In this document: positions 1 through 64,000 of the stretch, in pieces
Layout: each line of letters begins with the position of its first letter
How positions within the stretch are numbered: the first letter of the stretch is position 1
Source: Nostoc linckia z4
GTDB lineage: Bacteria > Cyanobacteriota > Cyanobacteriia > Cyanobacteriales > Nostocaceae
Direction of reading: 5' to 3'
DNA: 64,000 nt
NCBI RefSeq assembly: GCF_002608075.1
Contig: NZ_LAHA01000021.1
Coordinates: 1 to 64,000, forward strand
Notes under the pieces: model-generated
Seen by the model: the letters and a program-made list of their open reading frames with translations, nothing else
Databases searched by the model: none
Told to the model about the DNA's origin: nothing
Program-made: the position numbers and the translations under genes

Positions 1-2158
1 TAATCTTACTACCTTCTAAGAGTGTCACAAAGTTGGCTGGACTAAAGCCAGCAATGTTAATATTGCCTCCGTTACCACTTCCACCGGCGGTGGCGGATAT
101 TTGACTGTTATGACGCATCAATAGGGCATTTGTTTGCAGAGATATGTTACCACCTTCCCCTGATGTGGTGGCAGCAGATAACAAGGAGCGATCGTCGAGT
201 GTCAACTGACTCGCTTCAATTGTCAATCTTCCACCTGCTCCCGTACCAAAATTGTCGCTAGATATCTGACTATTACCGAACACCTGTAAGGAATTCTTGA
301 CTCGTAAATCAATGTTGCCACCTTGACCGCCTTTGGTAGCGGCGGTGATTCCCCCTTGATTCTCCAGCAAAATAGAGCCAGCATTCACCTGCAACGTCCC
401 TGCATCCCCTGTACCATCGTTCCTCGCCGTCACCTGTGCCCCATCTTTAACAATCAATCGTCCCGTATTAATTATCACATCTCCAGAATATCCACTGGGT
501 ACTGGTGGCACTCTTAATAGTTGTTGCAAAAGCGGATCGACTATATTCCCTGAGGAGATAATCAAACTAGGATTTACCGAGCCGGGGACTTTGCCACTTA
601 CCTCTACACTATCTTGAGCGTTAATGGTGACGCTACCAGCAGGGCCGCTGGCCAAGGTGGAAGCATCTACTCTACCACCGTCTTTGATGACCAAACGTTG
701 AGTATTAATGGTTACGCTACCAGCTTTTCCAGGGCCACCAGTACCGGCGGTTATTTGGCTGGGAGTGAAAACAAAGGGTGTTACACCAAGCAATTCTACT
801 AGCTTCGAGGCATTGACAGTGACATTTCCTCCAGAGCCAGTACCAGCAGTTACAGAGGCAATATTTCCTCCAGAAAGAGCAGTTAATTGCTGAGTTGTCA
901 CTGTCAGAGTTCCAGCATTGCCAGGGCCAAAAGTTCCCGCCGTAATATTACTGAAGCGAGTGGGGTTAAATGGTGAAAATCCCGACACTTCCAAATAATT
1001 ATCGGCTTTAATATCAATATTTCCACCAGCAGCAGGTGTGTAAGTAGCCGCAGATATGGCTGCCCCATCTTGAAGGACTAAGCGGGGAGTATTAACGCTA
1101 ATATCTCCACTCTTGCCACCACCGATGGTTTCTGTAAATAAATTGCTGGAAATCTGCCCATCTGTTGTGGTACTTACTAAAGATAAGGATTCAGAGGCAT
1201 TGACGTTAATCCCTGCTGCTGATTCTGTTCCTTGGGTTTGAATTAACACCACCGAGCCATCGCGGATGGAAATGTTTCGCCCCTGCAACTGAATCGAGCC
1301 GCTACCAGGGCCGCTGGTATCTGCTAATGCCTTTTGAGATAAAGCAATGTCTTGAAAGCTTGTCACCCCTTGATAACCTAAATTCCAGCCTTGAGGACTG
1401 GGATTGAGACTGACTAAACCTCCTGCCACGCTACCTAAATCAATGCGCCCGCCTTCGGCTGTGAGGGTTCCCCCCTCTGAAATAATTCCTCCTCCCACCA
1501 ACGCCAGGGTATTACCTGGCTGCACCTTTAGTCCTTCGGTGTTTCCCCTAGTGAAGGGTGAAAAGATCGGACTTTGCAGCGTAATGTTATGCCCTTGACC
1601 TTGGAGGCGAATCGCTTGCGGATTTTGCCCAAATTGCAAACCTATCGGCACACTAATGGTTAATCGGGGGGAAGTTGCATCAGTAGCACTAAATTCTGAA
1701 CCATCAGCAAATTTCAGGCTCTCTGCTGTACTGGCCAAAAATGAGCCGCCAATATTGAGTTGAGCTTTAGTACCGAAGTTAATACCGTTGGGATTTATCA
1801 GTATGAAATTCGCACCGTAGTTTTCCCTAATTAAGCCATCAATATTGGAAATTGAACCACCTGTAACTCGGCTAATGATGTTATTAATATTAGTGAAAGC
1901 TGCGGTGTTGTTGAAAAAAGCCTCGCCACCAGTGGGGACAGAAAATTCTCGAAAGCTGTGAAAGAGATTGTTACCGACTTGTGTTCCGCCTGTAATGACA
2001 AAATCCAGCCCTGGGGTCGTCCCTGGTGAAACCACAGTTTGTCCATCACCAAGTGTGTTATCTGAGGAAATTTGTGCTAAAACGGGAAAGCCAGTAATTA
2101 GACAAGAGATATAAATAGCACTAGCAATTAAAATTTTTTGACAAAAAAATTGTTTCAT
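1..2158 (-). CDS. Two-partner secretion exoprotein, filamentous haemagglutinin N-terminal domain (5' part; runs off left edge)
   Basis: The minus-strand frame is open from ATG at 2158 to the window edge, about 719 codons, and the C-terminus is missing. The N-terminus is a classic signal peptide (MKQFFCQKILIASAIY... ending near VLAQ). It is followed by the TPS/haemagglutination-activity domain: residues of the type GLDFVITGGTQVGNN, FFNNTAAFTNINNIISRVTGG and the hallmark NPNGINFG. The rest is Gly/Asn/Thr-rich with repeated phrases of the kind GGNI-L, as expected for a beta-helix. In this family the N-terminal domain is recognised by an outer-membrane TpsB/Omp85-type pore and the passenger is exported to the surface; no such pore gene is visible here. 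It is divergent from the COP23 gene. The plus-strand ORFs across this region are shadows. Confidence 0.88.
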   Translation of the reverse strand, partial: MKQFFCQKILIASAIYISCLITGFPVLAQISSDNTLGDGQTVVSPGTTPGLDFVITGGTQVGNNLFHSFREFSVPTGGEAFFNNTAAFTNINNIISRVTGGSISNIDGLIRENYGANFILINPNGINFGTKAQLNIGGSFLASTAESLKFADGSEFSATDATSPRLTISVPIGLQFGQNPQAIRLQGQGHNITLQSPIFSPFTRGNTEGLKVQPGNTLALVGGGIISEGGTLTAEGGRIDLGSVAGGLVSLNPSPQGWNLGYQGVTSFQDIALSQKALADTSGPGSGSIQLQGRNISIRDGSVVLIQTQGTESAAGINVNASESLSLVSTTTDGQISSNLFTETIGGGKSGDISVNTPRLVLQDGAAISAATYTPAAGGNIDIKADNYLEVSGFSPFNPTRFSNITAGTFGPGNAGTLTVTTQQLTALSGGNIASVTAGTGSGGNVTVNASKLVELLGVTPFVFTPSQITAGTGGPGKAGSVTINTQRLVIKDGGRVDASTLASGPAGSVTINAQDSVEVSGKVPGSVNPSLIISSGNIVDPLLQQLLRVPPVPSGYSGDVIINTGRLIVKDGAQVTARNDGTGDAGTLQVNAGSILLENQGGITAATKGGQGGNIDLRVKNSLQVFGNSQISSDNFGTGAGGRLTIEASQLTLDDRSLLSAATTSGEGGNISLQTNALLMRHNSQISATAGGSGNGGNINIAGFSPANFVTLLEGSKI

Positions 2159-2297
2159 TTTACACGAGTGAAATTACCCAATAAAAAATTAATTAAATGT
2201 GTTTTTTTAGTGCATTTTAAGTACATTTAACCAAAAATGATATTATTGAGTTTAATATTTAAGCCTAAATTTTGGTCAAGAAAGGTCTTTAAGTAAT

Positions 2298-2816
2298 ATG
2301 AACAACAGGCAGTCTTGGGCAACTATGGCGACAGCCCCAATATTAGCTATGGGTGTTATGTTAGCAGTATCTGTGCCCAGTAGAGCTAGTAGCGTACAAG
2401 TCAGCTGCAAGACTGACACCACTACACCAAAAGTGATTGTCAGTTTGGTGAAAGACGGAAGTACTCAAAATTACACTATATTAAATTTTCTGCCGAAATA
2501 TTTCTCTGCGATGAATGGCGTGCAAAATTGCCAGAACACAGCTAAAAGTTTACAAAGTATATACGAGACTGGTGATTCTGAATATTTAACAGGCGATCGC
2601 CTGAACGATCAATCTGTTGTGTGTGCAGTAGAACGCAGAGGTATCGGTTGCAATCATTACAATGCTAAAGTTTTATTTACTCTCAAACCAGTTGATAACC
2701 CCTCTCAAGCTTTATACGAAATGTTGGGTAGCGATTTTAAGCAAGCAAAGCCTTCCAACACCAGGACTCTTAGCCGTACTTACACCAATACCAAACCTTT
2801 TTGGTGGCCATTTTAA
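2298..2816 (+). CDS. COP23-type secreted protein
   Basis: A 172-residue protein with a Sec-type N-terminus: a short basic start, then a hydrophobic stretch (ATAPILAMGVMLAVSV) and a likely cut after SRA. The mature part has four cysteines (CKTD, NCQNT, VVCAVERR, GIGCNHYN) and the layout of the cyanobacterial COP23 domain, named after a circadian-oscillating protein of unicellular cyanobacteria. The biochemical role of this family is not known. The gene is divergent from the TPS exoprotein, with about 140 AT-rich bases shared as promoter region. No downstream partner is evident. Confidence 0.7.
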   Translation: MNNRQSWATMATAPILAMGVMLAVSVPSRASSVQVSCKTDTTTPKVIVSLVKDGSTQNYTILNFLPKYFSAMNGVQNCQNTAKSLQSIYETGDSEYLTGDRLNDQSVVCAVERRGIGCNHYNAKVLFTLKPVDNPSQALYEMLGSDFKQAKPSNTRTLSRTYTNTKPFWWPF

Positions 2817-3441
2817 TAAGTATTAAATGTCACTGTTCATGGTTTAATGTTGACTGTTAACCGTCAACTAAAGGCTTTTGGACTTGATATGCAATGGTGT
2901 GGCGAGTCTCCTAAATTGAGGAGATGAGCAGCGTGTAGTGAGTAAATGATAGAAAATTTAAATCAATCATATTCAATCTTATTAAAACTATCGATATCAA
3001 ATTATCAAAATCCGATTTGGTTCAAGAATACTCGTAGAGACTCTTAACAAATAACAGGAAATGGGGAACAGGTAAAGTTATTGTTATTTTTGTTATAAAA
3101 ATTAAGTAAATTAAGTATATATCTATATCGTCGTCAGTCGTACTATAAAATACAAACACAACTAATCATCTAAGTAAGTCAGTGAAAATAAACAAAACTA
3201 CACTTGAAACCTTTGCCAAGAACAAAGGACAAAGTGGAAAGTCTCTGGCGTTGATGAAAGAGCCACCAGACCCCAGTTCAAGAGCGGTTCAAGTTTAGTT
3301 TTGTTTATTTGCACCGAATTACTTAGGAGTATTAACAAAAAATAGTCAAAATTATTACATGAACAAGAAAATTGACCTTTGATAACTCAAAAAAATAAGT
3401 TCTTTTGCTACCTTCATAACTAAATATCTTTTTTTTCGATT
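2817..3441. other. Intergenic region with one MITE-like element
   Basis: No convincing gene in 625 bases. The stretch is AT-rich and contains the inverted-repeat element at 3170-3326. The remainder shows no clear hairpin terminator after the COP23 gene. Confidence 0.6.
3170..3326. mobile_element. MITE-like element with 39-bp imperfect terminal inverted repeats
   Basis: The left end (ctaagtaagtcagtgaaaat...) and the reverse complement of the right end (ctaagtaattcggtgcaaat...) match over about 39 bases with four mismatches, including a shared AATAAACAAAACTA core. The element is 157 bp with no coding capacity, so it would need a transposase from elsewhere. A clear target duplication is not visible. 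A weaker relative may lie at 33851-33975. Confidence 0.7.
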
Positions 3442-5439
3442 ATGAGGCCACTTGGTAAAGTTTTACAACAGGCTGACTTGGTTTCATCTGAGCAGATAGA
3501 AATTGCTCTCAAAGAGCAAGCTAAAGTTCATGGCTTGAAGCTTGGTGAAATTCTAGTTTTGCATGGATGGCTTAAACAAGAAACGGCTGATTTTTTCTCT
3601 GACAAGTGGCCAGTATTATTGGAGCAAAAACCAAAACAGCCTTTGGGTAAATATTTCCAAGAAGCTGGACTATTAAATGAACAGCAAATCAGAACTATCC
3701 TTGCTGAACAAGCAAACAAAAAACTTCGTTTTGGAGAATTAGCAGTACTGAAGGGTTGGTTGAAACCGACTACTGTGAATTTTTTTCTAGAGAATTTGGC
3801 TTTAGAATCCCAACTCCAGGAAGAAGAAATTTCAAATAATCAAAACTCAACCCACATAGAAAAATCACATTTAAAAATCGTAGTGCCGCAGCCAAACAAT
3901 TTACAAATCAACCCCATTGAGCATTCAGCTTTTGCTTTTAATTCGGCAGAGGAAGAATCATCAACATTAACAGTATTTAGTCCTGGTAGTCTAGAATTAT
4001 TCAAACAATTACAAGAAAAAGCTAGTTGTCCGGAAGCTTTGCTGACAGAAGTCCAATTTTGGACAGATGGGGAACCGAATTTAACAGAAAAACTTTGCCA
4101 ATTGCTGGTGGAATGGCCAGATAATATTGCCGCCGGAGCAGAAGCGGTAATAGTGCAACAAATCGTATATAGAAATTTTACTAATAATTGGGAAACTCAA
4201 ATTACTGCTGAGTATTTACAAGGTATACATGAAAGTACGATCTGTAATCAGCAATGCGATCCCTTATCTTTGTTGAAGCTGTATCGAAAAATTTGGCAAG
4301 AAGGCGAATTACCAATTAACAACAGTCCAGAAGAGGCAGAACTGTTGCGTATAGGGTTGATAGTTCAACAACAAGACAAACTAAAAGTTGCCAACCGCAT
4401 TTATCAAGCAGTTTTTAATTGTAACTGGATAAACCGGGAATTAGAAAAAATTCTGTATAATTCATCATCAAAAACAGCTATTTCTCCAAATACGAATTGG
4501 AATATCAACAATACTATTACTAAGCCAAAATCTAGTTTAAATAAAAGGTTTTTGGCATTACTAGGAATAGCTGGTTTAATGGTGTGTGGTTCTGGCTTGA
4601 TTATTTTTGGCTTGAGTGTATTTAGATGGTTGCAAGTAGAAAAGATTTTCAAAGAAGGTAATGGTTTCTTACAGCAAGGACAATATCAACAAGCCATCAC
4701 CAAATATAACAACCTTCTGAAGTTTGATAGCAATTACTACCAATCTTGGACGAACCGAGGCTATGCACTAGCTGGACTCAAAGACTACGACCAGATGCTA
4801 GAATCATGCACCACAGCAACTATTATTAATCCAGAAGCTGTTTATGCGTGGAATTGCAAAGGAGAAGCACTATTTAACCTCAAACAATATAATCAAGCAC
4901 TGTCAGCTTTTGATAAAGCCATTCAACTAAACTCGAAAGATCCTGTGTTCTGGATTAACAAAACAGAAGCTTTACTAGCAGTCAACCAACCTGATACAGC
5001 ACTTGTTAGTATTAATCAAGCAATTGAGATTTTAAAAGAAATTGCAGAACTTCAACATAAAAATACAGATGCTAAAGAATTAGCCATTGCTTTTAGCTAT
5101 CAAGGTAAGGTATTATTCCGAAAACAAGAATACGAAGGTTCTCTAAAAGCCTATGAACAGGCATTAAAATACAATCCTCAATACTTTGTAGCTTTACGGG
5201 GTAAAGGGATGGTGCTACAAGCTCTAAAGCGAGACGATCGCGCCATCGCGCAATTTTATTTTCTTCTAGATCATCACAAATTAAGTGATGGTCAAAAAGC
5301 CGAAGTCTGGTATTATTTAGGATTGAGCCTTTGTAGATTCCAGCAAACCGAAAAAGCGATCGCTGCCTTTGATGAAGCTTTGAAGCTCAAACCCAATTAC
5401 CAACTTCCACAACAAGCCAAAGAGATTTGCCCAAAATAA
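3442..5439 (+). CDS. Membrane-anchored TPR protein with two N-terminal GspE-N/MshEN-like modules
   Basis: A 665-residue protein in three parts. Residues 1-60 and 66-120 are two copies of one ~55-residue module (RPLGKVLQQADLVSSEQIE... and QPLGKYFQEAGLLNEQQIR...), each ending in GWLK-T--FF; this resembles the N-terminal domain of type II secretion/pilus ATPases. A variable linker and an alpha-helical middle region follow. One transmembrane helix lies near residues 371-395 (ALLGIAGLMVCGSGLIIFGL). At least six TPR-like repeats fill the C-terminus (GYALAGLKDYDQ, GEALFNLKQYNQALSAFDKA, YYLGLSLCRFQQTEKAIAAF). The topology suggests a cytoplasmic N-domain and TPRs across the membrane, or the reverse. 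It is probably a scaffold; no enzyme motif is seen. Confidence 0.75.
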   Translation: MRPLGKVLQQADLVSSEQIEIALKEQAKVHGLKLGEILVLHGWLKQETADFFSDKWPVLLEQKPKQPLGKYFQEAGLLNEQQIRTILAEQANKKLRFGELAVLKGWLKPTTVNFFLENLALESQLQEEEISNNQNSTHIEKSHLKIVVPQPNNLQINPIEHSAFAFNSAEEESSTLTVFSPGSLELFKQLQEKASCPEALLTEVQFWTDGEPNLTEKLCQLLVEWPDNIAAGAEAVIVQQIVYRNFTNNWETQITAEYLQGIHESTICNQQCDPLSLLKLYRKIWQEGELPINNSPEEAELLRIGLIVQQQDKLKVANRIYQAVFNCNWINRELEKILYNSSSKTAISPNTNWNINNTITKPKSSLNKRFLALLGIAGLMVCGSGLIIFGLSVFRWLQVEKIFKEGNGFLQQGQYQQAITKYNNLLKFDSNYYQSWTNRGYALAGLKDYDQMLESCTTATIINPEAVYAWNCKGEALFNLKQYNQALSAFDKAIQLNSKDPVFWINKTEALLAVNQPDTALVSINQAIEILKEIAELQHKNTDAKELAIAFSYQGKVLFRKQEYEGSLKAYEQALKYNPQYFVALRGKGMVLQALKRDDRAIAQFYFLLDHHKLSDGQKAEVWYYLGLSLCRFQQTEKAIAAFDEALKLKPNYQLPQQAKEICPK

Positions 5440-5710
5440 ATGGTTTAATTCGTAATTAAATCGATACTTTAGGTAGAAGTTTAATACTAATTAATCATAA
5501 ATTCACTGAAATTAGCGCCCATATTTTTGGCGATTTCGGTAGATATATTATGTATATTTATGTTGAGATAATTTTGTTTTTCATCCCGACGACTTAATTT
5601 GATTTAGCCCTCAAAATGAGCAAAACAAAAATTATGATCGCCACAAAATAACTAGCTTTGCAAGATTTCTAAAACTATCTATTTAGTAAAAAAGACTAAC
5701 GATAATCAGT

Positions 5711-6700
5711 ATGAAAAAACATATTTTAGCCGTAGGATTGATATTATCTTCTTCTTTTGTATTCTCACTCAAAGCATCAGCCGCCAATTTTAGTCAAATT
5801 TACGCTTTTGGTGACAGCTTAGTTGATACTGGCAATGCTTACAATTTTATTAAAGCGGCTACAGGAGACGAATTTCCTCCCAGTCCACCGTATTTTCAGG
5901 GACGCTTTACCAATGGCCCGGTTTGGGTAGAAGGTTTATCTTCCAGTTTGGGAATAACACTAACTAACTTTGCCTTTGGTGGTGCTACTACAGGTACTTT
6001 GAACACCATTGATGCAAATTTACCTGGATTAGTTCAACAGATAGCAAGCTTTACTACAACAAATTCTCAAGCCGACAGCGAAGCACTATATGTCATCTGG
6101 GCTGGTGCAAATGATTACCGTAGTGGCATCACAAACCCTGCTGAACCAGTTAATAATTTAATAAATGCAGTAAAATCACTTGCTAGTGTTGGTGCTGAAA
6201 ATTTTCTTGTAGTAAATTTACCTAATTTAGGTGCGCTTCCTAGCATTAATAACAATCCAACGCTTTCCGCTGGACTAACTGCTTTGACTAACGCCCATAA
6301 CTCCGGCTTGAGTGCGGGTGTCAACACTTTGAACCAGCAAGAAGATCTTCATATCACCCTTTTTGATGCTAATGCCTTATTGAATAGAGGTCTTGCATCA
6401 CCGCAAGAATTCGGTCTAACAAATGTTACTGATGCTTGCTTGACAATAACCAGCCCAACAAGTTTTACCACCTGTCCCGACCCCGATCGATATTTATTCT
6501 GGGATCAGTTGCATCCCACAGCATATACTAACAGCATTTTAGCAGGAGCCGCATTAGTAGCAGTTCCAGAATCTTCCCCAGCTTTAGGGATTTTAGCACT
6601 GGGGGCTTTAGGGACAATAGGAGTGCTGAAGCGTCAACGTATGTATAGGAAAACTCGAAGAGATAAATTATCTTTGTTGAAGTTGATGAGTGATGAGTGA
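5711..6700 (+). CDS. Secreted SGNH/GDSL esterase-lipase with PEP-CTERM-like anchor
   Basis: A 329-residue hydrolase of the SGNH family. The signal peptide ends near KASA. Block I is FGDSLVDTGNAYNF with the nucleophile Ser (about residue 36), block III is GANDYRSG, and block V is DQLHPT with the Asp and His of the triad. The C-terminus VPESSPALGILALGALGTIG followed by KRQR is a PEP-CTERM-like sorting tail: a short motif, a hydrophobic helix and a basic end. The family hydrolyses ester bonds in lipids or acylated sugars; the substrate cannot be read from sequence. The last codons (LMSDE-stop) run into a GATGAGT tandem repeat, so the extreme C-terminus is repeat-derived. Confidence 0.85.
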   Translation: MKKHILAVGLILSSSFVFSLKASAANFSQIYAFGDSLVDTGNAYNFIKAATGDEFPPSPPYFQGRFTNGPVWVEGLSSSLGITLTNFAFGGATTGTLNTIDANLPGLVQQIASFTTTNSQADSEALYVIWAGANDYRSGITNPAEPVNNLINAVKSLASVGAENFLVVNLPNLGALPSINNNPTLSAGLTALTNAHNSGLSAGVNTLNQQEDLHITLFDANALLNRGLASPQEFGLTNVTDACLTITSPTSFTTCPDPDRYLFWDQLHPTAYTNSILAGAALVAVPESSPALGILALGALGTIGVLKRQRMYRKTRRDKLSLLKLMSDE

Positions 6701-6745
6701 TGAGTGATGAGTGATGAGTGATGAGTGATGAGTGATGAGTGATGA
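6685..6745. repeat. Heptamer tandem repeat (GATGAGT)n
   Basis: About nine uninterrupted 7-base units starting inside the 3' end of the esterase gene. It belongs to the short tandem repeats typical of heterocystous cyanobacteria. A second low-complexity tract (CTCCCCAT units) follows to about 6870. Confidence 0.9.
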
Positions 6746-6937
6746 CGGGAAAAGCAGGATTTATTCTCCTTGTCTCCCCCATCTCCCCATCTCCCCATCT
6801 CCCCATACTTCGGCTCCGCTCAGTACAAGTCTCCCCATCCCCCAATCCCCCAATCCCCAAATCTTCTATTCGTATAGCGATCGCCATTTCTATATAAGTT
6901 TTGGGGAGTGGAGTCTGGTAAATTAATAGGCTTTATG

Positions 6938-8191
6938 CTATTCATTAGTTGCAGCTTCTAGCCAGATTTCTACATCATCTGCTAGCAACTTTTGTGCTGC
7001 TTCTAGCATTGCGGCTGCGATGTCTTTGAGGTCTTCGCGATTGTTTAAGTAAGTTTTCAAGGCTTCCATTGGGTCAATGCTACTACTAGCACTCAATTCG
7101 GGAATTCGCGGTCGAGCCAATTGACTGACTAATTCTGCTTGCATAGTGTAGGTGTGAGCCGCACTTAAAGCAGTATGTAAAGAAGCACTTTCAATTAAAT
7201 CCATTTGTTCTGAGCGCAGTTTGTAGATTAACCGCACTACAGCATCTTCAATATCATACTTGGCGATCGCTTTGATTAATGCCCCTTGCGGATCTTCTGC
7301 TTTGGAGACATCCACCTCAATTGTGCAAAAATCCCGGACTGGTAACTGACAAAACTCCCACTCTGCCTTACCCCGTTCGAGTTCTAGCATTACATAGCCT
7401 TTATCTTCTTTTTCTTCACTAAAATCTACCCGCTCAATACTCCCTGGATAAATCACTGGCGGGTTGTTGGCTTTATTCAAATTTTGATGCCGATGCACAT
7501 GTCCCAATGCTACGTAATCAAAACAAGGCCGCGTCAATAAAGATAAAGGCAGAGTAAAACCTTTACCCACTGCTAAGTAGCGTTCTGCGCCTAAAGTTGC
7601 ATTGTCAGCCATCAAGTGAGCCAAAAGCACAGTTGGCACATGGGGGTCAAGACGGCGAACTTCCCCTTCTAAAACAACTCGCAGACGTTCTGTTAATAGT
7701 TCATTGACTTCAGCCAAAGACAAACCCTCAGTTTCTTGGCGAGTCATCAGCGTCGAACGAGTCAGCCAAGGCAGGGTAATTACTTGTACTTTGCCATTGC
7801 GAGTTTTGATGTGATGAGTAGTCAATGTGTCGCCAACGACAAAACCAGGCACTCCCAAGGTGCGGTAAATACATAAACTCGCGCCTCCTAATCCTTGGGA
7901 ATGTTGGTCGTGATTTCCCACTAACAGTACTGTGGGAATATTCGCATCCACCAGACGGCGAAACTGATTAGCAAAAGCTTGTTGTACATAAGGTGGTGGT
8001 GTCGCATCTGGAAAAGCATCGCCACCAAATATTACTAAATCTACCGGATCTGCGATCGCTCGGTCAATACATCGAGATAAGGTATTGACAAAATCCTCCA
8101 ATCGTGTATTTAACCCAGTCGCCTGATTAATTCGTCCGTGGGAAAAGCCGCTTCCCATGTGGATATCAGAAAGGTGGAGGATTTTAATCAT
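6938..8191 (-). CDS. sbcD: DNA repair exonuclease SbcD (Mre11-type)
   Basis: A 417-residue calcineurin-like phosphoesterase with the Mre11/SbcD signature set: LSDIHMG (metal-binding Asp and His), FGGDAFPD, VGNHDQHS, LLAHLM and GHVHRHQ. These residues bind the two manganese ions used for 3'-5' exonuclease and hairpin-opening activity. The family normally works with the SMC-like ATPase SbcC; no sbcC lies in this window. The start ATG at 8191 has an AGGACAAAG stretch upstream. It lies downstream of cysH on the same strand, 147 bases away, with a hairpin and TGACTAA repeats between, so co-transcription is uncertain. Confidence 0.9.
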   Translation of the reverse strand: MIKILHLSDIHMGSGFSHGRINQATGLNTRLEDFVNTLSRCIDRAIADPVDLVIFGGDAFPDATPPPYVQQAFANQFRRLVDANIPTVLLVGNHDQHSQGLGGASLCIYRTLGVPGFVVGDTLTTHHIKTRNGKVQVITLPWLTRSTLMTRQETEGLSLAEVNELLTERLRVVLEGEVRRLDPHVPTVLLAHLMADNATLGAERYLAVGKGFTLPLSLLTRPCFDYVALGHVHRHQNLNKANNPPVIYPGSIERVDFSEEKEDKGYVMLELERGKAEWEFCQLPVRDFCTIEVDVSKAEDPQGALIKAIAKYDIEDAVVRLIYKLRSEQMDLIESASLHTALSAAHTYTMQAELVSQLARPRIPELSASSSIDPMEALKTYLNNREDLKDIAAAMLEAAQKLLADDVEIWLEAATNE

Positions 8192-8227
8192 ATTTGTTCT
8201 TTGTCCTTAGTCATTTGTCGTCTCTTA

Positions 8228-8265
8228 CAAAGTTCTGATCCAAGGAAGCCTTGGCTCAGACTTTG
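8228..8265. terminator. Hairpin between cysH and sbcD
   Basis: The arms CAAAGTTCTGATCCAAGG and CCTTGGCTCAGACTTTG pair over about 17 bases with one bulge around a short loop. No clean T-run follows on either strand, so it may be a REP-like hairpin rather than a strict rho-independent terminator. Confidence 0.45.
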
Positions 8266-8338
8266 CGCTTTGTCTTTTGTCATTTCTTATTTTTAACTAC
8301 TAACCAATGACTAATGACTAATGACTAATGACCAGTAA

Positions 8339-9064
8339 CTAAATATGAATACCGCATTCTGTTTTATCGCTTCCCCGCCAGCGTCCGGCGCGTTCGTCTT
8401 CGCCATCTTTGACTTTTGTAGTAATGGGTTTGTCACCGATGCTGGGATAACCTTGGTCGTGTAGAGGATTGTAGATAACTCCGTGTTCAGCCACGTAAAG
8501 CCAGCTATCTTTGCGCGTCCAGGTAGCTATGGGATTTACTTTCAAACGACCCTTGCCGTCGAATTCAAATATGGGCATATTCGCACGGGTTACTGCTTGG
8601 TCGCGGCGGCGTCCAGTAATCCAAGCGACGCTGTTGAGTTCGTCTAAACCCCGTAGCAGTGGTTCAATTTTGGTAATGTCGTGGAATTTGAGAATATCTT
8701 TGTCCCAGAGTGCATCGCCAAATTTGGCTTCAAAAGCTTCGGGGCTATCCGCTTCTAAAGTTTTGTAAGTTTGCAGATCGAGGTTGTATATTTGTTTGGC
8801 TTTAGCAACTAGTTCTAGGGTTTCATCGAAGTGGTACAGGGTATCGAGAAAGATTACAGGAACAGGAAACTTCAGTTCGCTGTAAAGAATGTGGGTAATT
8901 ACCATGTCATCCACATTAAAAGCACTGGTTTGCACCAGTCCGGTGGGGATGTTTTCTATAGACCATGCCAAGATTTGTTTGGGAGTGGCAGTTTCAAACT
9001 CCTGGTTTAATTTTTCTAAGTCAAAAGCGATGGTTTCGTTTTTAGGTGCTGTAAAAGCTGTCAT
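8339..9064 (-). CDS. cysH: Phosphoadenylyl-sulfate reductase
   Basis: A 241-residue PAPS reductase of the assimilatory sulfate pathway, reducing PAPS to sulfite with thioredoxin or glutaredoxin in the cytoplasm. Diagnostic segments are VIFLDTLYHFDET (P-loop-like region), WITGRRRDQA, NPIATWT and the C-terminal catalytic cysteine in TECGIHI. The CC-RK-PL iron-sulfur motifs of APS reductases are absent, so PAPS is the expected substrate. Length is typical. The start ATG at 9064 agrees with family N-termini. Upstream, after a spacer, lies a run of tandem repeats. Confidence 0.93.
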   Translation of the reverse strand: MTAFTAPKNETIAFDLEKLNQEFETATPKQILAWSIENIPTGLVQTSAFNVDDMVITHILYSELKFPVPVIFLDTLYHFDETLELVAKAKQIYNLDLQTYKTLEADSPEAFEAKFGDALWDKDILKFHDITKIEPLLRGLDELNSVAWITGRRRDQAVTRANMPIFEFDGKGRLKVNPIATWTRKDSWLYVAEHGVIYNPLHDQGYPSIGDKPITTKVKDGEDERAGRWRGSDKTECGIHI

Positions 9065-9438
9065 GGTAATTTTTTGTTCTAATGATTTCTACCTTGATTA
9101 AGTTTTATTTTACTGCATAAAGGCCCATATCCCGCTAGGAGATGAGGTAATTATTAATTCTAGGGAGTGGGGAGGTGGGGAGATGGGGAGATGGGGGAGA
9201 CAAGGGAGACAAGGGAGACAAGGAGAATAAATCCTGCTTTTCCAGTCAACAGTCAACAGTCAACAGTCATCGGTCAACACTGCCAATCCCCAATGCCAGT
9301 CAAAATTATTGTGTAAGTAAAAACTACAGCTTTTACTAAGAAAATTTACGCTTCTTTAAGTTTTACGAGTTTTTTATGGATATATATACTGATTTTGATA
9401 TGGTTAAGGAACAATTAACAAACAAGGATTTTACTTAA
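9065..9438. other. Intergenic repeats upstream of cysH
   Basis: Contains GGGGAGAT and GACAAGGGA tandem tracts (about 9165-9225) and CAGTCAA heptamers (about 9245-9275). A short AT-rich leader of the small ORF at 9439 follows. No other gene is seen. Confidence 0.6.
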
Positions 9439-9543
9439 ATGAAGAATTCAAAAATCCGCAATCCATTAAGTGAATCTATAGTTATGGGCGCTTTAATCGC
9501 GCTGACCAGTGTTAGTATCATCACCATCATGAATGCTTTCTAA
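9439..9543 (+). CDS. 34-residue single-helix membrane peptide (hypothetical)
   Basis: A 34-codon ORF starts at ATG 9439 behind an AAGGA ribosome site (9424-9428). Its short polar N-terminus (MKNSKIRNPLSES) leads into one hydrophobic helix (IVMGALIALTSVSIITIM). A strong terminator follows 38 bases after the stop. A small ORF with Shine-Dalgarno, membrane helix and its own terminator is likely real. It does not match the photosystem, cytochrome b6f or NDH small subunits I can recall. I do not recognise it; a small subunit or regulator of a membrane complex is only a guess. Confidence 0.5.
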   Translation: MKNSKIRNPLSESIVMGALIALTSVSIITIMNAF

Positions 9544-9581
9544 GATAAAAAAATTTTAATTTTAGCAACAAAACTTTACAT

Positions 9582-9612
9582 AACCCTGCTCAAAACTGAG
9601 TGGGGTTTTTAC
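9582..9612 (+). terminator. Rho-independent terminator after the 34-aa ORF
   Basis: The stem AACCCTGCTC (9582-9591) pairs with GAGTGGGGTT (9598-9607) through eight Watson-Crick and two G-U pairs around a 6-base loop. A T-rich run follows. It could also partly serve the convergent transporter gene. Confidence 0.75.
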
Positions 9613-9640
9613 ATTTTGTTTACAAATTCACCTGTTAGCA

Positions 9641-11230
9641 CTAATGAGCCATCGGTGCTTTTGCTCCTGCGCCGCCTTTACCCAGGAATAGTAATAAAGG
9701 TAATGAGCAAAGAAAGGAAATACCTACTACTCGAAAGCAATCTGCATAGGACAAAACAGCAGCTTGGGTATCTACTGTTTGACTCAATAAAGCTAGTGCT
9801 TGTTGTTGCGCTGTTGTGGCATCCATACCTTGACTTTGGAGTGCGCCGTTGAGTGCATCCAAGCGCTGATTGGTTTCGGGGTCATAGGGAGTGAGTTTTG
9901 CCAATAAAATGGCTCGATGAAAAGCTTGTCGTCGGTCAAGGAGAGTTGTAAGTAGGGCAATGCCGATGCTACCACCTAGTTGTCGGGTGAGGTTATAGAA
10001 TCCAGAACCGGCAGAAATATCTTGTTTGGGTAACCCTCCTAAAGTTGCCAAACTCAAGGGGAGAAACATCAATACAGTAAAAGCCCCACGCCATACCAAT
10101 GGCCAAAATAAATCATCTGTACCACTTTGTGGGGTAATTGCTGCCAATTGAAACATTACTCCAGATGTTCCAACAGCACCTATTGAAATTAAAATTCTGG
10201 CATCGATTTTGGTAGACAGCTTACCTAACAAAACCATAACGATCGCAGAAGCCAAAGCACCAGGCGCTAACAATAGTCCTGTCTGCGTCGCCGTGAAGTG
10301 CAGCACACTCTGAGCAAATATCGGCACTGCAAACAAAGCGCCATAAAGCCCCATCCCCACTATTGCTGATAAAAAACTGCCAGCCGCTAAAGAACGGTGA
10401 CGCAAAACTCTCAAATCCACGGCTGGATGAGCTATTCTCAATTCCTGCCAAATAAACAATCCTAATCCAATGGCGCTAGCCACAGCTAATGTAGTAATGA
10501 AACCAGAGGAAAACCAGTCTTCTTTCTCTCCTTCCTCTAACAAAGTTTGTATACTTCCGATCGCAATCACTAAAAAGCCAATGCCAAACCAATCCACGGC
10601 TTGACTTTGTGCTTGGCTGTTGTCTTTGTCTTTGGGCAAAAATACTAAGGACATTGCCACTGCAACGATCCCAAAGGGAATATTAACAAAGAAAATCCAC
10701 CGCCACCCCAAACCATCTACCAAGAATCCGCCCAAGGTAGGGCCGATGGCTGGCCCAGCAATGACACCCACTCCAAAAACTGCCTGGGCTAAACCTTGTT
10801 CCGCAGGTGGAAAAGTCTCGAACAAAATTGCTTGTGCTTTAGCTAGCAACCCGCCACCGCATAAACCTTGAAGAATTCGAGAAATCACTAGCATCGGTAA
10901 ATTAAATGCCAACCCGCATAAAACCGAGGCAAGGGTAAAGCCAATCAAGGAGAAAATAAAGTAGGTTTTGCGCCCAAAGTAATCTCCCAGCCACGCAGAT
11001 AAAGGAATTAAAACAACGTTGGCGATCGCATATCCAGTCACCACCCAACCGACTTCAGTTATAGTTGCACCAAGACTCGCTTGGATGTCAGTTAAAGCAA
11101 CGTTGACAATACTGGTGTCAATCACTTCTAAGATGGCACCAAGGGCAGCCGTAAAAGCGATCGCCCACTTTAAAGACCCTTGAACATAACCAAATTCGTC
11201 AACAGTAGAACGTTTAATGTTGGTAGCCAT
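9641..11230 (-). CDS. DHA2-family MFS multidrug exporter (EmrB/QacA type)
   Basis: About 529 residues with 14 predicted membrane helices. DHA2 signatures include LEVIDTSIVNVALTDIQ (motif D1 region), WLGDYFGRKT (motif A), SRILQGLCGGG (motif B) and GPAIGPTLGGFLVD (motif C of antiporters). The family exports hydrophobic drugs in exchange for protons. I prefer the ATG at 11230 (MATNIKRS) to the upstream in-frame start at 11248. It is divergent from a TetR regulator with a palindromic operator in between, the usual arrangement for a locally controlled pump. The C-terminus (GKGGAGAKAPMAH) is family-like. No adaptor (EmrA) gene is adjacent here. Confidence 0.9.
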   Translation of the reverse strand: MATNIKRSTVDEFGYVQGSLKWAIAFTAALGAILEVIDTSIVNVALTDIQASLGATITEVGWVVTGYAIANVVLIPLSAWLGDYFGRKTYFIFSLIGFTLASVLCGLAFNLPMLVISRILQGLCGGGLLAKAQAILFETFPPAEQGLAQAVFGVGVIAGPAIGPTLGGFLVDGLGWRWIFFVNIPFGIVAVAMSLVFLPKDKDNSQAQSQAVDWFGIGFLVIAIGSIQTLLEEGEKEDWFSSGFITTLAVASAIGLGLFIWQELRIAHPAVDLRVLRHRSLAAGSFLSAIVGMGLYGALFAVPIFAQSVLHFTATQTGLLLAPGALASAIVMVLLGKLSTKIDARILISIGAVGTSGVMFQLAAITPQSGTDDLFWPLVWRGAFTVLMFLPLSLATLGGLPKQDISAGSGFYNLTRQLGGSIGIALLTTLLDRRQAFHRAILLAKLTPYDPETNQRLDALNGALQSQGMDATTAQQQALALLSQTVDTQAAVLSYADCFRVVGISFLCSLPLLLFLGKGGAGAKAPMAH

Positions 11231-11272
11231 CGTCAGAACGATCCCCAAAGTAAAAATTAGATATTAATATAC

Positions 11273-11288
11273 GATACGGTAGCGTATC
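11273..11288. promoter_or_regulatory. Palindromic operator for the TetR/MFS pair
   Basis: GATACG-GTAG-CGTATC is a perfect 6-bp inverted repeat with a 4-base spacer, flanked by a further TAATAT/ATATTA pair. It lies 43 bases upstream of the exporter ATG. On the minus strand a TTGACC hexamer (11299-11304) sits 17 bases before TACCGT, so the operator would cover the -10 region. A TetR dimer binding here is inferred. Confidence 0.6.
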
Positions 11289-11299
11289 ATATTAAAACG

Positions 11300-11520
11300 G
11301 TCAAGGGAGATAAGGGAGATGGGGAGATGGGGAGATGGGGAGATGGGGAGAGGGGGGAGACAAGGGAGACAAGGAGAGAAGTCTGAGCGGAGGTTTCCGA
11401 CCATCAGAACTTCGGAGAAAAAGATTGCTACCTTGTCTACCTTGTCCTCTTTCCATGCCCAATGCCCAATGCCCCATGCCCCATGCCCGATGCCCAATGC
11501 CCAATGCCCAATGACTTTTT
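11300..11520. repeat. Low-complexity tandem repeats between operator and tetR
   Basis: GGGGAGAT units (about 11305-11360) and ATGCCCA/ATGCCCC units (about 11455-11515) fill the gap between the operator and the regulator start. They create spurious ORFs on both strands. Confidence 0.85.
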
Positions 11521-11521
11521 T

Positions 11522-12154
11522 ATGAGTAACCAAATTAACACATCTTCTGGACGACCACGTAGTATTCACGCAGACCAAGCTATTTTGCAAGCGACGCTAG
11601 ATTTGCTTGCAGAGGTAGGATATGAAAGCATGAGTATAGAAGCGATCGCCAATCGTGCTGGAGTTGGTAAAACTACCATCTATCGGCGTTACACCTGTAA
11701 AGAAGAACTTGTTGCCGACGCCATAGAAAGTTTGAGAGATGATTTAGCGATCCCCGATACCGGCAGCTTTTGGGGAGACATGGATATTGTCATCAAGAAT
11801 GCAGCTAAAAAAATAGATAGTCCCCTTGGGCGTCAAACACTGGCCTTAATAATCAGCACAGCATCCAGCAATCCTCAATTTGCCCAAGTTTACTGGACGA
11901 AATATATCAAACTCCGACGCGAAGCCTTTGCCAAAGTCCTTGAGCGTGCCCAATCTAGAGGGGAAATCAAAGATAATGCCGACATAGACTTAATTATCGA
12001 CCTGGTGAGTGGTTCGCTATATTACGCGCTGATTTTCAAACCAACAACTGAGCCGGTAGAAACCTACATGCGCCGCACCATAGATCTTCTCGTCAAGGGA
12101 CTAGGACATGGGGTAGGGGGAGCAGGGGGTAGGGGGAGCAGGGGAAAAGGTTAA
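11522..12154 (+). CDS. TetR/AcrR-family transcriptional regulator
   Basis: About 210 residues. The N-terminal helix-turn-helix (ATLDLLAEVGYESMSIEAIA, then NRAGVGKTTIYRRY) is textbook TetR; the C-terminal part is an all-helical ligand domain. The frame is open upstream, but those codons (MPNAPCPMPD...) are translated repeat, so the ATG at 11522 (MSNQINTSSGRPRS) is the sensible start. The last ~18 residues (GLGHGVGGAGGRGSRGKG) are also read from a GGGGGAGCA-type repeat and probably extend the original end. It is divergent from the DHA2 exporter and is expected to repress it. Confidence 0.88.
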   Translation: MSNQINTSSGRPRSIHADQAILQATLDLLAEVGYESMSIEAIANRAGVGKTTIYRRYTCKEELVADAIESLRDDLAIPDTGSFWGDMDIVIKNAAKKIDSPLGRQTLALIISTASSNPQFAQVYWTKYIKLRREAFAKVLERAQSRGEIKDNADIDLIIDLVSGSLYYALIFKPTTEPVETYMRRTIDLLVKGLGHGVGGAGGRGSRGKG

Positions 12155-12205
12155 TGGTTCGACAAGCTCACCAACCGGGAAAAGGGAAAAGGAATAAATT
12201 TAATC

Positions 12206-12288
12206 TTTCCCCTTTAGCCCTTGCCCTTTCCCCTTTACCCCTTGCCCTTTCCCCTTTACCCCTTGCCCTTTCCCCTTTACCCCTTGCC
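12206..12288. repeat. 21-bp tandem repeat (about four units)
   Basis: Four near-perfect units of TTGCCCTTTCCCCTTTACCCC. The minus-strand reading (GVKGKGQ repeats) is not a credible protein. Confidence 0.9.
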
Positions 12289-12380
12289 CAATGCCCATTC
12301 CCAACTTGTTGCTAAAATAACTTTTCACTAATCGTTGTAGATGAGATGATGTATTAATTAGAGAAAAAGGTGAACAATTG

Positions 12381-12779
12381 TTATTTTTCTCCCTCTGTTT
12401 GTGGTTGCAAAATGGCATCACAGTATTGTATGAGAGTTGTCAAGCGATCGCTAATCGTTTGGAGTCTCGTTTGTACGGTGGATGCCTGCCGCGCTCCCTG
12501 GAAAAACATCACATCTATTTCCAACAAGCGCAGTTGCTTACTCATCTCAGTTTGATAAGACTGCACTCGCGAGTCTTCTCCTTGCAAAGAGGCTTCCGTT
12601 TGGGACGCTCCGTCAACGCCAATGTCAGCCAAAGGCACAATTTCCTCTACAAACAGCCGCTGCAACGAGGCTACACGCCGCCGCAGTTCTGCTGCAACAA
12701 TTGGCCCAGTTGTAGCATCTGAGCGTAATTGCTCTAGTAAGGTTACGAATGCCTGATATTTCTCACGGTTTAAAGACAT
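12381..12779 (-). CDS. patD: PatD-like heterocyst frequency control protein (tentative)
   Basis: A 132-residue, entirely helical, soluble protein without signal peptide (MSLNREKYQAFVTLLEQLRS...). Its length, helix pattern and the conserved-looking SKQLRLLEIDVMFFQGARQ block match my recollection of the cyanobacterial PatD family, which affects the fraction of cells that become heterocysts. This is recognition from memory and should be confirmed by an HMM. The start ATG at 12779 has no strong Shine-Dalgarno. It is divergent from relA/spoT. If the name is wrong, it is a conserved cyanobacterial helical protein of unknown role. Confidence 0.5.
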   Translation of the reverse strand: MSLNREKYQAFVTLLEQLRSDATTGPIVAAELRRRVASLQRLFVEEIVPLADIGVDGASQTEASLQGEDSRVQSYQTEMSKQLRLLEIDVMFFQGARQASTVQTRLQTISDRLTTLIQYCDAILQPQTEGEK

Positions 12780-12857
12780 CGATTGCTAGTTAAGATAGTA
12801 TAAATGTCAAGCAATTTTTCTTATACAATAAACTTTCTTAACCACTTATCAGTACTA

Positions 12858-12885
12858 AAAGCCTCAAATTCTGATTTGAGGCTTT
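12858..12885. terminator. Perfect 12-bp hairpin followed by T-rich run, upstream of relA
   Basis: AAAGCCTCAAAT and ATTTGAGGCTTT pair perfectly around a 4-base loop, and TTTGTTT continues on the plus strand. No plus-strand gene ends just before it, since TetR ends 700 bases earlier. It may therefore terminate a small RNA or act in the relA leader. Confidence 0.55.
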
Positions 12886-13075
12886 GTTTGCAATCAATCG
12901 ATTTTCAAGTTTACGATCCCTGAAATTCACACTGGATGACTACCATTGCCAATTTGGAGAACCATCCTGACACTGTTTTTTCCACCGGTCTAGTGGCAAC
13001 AGCATCTTCCCACGGTGATGCTGCCAGTTTTGTCTATCTCACACTTATCTACCGATCCCCTTAAGACCCAATTGT

Positions 13076-15352
13076 ATGAGCAGCATAGCTATCAATTCAC
13101 CAGTCGATCTTGCCATTCCGGAATGGTTAAAGAAATGTTTGAAGGAATTATCGACAACTAGTAGCGGCCAAGGCGAAGATGAGCGAAGGCATAATGAGGC
13201 AGTTTTAATTGGTCGAGCATTTGAATTTGCTTACCAACTGCATCAAGGCCAATACCGCAAATCGGGAGAGCCATACATCGCTCATCCCATTGCTGTGGCT
13301 GGATTGCTGCGGGACTTGGGAGGTAGTCCTGCTATGATAGCAGCTGGATTTCTTCATGATGTAGTTGAAGATACAGAAGTAACGATTGAAGAAATTGAAG
13401 AAAGGTTTGGCCCGGAAGTCCGGCAATTGGTGGAAGGTGTCACCAAACTTTCTAAAATCAATTTCACTAGCAAAACTGAAAGCCAAGCGGAAAATTTCCG
13501 GCGAATGTTTTTGGCAATGGCGCAAGATATCCGAGTGATTGTGGTGAAGTTGGCAGACCGTTTGCATAATATGCGAACCTTACAATATATGTCTGAAGCC
13601 AGCCGCCGCCGCAGTGCCCAGGAAACACGAGATATCTTTGCACCTTTAGCCAATCGTCTGGGTATCTGGCGAATTAAATGGGAATTAGAAGATTTAGCTT
13701 TTAAATATTTGGAACCAGAAGCTTTTCGGGAAATGCAGCAGCATGTTTCCGAAAAACGGACGGCGCGAGAAGAAAAATTGGCTAAAGCTACGGAAACTTT
13801 GCGGGAGCGTTTGCAACAAGCTGGAATTCGCTGCCAAGATATCAGCGGCCGCCCCAAACATCTCTATAGCATATACCAAAAAATGCAACGCCAGCAAAAG
13901 GAATTTCACGAAATTTATGATTTAGCAGCGCTGCGAATTATTGTCCAAACCAATGAGGAATGCTATCGCGCTCTAGCGATAGTTCATGATGCTTTTCGCC
14001 CAATACCGGGGAGATTTAAAGATTATATTGGACTGCCAAAACCAAATCGTTACCAGTCGTTGCACACTGGAGTCATTGGCTTGACTGGTCGTCCTTTGGA
14101 AGTGCAAATTCGCACGGTGGAAATGCATCATGTCGCTGAGTATGGGATTGCGGCCCATTGGAAGTATAAAGAAACAGGAGGCTCTAGCAGTAGCCATTTG
14201 ACAGCCACAGATGAAAAATTTACTTGGCTGCGGCAACTGCTGGAATGGCAAACAGATTTAAAAGATGCCCAAGAATATCTTGATAGCGTCAAAGACAATC
14301 TATTTGAAGATGATGTCTATGTCTTCACCCCTAAGGGGGATGTTGTGCCTTTAAGTCCTGGGTCTACAACTATAGATTTTGCCTATCGCATTCACACAGA
14401 AGTGGGAAACCATTGTTCGGGGGCGCGAGTCAATGGGCGCATGGTACCTTTGTCAACACGACTACAAAATGGCGATATTGTGGAGATTCTTACCCAAAAG
14501 AACTGCCATCCAAGTTTGGATTGGTTGAATTTTGTCAGAACTTCCGCAGCCAAGTATCGAATTAAACAATGGTACAAGCGATCGCGCCGGGAAGAAAATG
14601 TCGCTCGCGGACGAGAATTGTTAGAAAAGGAACTTGGTAAAACTGGTTTTGATAGTCTATTAAAGTCAGAAGCAATGCAGATTGTTACTGAAAAGTGTAA
14701 CTATCACAGCGTGGAAGACTTACTAGCTGGTTTGGGTTACGGTGAAGTGACATTAAATTTAGTCCTCAATCGTTGGCGAGAAGTGGTGAAGGGACAACAA
14801 CCAGTTACAGCACCGCTACCATTTCTTCCCAAAGAACCCACATCTACAGCAAAAGCTTTGCGAGATGCGCCTCCAAATACCTCCCGTTCCACAGATTCGC
14901 CGATTATTGGCGTAGAAGGTTTGGTGTATCATTTAGCTGGGTGTTGTACCCCGATTCCTGGCGAAGCAATCATTGGCGTAGTGACGCGGGGTAGGGGGAT
15001 TTCAATTCATCGCCAAGGCTGCCATAATCTGGAAAATGTCGAGTGCGAACGCCTAGTACCCGTTAGGTGGAATCCAGCAGCAGAAAACAGCGGTCGTCCG
15101 CAAACTTACCCAGTGGATATTCAAATTGAAGCACTTGACCGCGTAGGAGTCTTAAAGGATATTTTATCAAGGCTGAGCGACCAGGGAATCAATGTCCGCC
15201 ATGCCCAGGTAAAAACTGCCGTTGGTCAACCTGCATTGATGGATTTAGGAATAGATATACGCGATCGCTCTCAACTAGAACAAGTATTTATGCAAATTAA
15301 GAAAATGAGCGACATTTTGAATATCCGTCGCATTGGTCAAATTGACGAATAG
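13076..15352 (+). CDS. spoT: Bifunctional (p)ppGpp synthetase/hydrolase (RelA/SpoT)
   Basis: A 758-residue Rsh enzyme that makes (p)ppGpp from ATP and GTP/GDP and also degrades it, setting the stringent response. Domains in order: HD hydrolase (YIAHPIAVAGLLRD; catalytic HD at about residues 93-94 in FLHDVVEDT; ADRLHNMRTL), synthetase (GRPKHLYSIYQKM, YDLAALRII, EVQIRT), TGS (VYVFTPKGDVVPLSPGSTTI), a helical linker with the CCTPIPGE motif, and a C-terminal ACT domain. Both catalytic sets look intact, so the protein is predicted to be bifunctional. The ATG at 13076 agrees with cyanobacterial orthologues. A leader hairpin lies about 190 bases upstream. Confidence 0.95.
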   Translation: MSSIAINSPVDLAIPEWLKKCLKELSTTSSGQGEDERRHNEAVLIGRAFEFAYQLHQGQYRKSGEPYIAHPIAVAGLLRDLGGSPAMIAAGFLHDVVEDTEVTIEEIEERFGPEVRQLVEGVTKLSKINFTSKTESQAENFRRMFLAMAQDIRVIVVKLADRLHNMRTLQYMSEASRRRSAQETRDIFAPLANRLGIWRIKWELEDLAFKYLEPEAFREMQQHVSEKRTAREEKLAKATETLRERLQQAGIRCQDISGRPKHLYSIYQKMQRQQKEFHEIYDLAALRIIVQTNEECYRALAIVHDAFRPIPGRFKDYIGLPKPNRYQSLHTGVIGLTGRPLEVQIRTVEMHHVAEYGIAAHWKYKETGGSSSSHLTATDEKFTWLRQLLEWQTDLKDAQEYLDSVKDNLFEDDVYVFTPKGDVVPLSPGSTTIDFAYRIHTEVGNHCSGARVNGRMVPLSTRLQNGDIVEILTQKNCHPSLDWLNFVRTSAAKYRIKQWYKRSRREENVARGRELLEKELGKTGFDSLLKSEAMQIVTEKCNYHSVEDLLAGLGYGEVTLNLVLNRWREVVKGQQPVTAPLPFLPKEPTSTAKALRDAPPNTSRSTDSPIIGVEGLVYHLAGCCTPIPGEAIIGVVTRGRGISIHRQGCHNLENVECERLVPVRWNPAAENSGRPQTYPVDIQIEALDRVGVLKDILSRLSDQGINVRHAQVKTAVGQPALMDLGIDIRDRSQLEQVFMQIKKMSDILNIRRIGQIDE

Positions 15353-16014
15353 TAGGGATTTCTGTATCTCTCTATGATTTGTTGGTAGGGTGCGTTAATT
15401 CGGTATGACGCACCATAGTTTTTTTCAACGCCAAGGTACTGGACTGACACAGCTAAAATAGTGCATTAGGAAACTCTTGTGGGGTGGGCATCCTGCCCGC
15501 CCGGACGGGTGAGGACACCCATCCCACAATAAAATCTACTGCAACATTTTAGCCTTGTCACGCCAGTACGTAGAGGTTTTTTAAAGATAATTCCTATGTC
15601 CTGTACTTAAAAAGGTACTTCAAAAGGGCGATCGTTATGTCAAGAAGAGGGGGTAAGAGGGCAGTTAGTTGCCATCTTACCCCCTAATCCTATATTAGGA
15701 GTAAATTTATATTTAAGTGTTTTTTTATACTTTACACATTGTTAATAATATTTCAGGAAATATATCGATGAAATTAATACCTGCAATCAGCAAGATGTTG
15801 ACAGGAGAATAATTTTGATTTTTGAAATGTATTTGAGTAATTAAGCCGATAAATCAAGCTTGATTTTCAAAAAATATTTCATTTAGTGGTTTGCAATCAA
15901 TTACAGTATCAAAATTCTAAGTTTAACATAGTGTTAACTTCTAATTTATGTGCTGTAAATAATGCTTTGGCGCTGAAATTATCTTATCTCCTAATATCTT
16001 AACTACAAAAATTA
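15353..16014. other. Intergenic repeats between spoT and giant exoprotein gene
   Basis: No gene is seen in 660 bases. Contents are a GGTGCGTTA palindrome (15385-15414), a MITE-like element (15436-15569), a hairpin with arms GGGGGTAAGAGGGCA and TGCCATCTTACCCCC (15649-15684, one mismatch) and an AT-rich leader. Confidence 0.65.
15436..15569. mobile_element. MITE-like element, family A copy 1
   Basis: 134 bp. The left end GTACTGGACTGACACAGCTA and the reverse complement of the right end GTACTGGCGTGACAAGGCTA continue to a 30-base terminal inverted repeat with six mismatches. The GC-rich interior (TGGGCATCCTGCCCGCC) forms secondary structure. A diverged relative lies at 50293-50440. Confidence 0.7.
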
Positions 16015-19000
16015 GTGAATGATTTAAACAGCATGAGTACTCAAAAACAAGGCATTATTTTCATTGATTCATCAGTTCATAACTACGAAATATTGCTGGA
16101 TTTACTTGTATTAAAACTTGAGCATGTAGTTCTTGACTCCAGCCAAGATGGGGTAGAACAAATTACTCAAATACTGTTACAACACCCTCAAGTAGAAAGC
16201 GTCCATATTGTCTCTCATGGTTCTCCTGGTTGCCTTTACCTGGGTAACACCGAACTCAGTCTCAGCAGCTTAGAACGCTATACTCAACAACTACAAAGTT
16301 GGTTGTCTTCATCTCTGATACTCTACGGCTGTAATGTTGCTGCTGGGGATGCGGGAGAAGAATTTTTACAGAAGTTGCACCAATTGACAGGAGCGAATAT
16401 TGCGGCTTCTAATACACCAACAGGTAATGCGGCGTTAGGAGGAGATTGGAATTTACAGGTTCAAATTGGCAAAGATTTTCCAATTGCACATCTGGCATTC
16501 CGGCAAGAAACACTTTCCACCTATACTGGAGTGCTTGCTCCTGGTAACCTCGATACTACCTTTGGGGTTGGTGGTAAAGTCATTACAGATATTGGTAGTA
16601 GTGACACAGCTTATAGTGTTGCCATTCAAGCAGATGGCAAGGTTGTAGTAGTAGGAGAAAGCTACGCTAGCAATAGTAACTTTGCAGTGGCTCGTTATAA
16701 TCCAGATGGTAGCCTGGACAGCAGCTTTGGCAATGGTGGCAAGGCGTTTGCCGATTTTACTAACCAAAGCGATAGAGCTTACACCGTTACCATTCAGTCA
16801 GATGGCAAAATTTTAATCGCGGGAATTACCTACAATGGTAACCAAACTGATGCTGCTCTTGTACGCTACAACTCTAATGGCAGCTTAGATACCACCTTTG
16901 GGAATGCCGGACAAGTTTCTACAAACTTTGAGGGTAAAAGCGAATGGATAAAAAGCGTTGCCGTCCAGCCAGACGGCAAAATTATTGTGGGGGGATATCT
17001 TACCCAAAATGACACTTACCTGAATACTGACTTTATCCTGATACGCTACAACTCAGATGGCAGTCTGGATAATAGTTTTGGTAATGGGGGTAGGGTTCTT
17101 ACTGCTATGAGTGACGGCCAAGACGCTATTACAAGTATCCTGATTCAGCCAGACGGTAAGATTGTAGTAGCTGGGAATGCCATGAATAATAATGGCTACA
17201 TTAACTCTATCTTGGCACGTTACAACTCCAATGGGAGTATAGATACTAATTTTGGCACTAACGGTAAAGTAATCACAGACTTTCCTGGCACAGATGACTT
17301 TGGAAATAGTGTTGCTCTCCAATCTGATGGCAAAATTGTCGTGGCGGGATCTACTGGAAACATTGGTATCAGTGGAGATTTTGCTCTGGCACGCTATAAC
17401 TCCGATGGTACTCTGGACGGTAGTTTTGGTAATGGCGGTAAGGTTGTTACAGATCTAAGCAGCAATGATGCTGGCCAAAGTTTAGCGATTTTGCACAATG
17501 GCAAAATTGTAGTGTCTGGGTTTGCTCAAAACGTAAGCGATCGCCGCGATCTTGCTTTAGCTGTCTACAATTCCAATGGCAGCTTAGATACCAGCTTTGG
17601 TGATAATGGTAAAGTTATAACTCCTGTTAGCAGTAGTTATTTTCAAAACACTGCGGTTGCCGTTCAGTCTGACAATAAGATTGTGGTTACTGGCAGTGAC
17701 ACTGGTGACTTTCTTATAGCCCGTTACGAGGCACCTTCTAGTAATATTCCTGTTGCCTTGGATGTCATTTATCACAAACTAGCAACTAGCGAGTTTATCC
17801 AAGACTGGTCAAATGCTAATTTGATTACTACCGATGATAATTGGAGTAATTTACCCAGTATTAGGGGTTTTCGAGGTGATGGTTTAGTGGGTACCACGGG
17901 TATTAACCCACAAACAGTACTAGCTGATGGTTCTGCCACTCCTATTGATGTGAATGCTAATCAAACTAATCCAAGTACTTACACAAATAGTGGAATTACA
18001 GAATTCACATTCAGCAATCCAACTATTGCCCTCAGAGGTTCATCAACTGCCACAGCACCGCATTTAGTTCTCTATTTAGATGCTACCGGACGGCAGAATG
18101 TTCTACTTAGCTTCACCCTACGTGATATAGATACCTCAACGCGCGATGCCATTCAATCTGTTGCCGTACAATACTGCGTTGGGGATACAGGAGATTTTAT
18201 CAATCTGCCTACAGGTTTTGTACCTGATGCTTCTAATAACGCCTCAACCTTAGCGTCTTATGAGTCACGGGAAGCACGCCTGATTGTTTTATTGCCACCC
18301 GAAGCTACCAATCAAGCAAAAGTCCAAGTTCGTTTTATTACTACTGATGCCAATGGAGAAGATGAGTGGATTGGGGTTGATGATATCAAGGTTACTAGTG
18401 CGGCTATTGGCACTAATCAGCCACCAATAATTAAAAATGATACTTACTTTGTAGCGGCAAACGGACAATTACAGACTGCTGCTGCCATTACAGCGCTGAC
18501 TTTAGATAGCGATCGCGGTAACTATATCGGTCAGAGTGATTACTATACCTATAGTCCCACCCCAAATAGGATTAGCGCTGTCCGTGCCTACCCCACAAAT
18601 CCCAGTAAGAATAATGCTATCCGAATTAGTTTCTCTGGTATCAACGATTGGTGGGATCTTTCATTTGCAGCTCCATTTAATGCTCCACTGACAGCAGGCA
18701 CAACATACACGGGTGCAGCGCGTTTCCCATTCCAAGCCTCTAATCAGCCTGGTTTAGATGTCAGTGGTAATGGACGAGGCTATAACACTTTAACAGGGGA
18801 GTTTACAGTCAACCAAATCACCTACGGTTCTGGCGACGAAATTCTCAACTTTGATGCCACCTTCCAAGAATACGGTGATGGCGACCCTGCCAACGAAAGC
18901 TTCAAAGGCCGCATTCAATACCGCGCTACCCCTAACAATTTAGTTGCTGGTGTATTAACCAATGACTCAGATATTGAAAACACGCCACTGAAAGCAACTT

Positions 19001-21168
19001 TAGTGTCTAGCCCAAACAACGGTAGCCTGATTTTCAATTCTGATGGGTCTTTTACTTACACTCCTAATGCTGGCTTTCAAGGTATTGATACATTCAGCTA
19101 TCAAGCCAATGATGCGATTGTAGATTCTAATATCGCCACAGTTAATTTATATGTTGGCAATCAAGCACCTACAGTCACTTTGCCCAGCGCCAACCCCACT
19201 TACACTGAAAATGCACCTGCCATCTTCATCGACTTGAATGCAACTGTTACAGACCTTGATTCCCAAAATTTCGATTCAGGTAAATTAATTGTTCACTTCA
19301 GTAATGGTGGAAGTGCTGATGACCGTTTGATTATCCAAAGCAACATAACAAATAAAATTCAAGTCAATAACACAAGCTTTTTGCAAGATGGTAGTTTTGT
19401 TGGTACTTTCAGTGGTGGTATTGGCACTGAAGACTTAGTAATCAACTTTACTTCTAAAGCTACGCCTGCTGCTGTCCAAGCTGTGCTACGCAGTATTAGT
19501 TACTTCAACATCTCGGATAATCCGCTTACTATTCCTCGTAACGTTAATTTTGTGTTAACTGATGGTGATGGCGGTACTAGTGCCACTGTCTTTAAGACGA
19601 TTAATGTTACTGCTATCAACGATTCTCCGATAATCACTTTGCCAGGAACTAACCCTACTTACACTGAAAATGCCTCGGCTATCTTCATTGATCTTGGTGC
19701 AACTGTCGTAGATCCTGATTCTCAAGACTTCGATTCCGGTAAATTGACTGTTCGCTTCAGTAATAGTGGAACTGCTGACGATCGCCTCATCATCCAAAGC
19801 AGTACAACAAATAAAATAGCAGTCAACAACACAAGCATTTTGTACGATAGTAGCTTTATCGGTACTTTCAGCGGCGGTATTGGCACTCAAGATTTGGTAA
19901 TCAACTTTACCTCTAAAGCTACGCCTGCTGCTGTCCAAGCTGTGCTACGCAGTATTGGTTACGCCAACATTTCAGATAATCCCCCTACTACTCCCCGTAC
20001 CGTTAGCTTTGTTTTGACTGATGGTGATGGCGGTACTAGTGCCGTAGTCTCCAAGACAATTAACCTGACTGCGGTCAATGATGCCCCAATTATTACCGCA
20101 AATCAAAGCTTCAGCATCAAGGAAAATAGCAGTAATGATACGGTGGTTGGTACTGTAATTGCTACCGACATCGAGGGAACTAGCTCATTTTCCAACTGGA
20201 CAATTATTGATGGTAACCTTGACTTTGATGGAGATGGGAAAGCTGCTTTTAGCATCAACTCGACTTCTGGACAAATTATCGTTAGCGATCGCGACGAGCT
20301 TGATTTTGAAAATAAGCCCAACTTTCAATTACAAGTTACTGTCAGTGATGGCACGGATACTAGTATTATGCAAGCGATCGCTATTAATTTGATTGATGTT
20401 AGCGAAAATACCATCTATGGTACATCTTCAGGCAATAAATTAAATGGTGGTACAACTGATGATACTATCTACGGCAATGCCGGAAATGATTCTTTATACG
20501 GTAATGACGGTAGCGATCGCTTGATTGCTGGTGTTGGCAATGACTACCTTTTTGGTGGTGGAGGTGATGATATTCTTGATGGTGGTGATGGCACCGACTC
20601 AATTAGGGAATCTGCTGATATCAACTTTACTTTAACTAATACTCAATTATTTGGTTTAGGTAATGATAGCTTCATTAATATTGAACGCGTGACCCTGACG
20701 GGTGGTATTAGTGATAATACTTTAGATGCATCATCATTCACAATTGCCAGTGTATATCTTTATGGCGGTAATGGTCATGATAGTATCTTGGGTGGTAGTC
20801 AAAATGATTACCTAAATGGGCAGAATGGCAGCGATCGCCTGATTGGTAACGCTGGAAATGACAAGCTTTATGGTGGTGCAGGTGATGACACTTTGATAGG
20901 TGGTGCTGGTAATGATGCACTCTATGGACAAGCAGGTGCTGATATTTTTGTTCTCGCTTCAGGAAACGGCAGTGATACCATCTTTGATTTTAAAGATGGT
21001 ATCGACAAACTTGGTTTATTGGGGAGTTTAACTTATGGGGCTTTAACTATCTCAGCAAGTGGTACTAAGACTTCGATTCGGATTACTTCCACTGATGAGG
21101 TATTAGCTATTTTGAACAACATCAAACCTAGCTTGATTACTGAAAGTGATTTTGTCGCAATTCTGTAA
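16015..21168 (+). CDS. Giant calcium-binding exoprotein: DUF4347, delta-60 repeats, Ig/cadherin-like modules, RTX repeats
   Basis: About 1717 residues from a GTG start; ATG at 16033 is an alternative. Order: DUF4347 domain (residues ~13-165, with [13 protein letters not shown] and [14 protein letters not shown]); about eight delta-60 repeats (~180-575: [11 protein letters not shown], then ADGKVVVVG, then [10 protein letters not shown]); a jelly-roll-like region (~585-795); a tandem-95/Ig-like module with a ~150-residue insert (~801-1045); two near-identical 153-residue modules (~1051-1358); a cadherin-like module ([18 protein letters not shown]); and RTX nonapeptides ([25 protein letters not shown]), ending in an RTX-type C-terminal domain. 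The RTX tail implies calcium-dependent folding after type I secretion. Probably a surface or matrix protein; no enzyme site is seen. Confidence 0.88.
19168..20085 (+). repeat. Two tandem 459-bp coding repeats
   Basis: Two consecutive units with an exact 459-base period encode ITLPG/TLPS-NPTYTEN... to TDGDGGTSA modules. Long stretches, for example around 19450-19500 and 19910-19960, are identical at DNA level, which indicates recent duplication or gene conversion. Confidence 0.85.
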
Positions 21169-21234
21169 TGGTGAGCAATATCATGTCCGGTTGAAGACTT
21201 ATCATTAGGACTATTTTTTTGATAAATGATTAGT

Positions 21235-21347
21235 GGTCTGTCCCATTAATTTTGATGAGTTTGTAGTAAGCACTTCAGTGCTTAAAAATCAAGGACTAAA
21301 GTCCTAACTACAAACTTATTTATCTCTCAGAACTAATGGGACAGACT
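21235..21347. mobile_element. Palindromic repeat element (GGTCTGTCCCATTA ends)
   Basis: The ends GGTCTGTCCCATTAATTTTGA and the reverse complement of the right end (AGTCTGTCCCATTAGTTCTGA) pair. Inside is a second inverted pair, GTTTGTAG/CTACAAAC, enclosing two small hairpins (AAGCACTTCAGTGCTT and AGGACTAAAGTCCT). It is noncoding. Confidence 0.7.
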
Positions 21348-21405
21348 ATTAGGCGGATATGATATGATTTTCAATTGCATTAATTTTGATGGGTTAGCGG
21401 TGGTC

Positions 21406-21438
21406 AGATCCCTGACTTTTTCAATAGGTCGGGGATCT
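21406..21438. terminator. Hairpin between convergent giant exoprotein and histidine kinase genes
   Basis: AGATCCCTGAC pairs with GTCGGGGATCT with one mismatch across an 11-base loop. It abuts the kinase stop codon and is a plausible shared terminator or REP hairpin. Confidence 0.5.
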
Positions 21439-22628
21439 TAGTTTTCAGAATTAATGGGCAAAATTACTGTAAATGTAGAACCTTTTCCCAGTTGGGAATC
21501 CACTTGAATTTCACCATGCATTAACTGAACTAACTGGGACACTATTGCTAAGCCTAATCCTGTACCATCAGAACTTTGTACCTTTGGAGCAGTTAGTTCG
21601 CGAAAATAGGGATTGAAGATTTGTGTTTGAACATCTGGGGAAATACCAATTCCAGTATCAGTAACGGAAATCGCCCACTGCTGTTGAGATATCCTCCAAC
21701 AGTGCAAATGAATTGAACCGGATTCTGTGTAGCGAATTGCGTTACTCAATAGATTTGTGAGAATTTGCTGAAACCGCAGAGGGTCTATAGTAACTTCATT
21801 TGGGGCGCGTTCGCATTCAACAACCAAGGATAATTCTTTAGCAGCCACCAGTGGTTCAATCATCTCTATGACTGAATTGATTAAACTACGCACATCGATT
21901 TGAGTGGACTGCAATTTCATCTGTCCGGCACCATAACGCGAAATTTCCAAAGTATCGTTAATTAGCTGGACAAGAAGTCTACCACTTTTGAGGACTCGCT
22001 CGATACTTTCAAGATTGGTATAGGTGTCCTTGAGTTCTGGTTGTTGACGTTGCTGGCGGAGAAATAAATCTGCATAACCGATGATTGAAGTCAACGGCGT
22101 TTTTAGTTCATGAGCTAAATGAGACAAGCTTTCTTTACTAGCACGAACTAAACGAGTTAACTCTTGGTTAGTCAAGCGCAACTGACTTTGGAGTTGTTTG
22201 AGTTCTTCTAATCGTTCTTGAGTATAACTGTTAAAGCAACGGGCGATCGCTTCATCAATTACTGTATCAATCAAGCGAACGGCTCTTAGTACTTCTTGTG
22301 CAGATCCCTGCAATAAATCTTCTTCTAAAAATGAAAAAATTACAAACCTGAGTAAACGATACTCCCGCGCAATTTCCGCTGGTTCAAATCCCTGTTGAGC
22401 GCGGAGTGTACCGTGTTCTAAACTTGCGTCTACTACTGTCTGCAAATCGCTGGTTGCAGATTCAGAAAGTACTGTTGCTAATGCTTTCAAAATGCGGGGT
22501 AAACTATCCCTGACAGCCTTGAAAGTAAGTTCTTGAGTAGCTTCAATTTGCTCATCTTGGTAAACTGCTTCTACCCATTCATCAATAATGGCATCACTTT
22601 TAGCAATTAAAGTTTGACTAAAATCCAT
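21438..22628 (-). CDS. Soluble sensor histidine kinase with RsbRD-like N-terminal domain
   Basis: About 396 residues; I prefer ATG 22628 to an upstream TTG at 22643. The N-terminal ~150 residues are helical and resemble the RsbRD_N sensory domain (IIDEWVEAVYQDEQI; LEHGTLRAQQGFEPAEIAREYRLLR). A short coiled coil leads to the dimerisation helix with the phospho-acceptor His in SHLAHELKTPL. The ATPase domain follows (N box LLSNAIRY, G1 DTGIGI, G2 GTGLGLAI). There is no membrane segment, so it probably senses a cytoplasmic signal or partner. No response regulator is adjacent, so it is an orphan kinase. It is convergent with the giant exoprotein gene. Confidence 0.88.
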   Translation of the reverse strand: MDFSQTLIAKSDAIIDEWVEAVYQDEQIEATQELTFKAVRDSLPRILKALATVLSESATSDLQTVVDASLEHGTLRAQQGFEPAEIAREYRLLRFVIFSFLEEDLLQGSAQEVLRAVRLIDTVIDEAIARCFNSYTQERLEELKQLQSQLRLTNQELTRLVRASKESLSHLAHELKTPLTSIIGYADLFLRQQRQQPELKDTYTNLESIERVLKSGRLLVQLINDTLEISRYGAGQMKLQSTQIDVRSLINSVIEMIEPLVAAKELSLVVECERAPNEVTIDPLRFQQILTNLLSNAIRYTESGSIHLHCWRISQQQWAISVTDTGIGISPDVQTQIFNPYFRELTAPKVQSSDGTGLGLAIVSQLVQLMHGEIQVDSQLGKGSTFTVILPINSEN

Positions 22629-22643
22629 TTTTTGCCCAACCAA

Positions 22644-23151
22644 ACACAGTCAGCGCCCACAGGCTAGAAGTAGCTTAGTGTATAGATATCAATCCCGCAA
22701 CTAACGAAAGATAGAGTTAGGGAAAGACCACTGATTGCTGAATTAATCAGTTTGATTGAGTTGCTCAATGGTAATTTAAATCGCGAATATAAATTCAGGG
22801 CGATCGCTTCACCAAACCGCTTCGCTTTACAAGCATTATACCATCAATTAATATTACTAAATTTCTGATTTACCATAGATATTTTTTGACAGTAAATTGA
22901 TGAAAAAATCATTATTTAGAGTTGTACATAATTTTAAAACATTATATTTTCCTGTTAAATAATCTCCAGCTATCTAGCTAATAAAGTAGATAAATCATAC
23001 AAAAATCTGACAAAATTTTGATACAGTAAATGTAGGGTGTGTTAGCCTACGGCATAACGCACCGTCAAGAATTTGTGCTTGAAAACCTTGATTTTTGAGT
23101 CCTCAATCAGTTTAAGCTTTGTACTACTAATCTTATTAGTGAGATAAATTT
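22644..23151. other. Intergenic region, AT-rich
   Basis: About 500 bases between a divergent kinase and methyltransferase. It holds one GTAGGGTGTGTTA palindrome (23032-23063) and no gene that I can support. Confidence 0.6.
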
Positions 23152-23877
23152 ATGCAAAATGTATTTCCTGGTGAAGTATTCGCTAACACCGATGATTTTG
23201 ACATTGGTATTCGCCAACTATTACCGCGATACGATGAAATGTTGGAGGTAATTACTCGTTGTCTACCTTCCACTAGTGGCCGTCTTTTAGAATTAGGCTG
23301 TGGTACCGGTGAAGTTAGTATCAAGATTCTCCAACGTTGTCCAGATGCTCAAGTAATTGCCTTAGATTATTCACCCCGAATGCTGGAATTTGCCCAAGAT
23401 AAAATCACAAAAGCAGGATATAAAAAACGCTGGATTGGTATAGAAGCCGACTTTGGTGACTGGGCAAATAATCCAAATAAATTTGATATTGGTGGCGAAT
23501 TTGATGCTTGTATTTCATCCTTAGCAATCCACCATCTTGAAGATGAGATGAAATTGAAATTATTCGAGCAAATTGCTGCTAGCCTCATTCAAGAAGGTTG
23601 TTTTTGGAATGCAGACCCACTTCTACCAGAATCTCCAATTTTAGCAGAAGTTTACAAAATGGCACGAGAAGAATGGGTAGTTCAACAAGGAATTAATTTG
23701 ACAGAAATTAACGCTAAACGTGGTATTAGCACTACTCAAGGTTACTCTAATCAAGATCGGCTAGCCACTTTAGATGCCCATTTACAGATGCTAACTAAAG
23801 CTGGATTTCAGACAGTGGCAGTACCTTGGAAATATTATGGTTTAACAGTATTTGGTGGCTGGTTGCAAAAATTTTAG
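23152..23877 (+). CDS. Class I SAM-dependent methyltransferase
   Basis: A 241-residue Rossmann methyltransferase. Motif I is LLELGCGTGEVS, motif II VIALDYSPRMLEFA, and the post-II acidic region IEADFGDW; SSLAIHHLEDE is the typical motif IV region. The closest general type is the Methyltransf_25/ubiquinone-type small-molecule methyltransferase. The substrate is not predictable. It stands alone with intergenic gaps of several hundred bases on both sides. Confidence 0.85.
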   Translation: MQNVFPGEVFANTDDFDIGIRQLLPRYDEMLEVITRCLPSTSGRLLELGCGTGEVSIKILQRCPDAQVIALDYSPRMLEFAQDKITKAGYKKRWIGIEADFGDWANNPNKFDIGGEFDACISSLAIHHLEDEMKLKLFEQIAASLIQEGCFWNADPLLPESPILAEVYKMAREEWVVQQGINLTEINAKRGISTTQGYSNQDRLATLDAHLQMLTKAGFQTVAVPWKYYGLTVFGGWLQKF

Positions 23878-24594
23878 ATTTCGGACACCAAAATTCGAGA
23901 TGAATAGAATGTTCAGATTTCCGACTTGATAAATATAAAGATTAGACCTCTTGCAATCAATTGGTTTTTGGACTCTTGTGGTCAAAGGGATGCATCTTTA
24001 TTGGGGAAAGGGAAAATACCAAACATGCACCCCCTTTCCCCTTCCCCTTTTCCCTACTTCTGCAAGAAGTCTATTGTTGGCTGTTAACCGTTAACCGTCA
24101 ACAGTCAACAGTAAACACCGATATTTTTCAAACCTAAAATATGATTGCTACATACGAGTTTACTTTGATTTTTCAAATTATTTATATACACAGATAATGG
24201 TAAATAAGGCTTTTTAAGTTCTAGCTAGCTTCCGAAAAATCAAACCAAAGTCGAATAGTAACAAAATGGCAATAAATAATATTATTTGCTTGAAAAAGGA
24301 ACTATTATATAAACGCATTGGTCTAGAGGGAGTGTTGAATTTCAAGTTCTGAGTTTTGAGTGGAATCTCCTAACTTTAGTTAGACGATTGAACAAAGAAC
24401 TTGTCTGTTTAGCAAAAGTACCCCATGAGGGTACTGTGCATAGTCCCCTGACTTATCTGAAAATACAAAGTAGAAAATTTGCTTGCCTAAAGACACCAGG
24501 GACACAGGATTAGATTGGTTTTTCTGCTTTTTTCAATTATTGGAGTTAAACTCACTGTTTGCCATCACTTAGTTTCAAAAGGAGAATATCTTGG
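23878..24594. other. Intergenic region with one repeat element
   Basis: Contains the element at 23944-24072, GTCAACAGT-type heptamers (about 24075-24115), then AT-rich sequence leading to the protease ribosome site. No gene is seen. Confidence 0.6.
23944..24072. mobile_element. MITE-like element, family B copy 1
   Basis: 129 bp with ends AGACCTCTTGCA and TGCAAGAAGTCT (11/12 inverted match). The interior carries pyrimidine-rich CCCCTTTCCCC. The same sequence, reverse-oriented, occurs at 32225-32359. Confidence 0.7.
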
Positions 24595-25674
24595 ATGGCT
24601 CGAAATAAAAAGAAATCAGCCAGGTTTAAGCATGAGCATCCACTTTACTCTAGATGCCCAATTTGTTGTATTGTCCCACCGCACATGCTGGAAAATGTCG
24701 TAGTAAATGGGAGCCCCCAGCAGCGGAGTTGGGCTTTTCATACATTAAATGTTTCGGCACAGCTTCGCGGACGAAGAGACATCATTGGTAGTATCTCCTT
24801 TGCACCTTCTCCCGGTGAGAAGCGCCGCACCATTTACGATGCCAAAAATGGGCAGCAACTTCCTGGAACACTGGTGCGTAGCGAAGGCGATCCTCCCAGC
24901 AACGACATAGCAGTGAATGAAGCTTATGATGCTGCTGGTGCGACTTATGACTTGTTTCATGAGATATTCGATCGCAATTCCATTGACGACAAAGGTCTAC
25001 GTTTAGACTCCACCGTGCATTATGGCGTGAAATACGACAACGCCTTTTGGAACGGCGACCAAATGGTTTATGGTGATGGTGACGGAGAACTGTTTCAACG
25101 CTTCACAATCTCAATTGATGTGATTGGTCATGAATTAACTCATGGCGTCACTCAATACGAAGCAGGTTTACAGTATTATGGCGAACCAGGGGCATTGAAT
25201 GAATCGTTTTCTGATGTCTTTGGTGCCTTAGTAAAACAAAAAGCTAAAAATCAAACTGCACAAGAAGCAGATTGGATTATTGGTGAAGGTCTTTTGGCAT
25301 CCACCGTCAAAGGTGTTGGTATCCGTTCCATGAAAGCGCCGGGAACAGCATACGATGACCCAGTACTAGGTAAAGATCCGCAACCAGGGCACATGAAAGA
25401 TAAGTATACTGGCTTTGAAGATAACGCTGGAGTGCATATCAATTCAGGAATTCCTAACCGTGCCTTTTATCTAGCGGCTGTTGAAATTGGCGGCTATGCT
25501 TGGGAGAAAGCTGGTAAAATCTGGTACATAGCATTACGCGATCGCCTGCGTGCAAAAGCTGATTTTCAAAAAGCTGCCAACGTCACCATTCAAGTTGCAG
25601 GCGAACTCTACGGTAATGACAGTAGCGAACAAAAAGCCGTACAGAACGCTTGGCAAAAGGTAGGAGTTATCTAA
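24595..25674 (+). CDS. Protealysin-type M4 metalloprotease (thermolysin family)
   Basis: 359 residues from ATG 24595, chosen because GGAG (24581-24584) lies 10 bases upstream; the longer frame lacks support. There is no signal peptide. The N-terminus carries the short protealysin-type propeptide with the PPHML motif (CCIVPPHMLENVV), which in relatives occupies the active site until autoprocessing. The catalytic zinc motif HELTH is near residue 180, the third zinc ligand Glu in LNESFSD near 202, and the transition-state His in AGVHINSG near 283. The lack of a secretion signal suggests an intracellular or non-classically exported protease. The gene just downstream encodes its probable inhibitor. 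Confidence 0.92.
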   Translation: MARNKKKSARFKHEHPLYSRCPICCIVPPHMLENVVVNGSPQQRSWAFHTLNVSAQLRGRRDIIGSISFAPSPGEKRRTIYDAKNGQQLPGTLVRSEGDPPSNDIAVNEAYDAAGATYDLFHEIFDRNSIDDKGLRLDSTVHYGVKYDNAFWNGDQMVYGDGDGELFQRFTISIDVIGHELTHGVTQYEAGLQYYGEPGALNESFSDVFGALVKQKAKNQTAQEADWIIGEGLLASTVKGVGIRSMKAPGTAYDDPVLGKDPQPGHMKDKYTGFEDNAGVHINSGIPNRAFYLAAVEIGGYAWEKAGKIWYIALRDRLRAKADFQKAANVTIQVAGELYGNDSSEQKAVQNAWQKVGVI

Positions 25675-25883
25675 AGTCAGGAGTGAGGAGGGAAGAGTGA
25701 GGAGTTAAAAAAACTCACAATTTACAACTCCCAAATCCTAACCCTTACCTGTTAACTCCCAACTCCCAACTCCCAACTTTACTTTTAGCTGTGCTATTTG
25801 TTGTTGCTAAACTGGGAGGTGAGAATTCTCATCTTCCAGTCTTTGCATTTCTCCCACTCAGTAGCACAACGGAGAGCAAACAA

Positions 25884-26183
25884 ATGCGGATATCCTTGGA
25901 ACGCACGGGCGGCTTTGCTGGAATTACGAAAAAAACAACGGTTGATACAGCCGAACTCCCAGCAAACGAAGCTAAAACCCTTCCCCAACTCGTGGAAGCT
26001 GCTGATTTATTTAGGCTACCAGAACGAATTACCTCGCCTAATCCCCAAAGCGATCGCTTTCAATATAAATTAACAGTGGAAGATAACGGTAAGCAGCATA
26101 CGGTGACTGTTAGCGAAGCCGCATTACCAGGAACTTTAAGACCCCTGATTGAATGGCTACAAAACATAGCACAAAAAAGATAA
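25884..26183 (+). CDS. Emfourin-type protealysin inhibitor
   Basis: 99 residues. I start at ATG 25884 because GGAGA (25871-25875) precedes it and family N-termini begin MRI-L-RTGGFAG. The sequence MRISLERTGGFAGITKKTTV, the LPQLVEAADLF segment and the YKLTVEDNGKQHTVTVSE beta-hairpin fit the emfourin family. These are small cytoplasmic proteins encoded next to protealysin-like M4 proteases that block the active site. It is 210 bases downstream of the protease on the same strand; CAACTCC repeats fill the gap. The pair resembles an effector plus its guard. Confidence 0.85.
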   Translation: MRISLERTGGFAGITKKTTVDTAELPANEAKTLPQLVEAADLFRLPERITSPNPQSDRFQYKLTVEDNGKQHTVTVSEAALPGTLRPLIEWLQNIAQKR

Positions 26184-26284
26184 TTTCCTCAATTAACAAC
26201 TTAATTTTTAATAAAAAATATAGCCAAGTCCATATCAAAATTAATGCCCAAGGTGAATCACCATAAACAGGAGAATGTAAATTT

Positions 26285-27196
26285 GTGGGTGAAGAGAATA
26301 TAAATTTTAACTCTCTACAAGAAAACCAAACTGATGATTTTTTGCATGTACCATCTATAAAAGAAGATTGGGGTGGAGATGGAACAGGGCGGATGAATTT
26401 ATCAGGAAGATGTACAGCAATTTCCCAAGAATATGTACCCAGTAAGTACCAATTTTTTGATACAAATACCGTACCAGAAAAACACAATTGGCGAGTAATT
26501 GGAATGCCAGATGATGTAGGATTTGGAAGTAGGCGATCGCTAACTTGGCATGATTCTGGTGCATCCACTTCCAAAGTAGTTTTACCGCCTAACTTTGAAG
26601 CACCTTCTGGCTATTTTACTGCGGATTTAGAAATTTTTGTCTTAAAAGGTACAATTCAATTAGGTGAATGGCAATTAAACAAGCATGGCTATTCTTTTAT
26701 TCCCGCAGGTGTGAAAGTCGGCCCTTGGAAAGTGCTAGGAAATGCACAAGTTGAAATTCTGTGGATGGAGAACGGCCCAGTCAGATTAGAGTATAAAAAT
26801 GCATTAAATAATCATCCCCTTGCTCAAGTAAAAGATTTTATTCCGGCATTGGATAGCAAACTACTACCCTGGGGAAAAACAGACACAGTTCAATTTGAAC
26901 AATCCAAAAAAAAGTACCTGAGAAAAGCTAATAACGGCGGTGGGGTATGGTTGCTGACAATTTTGCCTCATTATGATAGCAGATATCCAATGATTCAATG
27001 TTATAACGAAGAAGCATATTGCTTGTCTGGATACTGCGATATAGGGGATTTTCGATTTGTAAAAGATTGCTTTGGTTATGTTCCTAGCTTTACAATTTCT
27101 CCTTGGCATAGAACAGATGATGGTTGCTTATTCTTTATCCGAGTTGATAGAGATTTGTCAAAACTTGGAACAGTATTATCATATCCACAACATTGA
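26285..27196 (+). CDS. DUF4437-type cupin protein
   Basis: 303 residues from GTG 26285, supported by AGGAGA 10 bases upstream. Two cupin-like halves are visible. The first contains FTADLEIFVLKGTIQLGEWQ, then YSFIPAGVKVGPWK; the second NEEAYCLSGYCDIGDF followed by SFTISPWHRTDDGCLFFIRVD. This matches the DUF4437/bicupin group related to ChrR-type anti-sigma cupins. Some metal-ligand positions are kept (E in DLEIF, H in PWHR). No reaction is established. It lies next to an amidohydrolase and a beta-hydroxylase-like gene. Confidence 0.6.
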   Translation: MGEENINFNSLQENQTDDFLHVPSIKEDWGGDGTGRMNLSGRCTAISQEYVPSKYQFFDTNTVPEKHNWRVIGMPDDVGFGSRRSLTWHDSGASTSKVVLPPNFEAPSGYFTADLEIFVLKGTIQLGEWQLNKHGYSFIPAGVKVGPWKVLGNAQVEILWMENGPVRLEYKNALNNHPLAQVKDFIPALDSKLLPWGKTDTVQFEQSKKKYLRKANNGGGVWLLTILPHYDSRYPMIQCYNEEAYCLSGYCDIGDFRFVKDCFGYVPSFTISPWHRTDDGCLFFIRVDRDLSKLGTVLSYPQH

Positions 27197-27315
27197 GGAA
27201 GAATTCAGAATTCAGAATTCAGAATTCAGAATTCGCAACTCCCAACTCCCAACTCCTAACTCCTAACTCCTAACTCCCAACTCCCAACTCCTAACTCCTA
27301 ACTCCTAACTCTTTA
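27197..27315. repeat. Heptamer repeats (GAATTCA)n and (AACTCCC/AACTCCT)n
   Basis: Tandem AGAATTC units (about 27200-27232) followed by AACTCCC/AACTCCT units to about 27312, between convergent genes. Confidence 0.9.
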
Positions 27316-27328
27316 TCTCTATTCATTT

Positions 27329-28828
27329 TTAACTTGATAAACTACTAGAATATCTTTTTAAATATCGCCCCGTGGGTGAACCTAGAATCTCTCCATTGTT
27401 GTAAATCAAATTTCCACGTAAAAAAGTACTTTTTACCTTTCCAGTTAATTCCATGCCTTCAAAAGGTGTATAACCTTGTTGTGATTCTGACTCTGCCGCA
27501 CGCACCACAAAACTTTCATTGGGGTCTAACAAAACTAAATCAGCATCATAGCCAATAGCGATGTCGCCTTTTTCTAATAAACCAAAGCGTCGCGATGGGT
27601 TCCAAGATAGTAACTTAGCCATGTGGTTGTAAGACATTCCCCGCTTACTACCTTCACTAAATACACCAGAAAGCAAATATTCTGTACCGCCAAAACCAGA
27701 TTTTGCTAACCAAATATTATTAGGATTTTTTGCACTTCTTTTTTGTTCCGCAGAACAACAAGCATGGTCGCTAACTATCCAATCTACTTGATTGTTAAGT
27801 ACTGCTTGCCATAGATATTCAACATCAGCACGAGGACGAATAGGTGGGTTTACTTTTGCCCAAATTGTATTCGGAGTATCCACATCTAATAACAAATGTC
27901 CCACAGTAACTTCTCGACGAAAATTGATGTGAGGAAAAGCAGTTTGCATCGTCAAAGCTGCTTCCATTGCTTTACGAGAACTCAGGTGCAATAAATTGAT
28001 ATTTACACAATTAGTTTCATGTGCCAAATAAGCAGCAATGCAAATTGCTAAACCTTCGGAATGAGGAGGACGCGCTGCACTGTAAGCGTGGAGTCCGCTA
28101 AGACTAAAGTCATTTTCAACTATTTTGGTGTAAGCGTTCAGAATTTCTGCTACTTCGCAATGCAAACTTAAGCTGATAGTATCTCGCGCTTGTGGATGTT
28201 TTTCCATCAAGCGAGTTAGACCGCGCATAATAAATTCAAAATGAGCGAAATCGTAGCGTTCTTCTTTATTAATCATCAAAAATAGATTTTGCTGGTCTGA
28301 CAAACCATGCAACCCATAGCCGCCATAAAACATGAAAATTTTAAACGAACACACACCGTGTTCTTCAAACAATAAAGGTATTTCGTCAATGTGCTGGCTG
28401 GCTATGGGTGCAATGTGATAGCTATAATCAACAAAAAAATTACCTGCGGATAACGCTAAAACCTCTGGAAAAAAATCTTGATAAGAACCGCCTTTATTGA
28501 GATAATACTGCCCTGTACGAATGTAATTTAAACTAGTAGTTACCCCTCCCATAGCCGCTGCTTTGCTTTCAGTTACAGCGTCTTTGTCGAGGGGTTGATA
28601 AATTCCGATGTGCATATGGGCATCCACTACTCCAGGAAACCCCAGCAAGTTTTTGGCATCAAACACTTCTTTAGCTGTGTCTGGGCTAATATGAGAAGCA
28701 ATGCGAGCAAATTTTCCATCTTTAATTCCTAAATCAAGTAGTTCGATAGCATCATTATGGGGACGAACTACCCGCACATTTTTGATAACTCGATCTAATA
28801 GGGAAGCTTCAGACACAGTAGACCTCAC
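27329..28828 (-). CDS. Hydantoinase/dihydropyrimidinase-type amidohydrolase
   Basis: 499 residues of the cyclic amidohydrolase superfamily. Metal ligands are all visible: DAHMHIG (two His), the carbamylated Lys in SFKIFMFYGG, LHCEVAE, LLHLSS and the catalytic Asp in VSDHACC. The start of the barrel is LLGFPGVVDAH and the C-terminal beta-sandwich returns with KGDIAIGYDADLVLLDP. Such enzymes open cyclic amides such as hydantoins, dihydropyrimidines, allantoin or dihydroorotate; this sequence does not fix which. It is convergent with the cupin and divergent from the hydroxylase (78-base gap). Confidence 0.85.
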   Translation of the reverse strand: MRSTVSEASLLDRVIKNVRVVRPHNDAIELLDLGIKDGKFARIASHISPDTAKEVFDAKNLLGFPGVVDAHMHIGIYQPLDKDAVTESKAAAMGGVTTSLNYIRTGQYYLNKGGSYQDFFPEVLALSAGNFFVDYSYHIAPIASQHIDEIPLLFEEHGVCSFKIFMFYGGYGLHGLSDQQNLFLMINKEERYDFAHFEFIMRGLTRLMEKHPQARDTISLSLHCEVAEILNAYTKIVENDFSLSGLHAYSAARPPHSEGLAICIAAYLAHETNCVNINLLHLSSRKAMEAALTMQTAFPHINFRREVTVGHLLLDVDTPNTIWAKVNPPIRPRADVEYLWQAVLNNQVDWIVSDHACCSAEQKRSAKNPNNIWLAKSGFGGTEYLLSGVFSEGSKRGMSYNHMAKLLSWNPSRRFGLLEKGDIAIGYDADLVLLDPNESFVVRAAESESQQGYTPFEGMELTGKVKSTFLRGNLIYNNGEILGSPTGRYLKRYSSSLSS

Positions 28829-28906
28829 ACTAAAATGAGTTTAGTTAGGAATTTCCACATCGTACTGGGACGCAGACTAAATACCATCAACATGTAACAG
28901 TTTTTT

Positions 28907-29728
28907 ATGAAATCATCTTCAGGAGTAAAGACAATGGAAAGTTTTAATGAATATCATTTAGATCCAGAACAATTTTTGTTTCTGAAAATTTTTCAAGATA
29001 ATTGGCAAATCATTAGAGATGAGTTTACATACTTTCTTCAAAATGCATCTGAAGAAGAATTAAAATTCACTTACGATGTTTTGGGCCCTAAAAATAAAAC
29101 CATTAAAACCAAGGGAAATTCTAAATACAGTGCTTTTGGGATTTTATTTCAAGGTCTTTTTATTGAACAATATATCAAAAAACATCAAATACAATATCCT
29201 GATTTTGGTTCAGAGGACGCATCAGCCAAAGCGTTACTATTAAGAGAAAAATATTTTCCTAATTTGACTCAGGTAATTGAAAAAGTTAATTTTGAACATG
29301 ATGAAATTATCAGAAATGCCTATTTTGGTACATTTCATCCAGGCTTAGATATCAAACTACATGTGAACTATAACCCTCACATGAATCGTGGTTATTTAGG
29401 ATTAATTGTGCCAGAGGGCGATGTGGCGATGAAAATATGCCACGAACAGCTTTATTGGCATGAGGGACAAATTATGGTTTTAGATCACAGTTACCCACAC
29501 TGTCCGCATAATTACACTAATTACGATCGCACGGTTTTAGTTATAGACTTTTTTAAACCGGATCGACCTAGAGAAGAAGTGATGCAATTTGAAAAAGAGC
29601 AAGTTATCCAACGCATGGAAGACAATCCTTACAGCTTGGGTGTTTTTGGTAAAAGCGATAAAGCTGAGATAGAAGATTTTATCAAGTATGGTTTAGCCCA
29701 TCAATTAGAGTGGGATAAAGCTTTATGA
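28907..29728 (+). CDS. Aspartyl/asparaginyl beta-hydroxylase-like protein
   Basis: 273 residues. The C-terminal half shows the double-stranded beta-helix of this 2-oxoglutarate/Fe(II) family: FHPGLDIKLHVNYN, RGYLGLIVPEG, WHEGQIMVLDHSYPHCPHNY and DRTVLVIDFFKPDRP, with candidate iron ligands H in KLHVNYN and H in HSYPHC. The N-terminal ~130 residues are helical and not recognised. ATG 28907 has no clear ribosome site; MESFNEY at 28934 preceded by AGGAG (28920-28924) is a good alternative. The substrate is unknown; it may act on a protein or small molecule. Confidence 0.7.
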   Translation: MKSSSGVKTMESFNEYHLDPEQFLFLKIFQDNWQIIRDEFTYFLQNASEEELKFTYDVLGPKNKTIKTKGNSKYSAFGILFQGLFIEQYIKKHQIQYPDFGSEDASAKALLLREKYFPNLTQVIEKVNFEHDEIIRNAYFGTFHPGLDIKLHVNYNPHMNRGYLGLIVPEGDVAMKICHEQLYWHEGQIMVLDHSYPHCPHNYTNYDRTVLVIDFFKPDRPREEVMQFEKEQVIQRMEDNPYSLGVFGKSDKAEIEDFIKYGLAHQLEWDKAL

Positions 29729-29950
29729 TGCTGTGGCAGGGAAAAGTAATAAAGTTGAGCATGGGGCATTGGGCATTGGGGATTTTTTCCTAGCCTATGG
29801 CTACCCAAACCTTTAATTTTTCGTTTACCGTACCTAAGTCCTAAAGAAGCCTATTGACTCAATGAGGCTGTTGACAGTCAAAAGTCAACCGTCAACAGTC
29901 AACTATCAACAACCACCACGAATAATTATGCTTTTTTACCGCGCATCATC

Positions 29951-30739
29951 TTACTGTAATGACAATTGAGACCGCCTATTAATTTGCGGCCAATTGACTA
30001 CATTCCACCAATTATTTAAATAGTCAGCACGACGGTTGCGATATTTCAAATAATAAGCGTGTTCCCACATATCATTTCCTAAAATCGGATAGAAACCATC
30101 CATAATTGGATTATCTTGATTGGCTGTAGTCACAATCTGGAGTTGATTTTGGGGATTACGCACTAGCCAAACCCAACCACTACCAAAACGACCTGCACCA
30201 GCAGCGTTAAACTCTTTTTTAAAGGCATCGAAACTACCAAAAGTTTTGTTAATTTCTTGAGCGATCGCTCCTGTTGGTTCTCCTCCACCTTGGGGACTCA
30301 TCAGTTGCCAAAAAATCGTGTGATTGAGGTGGCCGCCAGCGTTATTACGCACTTTTGTCCGAATATTTTCAGGGACGCTGTTCAAATCTAATAATAAGCT
30401 TTCAACACTTCTTTTTTGCAACTCTGGATATTGTTTCAATGTATCATTTAAGTTGTTGACATAGGCTGCATGATGGGCGCTATGATGCAATTTCATTGTT
30501 TCAGCGTCAATGGCTTTTGTCAGCGCTCCATAAGCATAAGGTAATGGTGGTAATTGTGCCGGAGAAGCGCTCAATGCCCTATTAGGATAAGCTACGGAAA
30601 GAAGCGATTTATCAGTTGTTGTTGGTGTTGTTGTAGGTTGTGCTTCAGCTATGGGTAGAGGATTGTAAGAGTTGAGGAGAATGACCAGGACAATTGTTGT
30701 GAGAACACAAATTACGGTTTCTCGCCAAAATCTTATCAT
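29951..30739 (-). CDS. sodA: Membrane-anchored Mn/Fe superoxide dismutase
   Basis: 262 residues. An N-terminal hydrophobic segment ([19 protein letters not shown]) forms a membrane anchor or signal, followed by a ~40-residue linker, then a full SOD core. Metal ligands: His in [15 protein letters not shown], His in [10 protein letters not shown], Asp and His in [16 protein letters not shown]. The [10 protein letters not shown] context and later Gln-free pocket favour the Mn type. The enzyme converts superoxide to peroxide and oxygen; the anchor places it at the thylakoid or plasma membrane, as known for filamentous cyanobacteria. Confidence 0.9.
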
Positions 30740-30932
30740 AAATTATTACCTCTAAATAAATATTAGTAATTTGTAATCTAATGATTGAGTCTTCTTTTAC
30801 AGCCCAATCAATCTAGATATATGTCTTATATCATAAATCTGCATAACTACAGACCAAAAAACTCTTTTTATCTCCACAGCTGATATCAAATTCAGATAAT
30901 CACTGATTAAGTTAATCATCTAAGTTAATTTA

Positions 30933-31286
30933 TCAGCTGATTCGAGCGACAATATTCAATAAAATAGAATTAATAATGGCCAAGGCAATTGAACCACTTA
31001 ACGCACTCCAAAAACCCCACCTCAAGCGAAAACCTTCTACTAGATAAGCCGCCAGAGCAAAAATAATTGCATTTAAAATAAAGAAGAATAAACCCACAGT
31101 CAGGATAATGAGGGGAAGGGTAAACAAACTGAGTATTGGCAGCAAAATTGCATTTAAAATTCCAAAAACAACCGCAGCGATCGCCGCTTTTTTAAAACTA
31201 TCAATTTCTATACCCAAAGGTAATTTAGAAATAATCAAAAAACTGACAGTTGTAACTAACCAAGTCAGGAGAATGTCCAACATCAT
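30933..31286 (-). CDS. Four-helix membrane protein, phage-holin-superfamily-IV-like
   Basis: 117 residues with four predicted helices (LLTWLVTTVSFLIISKL, AAIAAVVFGILNAILLPIL, LPLIILTVGLFFFILNAII, WSALSGSIALAIINSILL). The FGILNAILLPIL and LNAIIFALAAYLVEGF phrases are typical of the small membrane family annotated as 'phage holin family protein'. No phage genes are nearby, so a role in lysis is unlikely; function unknown. Confidence 0.8.
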   Translation of the reverse strand: MMLDILLTWLVTTVSFLIISKLPLGIEIDSFKKAAIAAVVFGILNAILLPILSLFTLPLIILTVGLFFFILNAIIFALAAYLVEGFRLRWGFWSALSGSIALAIINSILLNIVARIS

Positions 31287-31746
31287 TACTTCTCCAATTA
31301 TTTGTGTGAATACAGTAGTTAATTTTCAAATCAGTTTAAGTAATATTTATTACTCAAAAACAACTTGGTATAATATCCAGCAAAATTTTATCAATTAATT
31401 TACAAATTTTAGCATAAAATTATTTGCATTTTCTGTCTATTGTATAATTTATTCCCTTGGATATATAGCTGTAAATTATAAGCAAAACTCTTGGCAGATA
31501 TAGGTGAAATTTTATTTTGGTAAACCTATAATTAAAAGCTTGTAAATCTAACATTTTAACTTTCATCTAATGTACTTAAAATACCACCATCAATTTTAGT
31601 TAATTAAAACACAACTAAATAAATTGAATCCGTCAACACACTGATTTACGTAAATTGCCAATATGTAAATCTTTGAAAAATAGACAAAACCAAGGATTTT
31701 GACAGTCAAACTTTCTCAAACTTGAGTATTAAAGACAAAAGCAAAA
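31287..31746. other. AT-rich divergent intergenic region
   Basis: 460 bases between divergent genes with very high AT content. No gene, tandem repeat or convincing hairpin was seen. Confidence 0.6.
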
Positions 31747-32145
31747 ATGGTAAGTAATATGTATGATAATCAAACCCTACAAAAAGCTGTAGTAGCCAAT
31801 AAAAACTTAGACCAGATAATCCACAATGAAGCTAAAAAGGAGCAACCACCAACCAATCAATTGACTATTCCCGATATCGCTATATCTTTATCGCCCCTTG
31901 GATTTATCATCGGTTGGGTAGTTTTTTTAGTAGTTTTGCAAAAAATCAGGTCTTTTTTAGACCAAAAAATGGTTTTTCCCACTAATACTTCACACAAACT
32001 TCCTTGTAAAAACTGTCGATTTTACTCAAATAATAATTATATCAAATGTGCGGTAAAACCTTGTATTGTACTAACCGAGGAAGCGATTAATTGTCCGGAA
32101 TATTCACCAATTCATAAGAGATTTGGCTCGAAAAAATTTCCGTGA
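31747..32145 (+). CDS. Conserved cyanobacterial membrane protein with C-terminal Cys cluster
   Basis: 132 residues; ATG 31759 (MYDNQ) is an alternative start. One transmembrane helix (LGFIIGWVVFLVVLQ, about residues 52-68) is followed by a soluble tail with five cysteines in the pattern C-x2-C (PCKNCRFY), then IKCAVKPC and INCPEYSP. The spacing suggests a small metal-binding or disulfide-stabilised domain. I do not know its function. No operon partner. Confidence 0.65.
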   Translation: MVSNMYDNQTLQKAVVANKNLDQIIHNEAKKEQPPTNQLTIPDIAISLSPLGFIIGWVVFLVVLQKIRSFLDQKMVFPTNTSHKLPCKNCRFYSNNNYIKCAVKPCIVLTEEAINCPEYSPIHKRFGSKKFP

Positions 32146-32478
32146 ATACAAAACTATTGAATAAATTAAGAGTATAATCAAGCATCAAAGAAAATTCTTG
32201 AAAACTAATACAACAGATTTTATTAGACTTCTAACAGAAGTCGGGATAAGGGGCAGGGGAAAGGGGGTGCATGTTTGGTATTTTCCCTTTCCCCTTTAAC
32301 ATGATTCCCTTTTCCCTTTTCCTAGAAGAGTGCAAAAAGCAATTGATTGCAAGAGGTCTATTGTTTGTTGCGGGGGTAAAGTGTACCAAATACAGGATTT
32401 TTTCTTCCCCTACACCCTATTCTTGGTCAACCGTCAACAACCAACACGAAAAAGTATGCAACACCAAATGCTGCTGAT
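32146..32478. other. Intergenic region dominated by a MITE-like element
   Basis: Contains the family B element at 32225-32359 and GTCAACAACCAACA-type short repeats. No gene. Confidence 0.6.
32225..32359. mobile_element. MITE-like element, family B copy 2 (inverted)
   Basis: 135 bp with ends AGACTTCT... and ...GCAAGAGGTCT. It shares, in reverse orientation, the GGGGGTGCATGTTTGGTATT segment and the GCAATTGATTGCAAGAGGTC end with the copy at 23944-24072. Confidence 0.7.
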
Positions 32479-33609
32479 TTATCGTATCTGCGTGCCTAAG
32501 TCTCGCTGACGCCGTAACCAATGTGCCACATCATTAGCAGTGATGATGCCTTTAAGGGAACCATTTTGAGTCACTAAGACGCGACGAATTCCTGATTCTT
32601 GCATTTTTTCCAAGACCTGAGACATTTGTTCTTCTGGACGAACACTAACTCCTGTATGCATAGGAATCATCGTATCTCTAACAGTGCGATCGCCCCATTC
32701 TTGCCGTGGCACATCCTTGACTTCATTTAAAGTGATAATACCAACAGGATGGCTATTTTCAACTACTGGAAAAGACTGATAGCGGCGACTGAGAAAATAT
32801 TTATCTACTAAATCTTGTAGCGTCAAATCAGTATTTACCGTTTCTGGGTAGGGAGTCATAATTTGCTGTGCCCTGACTCCCTCAAGACTTCTACGGATTA
32901 ACAGCTCTTCGTAACCGGCTTCTGCGGCATTGTATAAGAACCAACCAATCAAAATTAACCACAGTCCACTCAACAAAGCCGAACCAAACAACTCCCAAAA
33001 ACCAAGGGCAATCAATAAATATGCTAACAATTTACCACCATTGGAGGCAATTTGAGTCGCCTTTTGTTGATTGCCAGTATACTTCCAGATAATCGAGCGA
33101 AAAACGCGACCGCCATCTAAAGGAAATCCAGGCAGCATATTGAAGATAGCGAGGATGAGGTTAATGGAAGCGAGGTAAGACGCAATACCTGTAACCACAA
33201 CACTCCATGCCGCAGCTTTACCGACATACCAAATTAAACCAAACACCGCAGCCAGTAGCAAGCTGGTAAGAGGCCCCACAATAGCAATTTGGAACTCATC
33301 ATCAGGACGTTCCGCATCCATGCGAGTGCGCGACACCCCGCCAAAGATAAATAAAGTGATACCTTCCACAGGAATTCCTTTGGCTCTAGCAACAAGCGAG
33401 TGGGAAACTTCATGAGCCAGCAGCGACGCAAAGAACAAAAGCGTTGCTACTAAACCCATACCGAAATAAGTTGCATTGGACAGTCCTGGATAGTTGCTTG
33501 GAAATAGACCTGCGCTTAACGTCCATAGAACCAGGAAAACAATTAACAGCCAAGACAAATCTACTCGGATTTCAAACCCGAAAATAGAACCTAAGCGAAA
33601 ACCGTGCAT
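32479..33609 (-). CDS. Site-2 protease (M50) with C-terminal CBS pair
   Basis: 376 residues. Six or so membrane helices hold the zinc motif HEVSH (about residues 66-70, in SLLAHEVSHSLVA) and the third ligand Asp in NMLPGFPLDGGRV (about 158-170). Two CBS domains follow (QQIMTPYPETVN..., DTMIPMHTGVSVRP...). Enzymes of this type cut substrates inside the membrane, often anti-sigma factors; the CBS pair is thought to sense adenine nucleotides. The partner substrate is not apparent. Downstream lies a repeat element; upstream a long intergenic region. Confidence 0.92.
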   Translation of the reverse strand: MHGFRLGSIFGFEIRVDLSWLLIVFLVLWTLSAGLFPSNYPGLSNATYFGMGLVATLLFFASLLAHEVSHSLVARAKGIPVEGITLFIFGGVSRTRMDAERPDDEFQIAIVGPLTSLLLAAVFGLIWYVGKAAAWSVVVTGIASYLASINLILAIFNMLPGFPLDGGRVFRSIIWKYTGNQQKATQIASNGGKLLAYLLIALGFWELFGSALLSGLWLILIGWFLYNAAEAGYEELLIRRSLEGVRAQQIMTPYPETVNTDLTLQDLVDKYFLSRRYQSFPVVENSHPVGIITLNEVKDVPRQEWGDRTVRDTMIPMHTGVSVRPEEQMSQVLEKMQESGIRRVLVTQNGSLKGIITANDVAHWLRRQRDLGTQIR

Positions 33610-34300
33610 ATATTCCTCTTTATTTAAAGCAATTTTTTCTATAAATGCTGTTATGAAAAAAATAAACAGACCAGTTATACTAAATCACCAAAAGCATAAG
33701 AAATCAGAATTTTGTCTTCCTCTGGCAAACGATAGATGTTGGAAAGTTATAGCAATTTGAAAAAAGAATGAGACAAATGTATAGTATGGGCGCAAAGCTT
33801 TGCATCCATAAAGATTTTGGATCTGTTGCAAAGATTTTTTTAATCGGTATTAAGTAAGTTGGTGAAATAAAACCAAACTATGTAAAGAAAAGTAAATAAG
33901 GCTCAAACTCTTTCTCCCCCTGCTCCCTGCCCCCTGCCTTATCCCAACAATAATTATTTACATCGGCCTACTTAGTACCCCAACACCCAAGCCTTCAGAA
34001 CAAGCATCATGGCATCGCGTTCTACCTGTCCTAACACCGGATCGACCAACATCGCTGTTTTAGTTTCTAAATTTACAATTTAACTAAGTATATGTACTTA
34101 TTTTTGGGTCAAATAGCCATTGAACTATTATGTCCAGCTTCATATTCAATTGTATAATTCTTAACTCCTAACTCCTAACTCTCAATGACCAATGACTAAA
34201 CTGATAAAATATACAATCTAAGGCAAAAATAAAATTTTAATTCACGCGGTATAACCGTTTTTTGCCCTAAATACAGGGAGCCATTATAAGGATAACAACT
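33610..34300. other. Intergenic region with a weak MITE-like element and a coding remnant
   Basis: About 690 bases. It holds a possible element at 33851-33975, a 36-codon minus-strand open stretch (33972-34084) that reads as protein but lacks context, and AACTCCT repeats (about 34160-34180). No complete gene is seen. Confidence 0.5.
33851..33975. mobile_element. Possible MITE-like element (weak terminal repeats)
   Basis: The left end TAAGTAAGTTGGTGAAATAA and the reverse complement of the right end (CTAAGTAGGCCGATGTAAATAA) share the TAAGTA and AATAA cores seen in the 3170-3326 element, but identity is only moderate. Confidence 0.35.
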
Positions 34301-34996
34301 GTGAATCTGTCATCGTTAGGTTTTTTTCGCAGTTTACGTAAAGATAACCACCAATTTGCGGTAATTGGGCTAGGTCGTTTTGGTAGATCTGTTTGTTCGA
34401 CATTGCACAATTTTGGTTATCAAGTCTTAGCAACAGATATTGATGAAAAACGAGTTTCCCAAGCATTAACTGAGGAAATAGTTGGTCATGCTTTGCAACT
34501 AGATTCTACTGAACCAGCTGCACTCAAAGAAGCTGGAGTTTTTGAATTCGATACCGTAATTGTAGCGATCGGTAACTACGTTCAGGAAAGCATTATCACC
34601 ACTCTTAACGTCAAAGAGGCTGGTGTACCCCACGTAGTTGCAAAAGCTTCTAGTGAAGTTCACTGTAAACTGTTACGGCGAGTAGGAGCAGATCATGTTA
34701 TTTTTCCTGAATACGAAGCGGGTTGTGCCCTAGCGCGTACACTCACCAAGCCATCAATCTTAGATCGGTTTGACCTCGACCCAGATAACAGTATTGTGGA
34801 ATTAATTGTACCCGATGAATTTCACGGCAGAACCATCAGCGAACTTCAACTTCGCAACCGCTACGGTTTAAATTTGCTAGCCGTGAGTCAGGATGGTAAA
34901 TTTCAAATTAATCCTGACCCCACCAAGCGTTTAGAACGTGGTTCAGTAATGGTAGTTATTGGTTGCAATAGAGATATCAATCGTTTGCCGATTTAA
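34301..34996 (+). CDS. ktrA: KtrA/TrkA-family potassium channel regulatory subunit
   Basis: 231 residues from GTG 34301, supported by AAGGAT seven bases upstream. The RCK_N Rossmann domain opens with FAVIGLGRFGRSVCSTL and an acidic end of strand 2 (ATDID), binding NAD(H) or ATP. An RCK_C (TrkA_C) domain follows from about residue 145 (DNSIVELIVPDEFHGRTI). Such proteins form octameric rings that gate a KtrB/TrkH-type transporter in the plasma membrane. No ktrB is adjacent in this window, so the partner is encoded elsewhere. Confidence 0.88.
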   Translation: MNLSSLGFFRSLRKDNHQFAVIGLGRFGRSVCSTLHNFGYQVLATDIDEKRVSQALTEEIVGHALQLDSTEPAALKEAGVFEFDTVIVAIGNYVQESIITTLNVKEAGVPHVVAKASSEVHCKLLRRVGADHVIFPEYEAGCALARTLTKPSILDRFDLDPDNSIVELIVPDEFHGRTISELQLRNRYGLNLLAVSQDGKFQINPDPTKRLERGSVMVVIGCNRDINRLPI

Positions 34997-35071
34997 TAAA
35001 GTTGGGCATGGGGCATGGGGCATAGGGGAAAAACTCATCTCCCCATCCCCCCATCCCCCACTCTCACTTCT

Positions 35072-36148
35072 TCACTGTCCAAAACTGCTTGAACCAGACT
35101 GTGGTTCGGCGGAAACAGGTATATCACTGGGGCTAGCGGGAGTTTCTGGTTGATTTTGTGTCTCTGATGCAGGTGTTGGCGAAGGAGTAGCAGTTTGATT
35201 GGTTTGAGGTTGCTGTTGCTCTCTTTTTTGGGCAATTTGCTGCATTAGTTGTTCAATTTTCTCGGCTTGTTCGATATTGCCTTGCTGACGATATTCATTA
35301 TGGGCGCGTTTTAAGGCTCCGTTGGCTTTTTTGATGTCGCCCTGATTATATAAAGTTACTCCTAAGTTATAGTAAGCCGAGGCATTTTTGGGATTTTGGC
35401 GAATGGCTTGCCGATAAACGGAAATCGCTTCAGCAGGTTGACCGTGAATTGCTAGCAAACTTGCCATGTTGTTGTAGGCTGTGGCATTTTTGGGGTCTAG
35501 CTCTAAGGCTTGGCGATAGGTAGCGATCGCCATCTCTATATTTCCCTGCTGCTGCAAGGCAATGGCTAAGTTAAAATAAGCGTTGGCGTTGCTGTTATCG
35601 AGATTAATTGCTTGTTGATATGTAGCGATCGCTTCTTGTAACTGTCCTTGTTCGTACAATACTAAACCCAAATTATATAAAGTTGTGGGGTTTGTCGGAT
35701 TAATTACTAAGCTTTGGCGATAAGCTGTAATCGCTGCCTGTTTTTCTCCTTGTCGATGCAATACTAACCCCAAGTTATAATAAGCTTCACTAAAATTCGG
35801 ATTGATTTTAATCGCCTCTGCATATTCTTGCACAGCCTCATCGAATCGATTTTGCTGCAAGAATATATTACCTAGATAGTTTCGCGCTGCACTCAGGTTA
35901 AAGTCTTTCTGCAACGCTTGGCGAAAGGCGTATTCTGCACCCTGTAAATCGTTGCGGTTATAACGCATCACTCCCTGTTGGAAAAAGCTTGCTGCTTCTA
36001 AGTCCTGAGAAATTGCCTTTTGTGCTAGCAGCTTGCTTGATGGAGAATTAATTGTGGGTGCAACCAAAACCAAAAATGCAGAACAACCAAATACTGTCAC
36101 TTGCAAAAATAAATGTAACCACCGAGAAAATAGGTATTTTTTAGACAT
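35072..36148 (-). CDS. Secreted or membrane-anchored TPR protein
   Basis: About 358 residues from ATG 36148, chosen because the signal-type N-terminus starts there (KKYLFSRWLHLFLQVTVFGC). The frame is open to 36202. Seven or eight canonical TPRs follow (AAITAYRQSLVINPTNPTTLYN; AIATYQQAINLDNSNANAYF). The tail is Gln/Pro/Thr-rich (about the last 55 residues) and looks disordered. It is likely a periplasmic or thylakoid-lumen protein-protein scaffold. The partner is unknown. It ends 75 bases from ktrA, convergent. Confidence 0.8.
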   Translation of the reverse strand: MSKKYLFSRWLHLFLQVTVFGCSAFLVLVAPTINSPSSKLLAQKAISQDLEAASFFQQGVMRYNRNDLQGAEYAFRQALQKDFNLSAARNYLGNIFLQQNRFDEAVQEYAEAIKINPNFSEAYYNLGLVLHRQGEKQAAITAYRQSLVINPTNPTTLYNLGLVLYEQGQLQEAIATYQQAINLDNSNANAYFNLAIALQQQGNIEMAIATYRQALELDPKNATAYNNMASLLAIHGQPAEAISVYRQAIRQNPKNASAYYNLGVTLYNQGDIKKANGALKRAHNEYRQQGNIEQAEKIEQLMQQIAQKREQQQPQTNQTATPSPTPASETQNQPETPASPSDIPVSAEPQSGSSSFGQ

Positions 36149-36512
36149 GAATACCAGACCTGTAATTATTTTTAACTCCTCATAAGTCAGAGTACCCACC
36201 ACGCCAAAAAAAATTCCAAATTCTCAAGTTTTAATTCCCAACTGCGGCAATTTTAGATTTTGGATTTTGGATTTTCAATTTGAGGAAAATTAGGTATTGA
36301 GCCGAAATATTCGCAAAAATCTGTAATATTGCGTGAAAAGACTCGATTTTAATTTGCGTTCTTCTTTAGGAGACGCTATGCAAATGCGTACTTTGCGGTT
36401 AGTTCTCTTAACCGTGCAAAATTAATGCGATACACCAGTAGATTTTGAAATCGACTGAAGTCTAAAACGCCATGAAAAAGAGTCCCTGTTGCCTGTTGTC
36501 TGTTGCCTTTAT
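36149..36512. other. Intergenic region
   Basis: 364 bases between the TPR gene and queA, both on the minus strand. It contains TTTTGGATT short repeats and a GGAGACGCTA repeat fragment. Nothing else is supportable. Confidence 0.5.
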
Positions 36513-37814
36513 TCAAATTGCATGTCCTACAGCTTCTGGTAAAATCAGCATGGCATCACCGAAGGAATAGAAACGATATTGAGAAGCGATCGCTTGTTTA
36601 TATATATTCAATAACCTTTGTCTACCAATGAGGGCACTAACCAACATTAATAAACTCGAACGTGGCAAGTGAAAATTCGTAATTAAACCATCAACTACCT
36701 GCCATTGGTAACCAGGATAAATAAACAAGTTTGTCTTACCACAAAATGGTTCTAAATTTCCAGATTGAGCCGCCCCTTCTAAAGCGCGTACTACCGTTGT
36801 CCCCACAGCAATAATCCTACCGCCAGCAGCTTTAGTGGCACGGATTTGCTCTACTGTAGTGGCGGGAACTTCAATCCATTCTTCATGCATTTGATGAGTA
36901 GTTACGTCCTCCACTTCCACAGGGCGAAATGTGCCTACGCCGACATGTAGCGTTACAAAAGCTTGATTAATTTGGCGATCGCGCAACTTTTGTAATAATT
37001 CTGGGGTAAAGTGTAATCCTGCTGTGGGAGCTGCGATCGCTCCTGGCTTTTGGGCATAAACTGTTTGATACTGTTCATCACCAGCAGCCGAAGCAGTAAT
37101 ATACGGCGGTAACGGCACTTCACCAAAAACCTCTAACAGTTGCACCAAAGATTTTCCTTCTGGCACATCAAATTGCAACAAACGTCCCCCAGTAGCGGCG
37201 TCTGTTTCTAAAACAGTAGCGGTGAGGTAAGGAGAGGACACGGGGACGGAGAGACCCTCTGACACGGAGAAAGAAGAAACTGAGGTACTCAGAGTAGGGT
37301 ATGCAGGAGAGGAATTTTCCCTCTGGTCACTGGTGGCTTTTCCATTCCCCGCGTCCCCGCGTCCCCCTGTCCCCGCGTCCTCTTCCCTCGCTCCCCTGAC
37401 ATCAAAAACAATCCTCGCTCCCTGCTTAAAGCGTTTTCCTGGCTTAACTAAAGCCAACCAACAGTTATCTTGCCTTTCTTCCAACAGCAAAACTTCAATT
37501 TGGGCACCAGTGGATTTATGACCATAAAGTCGGGCTGGAATAACTTTTGTATTATTCATCACCAACAAATCACCACACCGCAACAGTGCAGGTAAATCGC
37601 GGAAAATGTGGTTTAGAGGTGGTGTTTCCATGCCTGTAGTGGGAGAATCAACCACCAGTAATTGCGAGCTATCTCTGGGAAATACTGGGTTTTGAGCAAT
37701 TAATTCTGGAGGTAGTTCATAGTCATATCCAGCTACAGAACAATCTAATTCCAAATCTTTTGTTTGTGAACTAAAAGTATTGTTTAGATGAATTTGTGAT
37801 ATTTCTCGCTTCAT
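36513..37814 (-). CDS. queA: tRNA queuosine S-adenosylmethionine ribosyltransferase-isomerase, with internal repeat-derived insert
   Basis: 433 residues against about 350 in the family. QueA transfers and isomerises the ribosyl group of SAM onto 7-aminomethyl-deazaguanine in tRNA to give epoxyqueuosine. Hallmarks: [78 protein letters not shown] and [16 protein letters not shown]. Between VFDVRG and LTATVLE, roughly residues 140-196, is a low-complexity stretch ([12 protein letters not shown]..., [18 protein letters not shown]) encoded by CCCCGCGTC-type repeats. It falls at a loop between strands, so activity may be kept. Confidence 0.93.
37227..37397. repeat. In-frame repeat insertion within queA
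   Basis: Carries repeated CCCCGCGTCC/GGGGACGCGG-type units (37340-37385) and a less regular flank. It keeps the queA frame open across about 57 codons. Confidence 0.7.
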
Positions 37815-38061
37815 ATATTAGTATTTGTACTGCTTTAAAAAAATGAATTAGAGCTTACGCTTATAGATACTCCATGACATTACTGCTGATTTTTATTTTT
37901 ACTCCAAAAGATACATATTATTAGGTAACACGCAAAAATCAACATTAGAATTGGGTAAACCTCCCCATCCAAAAACGGGGGCTTTTACCCTACCGGGAAC
38001 AAGCATAGATTTAGGAATATAGATATGTAGGATTGGCTTTGATCCCAAGCATCAACAAAAC

Positions 38062-38451
38062 ATGGAATACTTGTATTATTTGGCTAATGCCAGTCTAACT
38101 CTGAGGGTCGTTCAATACCTGCACGCCAGACCCCAAACACCTGTTTCGTTCGTCACTGTAATTCATCAAATTGATGGCTGGGTGGTTAGGATCAAACTCA
38201 AAAGTCAAGTCTCGCCTCAAGAAGATGGTGACTTTCGGGCTTTTCTAAATGAATTAGGAATTAGCTACGAACCGCCAATGAGGGTACAGATGGCACTTTG
38301 GAGTTTGGAAGCGGGACAGTGTCCAGTGGATGTGATGCGTCGCTATCAGGTAGCGATCGTCTCTCATGGTAGTCCAGAGAGAGATGAAATCGAGGCTTTC
38401 CGGCAACAATTTGTCCGGGGCTTAGGCTACTGTCCAGAAACTTTGGCGTGA
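38062..38451 (+). CDS. Conserved hypothetical protein
   Basis: 129 residues, soluble, no signal or membrane helix (MEYLYYLANASLTLRVVQYL...). It has an alpha-beta composition with a central IDGWVVRIKLKSQVSPQEDGDF hairpin-like stretch. Codon usage and length look normal, and the start is a plain ATG with AACAAA upstream. I do not recognise a named family; it reads like a lineage-conserved cyanobacterial protein. It converges with yraN. Confidence 0.6.
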   Translation: MEYLYYLANASLTLRVVQYLHARPQTPVSFVTVIHQIDGWVVRIKLKSQVSPQEDGDFRAFLNELGISYEPPMRVQMALWSLEAGQCPVDVMRRYQVAIVSHGSPERDEIEAFRQQFVRGLGYCPETLA

Positions 38452-38521
38452 TCCGATTTGGTTATCACCATAGTACAAAATTATTGGTCATTGGTAATCA
38501 AAATATTTTATCCGTTACCGA

Positions 38522-39085
38522 TTAACCATTGTCATTATCAATTAAACAATCGAAAGCTGCAAGAATGTATTCTTGCAGCCTATACTCATATCCGGCTGCT
38601 GACGAAGTAGCGAGAGCTTCTTGAGTACCTGTAACCCCAGTTACGTTTTTTGATATTTCGCGACAAGAGACAATGGCAACATCAAATCGGCAGGAATAAT
38701 CTGCTTTTTCAGGGTATTGGGCTAAAAACATTCCCGCTGTACGGGAAATTTTGCTTTGCTTTTGCGGGGTAATTGCGCTTCTTCCTCCCGCATCCCAACT
38801 GCCAAAACTGCGGGTTTTGACTTCCACAAATGCCAATATTGGCTGGGGAGTACGGAGTGGAGAGTTAGGAGTTAGGAGTGAGGAATTATTGTCTTTGTCT
38901 CCTTGTCTTTTCATCTCCCCATGTCCCCATCTCCCCATCTTCCCAGTTCCCTCGCAATATTCGGCGATAATATCAATTTCTCCCCAACGGCAGGAAAAGC
39001 GACGATGTAGAATTACCCAACCTGTAGATTGCAACCATTGGGCTACTAAGTCTTCTCCAAAATGACCAGTTTTAAGATATTTCAT
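38522..39085 (-). CDS. yraN: YraN/UPF0102 family nuclease-fold protein, 5' end replaced by an integrase element
   Basis: 187 residues with the UPF0102 core: FGEDLVAQWLQSTGWVILHRRF, WGEIDIIAEY and, later, FVEVKTRSFG. The Glu/Asp and EVK residues form a PD-(D/E)xK-like site; the family's role is unclear. Two oddities stand out. Residues ~44-81 are a low-complexity insert (MGRWGHGEMKRQGDK...) between the two halves of the active site. The present N-terminus (ATG-AAA, then YLKTGH) begins at the left 17-bp repeat of the integrase element; a TATAAT box (39097-39102, minus strand) sits just upstream in element DNA. The likely original first codons lie at 40900-40923. Confidence 0.85.
   Translation of the reverse strand: MKYLKTGHFGEDLVAQWLQSTGWVILHRRFSCRWGEIDIIAEYCEGTGKMGRWGHGEMKRQGDKDNNSSLLTPNSPLRTPQPILAFVEVKTRSFGSWDAGGRSAITPQKQSKISRTAGMFLAQYPEKADYSCRFDVAIVSCREISKNVTGVTGTQEALATSSAAGYEYRLQEYILAAFDCLIDNDNG
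38843..38956. repeat. In-frame repeat insertion within yraN
   Basis: Contains CTCCCCAT/CCCCATCT units (38916-38943) and GAGTTAGGA heptamers (about 38858-38882). About 38 codons that YraN relatives lack keep the frame open. Confidence 0.7.
39063..39079. repeat. Left attachment repeat (att core copy 1)
   Basis: TGACCAGTTTTAAGATA, inside codons 3-8 of the current yraN frame; identical to 40883-40899. Confidence 0.82.
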
Positions 39086-39150
39086 AATAATCCAGTATTA
39101 TAGAGTTATTTAACAACTTTAATCGCCTCAATTTACTAGAGGATTACTAG

Positions 39151-40422
39151 ATGTACTCAAAGCAACGTGATAGCAAGGCTTCCAAGAAATTAGCTGATGT
39201 AAACATAGGTGTAGACAAGGGTTCTCTACGCTTGCAGTTTAGTACACGTATAAGTCGTAAATTTTACGACAAAAAGCAATTCTATAAAGGGCTGGGTAGG
39301 AGCGATACACCAGAGAATCAACAGTGGGCTGAAGGAATAGCCAGACGGATACAGGCTGATATTGACCATCCAGACGGGGGGCTGTTTGACCCTACCCTTG
39401 CTAAGTATCTGGATATAAAGCCGATGCTAGCTACAGTTACCCAGTTACCGACCGCAAAACCATTGCCGAAGTTAGGGGAACTGTGGGAAGAGTTTCTGGA
39501 ATGGAAGCGTAGTCGCGTCAAAAAAACTACTTACCAAGGAATGTATATTCGTACTTACACGGCTTTATTAAAACCATTTCTAGATAAACCTTTAAACAGT
39601 AACCTAGCAAATGAAATTTTTGAAGCATTGAACAAAAAGAAAGCCAACAGAACTACTACCAGAAATTTATTATGTGTCTTAAGCACATTAAGTAAAAGAG
39701 CGATAAAAAAAGGGTTAATAATAGAAGATTATTTTGATGAAATTAAAGACGCTTACAAAGTACCAAAAAAATCACGGCAATTGAAAGATGAAGAGGATTA
39801 CAAAGCTTATTCAATAGAAGAAAGAGACTTGATAATTGAAACATTTTATCAATCTGATAAAAACAGTGAAAAACATATTGCCCCATTGATTGAATTCTTA
39901 TTCCTTACTGGGTGTAGACATGGTGAAGCGTTCGCTTTGCAATGGAAGGATGTTAAATTTGAGACTGGATGGATAGTCTTTGACGAAAGCTTTGCGTCTG
40001 AAATTCGTGAAACACAATCAACCAAAACCGATACTACCAGAATTTTTAAAATGAAGGGACTAACACGACTTCAGAAGGTATTAAACTCCCTCAAGGATAA
40101 TAATTGTAATCCAGATGATTTAGTATTTAAAACTTCAACAGGAAAACAAATGTCTACAGCAATATTAAAAGCTGCATGGTTAGGTGGGGGATATACTAAT
40201 CATGGAAAACATTACAAATATCTTGGTGCTGTAGCTAGATTAGCAAAGGAAGGTGGAATTAAATATTTAAAAGCTTATGCTACTAGGCATACTTTTATTA
40301 CCATTATGGCTAATAATGGTGCTGACTTAGCATTATTAGCTGATTGTTGTGGTAACAGTGTTGAAATAATAATCAAGCACTACTTACAGCTAGATAAAGA
40401 ACGACTACTACCAGACATATAA
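39151..40422 (+). CDS. Tyrosine recombinase (phage-type integrase)
   Basis: 423 residues. The N-terminal region resembles the Arm-DNA-binding domain of Min27-type integrases (GSLRLQFSTRIS-KFYDKKQFYKGLG, then AEGIARRIQADID and FDPTLAKY). A SAM-like core-binding domain follows from ~110 (LGELWEEFLEWKRSRVKKTT). The catalytic domain has the first Arg in LFLTGCRHGEA, the second Arg in YATRHTFI, and a likely nucleophile Tyr in IKHYLQL. The usual His of LGH-S is Asn here (CCGNSVEI) and HxxR is YxxR, so the active site is slightly atypical. ATG 39151 overlaps a TTACTAGA motif. It sits 72 bp inside the left att repeat. Confidence 0.92.
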   Translation: MYSKQRDSKASKKLADVNIGVDKGSLRLQFSTRISRKFYDKKQFYKGLGRSDTPENQQWAEGIARRIQADIDHPDGGLFDPTLAKYLDIKPMLATVTQLPTAKPLPKLGELWEEFLEWKRSRVKKTTYQGMYIRTYTALLKPFLDKPLNSNLANEIFEALNKKKANRTTTRNLLCVLSTLSKRAIKKGLIIEDYFDEIKDAYKVPKKSRQLKDEEDYKAYSIEERDLIIETFYQSDKNSEKHIAPLIEFLFLTGCRHGEAFALQWKDVKFETGWIVFDESFASEIRETQSTKTDTTRIFKMKGLTRLQKVLNSLKDNNCNPDDLVFKTSTGKQMSTAILKAAWLGGGYTNHGKHYKYLGAVARLAKEGGIKYLKAYATRHTFITIMANNGADLALLADCCGNSVEIIIKHYLQLDKERLLPDI

Positions 40423-40882
40423 ACCCACCTTCCCCCAATTTATCCAACAACCTCAATCAGGTATTTAGTCATAACCCTTATTCTGTATAGCTTTCATTAC
40501 TTTAATTTGAATATGTAACTAATCAAGAGGAATAAAAAAGGTTGATAGATTGCGATCGCTCACCTTGTTTTGATTATGTAACGAATTCAAGCCAGGTAGT
40601 GAGCGACTGGAAGGTACATTACATTCGTGTCTACCCTTGTTAGTGAAACTTGTTTAGAAGTTATCTAATAACTTTAGACATGTAGAATAGAGATGAATTT
40701 GCGCTCTCACTGTTGAACATCAGTCAATTGATTTACAAAATCAAATTAGAAAATTACTAGACAGTTAATCACCCTGAGATGCTAGTTCAAATGTACTAAA
40801 AAGGGTTAAATACTAGAAAGTTAGTAGAAATTAAGAGATAGTAGGTTGAAAGTATTGATATTAGGAACCTTTTACTAATTAT
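40423..40882. other. Noncoding right arm of the integrase element
   Basis: 460 bases, AT-rich, with no gene. It contains two TTACTAGA-like motifs (40752-40761, 40808-40817) that match two near the left end (39131-39140, 39142-39151), candidate arm-type integrase sites. Confidence 0.55.
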
Positions 40883-40899
40883 TGACCAGTTTTAAGATA
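40883..40899. repeat. Right attachment repeat (att core copy 2)
   Basis: TGACCAGTTTTAAGATA, identical to 39063-39079. The adjoining 40900-40923 encodes, on the minus strand, the probable original yraN start. Confidence 0.82.
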
Positions 40900-40922
40900 A
40901 TGAGATGGAGGAAGGTTAGTCA

Positions 40923-41522
40923 TTGACTAAAAACATCATGAATTCCATGAATTCTAGGTTAAGCGATCGCATAAAAGTTTCTCAATTAAGCTCATCCCAT
41001 AATGAGTTGCAATTGAAGCGTAGAAGATATTATTTGATTTGGGCAACCATACTCAGCTTATTTGTTTGGGGAATAGTTGGCCTCACAGCAACCATCGGTT
41101 TTGCTCCCGGAGCTTTGGCACTGGAATACAATAAAGAAATTTTGGTAGAAGCTGATTTTTCCGGACGTGATTTAACAGATTCCAGCTTCACAAAAGCTAA
41201 TCTTCGTCAAAGCAACTTCAGTAATTCTAATTTAAGCGGTGTCAGTTTCTTTGCAGCAAATCTGGAGTCCGCGAATTTGGAAGGAGCTGATTTGACAAAT
41301 GCCACACTAGACTCAGCTCGCCTGATTAAAACAAACTTAACAAATGCAGTTTTAGAGGGGGCGTTTGCTGCTAACACCAAATTTGATGGTGCAATCATTG
41401 ACGGAGCAGATTTCACCGATGTGCTACTGCGTCCAGATGAACAAAAAAAATTGTGCAAAGTCGCTAAAGGCACTAACCCGGTTACAGGACGAGATACGCG
41501 TGATACGTTATTTTGTCCATAA
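40923..41522 (+). CDS. Membrane-anchored pentapeptide-repeat protein
   Basis: 199 residues. I keep the TTG start at 40923 because GGAGGAAGG (40906-40914) is at ideal spacing; ATG 40938 is possible but too far from it. A transmembrane or signal helix ([21 protein letters not shown], ~residues 39-60) ends near ALALEYN. Then come about eighteen A(D/N)LxX pentapeptides ([20 protein letters not shown]...), forming a right-handed beta-helix, and a short C-terminal domain with two Cys. Lumenal proteins of this kind are common in cyanobacteria; function unknown. Its start region abuts the displaced original yraN start. Confidence 0.8.
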
Positions 41523-41599
41523 AAACTAGGGATGAGGGAGATGTAGCTTTAGCTTCTCTTTGGGAGACGCTAGCGCAAACCCGCAGGGTGGGAGATGAG

Positions 41600-41705
41600 G
41601 AAGATGACGGAGAAAAAACTGCCTAACTCCCAACTCCCAACTCCCAACTCCAAACTCCTAACTCCCAACTCCAAACTCCTAACTCCCCACTCCCCACTCC
41701 CCATT
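41600..41705. repeat. Heptamer repeats (AACTCCC/AACTCCA)n
   Basis: Tandem 7-base units from about 41622 to 41703 after a GGAGATG/GGAGACGCTAGCGC repeat (41530-41595). The latter is related, inverted, to 59020-59080. Confidence 0.85.
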
Positions 41706-41708
41706 CCC

Positions 41709-42086
41709 TTACCAACCACGAGCGCCAACCTTTTCGCAGACAAATTGCATTCCTTTACCTGGTGAAGAGTCTGCCACAAAAGGTATTTCTCCTTTTTCGT
41801 CATCTTCTTGGAGTAGCTGTCCTTGTGAGCCGTAAATGACTATGCGATTGAGAAAAAGCCGCGATTCCGTACATGATGCATCGAATGTAGTCTCAAAGAT
41901 GCCATCTCCATAGATGCCGTAAAGTTTGTATCTTGTGCCCTCAATAGTTTTTGTGTCTAGGGCTATGCTATTTCCTAATTTATCGTGACCTACAGTCACA
42001 TACCTTTGTGCATCTTGGGCGATGGCTGCGCCACTACTCAATAAAATAGCGATCGCTCCCACAATGCCACTTATCTTAAAAGACAT
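41709..42086 (-). CDS. Secreted hypothetical protein
   Basis: 125 residues with a clear signal peptide (SFKISGIVGAIAILLSSGAA, cut after AIAQ). The mature ~100 residues are beta-rich (YVTVGHDKLGNSIALDTKTI, RYKLYGIYG, RLFLNRIVIYGSQGQ) with two cysteines (DASCTES, FVCEK) that may form a disulfide. It looks like a small periplasmic or lumenal protein found in cyanobacteria. Function unknown. It stands alone. Confidence 0.65.
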   Translation of the reverse strand: MSFKISGIVGAIAILLSSGAAIAQDAQRYVTVGHDKLGNSIALDTKTIEGTRYKLYGIYGDGIFETTFDASCTESRLFLNRIVIYGSQGQLLQEDDEKGEIPFVADSSPGKGMQFVCEKVGARGW

Positions 42087-42405
42087 AAAATTTAAAAATA
42101 TCAGATTTCATCTATTTCTACTCCCAAACCCAAAGATTTTGGCACTGTAAAAGCACTGAAATCCAGATATAGCAAGGTGTTATACTAATTCCTAATACCT
42201 TGTGGGAAGCGTAAAGGTCAAGATTGTGGTATTGATTGGCGAGAGACTGAACCACCAGAGAAAGGAGCAGTAGCACCGGACTGGTTTTATGTTCAAATGG
42301 GAACCATAAGAAAATAAGCTAATACCGTGCTTTGGTATGAAGTAAAGAAACGTAATACAGAAAAATTTTTATGCTGCTTCGCCATTGCAAACTTCTTGCC
42401 AAAAG
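42087..42405. other. Intergenic region with a Uma2 gene remnant
   Basis: Only the fragment at 42198-42317 has coding character; the rest shows no feature. Confidence 0.5.
42198..42317 (+). pseudogene. Remnant of a Uma2-family endonuclease gene
   Basis: A 39-codon open stretch without start reads ...GIDWRETEPPEKGAVAPDWF and then YV before diverging to a stop. The EPPEKGAVAPDWFYV block is the conserved Uma2 core also seen in the intact gene at 55746 (DPSEKGASAPDWFYLPN). Both ends of the gene are missing. Confidence 0.6.
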
Positions 42406-43053
42406 TTATAGAATTTCATCTACTAAAACCGTATCGCCTTGACAAAAATCTATACTGAGATGATAATCTTCAAGCAACGCAGTTCCAATGAGTGGACGAC
42501 GACCCATTGCTAGTGCTGCAATATTACGCTCTACACCATTCCATACAATTGTTGCTAATTGAAGAAGAATTCAGAATTCAGAATTCAGGAGTCAGAATCA
42601 AGACGCTCTCTACGAGACGCTACGCGTAGCTTGCTTAAGAGCAGGGGTACGCGGACACGGCTTAGCTGCGCTATCAGTCGGGGATTCAGACCCGCGACTG
42701 ATTGTTCGCGTAGCGTCTCCCCTTGGGAGAAGACCACCAAATCTAGAATTTGGTGGGGGTCTTAAACCCAGTTATTCATCCACCACTCGCACAGAATTCA
42801 TTCTGAATTCTGGCTCCTGACTCCTGAATTCTGTTTGATAAACATCGGTTTCCACAGTGGAATTGTTAGCGAGGTTTGCATTGATGTTGATGAGGTAGGG
42901 CAAACCAAGAGCAGCAATGATAGAAGGCGGCAAGGTTAAGAACCCTTCAAACCCTGTATCAATAACGCATTCGATTTCTACACCTGAACGTTCTGGGGGA
43001 AGAATAATGACATTCATTCTTGCCTGGAGTCCAACTACATTCCCATGTATCAC
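42406..43053 (-). pseudogene. Clan AA aspartic protease gene interrupted by a repeat element
   Basis: The 5' part (43053 to about 42835) encodes MIHGNVVGLQARMNVIILPP...CVIDTGFEGFLTLP, including the catalytic DTG, up to STVETDVY. The 3' part (about 42563 to 42406) encodes LATIVWNGVERNIAALAMGR, then RPLIGTALLEDYHLSIDF, the normal retropepsin-like C-terminus, in the same frame. Between them about 270 bp of repeat DNA introduces a stop at 42772, leaving a truncated 93-residue product. It overlaps the upstream 90-aa gene by 4 bp, so it was the second gene of an operon. Confidence 0.75.
42564..42834. mobile_element. MITE-like insertion in the aspartic protease gene
   Basis: About 270 bp. The left end carries AGAATTCAGAATTCAGGAGT and CAGAA; the right end TTCTGGCTCCTGACTCCTGA and ATTCTG, an inverted match around CAGAATTCAGGAGTCAG. 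The interior contains GCGTAGC/GAGACGC hairpin-forming repeats. No transposase gene. Confidence 0.6.
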
Positions 43054-43322
43054 TGTGCCGTCCTGAGCAGTGTACCACCAACTGCATAAACCGCATCAAA
43101 ACCAATTCTCTCTCCCCAAAGTGGTGCATCGGTTTGCTTGGCTCGTAATCGAAGACTCGTTTCGACTAAATCATCACCGATTTCGTAATCTCCTGTTTCA
43201 ACATTAATCGAGATAATTTTGCCAATGTTCTCTTGTGTCTCAACTTTGGCACGGATACTTGTTTGATAAAGTTCCTTTCCACGCTGGGCGACTTCTTGGC
43301 TACTGAGCGTAGGGTGGGACAT
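43050..43322 (-). CDS. Small hypothetical protein, operon partner of the aspartic protease
   Basis: 90 residues, soluble (MSHPTLSSQEVAQRGKELYQ...). The central block IISINVETGDYEIGDDL is followed by LVETSLRLRAKQTDAPLWGERIGFDAVY. Its stop overlaps the protease start by 4 bp (ATGA), so the two were translated together. In cyanobacteria similar small genes precede clan AA proteases, resembling toxin-antitoxin layout, but no activity is established. Confidence 0.65.
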   Translation of the reverse strand: MSHPTLSSQEVAQRGKELYQTSIRAKVETQENIGKIISINVETGDYEIGDDLVETSLRLRAKQTDAPLWGERIGFDAVYAVGGTLLRTAQ

Positions 43323-43663
43323 AAATAAATCCCCTATTTAAACTGCTCGATTCCTCACTTCATTGTAGAGCAGAAACTACAGAGGTTAGAGAGCAATGCT
43401 TGGTGTTGTAGAAGATAAAAGAGCGATCGCATCTGCGATTACCTTTTTGTTTCGCCCGATGAGATGCAGAAAATTGTTGCCGATACCGAATGTCAAATTA
43501 AAGAATTTATCAGGCCGGAAGAGGCGAACTACTTCGCAGTAATCAGTAAAAAATTTTTACAGACTGTCGGCAAAGTTCAATAGTAGTTTGGAGCCAGGAT
43601 TATTTGTAACTATAAGGATAAAACAAACGAAAGATCGTTGCTGATTCTATAGGAATTTGAAAT
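43323..43663. other. Intergenic region with a possible coding remnant
   Basis: Contains a 39-codon plus-strand ORF (43464-43583) whose frame is open upstream as well (…CDYLFVSPDE before MQKIV). Otherwise nothing is seen. Confidence 0.45.
43464..43583 (+). pseudogene. Possible gene remnant or very small ORF
   Basis: 39 residues (MQKIVADTECQIKEFIRPEE, then ANYFAVISKKFLQTVGKVQ). The reading continues sensibly for about 15 codons upstream of the ATG without a start, so it may be the tail of a decayed gene. There is no Shine-Dalgarno and the family is not recognised. Confidence 0.25.
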
Positions 43664-44497
43664 TTAGTTGTTTCGTGGTCGCCATGTATGGCGCGGAATC
43701 CATTGGAGAACCTTTTTAGCAAGTTGGGTGTTAATCAGAGGTTTGTAAGGCTCATGCTCATATTCATGTCCACCACGCCAATCCACTTCAGGAAGTAGGG
43801 ACTGGGCCAATTCAAGACTAGTCCGATGTGCCGAAGAAATATCATCCGCGCATAGCAGCAAAGTGACATGACCAGGATTAGGACAGTGTAAAGCGCACCG
43901 TGCTGCTTGGGCTGCATCTCTCACGTCGAGAAAAGCACCGTATTCCCAAAAAGGATTCCATTCAAAATCGGGATTGGCTTGCCGATTGGAAATAATAAAA
44001 TCGTAAGTTTCTTCATCAAAAACACCTGGTGGTCGCAAACAAATAGTTGAGATGCCTGTGCTATCGGTAAAATATCTGCACATTTCTTCACCTAAGCGTT
44101 TAGAAACAGCATAAGGAGTGGTGGGATAACAAGGATGATTGTCGTCTAACGGAAGATAATCCGGTTTTCTTTCACCCTTAAAAATTCCCAAGGCATCAAC
44201 ACTACTAAAGAAAACTACACGTTTGACTTTTGCTTGTGCTGCTGCCGTGAGAATATGCCAAGTACCAAGAAGATTGACTGCCATTATTTCATCCGGCGTG
44301 TCTGAAGAGTTTCCAAGTAGCGCAGCAAGATGAACAACTGCATCGCAACCAACAATAGCAGAACAGATTTGATGGGGATTGAGGATATTATAACCACTTG
44401 CGATATCAAAGCCAATCACTTCATCTCCGTCGGCACGCAAAACTTTTTCAACAACTGAACCAATCATTCCTTCGTTGCCTGTGACTAATATTTTCAT
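43664..44497 (-). CDS. NAD-dependent epimerase/dehydratase (extended SDR)
   Basis: About 277 residues from ATG 44497, where the Rossmann start MKILVTGNEGMIGSVVEKVL begins and GAGG lies just upstream. The frame is open to 44656 and would add a hydrophobic N-terminus (YSLLVFLSLCLVTVLIGAG), so a membrane-anchored form cannot be excluded. Motifs: GNEGMIG (nucleotide-binding glycines), VVHLAALLGNS, the catalytic Ser in FFSSVDALG, and YAVSK with catalytic Tyr and Lys. The closest type is nucleotide-sugar epimerases; the substrate is unknown. Confidence 0.85.
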   Translation of the reverse strand: MKILVTGNEGMIGSVVEKVLRADGDEVIGFDIASGYNILNPHQICSAIVGCDAVVHLAALLGNSSDTPDEIMAVNLLGTWHILTAAAQAKVKRVVFFSSVDALGIFKGERKPDYLPLDDNHPCYPTTPYAVSKRLGEEMCRYFTDSTGISTICLRPPGVFDEETYDFIISNRQANPDFEWNPFWEYGAFLDVRDAAQAARCALHCPNPGHVTLLLCADDISSAHRTSLELAQSLLPEVDWRGGHEYEHEPYKPLINTQLAKKVLQWIPRHTWRPRNN

Positions 44498-44737
44498 AGT
44501 CCTCACTTGTATATGATTTCGCTTAAGGCCAATAAAGCGTCTTTGGTAAACCGAATTGGCTTCATAGAGTTTACTTAAACCTGCTCCTATCAAGACTGTA
44601 ACAAGACATAAGCTAAGAAATACTAATAGACTATAAAAGTCAAAAAGCTTGAACAAAGACCGATCGCAACATTGAGCAGAAACTAGCTAATCGCCCTCTA
44701 CCAAATTCAATGAGGCTCAAACTCTAGTTATCCGAAT

Positions 44738-46492
44738 TTATTTAACACTCTTAAACCACTCAGTAATACCTTGAGCGATCGCTTTTGCCATTTTTTTCTG
44801 TTCTTCTGGGTTCACCACCTGTTCAAATTCATCGGGATTGCTCATAAAACCCAATTCCAACAACACTGATGGGGCGGCGGCTGGACGTGTCAGCGCCAGG
44901 TTATTCCAAAACACACCATAGTCAGGTCTACCGAGATTTTTGACTACATAATTTTGTAAAAATATCGCTAGGCTGTGGGCTTGGGGATGATACCAAAAAC
45001 TGCCGAATCCCTTGGTTTTTTCGGCATCGCCATTATCGGGTAGAGAATTGTGATGTATAGAAATAGCGATCGCTGGTTCTTCTTGACTAATAATTGCTTG
45101 ACGTTCTACTAAAGAAACTTCCTTGTCGTCCTCCCGCGTCATCACCACTGTTGCTCCTCGCTTGACCAACTCATCCCTTAACAACTTCGATACCACCAAA
45201 TTGACATCTTTTTCTAAATATCCAGTTGGCCCACTGGCACCAGATTCTTTACCTCCATGCCCTGGATCTAGTAAAATCTTGAGATTAGCTAAAGGCTTGC
45301 GTTTTGTGTTCCCAATTTTAGGCGGATGACGCAAAGCTAAAACCAGGGTTGTACCGTCGTATCTTAGCTTATATCCCCACTGTTGAGCTTTTTTGAGGTT
45401 AAAGGTGTATTTTACTCGTTCTAGTGTCTCCTGTTGCCAATCTAGGCGAGAAATCAGGGGGTCGTCGTCCAAGCGAATAATATCGGTTTGGGCAGTAGTA
45501 TTGTAGAGAGTGAGACTAAAAGTGCGATCGCTCTGTTGTACGCTCACAGGTACGGGGACTTGTAAGGGGAAAACCATCTCTGTAACACCAGGGAGTTGAC
45601 GGTATCCGACGCTGCGAATTATTGTTTGTGGCGGAACTGCACCGGGTAGAGTGCGGGTTTCCTGACTATTAATCCAAGCTCCATAGTCTAGGCGCAACCA
45701 TTCACCTTCCTTACCTGTAACCGTTGCTCGCGTGCCTTTGGGCAATGGTGTAAGTCGAGAATAATCGGTACTAGGGCCAGTGCGTGCTACACCTGCGTCT
45801 ACTGTCACCTGGGCAACTGGTAACTCTGTCTTGGAAAGGATTTGAATCTTACCATTTCCTGGTTGAGTTATTGTCTTACCGTTGAGGGTCAGTTGAAACT
45901 GGGGTTGTCCCAGATCGCCAGGAGTTGCCACAGTGGTGCAACCTTTATAGCTGCCTACGCTAGACTGGCCATGAGGCTGATTTTGTCCCGTCAAAGCTGC
46001 CAAATTATTTGGTAGTTGGGCTTGCTGGGGTTGGGGCAAAAGGGCAACAGTTTGATTAGCCAGGTAGACGGATACACTGGCGTTCGGGGGTGCGATCGCG
46101 CTAAAACAAATAAGTTCTTCTGGTAGTCTGGCAATGTCAGCTGCTGGAGTCAGAGAATCTTTCGCAAAGGCTAACCCCTGTGGAAGTTCAGGCAAAGTGG
46201 CAACCCTTGTCACCTTAATCTGGAGTTCTTGATTGCGGTAACGCACAGTAAACAGATTCTCTCCCAACTGCAAGGGTAAACTTGGAGAAAAATGACCAGC
46301 TTTGCTGCGGTTAATTGGCTTACCATCGATGGAGACTTGTCCATCTGGTGGTGCTGTGCCCAGAAAAAAGATTTTTTCGGCACTTGTTTGGTAGTTTGTC
46401 TGAGGAAAAACGATTAGAACAGATGGTTCTGCCAAGGCTAAGGAGGAGGTGAGAATACAGCCTAATATTACTAATCCTAAGAGCTTTTTCAC
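44738..46492 (-). CDS. amiC: N-acetylmuramoyl-L-alanine amidase (AmiC-type) with SH3b and AMIN domains
   Basis: 584 residues with a signal peptide (KKLLGLVILGCILTSSLALA). The N-terminal half has Ig-like and SH3b-type segments (GVARTGPSTDYSRLTPLPKG), then an AMIN-like domain (SVGYRQLPGVTEMVFPL). The C-terminal Amidase_3 domain (~405-582) carries zinc and catalytic residues in LLDPGHGGKESGASGP, the Glu in YLEKDVNL, the His in AISIHHNSLP and the Glu in LLELGFMSNPDE. It cuts the amide bond between muramic acid and the stem peptide; AmiC enzymes act at septa and, in filamentous cyanobacteria, in septal nanopore formation. It is divergent from pyrG. Confidence 0.92.
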   Translation of the reverse strand: MKKLLGLVILGCILTSSLALAEPSVLIVFPQTNYQTSAEKIFFLGTAPPDGQVSIDGKPINRSKAGHFSPSLPLQLGENLFTVRYRNQELQIKVTRVATLPELPQGLAFAKDSLTPAADIARLPEELICFSAIAPPNASVSVYLANQTVALLPQPQQAQLPNNLAALTGQNQPHGQSSVGSYKGCTTVATPGDLGQPQFQLTLNGKTITQPGNGKIQILSKTELPVAQVTVDAGVARTGPSTDYSRLTPLPKGTRATVTGKEGEWLRLDYGAWINSQETRTLPGAVPPQTIIRSVGYRQLPGVTEMVFPLQVPVPVSVQQSDRTFSLTLYNTTAQTDIIRLDDDPLISRLDWQQETLERVKYTFNLKKAQQWGYKLRYDGTTLVLALRHPPKIGNTKRKPLANLKILLDPGHGGKESGASGPTGYLEKDVNLVVSKLLRDELVKRGATVVMTREDDKEVSLVERQAIISQEEPAIAISIHHNSLPDNGDAEKTKGFGSFWYHPQAHSLAIFLQNYVVKNLGRPDYGVFWNNLALTRPAAAPSVLLELGFMSNPDEFEQVVNPEEQKKMAKAIAQGITEWFKSVK

Positions 46493-46553
46493 AGCAAGAG
46501 TGCGGAAGATTTAACCACAGTCACTATGGCACAATTACGGGATGTATTTTTAG

Positions 46554-48209
<1,656 letters not shown>

Positions 48210-48332
48210 CAATTCGTAATTCATAATTATTTTTTGAATTTTGAAGCGGCGCATAGCAACATTAACTTAGGACTTGGGTACATTTGGCATACAGGGTGCA
48301 TCATTCGTAAATTTTGGACTTGAGGAGATGTT

Positions 48333-48755
48333 GTGACGTACTGGGTGAAAATCCTTTACGAGAGGAAAGAATATGTAGTAAATTTTGAACGCGTCCATGC
48401 TTTCTGTTACGAACGAAATGGCAGGGTAACTTTTTGGTTACCTGATAGTGCCATTCCCATTGTGATTAATCCGCAAAATAATTTAGAAGATTATCAAAAA
48501 ATTATCGATTATATAGAGTGCGTTACTCAATTAGAATTAAATTACGCCTATTGGGTGAAAATTATTTACGAAAAAAATGAATATATCATTAATTTAGATT
48601 GTATAAGTTCTTTTTGTCATGAACCAAACGGTAGGATAACTTTTTGGTTGCCAGATGGTACTATTCCCATCATCATCAACCCTGTGAATAATCCCGAATC
48701 CTACGAAAAAGTCGTCAAATATATTGAGAAAGCAACAGGATATTTTTTGTCTTAA
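48333..48755 (+). CDS. Tandem-duplicated small domain protein (hypothetical)
   Basis: 140 residues from GTG 48333 with GAGGAG (48322-48327) at good spacing. Two ~65-residue copies follow each other: YWVKILYERKEYVVNFERVH... and YWVKIIYEKNEYIINLDCIS..., each with NGR-TFWLPD--IPI-INP-NN and a closing Y--YIE helix. Beta-rich and soluble. Not a family I can name; the internal duplication and strict WLPD/INP motifs suggest a conserved fold, possibly a binding module. Confidence 0.65.
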   Translation: MTYWVKILYERKEYVVNFERVHAFCYERNGRVTFWLPDSAIPIVINPQNNLEDYQKIIDYIECVTQLELNYAYWVKIIYEKNEYIINLDCISSFCHEPNGRITFWLPDGTIPIIINPVNNPESYEKVVKYIEKATGYFLS

Positions 48756-48767
48756 AATTAACTCTAT

Positions 48768-49027
48768 TTACAAAGCTAAATCAAAAACCTGTTGTGCAGT
48801 CAAGTTGAGTTTTAGAAAGGTGGGAGAAACAATCACATCACTACCTCTAAATAGCTTCTTGATATATTCTACTGACGAAAAGTCACAGAAAATAGAAATG
48901 AAACTGTTTCCTGTGTTCCCTATCCTAGCTATAAGATTTTTTTTCGCAAACTCTAATGAGGTTGAAGCACTTATGCAATTCAGCTTAAATCTGCTATGTT
49001 CAGAAATTCTACAAAATATCTGCCAAC
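48768..49027 (-). pseudogene. Start-less open frame downstream of the 49009-50208 locus
   Basis: About 86 codons without ATG, GTG or TTG before a stop at 48768-48770. The reading ends FISIFCDFSSVEYIKKLFRG, then SDVIVSPTFLKLNLTAQQVF, DLAL, which looks like a real protein end. It is shifted by one base relative to the upstream ORF, so it may be the frameshifted tail of the same gene. Confidence 0.3.
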
Positions 49028-49515
49028 TTCACCAAGAGACTATTAGCTAAATTCACTAAGCTGATGTCATCTTTATGAACATTATTTTCACCAGTAGCTA
49101 ATAGATTTTTCACAGCTGCTAACCTGTCATCTATCTCAGGACTTCTCCAATATGCTTCTAAACTTACTGCAAAATCGAATAGCGATCGCTCCCCTAAATA
49201 TTCCCTGACTTTTACAGCTACATTATCATCACTTACCAAAAATTCTTTAATTGCATCCAATCGAGAATTACCCAATATTTCATCATTTCCCCAGGTTTCT
49301 AACCAGTCTCCATTTACATCTTCAACATAAAAATTCACAAAATCAATGCCGTAAGTTAACCAGTTCTGCTGCATTTGTCTAGCTGTTGCTAAAGCTTCGG
49401 CAAAATTAACATTGTTGCAGGTGTGAGTTTCTCTATTGTGAGCCATAAAAGCTGTAATGAGCAGGTAAGTATGTAGGCTAGAATACAAATCTTGTACATC
49501 AAAATCCAAAAACAA
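49009..49515 (-). CDS. Hypothetical protein, in frame with and directly after a TGA of the upstream ORF
   Basis: 168 residues if started at the TTG immediately after the upstream stop; the first ATG is 23 codons in. It is helical (NFAEALATARQMQQNWLTYG, EDVNGDWLETWGNDEILGNS). No ribosome site or independent promoter is evident. Being in the same frame as the 230-residue ORF with zero gap, it may be the C-terminal half of one ~400-residue protein interrupted by a nonsense codon. Family not recognised. Confidence 0.5.
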   Translation of the reverse strand: MFLDFDVQDLYSSLHTYLLITAFMAHNRETHTCNNVNFAEALATARQMQQNWLTYGIDFVNFYVEDVNGDWLETWGNDEILGNSRLDAIKEFLVSDDNVAVKVREYLGERSLFDFAVSLEAYWRSPEIDDRLAAVKNLLATGENNVHKDDISLVNLANSLLVKLADIL

Positions 49516-50208
49516 TCAGGAAAATTTTAAATATTTTCCACCAGAAAGATAATCACTGTTATACAGCGCCACGTTGACTAACTGGTTCACAAAATTAGCA
49601 TCCTTGGGATTGTAACTTAAAAATAATCCTCGCTCTATTTCCCACGATCGCAGTGTATTTTGCCAAGCTTGGTACTTTTGTTGATTGAGTTCTTCACTGA
49701 CACTGGTAACTTGAATGCAGAGTGGTTGATTGTGACGATTACTGACAATTAAATCCGTTGCCATTGATAGGTCGGCAATATAACGCTGCCAAAAACTACC
49801 TTCTCGCTGAACAATATCTTGGGCTATATTTCTAATAATATCATCATCACCGCGATTAAACTCGCCTGCCATTAATTTTTGCTTCCAAATATAAAACTTG
49901 GAATCATTTGCATTAATCCATTTGGGAAAAAGGTAACCATACCAATATCTTTCAATGGGTGTCATTTGCTCAAATTTTGCTTTTTGTGCTTCTTGCGAAG
50001 GTGAGGATTTTATTATCAGCCAAATTGTCGAGTCCGTAATTACTTCTAAAAGAAAAGCAAGGACAAAAGGTTTAGCCGTCAGGGAACCTGGTTTGATATT
50101 CTTCACCCAACGGTTGATTTCATCTAATCTTCTCGCTAAATTAGGATCTATCGAGTAAGCTTGCTCGATGAGGGATTTTAATTTATCCTTAATCTCTTTT
50201 GCTTGCAA
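49516..50208 (-). CDS. Hypothetical protein with PD-(D/E)xK-like motif
   Basis: 230 residues. A helical N-terminus (KLKSLIEQAYSIDPNLARRL) has one hydrophobic segment (FVLAFLLEVITDSTIWLII). The middle has PIERYWYGYLFPKWINANDS. The C-terminal part reads MATDLIVSNRHNQPLCIQVT-SVSEELNQQKYQAW, where D and Q-V-T sit as D and (D/E)xK would in a restriction-type nuclease fold, with Gln and Thr substituting. It ends LSGGKYLKFS-TGA and the frame then continues open for 168 codons. Possibly a decayed nuclease gene. Confidence 0.5.
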   Translation of the reverse strand: MQAKEIKDKLKSLIEQAYSIDPNLARRLDEINRWVKNIKPGSLTAKPFVLAFLLEVITDSTIWLIIKSSPSQEAQKAKFEQMTPIERYWYGYLFPKWINANDSKFYIWKQKLMAGEFNRGDDDIIRNIAQDIVQREGSFWQRYIADLSMATDLIVSNRHNQPLCIQVTSVSEELNQQKYQAWQNTLRSWEIERGLFLSYNPKDANFVNQLVNVALYNSDYLSGGKYLKFS

Positions 50209-50292
50209 ACGAGGCCCTACTTTCAGATACTAAAGCTTTTTTTAACAATCAGTAATTCAGGAATCAGAATTGAGAATTTAATTCTATACGAC

Positions 50293-50440
50293 TATAGTGC
50301 TGTGGCACAGCTACAATGCTGCATTAGCTTTCTTCTTGCAGGATGCGGGTTTCCCCTGCCCTAATTGGCGGACAAGATGCCCACCACACAAGAAAATATA
50401 TTTACTATTGCAATATTTTAATCTTGTCACGTCACTAGTA
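50293..50440. mobile_element. MITE-like element, family A copy 2 (diverged)
   Basis: The ends TAGTGCTGTGGCACAGCTAC and the reverse complement of the right end (TAGTGACGTGACAAGATTAA) align with each other and with the 15436-15569 copy (TGRCACAGCTAMAAT, TGCATTAG, CTTGTCACG). About 148 bp, noncoding. Confidence 0.55.
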
Positions 50441-50524
50441 ATGAATAGGTTGATTCTAAATTCTGTATTTTGTATTCTTCTCCAATTTTAACTGTAAAGT
50501 GTCTATGTAAATTTGGTCGTCTGA

Positions 50525-51166
50525 TTAAATATTCTCAGGGTTAATGCCCTGTGTACGCAAAAGTTCGCGCAATCTGGCAATTTCTTGTTCTGCTTGTTGG
50601 ACGCGTTCTTCTGCTTGTTGGGCACGTAAACTTTCTTGTTGGGCTAGTTCTTCAGATGATGGTATCAATTGGTTTTCAGTAGTAAAGAATCTTAATTTAC
50701 CTTCATAAACTCCCAAGTAAAGTTCTAACTGTTGACTCCATAAACGTCCATCAGTGGTAGATTGAATTTCTTGATACTTTCCATCTACTAAGTGAAATCC
50801 CTGTAACTCCATTTTTATGGGGTCAAACAGGAAATAATCCGGTGTACGAAAAGTATCTTGGTAAATTTGTTTTTTAAAGCCTTTGTCAATGACTGCTGTG
50901 GAATTCGACAAAATTTCTACAATTACATTTGGGTATTTCCCGTCTTCTTGCCAAACTACCCAACTTTTACGGTCTTTTTTCTCGGTTCCCAAAACTACAA
51001 AAAAGTCTGGCCCCCGGAAGTATTCCGATTTTTTTTGGTTGGGACTGTAGTAAATTGTTAAACTCCCAGAAGCATAAAAATCCTGCTTTTCTCGCCACCA
51101 CGATTTCAGTAGGCGAATCAGCAAATCGATTTGGTCTCGGTGGAGGTCATCGAGAATAAGTGGCAT
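50525..51166 (-). CDS. Uma2-family endonuclease-fold protein with C-terminal coiled coil
   Basis: 213 residues. Uma2 core: RGPDFFVVLG (active-site Asp), VWQEDGKYPNVIVEILSNST (Glu), KGFKKQIYQDTFRTPDYFLFD (Lys region). The last ~45 residues form a coiled coil (AQQAEERVQQAEQEIARLRE) ending GINPENI, common in cyanobacterial Uma2 proteins. These have a PD-(D/E)xK fold and are very numerous in filamentous cyanobacteria; their cellular role is not established. Confidence 0.88.
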   Translation of the reverse strand: MPLILDDLHRDQIDLLIRLLKSWWREKQDFYASGSLTIYYSPNQKKSEYFRGPDFFVVLGTEKKDRKSWVVWQEDGKYPNVIVEILSNSTAVIDKGFKKQIYQDTFRTPDYFLFDPIKMELQGFHLVDGKYQEIQSTTDGRLWSQQLELYLGVYEGKLRFFTTENQLIPSSEELAQQESLRAQQAEERVQQAEQEIARLRELLRTQGINPENI

Positions 51167-51174
51167 AGTTTTTG

Positions 51175-51300
51175 TAAAAGGGAGTGGGGAGATGGGGAGG
51201 TGGGGAGGTGGGGAGATGGGGAGATGGGGAGATTGGGAGATGGGGAGATGGGGAGATGGGGAAAATTCTTAACTCCTAACTCCTAACTCCCCACTCCCAA
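51175..51300. repeat. GGGGAGAT and AACTCCT tandem repeats upstream of acs
   Basis: GGGGAGAT/GGGGAGGT units from about 51183 to 51260, then AACTCCT units to about 51296. Confidence 0.9.
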
Positions 51301-51394
51301 TGACTAATGGCGCTTAATGAAAATCTAAACACAGTACAGCATAACTGGGCTAAGAATAGTTTTTAGTAACAATAGCGATCGCGCTTATTAAACT

Positions 51395-53368
51395 ATGTCT
51401 CAACCAACCATAGAATCAATCCTACAAGAGAATCGCCTTTTCCATCCTAGTCCTGAATTCTCACAAAACGCCCATATCAAGAGCTTAGAAGACTACCAGC
51501 GTCTTTATGAGAAAGCTAAAGCCGATCCGCAGCAATTTTGGGCAGATTTGGCGACAAATGAATTAGCATGGTTCCAAAAATGGGATACAGTCCTAGATTG
51601 GCAACCGCCTTTTGCTCAGTGGTTCGTAGGCGGTAAAATTAACATTTCTTACAACTGTCTTGACAGACACCTCACCACTTGGCGCAAAAATAAAGCTGCA
51701 TTGATTTGGGAAGGGGAACCAGGAGATTCCCGTACCCTCACCTACGCCCAACTGCATCGGGAAGTTTGCCAGTTTGCCAATGTGTTGAAGCAATTAGGCG
51801 TACAAAAAGGCGATCGCGTTGGTATTTATATGCCAATGATTCCGGAAGCCGCCATCGCTATGTTAGCCTGTGCGAGAATTGGCGCACCCCACAGTGTGGT
51901 ATTTGGTGGTTTTAGTGCGGAAGCTTTGCGCGATCGCTTAATTGATGCGAAAGCTAAATTGGTAGTTACCGCTGATGGTGGCTGGCGCAAAGATGCGATC
52001 GTTCCCCTCAAGGAACAGGTAGATAAAGCCTTGGCTGATGGCGCTGTTCCCAGCGTAGAAAATGTCCTGGTTGTCAAGCGCACCGGACAAGAAACATACA
52101 TGCAATTAGGCGGACGCGACCATTGGTGGCACGATTTACAAAAAAATGCCTCCGCTGATTGTCCAGCTGAACCGATGGACAGCGAAGATATGCTGTTTAT
52201 CCTCTACACTTCTGGCAGTACGGGCAAACCAAAGGGTGTGGTACATACAACTGCTGGTTATAATCTGTATACCCACATGACCACCAAGTGGATCTTTGAC
52301 CTGCAAGACACAGATGTATATTGGTGTACCGCCGATGTAGGTTGGATTACTGGACACAGCTATATAGTGTACGGCCCCCTTTCCAACGGTGCAACAACTA
52401 TTATGTATGAAGGTGCGCCCCGTGCTTCTAATCCTGGGTGTTTCTGGGATGTAATTGAAAAATACGGTGTCAACATTTTTTATACTGCACCTACGGCAAT
52501 TCGGGCATTTATTAAGATGGGCGAACACCACCCCAAGGCGCGAAACTTGTCTTCGTTGCGATTGTTGGGAACCGTCGGCGAACCCATTAACCCAGAAGCT
52601 TGGATGTGGTATCACAAAGTGATTGGTGGAGAGCGCTGTCCAATTGTTGATACTTGGTGGCAAACTGAAACTGGCGGTATCATGATTACCCCGCTACCAG
52701 GGGCAATTGCCACGAAACCCGGTTCCGCAACTCTGCCCTTCCCTGGAATTCTTGCAGACATCGTAGATTTAGAAGGAAATTCCGTACCAAGCAACGAAGG
52801 TGGTTATTTAGCAGTGCGCCATCCTTGGCCGGGAATGATGCGGACAGTGTACGGCGATCCGGAACGCTTCCGCCGCACCTATTGGGAACATATCCCCCCC
52901 AAAGATGGGAATTATACTTATTTTGCTGGTGATGGTGCAAGACGCGATGAAGATGGTTACTTCTGGGTAATGGGTCGGGTAGATGACGTATTGAATGTAT
53001 CTGGACACCGCCTCGGTACAATGGAAGTCGAATCAGCCTTAGTTTCCCATCCAGCAGTTGCCGAAGCGGCGGTAGTGGGTAAGCCGGATGAACTCAAAGG
53101 AGAAGAAGTAGTTGCTTTTGTGACATTAGAAGGCACCTATCAAGGAAGTGAGGAATTGAGTAAAGAACTCAAGCAACACGTAGTCAAAGAAATTGGTGCT
53201 ATTGCCCGTCCTGGAGAAATTCGCTTTACCGACGCTTTACCAAAAACGCGATCGGGTAAAATTATGCGGCGATTATTGCGAAATCTCGCTGCGGGACAAG
53301 AAGTATCTGGTGATACTTCAACCTTAGAAGATAGAAGCGTATTAGACAAATTGCGGGAAGGGGCGTAG
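51395..53368 (+). CDS. acs: Acetyl-CoA synthetase
   Basis: 657 residues of the ANL adenylating superfamily. Motifs: the P-loop-like [25 protein letters not shown] (A5 region), [20 protein letters not shown] (A7/A8), VSGHRLGT hinge and the catalytic C-terminal Lys in [27 protein letters not shown] is characteristic of Acs rather than other acyl-CoA ligases. It converts acetate, ATP and CoA to acetyl-CoA. ATG 51395 fits the family start; a HIP1-like GCGATCGC lies just upstream. Confidence 0.96.
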
Positions 53369-53389
53369 CAAGTTTAGATAAATCCTGGG

Positions 53390-53406
53390 GCGTTACACGG
53401 TAACGC
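53390..53406. terminator. Short perfect hairpin after acs
   Basis: GCGTTAC-ACG-GTAACGC, with further GGG/CCC pairing possible. No T-run follows; it may be a terminator remnant or a REP-like palindrome. Confidence 0.4.
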
Positions 53407-53455
53407 GCCCGCAATTTATCATAAGTATTAGAGCACTATTGAGGCATTCAGGGCG

Positions 53456-54124
53456 ATGAAACCGAACAGCAAACTGAAATCAGCATTTGTTCAACCTTTT
53501 AGCTGCATAGCACTGACTACGATCGCTGCCATTGGTCTATCACCATCCGTGTTAGCAGTTTCTTTCGATTCGCCTCAACAGTATCCCCAAAGACAAGTAC
53601 ACAAACTAGCGCAATTTTCAGACCAAGGGCCATCAGAGCGATCGCAGATTCTCCAACAAGCCAATGCTTTGTATAATCAAGGAGACATGAAAGGTGCAGA
53701 GGAAAATTTACGCAAGTTAATTAAACAATTCCCCAGAGATGCCTTTGGACACTTTCAGTTGGGAAATGTGCTGTTTCGACAAAAGAAATCAGAAGAAGCA
53801 ATTAGCGCATACAAAGAAGCCATCCGCCTCCAGTCAAAATATGCTTTAGCTTACAATGCCATTGGTATGGTTTACGCTAGCGAAAGTCGGTGGCAAGAAG
53901 CTATCACTGAATATCAGAAAGCTTTAGAAATTAATCCCAATTATGCGGAAGCATTGACTAATTTTGCTCTAGCAATGTGGCAAACAAATAAAAAAGATGA
54001 GGCTTTATCTTCTTTAGAAAAAGCTTTAAATCTTTTTAAAGAACAAAATAGGAATGAAAAGGTAAATCAAGTAGAACGAATCTTGCAAGAAATCAAAAAA
54101 TCAGACGATCCTACTATTTCATAA
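53456..54124 (+). CDS. Secreted TPR protein
   Basis: 222 residues with a signal-type N-terminus (CIALTTIAAIGLSPSVLAV). Four TPRs follow (ALYNQGDMKGAEENLRKLIK, FGHFQLGNVLFRQKKSEEAI, AYNAIGMVYASESRWQEAIT, ALTNFALAMWQTNKKDEALS) and a short capping helix. Probably a periplasmic or lumenal scaffold. It is on the same strand as acs, 87 bases downstream with a hairpin between. Confidence 0.8.
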   Translation: MKPNSKLKSAFVQPFSCIALTTIAAIGLSPSVLAVSFDSPQQYPQRQVHKLAQFSDQGPSERSQILQQANALYNQGDMKGAEENLRKLIKQFPRDAFGHFQLGNVLFRQKKSEEAISAYKEAIRLQSKYALAYNAIGMVYASESRWQEAITEYQKALEINPNYAEALTNFALAMWQTNKKDEALSSLEKALNLFKEQNRNEKVNQVERILQEIKKSDDPTIS

Positions 54125-54451
54125 TAATTAAAGCAGAATTTAGGAGTTAGATAAAATTTTGGTCTCTTTACTAAACTTTTATCTACTATAAAAAGCCCAT
54201 TTGATTGCTGAACAAATCTATGTATATGTAGGGTGTGTTATGGCGTAGCCTAACGCACCAAAACCTTGAAATGGTGCATTACCAACAGTTGAAAAAACCT
54301 GCCCTAACTGCTGGTTACCCTATATGTATTTGAAAAATAAAACATAAGTTTTATATATCTTTTCAGTAGATAAAATTTCATCAGATTTGCTATATGGGTT
54401 GCCAAAAATACGATTGTCGCATAATCTAAGTCTTGAGAGGAGAGAACATAT
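54125..54451. other. Intergenic region with one GGTGTGTTA palindrome
   Basis: 327 bases. It contains GTAGGGTGTGTTA...TAACGCACC (54228-54260) and the AGGAGAG ribosome site of the next gene (54437-54443). No other feature. Confidence 0.55.
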
Positions 54452-55654
54452 ATGCAAGTCAGACAAGAAATTTTTGATACCTATTGGCGATTTGCTGCTA
54501 TGCGGCAAGAAGTATTTTTCAATAAAATTAATAATCTCCCACCACCTTGGACGGGCGATCCTATTATTAATACCTATAAATTTTGTAATGCCTATCGAGC
54601 AAGCGATCGCGTTTCCCAATATTTAATTAAAAATGTAATTTATGATAACAATAGAAGCAAAAACGAAGAAGAAGTAATTTTAAGAATTTTGTTATTTAAA
54701 ATTTTTAACAAAATAGAAACCTGGGAATATTTAGAAAAACAACTAGGTGAGTACATTACACTGTCTAATTTCGATTTGAATATATATTCAAACATTTTAC
54801 AAGAAGCAATGAATCTTGGGCATGTTATTTACACCAGTGCGTACATGTCTTGTGCCAGCAAAGAATTTGGTTATGATAAAAAACATCAAAATCATTTGGC
54901 ATTAATTGATAAAATGGTTGTTCAAGAGAGAGTAGACAAACGCATAGTTAAAGCCAAAAATTTTGAAGATGTTTTTCACATAATCCAAGAATATCCATTA
55001 CTGGGTAAGTTTATGGCTTACCAATTAGCCACAGATATAAATTATAGTGAAATTATCAACTTTGATGAAAACAGTTTTACTATAGCAGGGCCAGGAGCCG
55101 AACGTGGTATCAACAAATGTTTTATTGATACAGCAGGTAAAACATACACAGATGTTATTCATTGGATGACTGAAAATCAAGAGAAAGAATTTCAACGTTT
55201 AGGGTTAAATTTTCAATCACTCTGGGGTCGTCCGCTACAGGCGATAGACTGTCAAAATCTATTTTGTGAAACTGATAAATATTGCCGAGCAGCTTTTCCT
55301 GATTTGAAGAGTAATCGCAAAAAGATAAAGTCTAAGTTTACTTCAACGCCTCAACCCATTGATTATTTTTATCCACCTAAATGGCAAATTAACCATAAGA
55401 TACAACAAACTATAGGGAATATATCGCCAACATTAGATATTCGTAATTTACAACAAACCAATAATACTAATCAGCAATTGTCTTTGGAATTAGACTCGAC
55501 CGTAAAAGAAACTTCTGTAATTAAAGAAAATAAATCAAAATTCTACAAAACATCTGAACGACAGTTCCAATTAAAGCAAAAAATAAATAAAAGCAAAAAA
55601 TCAAAGCCTTTAGACAATACACAGATAGAAAAATCTCAACAGTTGTGCTTATAA
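54452..55654 (+). CDS. Putative DNA base hypermodification protein (5-hmdU DNA kinase helical / thymine pyrophosphorylase-like)
   Basis: 400 residues; ATG 54452 follows AGGAGAG at good spacing. The first ~280 residues match the pattern I know for the HMUDK_hel/alpha-glutamyl-putrescinyl thymine pyrophosphorylase group: PPPWTGDPIINTYKFCNAYR, ASDRVSQYLIKNVIY, ILLFKIFNKIETWEYLEK, EYPLLGKFMAYQLATDINYS, GPGAERGINKCF and LQAIDCQNLFCETDKYCR. Phage relatives take part in making hypermodified thymines. The last ~115 residues are Lys/Gln/Asn-rich and look disordered, a possible DNA-binding tail. No P-loop kinase, thymidylate synthase homologue or phage gene is nearby, so its role here is open; genome-defence use is conceivable. 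Confidence 0.68.
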   Translation: MQVRQEIFDTYWRFAAMRQEVFFNKINNLPPPWTGDPIINTYKFCNAYRASDRVSQYLIKNVIYDNNRSKNEEEVILRILLFKIFNKIETWEYLEKQLGEYITLSNFDLNIYSNILQEAMNLGHVIYTSAYMSCASKEFGYDKKHQNHLALIDKMVVQERVDKRIVKAKNFEDVFHIIQEYPLLGKFMAYQLATDINYSEIINFDENSFTIAGPGAERGINKCFIDTAGKTYTDVIHWMTENQEKEFQRLGLNFQSLWGRPLQAIDCQNLFCETDKYCRAAFPDLKSNRKKIKSKFTSTPQPIDYFYPPKWQINHKIQQTIGNISPTLDIRNLQQTNNTNQQLSLELDSTVKETSVIKENKSKFYKTSERQFQLKQKINKSKKSKPLDNTQIEKSQQLCL

Positions 55655-55745
55655 AATGGGAGTAACCTAACAGCAAAGTCAAAGTAACAATAGAATAAGT
55701 CAACAGATAATAAATAAAATACAAATATAATCTTGGTTAAAGCCT

Positions 55746-56525
55746 ATGACTTCCTTATCGTCATTAACTTTACCTGACCACACCCAGTTACCAGATTCAG
55801 ATGGTACATTTGTGTTCGCGAAGCGTGCCGGAGGCAAAAATCTTCAGGAGCATCCACAAAGTATCTTAATTACAGATTCAATTAAACCTGTGCTAGAACA
55901 ACGCCATCCTGATGGACAATATTTTGTTGGAGAAAATTTAGATATCTACTGGGGATTAACAGATCCTTCTGAGAAGGGTGCCTCAGCACCAGATTGGTTT
56001 TATCTACCCAATGTATCACCAATTCTTGAAGGTAAAACGCGGGGTTGTTATGTGTTGTGGCAAGAATCTTTCGCACCTTTAATTGTGTTGGAATTTGTCT
56101 CTGGAGATGGTTCAGAAGAACGAGATAAAACACCGCCATCTCAAGGGGAAAGTGGAAATGTTGGGAAATTTTGGGTTTATGAACAGGCAATTCGAGTGCC
56201 TTATTATGGAATTTATGAAGTAGCGAAAGCCCAGGTTGAGGTGTATCATTTAATTGATAATACCTATCAAATGATGCAACCCAATGAAAGAGGACATTAC
56301 CCGATCGCTCCTTTAGGGGTAGAGTTGGGAATATGGCAGGGTTTGTATCAGAATGCAGAGTTACCTTGGTTGCGGTGGTGGGATGCACAAGGAAATTTAC
56401 TGCTAACAGGTGAAGAACGCGCTGAAGTTGAACGACAAAAGCGGCTATTAATTACCGAAAAATTGCGTAATCTTTCTGTGGAACAACTCAATGCTTTAGG
56501 AATTGACCCAGAAATGTTGGATTAA
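55746..56525 (+). CDS. Uma2-family endonuclease-fold protein with micro-insertion
   Basis: 259 residues. Core: NLDIYWGLTDPSEKGASAPD-WFYLPNVSP (active Asp), APLIVLEFVSGDGSEERDKT (Glu), GKFWVYEQAIRVPYYGIYEV, and a C-terminal helix ending GIDPEMLD. After LPDSDGTFV the usual KN-QEHPQSIL is separated by FAKRAGG, encoded by TTCGCGAAGCGTGCCGGAGGC (about 55814-55837), a dispersed cyanobacterial repeat unit that has kept the frame. Overlaps the convergent Uma2 gene by 4 bp. Confidence 0.88.
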   Translation: MTSLSSLTLPDHTQLPDSDGTFVFAKRAGGKNLQEHPQSILITDSIKPVLEQRHPDGQYFVGENLDIYWGLTDPSEKGASAPDWFYLPNVSPILEGKTRGCYVLWQESFAPLIVLEFVSGDGSEERDKTPPSQGESGNVGKFWVYEQAIRVPYYGIYEVAKAQVEVYHLIDNTYQMMQPNERGHYPIAPLGVELGIWQGLYQNAELPWLRWWDAQGNLLLTGEERAEVERQKRLLITEKLRNLSVEQLNALGIDPEMLD

Positions 56526-57103
56526 AAATTATTATCGTCTGCTAATGATACATCTTCATATATTTCGGCGATCGCACAACGAAAATCAACGCTAGCTAAA
56601 TGTACTTCTTCTCCTTTTTCATAAGGGTAAAGTACCCAATGTCCTTGTTCATTACGACGGAAGCATTCTACACTCATTCTATCTGATGAAATTAGCACAT
56701 ATTCTTGTAGCGATTCTAAGTGTCTGTAACTAGCAAATTTTTTCCCTCTATCAAAACTTTCTGTTGATTCAGAAAGCACTTCTACCACTAAGCAAGGATA
56801 GCACTTAAAATATTCAAATTCTTTATCTCGTGTATCACAAGTAACTATTACATCAGGATAGAAATAGCGATTTATGACATCAATTCGCGCTTTCATATCT
56901 AATATGTAGATACGGCAACCACTACCGCGAAGATGGTTTCGTAGCAAAATAAACAAGTTTCCTACTATAGTCACATGGGCATCACTGGCCTCAGCCATAG
57001 CATAGACTTGCCCATCAATATACTCGTGTTTTATTTCGCTTACTTTCTCGCCTTCTAAATATTCTTCTGGGGAAATATAGTACTCATTTTGGCTGATGAC
57101 CAT
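56522..57103 (-). CDS. Uma2-family endonuclease-fold protein
   Basis: 193 residues of the short Uma2 subtype: ISPEEYLEGEKVSEIKHEYI-DGQVYAMA at the start, YFYPDVIVTCDT (active Asp), CLVVEVLSESTESFDRGKKF (Glu, Lys), YVLISSDRMSVECFRRN. It is a different subfamily from the neighbour at 55746, so this is not a simple local duplication. Start ATG 57103 matches the family. Role not established. Confidence 0.9.
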   Translation of the reverse strand: MVISQNEYYISPEEYLEGEKVSEIKHEYIDGQVYAMAEASDAHVTIVGNLFILLRNHLRGSGCRIYILDMKARIDVINRYFYPDVIVTCDTRDKEFEYFKCYPCLVVEVLSESTESFDRGKKFASYRHLESLQEYVLISSDRMSVECFRRNEQGHWVLYPYEKGEEVHLASVDFRCAIAEIYEDVSLADDNNF

Positions 57104-57156
57104 GTTAGTACCTGAATAGTTTTAAGTAGATGGACATAAATAAATATAATATTTTC

Positions 57157-57223
57157 TGTCATTGCGAGCGAAGCGAAGCAATCCCAGAGACTTTGCGATT
57201 GCTTCGCTTCGCTCGCAATGACA
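57157..57223. repeat. Perfect 27-bp inverted repeat
   Basis: The left arm (57157-57183, TGTCATTGCGAGCGAAGCGA followed by AGCAATC) is exactly complementary to the right arm (57197-57223) around a 13-base loop. It is noncoding and lies between two minus-strand genes. Such CATTGCGAGCGAAGC repeats are widespread in bacteria of several phyla and form strong hairpins. Confidence 0.85.
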
Positions 57224-57279
57224 TCTTAGATTTAATCATGACTATCTACTTATCTAATATTTTAACTCATCAAACAAAT

Positions 57280-58875
57280 TTAATGAGCGACTGCACTACC
57301 ACTTGCTTTCACTTTTTTAAAGAACAAAATCGCAAGTCCACTCAACAATAAAGCAATGCCAATAAAGTAGAAACAATCGTTAAAAGCCATGACAAATGCT
57401 TCCCGACGAACTATATTTGATATAGATGCGATCGCCTGATTTTGTGCCGTACTCAAATCCGCACCACGACTAATAAAATATTGAGTCATTTGGTCAATGC
57501 GCTGTTGAGTTGTTGGGTCATATAAAGATATGCCATCCCCCAATCGATTCGAGTGAAATTGTTCTCTATTTGTTAATAAAGTTGCCAAAGAAGCGATTCC
57601 AATCGAACCGCCCATATTCCGCATCATATTAAATAAACCACTCGCCGAACCTGCTTCTTTCGGACTTAATCCACCAGTGGCAATAGAGCTAAGTGGTACC
57701 ATAATTAAAGGTTGTCCCATTGCCCGCACAAATTGTGACCACCGTAATTGATCTAATCCTGTTTGATTAGTCATACCAGAATTCATAAATGCACTGACAG
57801 CAAATAAAGTTACGCCAACAGCCACCATGAAGCGCACATCAAAACGTTGCATTAATTTGGGTATAAAAGGAATAATAAATAATTGGGGAATCCCAGCCCA
57901 CATCAATACTTCACCAATTTGCAACGCATTGTATTTTTGAATTTGGGCAAGATATAAAGGTAAAATATAAATTGAACCATACAAGCCAACACCCAAAGAT
58001 ACATTTACAATACTCGCTAAACCAAAGTTACGTCTAAACAACAGCCGCAAATTAATAAATGGTTGTTTACGAGTTAATTCTATAAAGAAAAATATTGCTA
58101 GAAAAATTACTGCAATTACAGTTAAGCGTACAATTAACGCCGAACCAAACCAATCTTTACGGCTACCTTCTTCTAAAACAACTTGCAGGGAACCCAATCC
58201 GATGGCCATTGCAATAATTCCCCACCAATCGCCTTGTTTTAATAAACTAATTTGGGGTGCTTCTTGCTTAATTCCATACCAAACGCCAGCCAGCATTAAT
58301 ATACCTGGAATTAAGTTGATATAAAAGTTATATTCCCAACCAAAGTTTTCCGTTAACCAACCTCCTAATGTCGGGCCGATTGATGGGGCGAAAACTGCAC
58401 TAAAACCAAAAGCTGCTAATCCTATTGATTGCTTGGATGGTGGTAAGGTAGTTAAAACAATTGTCATAGCGGTAGGAATTAAAACTCCTCCACTAAAACC
58501 TTGCAAAGCCCGGAACAGAATCATAGAATTCAAATCCCACGCCCAAGCACAACATATAGAAAATAAAATAAATAATGCAGTATTTACTAATAGATAACGT
58601 CTTAAAGAAAAGACCCTTGATAACCATCCTGTTAGAGGAATTACTACAATTTCCGCAACGAGATAAGCAGTAGAAATCCAAGAACCTTCTTCTAAAGTTG
58701 CTCCTAAACTTGCTTGAATATCTTGCAGGGAAGCATTAGTAATTTGAATATCTAATACCGCCATGAACGCACCAAGCATACTTGCCAATACACCAATCCA
58801 AGTTCTGAACGGCACCCGTTCTGGCGGGACAGCAGGATTGTGCCCTGGCTGACGAATTATACCTGTATTAGCCAT
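57280..58875 (-). CDS. emrB: DHA2-family MFS exporter (EmrB type)
   Basis: 531 residues, 14 predicted helices. Motifs: LDIQITNASLQDIQASLGAT (D1), WLSRVFSLRRYLL (motif A position, degenerate), RALQGFSGGVLIPTAM (B), GPTLGGWLTENFGWEYNFYI (C). It is the third gene of marR-emrA-emrB order on this strand, so it is the inner-membrane pump of a tripartite drug exporter. An outer-membrane TolC partner is not in the window. Paralogous to the transporter at 9641. Confidence 0.9.
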   Translation of the reverse strand: MANTGIIRQPGHNPAVPPERVPFRTWIGVLASMLGAFMAVLDIQITNASLQDIQASLGATLEEGSWISTAYLVAEIVVIPLTGWLSRVFSLRRYLLVNTALFILFSICCAWAWDLNSMILFRALQGFSGGVLIPTAMTIVLTTLPPSKQSIGLAAFGFSAVFAPSIGPTLGGWLTENFGWEYNFYINLIPGILMLAGVWYGIKQEAPQISLLKQGDWWGIIAMAIGLGSLQVVLEEGSRKDWFGSALIVRLTVIAVIFLAIFFFIELTRKQPFINLRLLFRRNFGLASIVNVSLGVGLYGSIYILPLYLAQIQKYNALQIGEVLMWAGIPQLFIIPFIPKLMQRFDVRFMVAVGVTLFAVSAFMNSGMTNQTGLDQLRWSQFVRAMGQPLIMVPLSSIATGGLSPKEAGSASGLFNMMRNMGGSIGIASLATLLTNREQFHSNRLGDGISLYDPTTQQRIDQMTQYFISRGADLSTAQNQAIASISNIVRREAFVMAFNDCFYFIGIALLLSGLAILFFKKVKASGSAVAH

Positions 58876-58904
58876 AGTGTTGTTTCATTTTTTGATTAAA
58901 TTCT

Positions 58905-59113
58905 ATACTCATCTCATTGGGCATTGGGCATTGGGCATTGGGCATGGGACATTAAAAAATCACGCATTTAAAAGTTCTTTAATGTTGAATTTTGAATTGA
59001 TTTGTCCCCCTCATTCCCCATCCTTCGGGTTCGCGCTAGCGTCTATGAAAGAGAAGCTAAAGCTACATCTCCCATGCCCCATGCCCCATGCCCCATGCCC
59101 CATAGCCCATACT
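58905..59113. repeat. ATGCCC/GGGCATT tandem repeats and dispersed repeat between emrB and emrA
   Basis: GGGCATT units (58918-58945), a GCTAGCGTCTATGAAAGAGA-type repeat (about 59030-59075; inverted relative of 41530-41595), and CCCATGC units (59072-59105). These separate emrA and emrB by 238 bp within the presumed operon. Confidence 0.85.
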
Positions 59114-60571
59114 CTATTTAACTTCCACTGCAACTTCCGCAGACATCCCCGGTGTGATTCGCGATTCGTATCCTTGAATGCTGTTTTGGTCGAAAACTAT
59201 TTTGACTGGGATGCGCTGTACAATTTTGGTAAAGTTACCTGTGGCGTTATCTGGGGGTAATAAGGCAAATTGAGCGCCGGAAGCTGGGGAAATACTATCA
59301 ACGTGACCAGTAAAAGTGTGATGAGGGAAACTGTCCAGCTTGATTTCTACTGGTTCTCCTGGGCGCATTTTTTCTAGTTGGGTTTCTTTGAAGTTGGCAA
59401 CTACCCAATTTTGATTATCCACGATCGCCATTAACGGTGTACCCGCTGCAACTCGGTTACCAATTTCCACGTTTTTCCTGCCTATTCTTCCAGCACTAGG
59501 AGCAGTAATATTAACATAGGATAGTTGCAATTGAGCGTCTTTGAGCGATGCTTCTGATTGTGCGATCGCTGCTTTTGCTGCTTCGTATTGACTGCGTTTG
59601 ACTGCTGTATCTTGTCCGCCAGCTGTGGCTTGTTGCAATCCTCCCTTGGATGCAGCCAATTTTGCTTGGGCGCTAACTACACTTTCTTGGGCTTGTGCTA
59701 ATTGAGATTGGGCTTTAGCAACGCCAACTTTCGCCGAGGCTAATCTGGCTTGGGCTTGTTCTACTCCCTGGACGGCAGCATTTTTCTGGGCTACAGCCAC
59801 ATCATAGGCCGCCTTGGCTGTGTCTAATTGCTGGCGAGCGATGGCACCCGATTTATACAATTCGTTGTAACGGTTATAATCTGCTTGGGCTTTTTCCAAG
59901 TTGGCATTGGCTTGGGCTACCTGGGCTTGGGCGGCAGGAATTCCCGCTTGGGCTAACTTCACTTCGGCTTGTGCTGCTGGTATCCCCGCTTGCGCTTCTT
60001 GGACTGCTGCTTGGGCTGTGGAAATTGCCGCTACAGCGTTGCTAACATCTCCTTGCGCCTGAGTTGTTTTACCAGTGGTGGTTTGTGAAGCTAAGGCGAT
60101 ATTTGCTTGGGCGGCTTGGGCCTGACCCCGCGCATTTTCTAATGCTGCTTGTGCTTGTTGGACTTTACTTTCATAGTCCCGCGCATCTAACTTGACTAAT
60201 AATTGTCCCGGTTGCACCAGTTGATTATCATCCACCAAAACTTGAGTTACAGTTCCGGGAATGCGGCTACTAATTTGGTGAATGTTTCCCACAACGGTGG
60301 CGTTATCTGTTTCCTGGTGAGTAGAGGAATATTGCCAGTAGTTATAGCCAAAAGTACCTGCGGCGATCGCACCTACACCCAATCCTGCCAAAATTAAACC
60401 AATGGGTTTTTTACGCTTCGGTGGAACTTCTTTTTCTGTCTGGGGAGTTACAACAGGCCCTTGAGTTGTCTCTGTGGTGGTGGCTTCTAAAGTCTCTGAA
60501 TCTGTAATCAATTCTGGTTCTAAAATTGGGGTTTTGTTATCCTTGCGTCCGTTTAAAGTATTGACACCCAT
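59114..60571 (-). CDS. emrA: HlyD/EmrA-family membrane fusion protein
   Basis: 485 residues from ATG 60571, which has AAGGAG 9 bases upstream; a TTG at 60580 is less likely. A single N-terminal membrane helix (KPIGLILAGLGVGAIAAGTF, after ~55 cytosolic residues), a barrel-sandwich half (TVVGNIHQISSRIPGTVTQV, VDDNQLVQPGQLLVKLDARD), a very long Ala/Gln-rich coiled-coil hairpin (repeats of QAQAGIPAAQAEV), and the second half (APSAGRIGRKNVEIGNRVAA, then the beta-barrel GEPVEIKLDSFP). It bridges the EmrB pump and an outer-membrane channel. Second gene of the marR-emrA-emrB run. Confidence 0.93.
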   Translation of the reverse strand: MGVNTLNGRKDNKTPILEPELITDSETLEATTTETTQGPVVTPQTEKEVPPKRKKPIGLILAGLGVGAIAAGTFGYNYWQYSSTHQETDNATVVGNIHQISSRIPGTVTQVLVDDNQLVQPGQLLVKLDARDYESKVQQAQAALENARGQAQAAQANIALASQTTTGKTTQAQGDVSNAVAAISTAQAAVQEAQAGIPAAQAEVKLAQAGIPAAQAQVAQANANLEKAQADYNRYNELYKSGAIARQQLDTAKAAYDVAVAQKNAAVQGVEQAQARLASAKVGVAKAQSQLAQAQESVVSAQAKLAASKGGLQQATAGGQDTAVKRSQYEAAKAAIAQSEASLKDAQLQLSYVNITAPSAGRIGRKNVEIGNRVAAGTPLMAIVDNQNWVVANFKETQLEKMRPGEPVEIKLDSFPHHTFTGHVDSISPASGAQFALLPPDNATGNFTKIVQRIPVKIVFDQNSIQGYESRITPGMSAEVAVEVK

Positions 60572-60613
60572 AAGTTTCAACTCCTTGCAGATTGATTTAG
60601 TTAACTCTCGTTT

Positions 60614-60676
60614 ATTTAAAGTACGTAATATTGATTTACGAGCCTTTGCGTGGCTTTTATTTAGTATGCGTAATAT
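60614..60676. promoter_or_regulatory. Two copies of an 18-bp motif upstream of emrA, candidate MarR sites
   Basis: ATTTAAAGTACGTAATAT (60614-60631) and ATTTAGTATGCGTAATAT (60659-60676) share 14/18 bases with each other, and the second shares 14/18 with ACTTAGCATACTTAATAT upstream of marR (61213-61230). The copies lie 43 and 88 bases before emrA. Regulation by the adjacent MarR protein is inferred. Confidence 0.5.
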
Positions 60677-60734
60677 CTTCTCAAAATAAATCTTAATGTA
60701 GCTTCCCCCGCTTGGGTGATTGTGGAAGTATCTT

Positions 60735-61202
60735 TTAAGAGAGATTAGCGATGCCTTTATTCAAAATCTGGGAAAAAAATTCTCGGTCAGCAAGGGAAAT
60801 ACCGTCCATTGCTTCATCACACACTTGTGCAGCGATGGGAGGTAGGATAGTTTGTAGTTCCCGTCCTGCATCCGTTAACCAGATTCGCCAGATGCGGCGG
60901 TCTTGAGTATCGCGTTCTCGACGAACCAAACCGCGTTCTTCCATCCGGTCTAACACCCCAGTTAAAGTACCGCCTACTTGTTTGAGTTTGTCCCCAATAC
61001 TAGAAGTAGGTAAACCATCTTCTTGCCAAAGACAGCACAACACCAACCAATGAAATGGCGTCAATCCAAAAGGTTCGAGTCTATCAGTAAACCTACGACT
61101 TAGTAGTTGCGAAAGTAATTTGATTCTGTACCCCAAATTGTATGGTGCGAGATTTTGCTGCCAGGACTCTAAAGTTGGGGATTGATTGGATGTAGAAATC
61201 AT
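60735..61202 (-). CDS. MarR-family transcriptional regulator
   Basis: 155 residues. The winged helix spans LTPFHWLVLCCLWQEDGLPT, SSIGDKLKQVGGTLTGVLDR and the wing RRERDTQDRRIWRIWLTDAG, all canonical. It heads the emrA-emrB genes and is expected to repress them and itself until a phenolic or drug-like ligand binds. Start ATG 61202. A candidate operator lies 11-28 bases upstream. Confidence 0.92.
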   Translation of the reverse strand: MISTSNQSPTLESWQQNLAPYNLGYRIKLLSQLLSRRFTDRLEPFGLTPFHWLVLCCLWQEDGLPTSSIGDKLKQVGGTLTGVLDRMEERGLVRRERDTQDRRIWRIWLTDAGRELQTILPPIAAQVCDEAMDGISLADREFFSQILNKGIANLS

Positions 61203-61212
61203 TTTTTAAAAT

Positions 61213-61230
61213 ACTTAGCATACTTAATAT
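61213..61230. promoter_or_regulatory. Candidate MarR operator upstream of marR
   Basis: ACTTAGCATACTTAATAT; consensus with the two emrA copies is AYTTARYATRCKTAATAT. Its position just upstream of the marR start is suited to autorepression. Confidence 0.5.
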
Positions 61231-61299
61231 TCATATACTATCTAATTTTGATGATTTTGGCAACAGCTCTTTTTTTGGAACTAGGGAAGTGGGGGAGAT

Positions 61300-61466
61300 G
61301 GGGAGATGGGGAGATGGGGAGATAGGGGAGAAAAATTGCTACCTTGTCCCCCTTGTCCCCCTTGTCCCCCTTGTCCCCCTTGTCCCCCTTGTCCCCCTTG
61401 TCCCCCTTGTCCCCCTTGTCCCCCTTGTCTCCATGCCCAATGCCCCATGCCCCATGCCCCATGCCC
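61300..61466. repeat. GGGGAGAT, TTGTCCCCC and CCCATGC tandem repeats
   Basis: GGGGAGAT units (about 61298-61325), about nine 9-base TTGTCCCCC units (61342-61430), then ATGCCCC units. They generate spurious poly-repeat ORFs on both strands. Confidence 0.9.
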
Positions 61467-61471
61467 AATAA

Positions 61472-63133
61472 CTAACGAAGTACTTGAATAAACTGATATT
61501 CTTTCACAGTACCGAGAATACGGTGAGGTCTGGATAATTTAGGGGATTGATTTTGAGAAGTCCAAGCGTAGCTAAAAGCTGGTACTTCAGAAAATGAGGC
61601 TACTCGTTTGTCGTCAATAGCAATATAGAAATCGAGGAGTACTTGGACTTTATCATCTATTTCCACAAAGTATATCGGATTAGTTTTCAAAATAGAAGCG
61701 ATCGCGCTTTGTTGGAGAAAAACTCTTAAGTCCGGGTTATAGTCACTTAACAAACCTATACTACCCATAGCTGCTAAAGCTAACCAACAGGGAATTAACC
61801 AATCTGCTATCCAGTAACGAGTGGTGAGAAACTTTTTACCAAAGCGATAACGACCAATCCACACAACAGGTAAAATTAACCAACCTAATCCCATAGCGAA
61901 GCCAATAATTGCATACTTACGGATATCAGAATTAACCCAAGCAAAAATCACAATGCTGGCGATAATGAGTAAAACACCGAATCCACCAAATCCATAACTG
62001 AGGTTTCGGGGAAGATTTTCTTTGACAAAAAAATTGAAGATATTTTTTTTCTTTTGTTGAAGAATAGATGGCGAGGAAATTCCTAGCTGATAAATTTTAC
62101 CTAGCCAGTCTAAACCCACAGCAGCAAACAACGCCACGAAGGGATAAAGGCAAAGACTATAGTGAGAGAAACGAGTTGTAAAAATACTAATTTCAATAAA
62201 AAAGACAACAGGAAATCCAACTAATAATAATTGGTAGCGGAAGGGATGACGGATGGCCAAAATTAGTCCGAAAATTGCGAAAAAAGCCCAAGGAAATGCT
62301 TTGAGACCAATATTCCAAACATAGAAGAGAAAATTCGTGTGATAATTATCATTTCCCTTACTACTTTGATAGATCACAAATTTGTATAATTCTTCAAAAC
62401 TTTGGTTTCCATAATGTAACCAACAAAGCCAGAGCCAAACAAAAGTAGGAATCAAACCGACGAAAATCCCTAAATATAAAAAGAGGTTATTCAGATGACG
62501 ATGACGCTTAGCATCCCAAATTAAATAAGGTAATAAAGCTATGATTGGTACAAAAATCATAAAGCTTCTGATTAAAAAGCCTAAACCTAAACTTAAACCA
62601 GCACTAAAACTCCAGAAGTAGCGTTTTGCCGGATTTAATTCTGCTTTGATAAAAGACCAAATCGTTAAAAGTACTAACAAAACTAAAGGTACATCTGGGG
62701 TACTTAAACGACAAGATTGCAGCCAGAGAAATTCCACACTTAAAATTGCACCAGCAAGCAAAGCTAGTTTTTTACCCAAGATGATTTTGCCGATTTCATA
62801 TACCAGCCAGACGCATAAAATTCCTGCAAGCATACTAGGAAGACGCGCACTCGTATCATTAATACCAAACAGCTGATAGAAACTGGCAATTAACCAATAA
62901 GGCCCAGGAGTTTTGTGATGCGGCTTTTCCCAAGGTGCAATCCAATTCCCAGAATCAAACATCAAACGTGCCCGTGAAGCATAAAGCGCTTCGTCATGTG
63001 CTATGAGGCTATTTTCACCAGAAGTAAATAATAATAAAGGTAGTATCCAAACTAACAAAATAAAATAAGGTGATGCTCCTAAAAGCAAGATTTTGCGCCC
63101 AATATACTGCAAAGAACGTAATTTGTATAACAT
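61472..63133 (-). CDS. ArnT/PMT-type glycosyltransferase (GT39-like), polytopic
   Basis: 553 residues, about 11-12 membrane helices. The N-terminal extracytoplasmic loop carries the catalytic-type acidic motif HDEALYASRARLMFDSGNW and KTPGPYWLIASFYQLFG, as in ArnT, where sugar is moved from an undecaprenyl or dolichyl phosphate carrier. LPSMLAGILCVWLVYEIGKI and LSTPDVPLVLLVLLTIW are also family-like. The acceptor may be lipid, glycan or protein; it cannot be told. Starts 30-60 bases from the divergent methyltransferase. Confidence 0.88.
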   Translation of the reverse strand: MLYKLRSLQYIGRKILLLGASPYFILLVWILPLLLFTSGENSLIAHDEALYASRARLMFDSGNWIAPWEKPHHKTPGPYWLIASFYQLFGINDTSARLPSMLAGILCVWLVYEIGKIILGKKLALLAGAILSVEFLWLQSCRLSTPDVPLVLLVLLTIWSFIKAELNPAKRYFWSFSAGLSLGLGFLIRSFMIFVPIIALLPYLIWDAKRHRHLNNLFLYLGIFVGLIPTFVWLWLCWLHYGNQSFEELYKFVIYQSSKGNDNYHTNFLFYVWNIGLKAFPWAFFAIFGLILAIRHPFRYQLLLVGFPVVFFIEISIFTTRFSHYSLCLYPFVALFAAVGLDWLGKIYQLGISSPSILQQKKKNIFNFFVKENLPRNLSYGFGGFGVLLIIASIVIFAWVNSDIRKYAIIGFAMGLGWLILPVVWIGRYRFGKKFLTTRYWIADWLIPCWLALAAMGSIGLLSDYNPDLRVFLQQSAIASILKTNPIYFVEIDDKVQVLLDFYIAIDDKRVASFSEVPAFSYAWTSQNQSPKLSRPHRILGTVKEYQFIQVLR

Positions 63134-63193
63134 GTAAACTTATATCAAATAGATGCCACAATTTTGGAAAAAAGTTATCTACACGAGAGATTT

Positions 63194-63847
63194 ATGCAGC
63201 TAAGACCGAATCAACGCCTAAAATTAGACGACACAGACGATCGCTTATTTTATGCTTATCCGCGCTTCGTCACCCATGTTGATGAGGGATTTATTCAACA
63301 GCTAACAGATTTATACCGCGATCGCCTCAAACCCAACACCCGCATCTTTGATATGATGAGCAGCTGGGTTTCCCATCTACCAGAAGAGATTCAATTTTCC
63401 CACATCGAGGGACACGGACTCAACACCGAAGAACTAGCACGCAATCCCCGCTTCAATCATTATTTTGTGCAAAATCTCAACGAAAATCCCCAGATTCCTT
63501 TGCCAAATGAAGATTTTGACGCAGTTCTCAATTGCGTATCTGTGCAATATATCCAATATCCAGAAGCAATATTTTCTGAAATTCACCGCATCCTCAAACC
63601 CGGTGGTATCGCCATTATCAGCTTTTCCAACCGGATGTTCTTTCAAAAAGCAATTCAAGCTTGGCGGGAAGCTTCAAAACCACAACGAGTGGAATTAGTC
63701 AAGAATTACTTCGCCTCTGTACCAGGATTTACCACCCCAGAAGTTATCGTTCATAAATCAACATTACCGAATTTTCTACAATGGCTAGGGGCACCTGGAG
63801 GAGATCCATTTTATGCCGTCATCGCTTACCGCACTTCTGGCAGTTGA
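63194..63847 (+). CDS. Class I SAM-dependent methyltransferase
   Basis: About 217 residues from ATG 63194 (MQLRPNQRLKLDDTDDRLFY); GAGAG lies just upstream, and the longer TTG form at 63164 is less likely. It is a degenerate Methyltransf_11 fold: IFDMMSSWVSHLP replaces the Gly-rich motif I, followed by FDAVLNCVSVQYIQYPEAIF and EIHRILKPGGIAIISFSNRM. The atypical motif I suggests a specialised or weak SAM site. The substrate is unknown. Divergent from the GT39 gene. Confidence 0.8.
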   Translation: MQLRPNQRLKLDDTDDRLFYAYPRFVTHVDEGFIQQLTDLYRDRLKPNTRIFDMMSSWVSHLPEEIQFSHIEGHGLNTEELARNPRFNHYFVQNLNENPQIPLPNEDFDAVLNCVSVQYIQYPEAIFSEIHRILKPGGIAIISFSNRMFFQKAIQAWREASKPQRVELVKNYFASVPGFTTPEVIVHKSTLPNFLQWLGAPGGDPFYAVIAYRTSGS

Positions 63848-63867
63848 AGCAATTTTTACAATATAAA

Positions 63868-63950
63868 GACAAGGGAGACAAGGGAGACAAGGGAGACAAG
63901 GGAGACAAGGGAGACAAGGGAGACAAGGGAGACAAGGGAGACAAGGGAGA
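63868..63950. repeat. 9-bp tandem repeat (GACAAGGGA)n
   Basis: About nine perfect GACAAGGGA units directly after the methyltransferase gene; AACTCCC heptamers begin near 63980. Confidence 0.92.
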
Positions 63951-64000
63951 CTCTTGAGGCAGAGAGAGAGAGGATAACTAACTCCCAACTCCTAACTCCT

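Follow-up and report, generated by a model that had tools for sequence, protein, structure and literature searches.

A probable cargo-free integrative element that re-caps yraN in Nostoc linckia z4, with relatives at other gene starts

Introduction

Several mobile elements are described that enter genes at or near their 5' ends. The dusA-specific elements (IMEVchUSA3 and those with DAI integrases) have a tyrosine integrase, insert at the 5' end of a housekeeping gene and give it a new N-terminus (PMC8409611, PMC4482086). They use a single target gene in Proteobacteria and carry large cargo, and their promoter was shown by experiment. Likewise, SXT/R391 integrates at the 5' end of prfC, where it brings a new promoter and N-terminus (PMC8409611). 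At torS, DNA of the HK022 prophage similarly replaces the upstream DNA of the gene (PMC6814406).

Heterocyst elements (nifD/XisA, hupL/XisC and others) are also recombinase units that split genes, here in heterocystous cyanobacteria, and some are integrase-only. PMC4874684 surveys 101 interruption elements and places those with tyrosine recombinases in six orthologue groups. Here we describe a small unit inside the yraN gene of Nostoc linckia z4. It lies in a stretch of 64,000 nucleotides, called the window below. A first-pass annotation, made from the letters, had inferred that it is a mobile integrase-only unit and had connected it with the heterocyst elements.

Results

The unit inside yraN

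The features of the locus are collected in Table 1. The 17-bp direct repeat TGACCAGTTTTAAGATA is present in two exact copies, and the repeated unit measures 1,820 bp (39063-40882). It consists of one tyrosine integrase and 460 bp without genes, and it is inserted at native codons 9-14 of yraN. A single integrase ORF lies between the repeat copies (PF00589, E=4.4e-15). No excision factor was recognised in the window copy. The first-pass annotation had described an exact repeat around one recombinase gene, with the left copy inside the yraN frame, and so it stands.

A third copy of TGACCAGTTTTAAGATA is absent from the 64-kb window at up to three mismatches. At this threshold, 0.34 matches are expected in the window, and 4 of 100 shuffles gave at least two. 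The exact pair, set against this expectation and the shuffle control, rules out a chance origin of the repeat.

Table 1. Features of the yraN locus, in window coordinates.
Feature	Position	Strand	Basis
Left core repeat (attL), within the yraN frame as it stands	39063..39079	+	Exact repeat; position set by the empty sites
Right core repeat (attR)	40883..40899	+	Exact repeat; empty sites
Tyrosine integrase, 423 aa, with arm-binding, core-binding and catalytic domains	39151..40422	+	PF00589, PF12167
Two putative left arm-type repeats WTACTAGA, 39133-39140 and 39144-39151, 11 bp apart	39133..39151	+	Motif match
Two putative right arm-type repeats WTACTAGA, 40754-40761 and 40810-40817, 56 bp apart	40754..40817	+	Motif match; same spacing in the nblS and 210A DUF3110 elements
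Right arm region of the element, without a gene	40423..40882	+	Similarity to G000:C25:77782-78196
Present yraN frame (UPF0102), which starts with ATGAAA (39085-39080) from the element	38522..39085	-	ORF list, UPF0102 match
Displaced native yraN start, codons 1-8, MTNLPPSH	40900..40923	-	Joined to yraN in 34 of the 48 loci surveyed
TATAAT letters, a candidate only, 11 bp upstream of the yraN ATG now in use	39097..39102	-	Sequence reading
Pentapeptide-repeat gene, native neighbour of the yraN start	40923..41522	+	ORF, domain match, loci of relatives

In the inserted state the yraN frame is open, and the element supplies a new in-frame N-terminus. The occupied gene begins MK-YLKTGH, in which MK comes from element DNA. 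Beyond the right repeat copy, the minus strand reads MTNLPPSH in frame into that copy. The proposal that these residues join yraN in frame was borne out by this reading and by the empty sites of relatives.

The gene also contains translated short tandem repeats (38844-38951). With yraN as the query, 29 matches were obtained in the window genome, mostly weak and within this tandem-repeat part.

The yraN site in related genomes

The set held 53 same-genus genomes, and 48 yraN loci were surveyed in 48 of them, the window genome included. The native start is contiguous with the rest of yraN in 34 of these loci. The integrase element occupies two (the window genome and G005), a different insert is present in ten, and two were unclassed by pattern (G065 and G017). 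Read by eye, G065 also has the different insert. In G018, G019, G026, G028 and G017 the yraN match starts at the first native residue. No yraN match was found in G027.

Wherever both could be placed without an insert, the native yraN start abuts the pentapeptide gene. The empty-site core of one relative (G021), TATCTAAAATCTGGTCA, is identical to the window repeat at 15 of 17 positions. Contiguous empty sites with the predicted yraN junction therefore exist, so the proposal withstands the main refuting condition that the annotation had set, and removal of the element would restore the native start beside the pentapeptide gene. The annotation had predicted that excision would exchange the promoter and first residues of yraN and restore this junction. 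The residues and the junction are supported by the empty sites of relatives; the promoter is considered below. The present ATG was rejected as the normal start of yraN. Its upstream DNA was found solely in the two genomes with this integrase, and no integrase-free strain among the 48 loci has it.

The second occupied genome, G005, has a match that fits Nostoc calcicola FACHB-3891. Its integrase is 96% identical to that of the window and lies at the same yraN site, with 5.1 kb between yraN and the pentapeptide gene. There, yraN starts with ATGAAATAT, taken from element DNA, and its frame is intact. We found no match to the right end of the window element in G005 and no clean core repeat at the far junction. 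By its sequence, this copy seems to have lost its right end. Between the window and G005, dS is 0.14 for the integrase, 0.44 for yraN, 0.45 for the pentapeptide gene and 0.18 for the next gene. The low integrase value may reflect recent transfer between the two genomes, but the next gene is nearly as low. The dN/dS value of the integrase is 0.16.

For yraN, dN/dS is 0.19 between the two occupied genes. Against five empty relatives, the window gene gives values of 0.27-0.44, and the ten pairs of empty genes, used as a control, give 0.28-0.40. The window copy behaves like the empty pairs, so it shows no sign of relaxed constraint. The G005 gene has values of 0.22-0.30 against the same five relatives, except for 0.69 against the nearest one (G008; dS 0.10, a low divergence). 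This last value could be noise or relaxed constraint.

The different insert lies at the same yraN codons in 11 of the 53 genomes (ten by pattern and G065 by eye). It gives yraN a new ATG, within ATGCATTRTC (L040-L046, L130, L135, L136 and L139). One of these inserts (L040) has a 182-aa ORF without a Pfam or PHROG match. When the left ends were compared, shuffled sequences did as well in fractions of 0.0045 to 0.10 (two correctly anchored rows, L013 and L030; L011 and L025, mis-anchored by the pattern, are left out). These inserts may be decayed members of the family described below. From its sequence, this insert may represent a second re-capping of yraN, either independent or decayed.

A related element of the same genome

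Positions 40454-40862 of the window are 77% identical to G000:C25:77782-78196, the right end of another element of the window genome (G000). The 460 bp that had been described as noncoding DNA do lack a gene. They are not inert, however: they form the right arm of the element, as seen from this match and from the arm-type repeats.

The second element, on contig C25, is about 4.8 kb long and is flanked by TTTATAACAAG. A HAMP-domain sensor-kinase gene, which we take to be nblS, has its ATG 23 bp beyond the right core. The element carries a SprT-like protein and three small proteins without Pfam matches. It also encodes a helix-turn-helix-like protein (labelled by eye), for which the PHROG hits, to repressors, are weak. 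In the window copy, both ends and the integrase are present and all of this cargo is missing. In codons 1-110 of the integrase, the two copies are identical at 323 of 330 DNA positions. A perfect 96-bp in-frame tandem duplication occurs in the C25 integrase gene (L047, 7524-8897) where the near-identity to the window integrase stops. Regarding the site itself, 20 nblS loci were compared. One is that of the window genome, the six others readable by pattern are all contiguous, and 13 were unmatched by pattern and remain uncounted.

The family and its target genes

Related integrases were found at E<=1e-70 in 6 of the 53 same-genus genomes. Named records yielded 12 loci in Nostoc and Calothrix, of which three match only over a short N-terminal stretch. 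Members of the family, with integrases at least 50% identical, have yraN, a DUF3110 gene, moeB and nblS as 5'-end targets, and probably thiE as well. The first-pass annotation had not recognised this family. Where the target is a coding sequence, the element restores a start codon. With thiE left aside, the assigned cores range from about 35 bp upstream of the start codon to codon 14.

The DUF3110 gene is occupied in four genomes. There, ATGATTACACCA remains at the left end, and ATGATTACGCCTATG comes from the right end. Among the 30 DUF3110 loci read, 28 are contiguous and two are element copies. In Calothrix brevissima NIES-22 the moeB gene (ThiF family) is the target; the copy there has an 18-bp repeat and provides a new ATG. 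In the window genome, the left end of a moeB copy is on contig C50 and the right end on C114. We infer that they belong together, since the genome gave a single moeB match. Of the 20 moeB loci, 18 are contiguous in relatives, one is that of the window genome and one is unread. The thiE copies of two strains are apparently integrase-only; their target is taken from the divergent thiE start beside the integrase, and no core repeat was found in them.

The cargo at the DUF3110 site varies. A ParA-like ATPase is present at L092. At L093 and L095 a 260-aa protein, for which Pfam gave no significant match, precedes an AlkB-like 2OG-Fe(II) oxygenase.

Two peptide patterns gave no relatives in viral contigs, and three plasmid records match at 28-34%. 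No phage structural genes were noticed in the elements read, part of which was covered by the PHROGs scan. Our literature searches and Table 1 of PMC4874684 gave no description of this element family.

The letters upstream of yraN

As the annotation had read them, the start of yraN is an ATG-AAA from element DNA, with TATAAT 11 bases before it. A scan with a sigma-70 pattern gave no promoter-like pair at this TATAAT; the scan had 8 sites, against a mean of 8.3 in shuffled sequence. The letters come from a block, GTATTCTAG (GTATTATAG in the window), which recurs at the integrase end in the nblS, DUF3110 and CHAB copies. At nblS and DUF3110, it is the other end that faces the target gene's start. 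The block is thus conserved regardless of which end faces the gene, and this does not argue for a promoter of yraN. Its role as a promoter is unproven.

Arm-type repeats

The motif WTACTAGA occurs eight times in the 64-kb window, with 3.9 expected. Six of 100 shuffles reach eight, so the window total alone is not striking. Four of the eight lie inside the unit, all on one strand. When eight sites were placed at random, at least four fell within 1,837 bp in 124 of 20,000 trials.

The offsets from the left core are 71, 82, 1692 and 1748 in the window unit. In the nblS element they are 71, 82, 4654 (with one letter changed) and 4710, which gives the same 11-bp and 56-bp spacings. The DUF3110 element of 210A also has these spacings, with one letter changed. 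The right-arm spacing is 53 rather than 56 bp in the LEGE 12450 copy, and the right arm is laid out differently in the moeB copies. These motifs are plausibly arm-type binding repeats.

Domains of the integrase

Of 13 family members, 11 match the arm-binding domain PF12167; the window copy does so weakly (E=0.0058), below the curated cut-off. The predicted structure is poor at the N-terminus (pLDDT <50 for residues 1-51). Outside the N-terminal domain, the integrase resembles the Tn1549 and lambda integrases.

Identities were compared for the N-terminal, core-binding and catalytic parts, in this order. Between the yraN and nblS integrases of the window genome they are 100, 45 and 56%. Between the window integrase and four DUF3110 copies they are 81-82, 42-45 and 57-58%. 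For pairs with the same target, core-binding identity is 82-100%. Between the nblS and CHAB 5844 integrases it is 68%, and the CHAB copy has no assigned target. The arm-binding domains thus appear alike across the family, and the core-binding domains seem to track the target. We read the near-identity of codons 1-110 as probable exchange or conversion between copies, with the arms and the arm-binding domain kept and a different targeting module.

Discussion

We interpret the window unit as an integrated, cargo-free member of a family of small integrative elements of Nostoc-type cyanobacteria, inserted at the yraN core in a lambda-like way. We give this reading a probability of roughly 0.85. 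It is based on the identical end cores, the empty sites in most relatives, the arm-binding integrase, the two arm-bearing ends and the relatives at other 5' ends. Points that speak against it are the missing sign of an excision factor in the window copy, the poor N-terminal model, the deviating right arms of the moeB and LEGE 12450 copies, the similarity of the nblS and CHAB 5844 integrases and the far junction in G005.

In the proposed mechanism, the circular form would contain the right arm, the core and the left arm. The integrase would recombine this circle with the corresponding core in yraN (native codons 9-14), presumably in the lambda manner. An ATG at the integrase-side end, in frame with the core, would then re-cap yraN and leave it usable, and the native start would return if the reaction ran backwards. 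Each target would be re-capped by whichever end faces it: the integrase end at yraN, and the right end at DUF3110, moeB and nblS. Across the family, the arms and the arm-binding domain would be common, with core-binding and catalytic parts that vary with the target gene. The present-day mobility of the window unit is unproven.

An alternative is that the unit is a dead remnant of a larger element, which lost its cargo and any excision factor and is now immobile. Relatives do carry cargo between the same ends, and the G005 copy is decayed at one end. However, the integrase ORF is intact, with the low dN/dS against the G005 copy given above. The cores are identical, all four arm repeats are present, and the copies beside thiE in two other strains are apparently integrase-only as well. 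We consider a dead remnant improbable.

The connection with heterocyst excision is not supported. It supposes that the integrase excises the unit in differentiating cells and rebuilds yraN, as in nifD, hupL and fdxN. The host group fits, and nifD is interrupted in the window genome. This gene is split there by about 32 kb (G000 contig C64:39351-40685 and 73134-73262), as in known nifD elements. Moreover, PMC4874684 reports integrase-only interruption elements of about 1.3 kb and could not locate the target for 44 xis-like genes, which means that a family of this kind may have escaped that survey. Nevertheless, yraN has an open, re-capped frame with the unit in place; it is not dead, and so no excision is needed. 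In G005 it is intact although the element copy lost its right end. The window integrase is not detectably close to the ORF beside the 3' piece of nifD (28% over 39 aa, phmmer E=0.08). That ORF, the one compared, has a weak PF00589 match below the cut-off and was taken as the nifD-element recombinase. Furthermore, yraN, DUF3110, moeB and nblS are absent from the 22 interrupted orthologues of Table 1 in PMC4874684. Taken with these points, a heterocyst-type element is very unlikely.

Returning to the integrated element, we give even odds to a broader idea. The family may be specialised on gene starts, with one arm-binding domain and arm layout re-aimed through the core-binding and catalytic module. 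Each lineage would bring its own version of the start region, fitted to its target, and could thereby enter housekeeping genes without loss. If true, the window unit would be the smallest complete form: an attachment site and an integrase, nothing else.

The family would offer a cyanobacterial case of mobile DNA that occupies housekeeping genes harmlessly by re-supplying their start. It would also be a natural series of integrases in which the arm-binding part is constant and the target changes, and target choice could be tested by domain swaps. In such strains, the upstream regions of yraN, DUF3110, moeB and nblS may be element DNA and not native promoters.

Compared with known systems, the heterocyst elements interrupt the gene body and need excision, whereas the window unit re-caps yraN. 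The integrases of the cyanophages PaV-LD, Lbo402-yong5 and Lsp-JY17 belong to the same broad family, with 27-30% identity over 90-96% of the query (four phage records). HK022 is a phage and its core lies outside the coding sequence; the nblS copy is alike in this position, but the yraN copy is not. SXT/R391 is conjugative and of about 100 kb, whereas no conjugation genes were seen in the elements described here. In contrast to the dusA elements, this family has several targets, occurs in cyanobacteria, goes down to 1.8 kb and has an unproven promoter. Its targets (yraN, DUF3110, moeB, nblS and probably thiE) also differ from dusA and prfC. Nevertheless, it does the coding part of dusA/prfC-type capture, at several genes and in very small units. 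For this reason we file it with that kind: by analogy, the family is one of 5'-end-targeting integrative elements of the dusA/prfC type.
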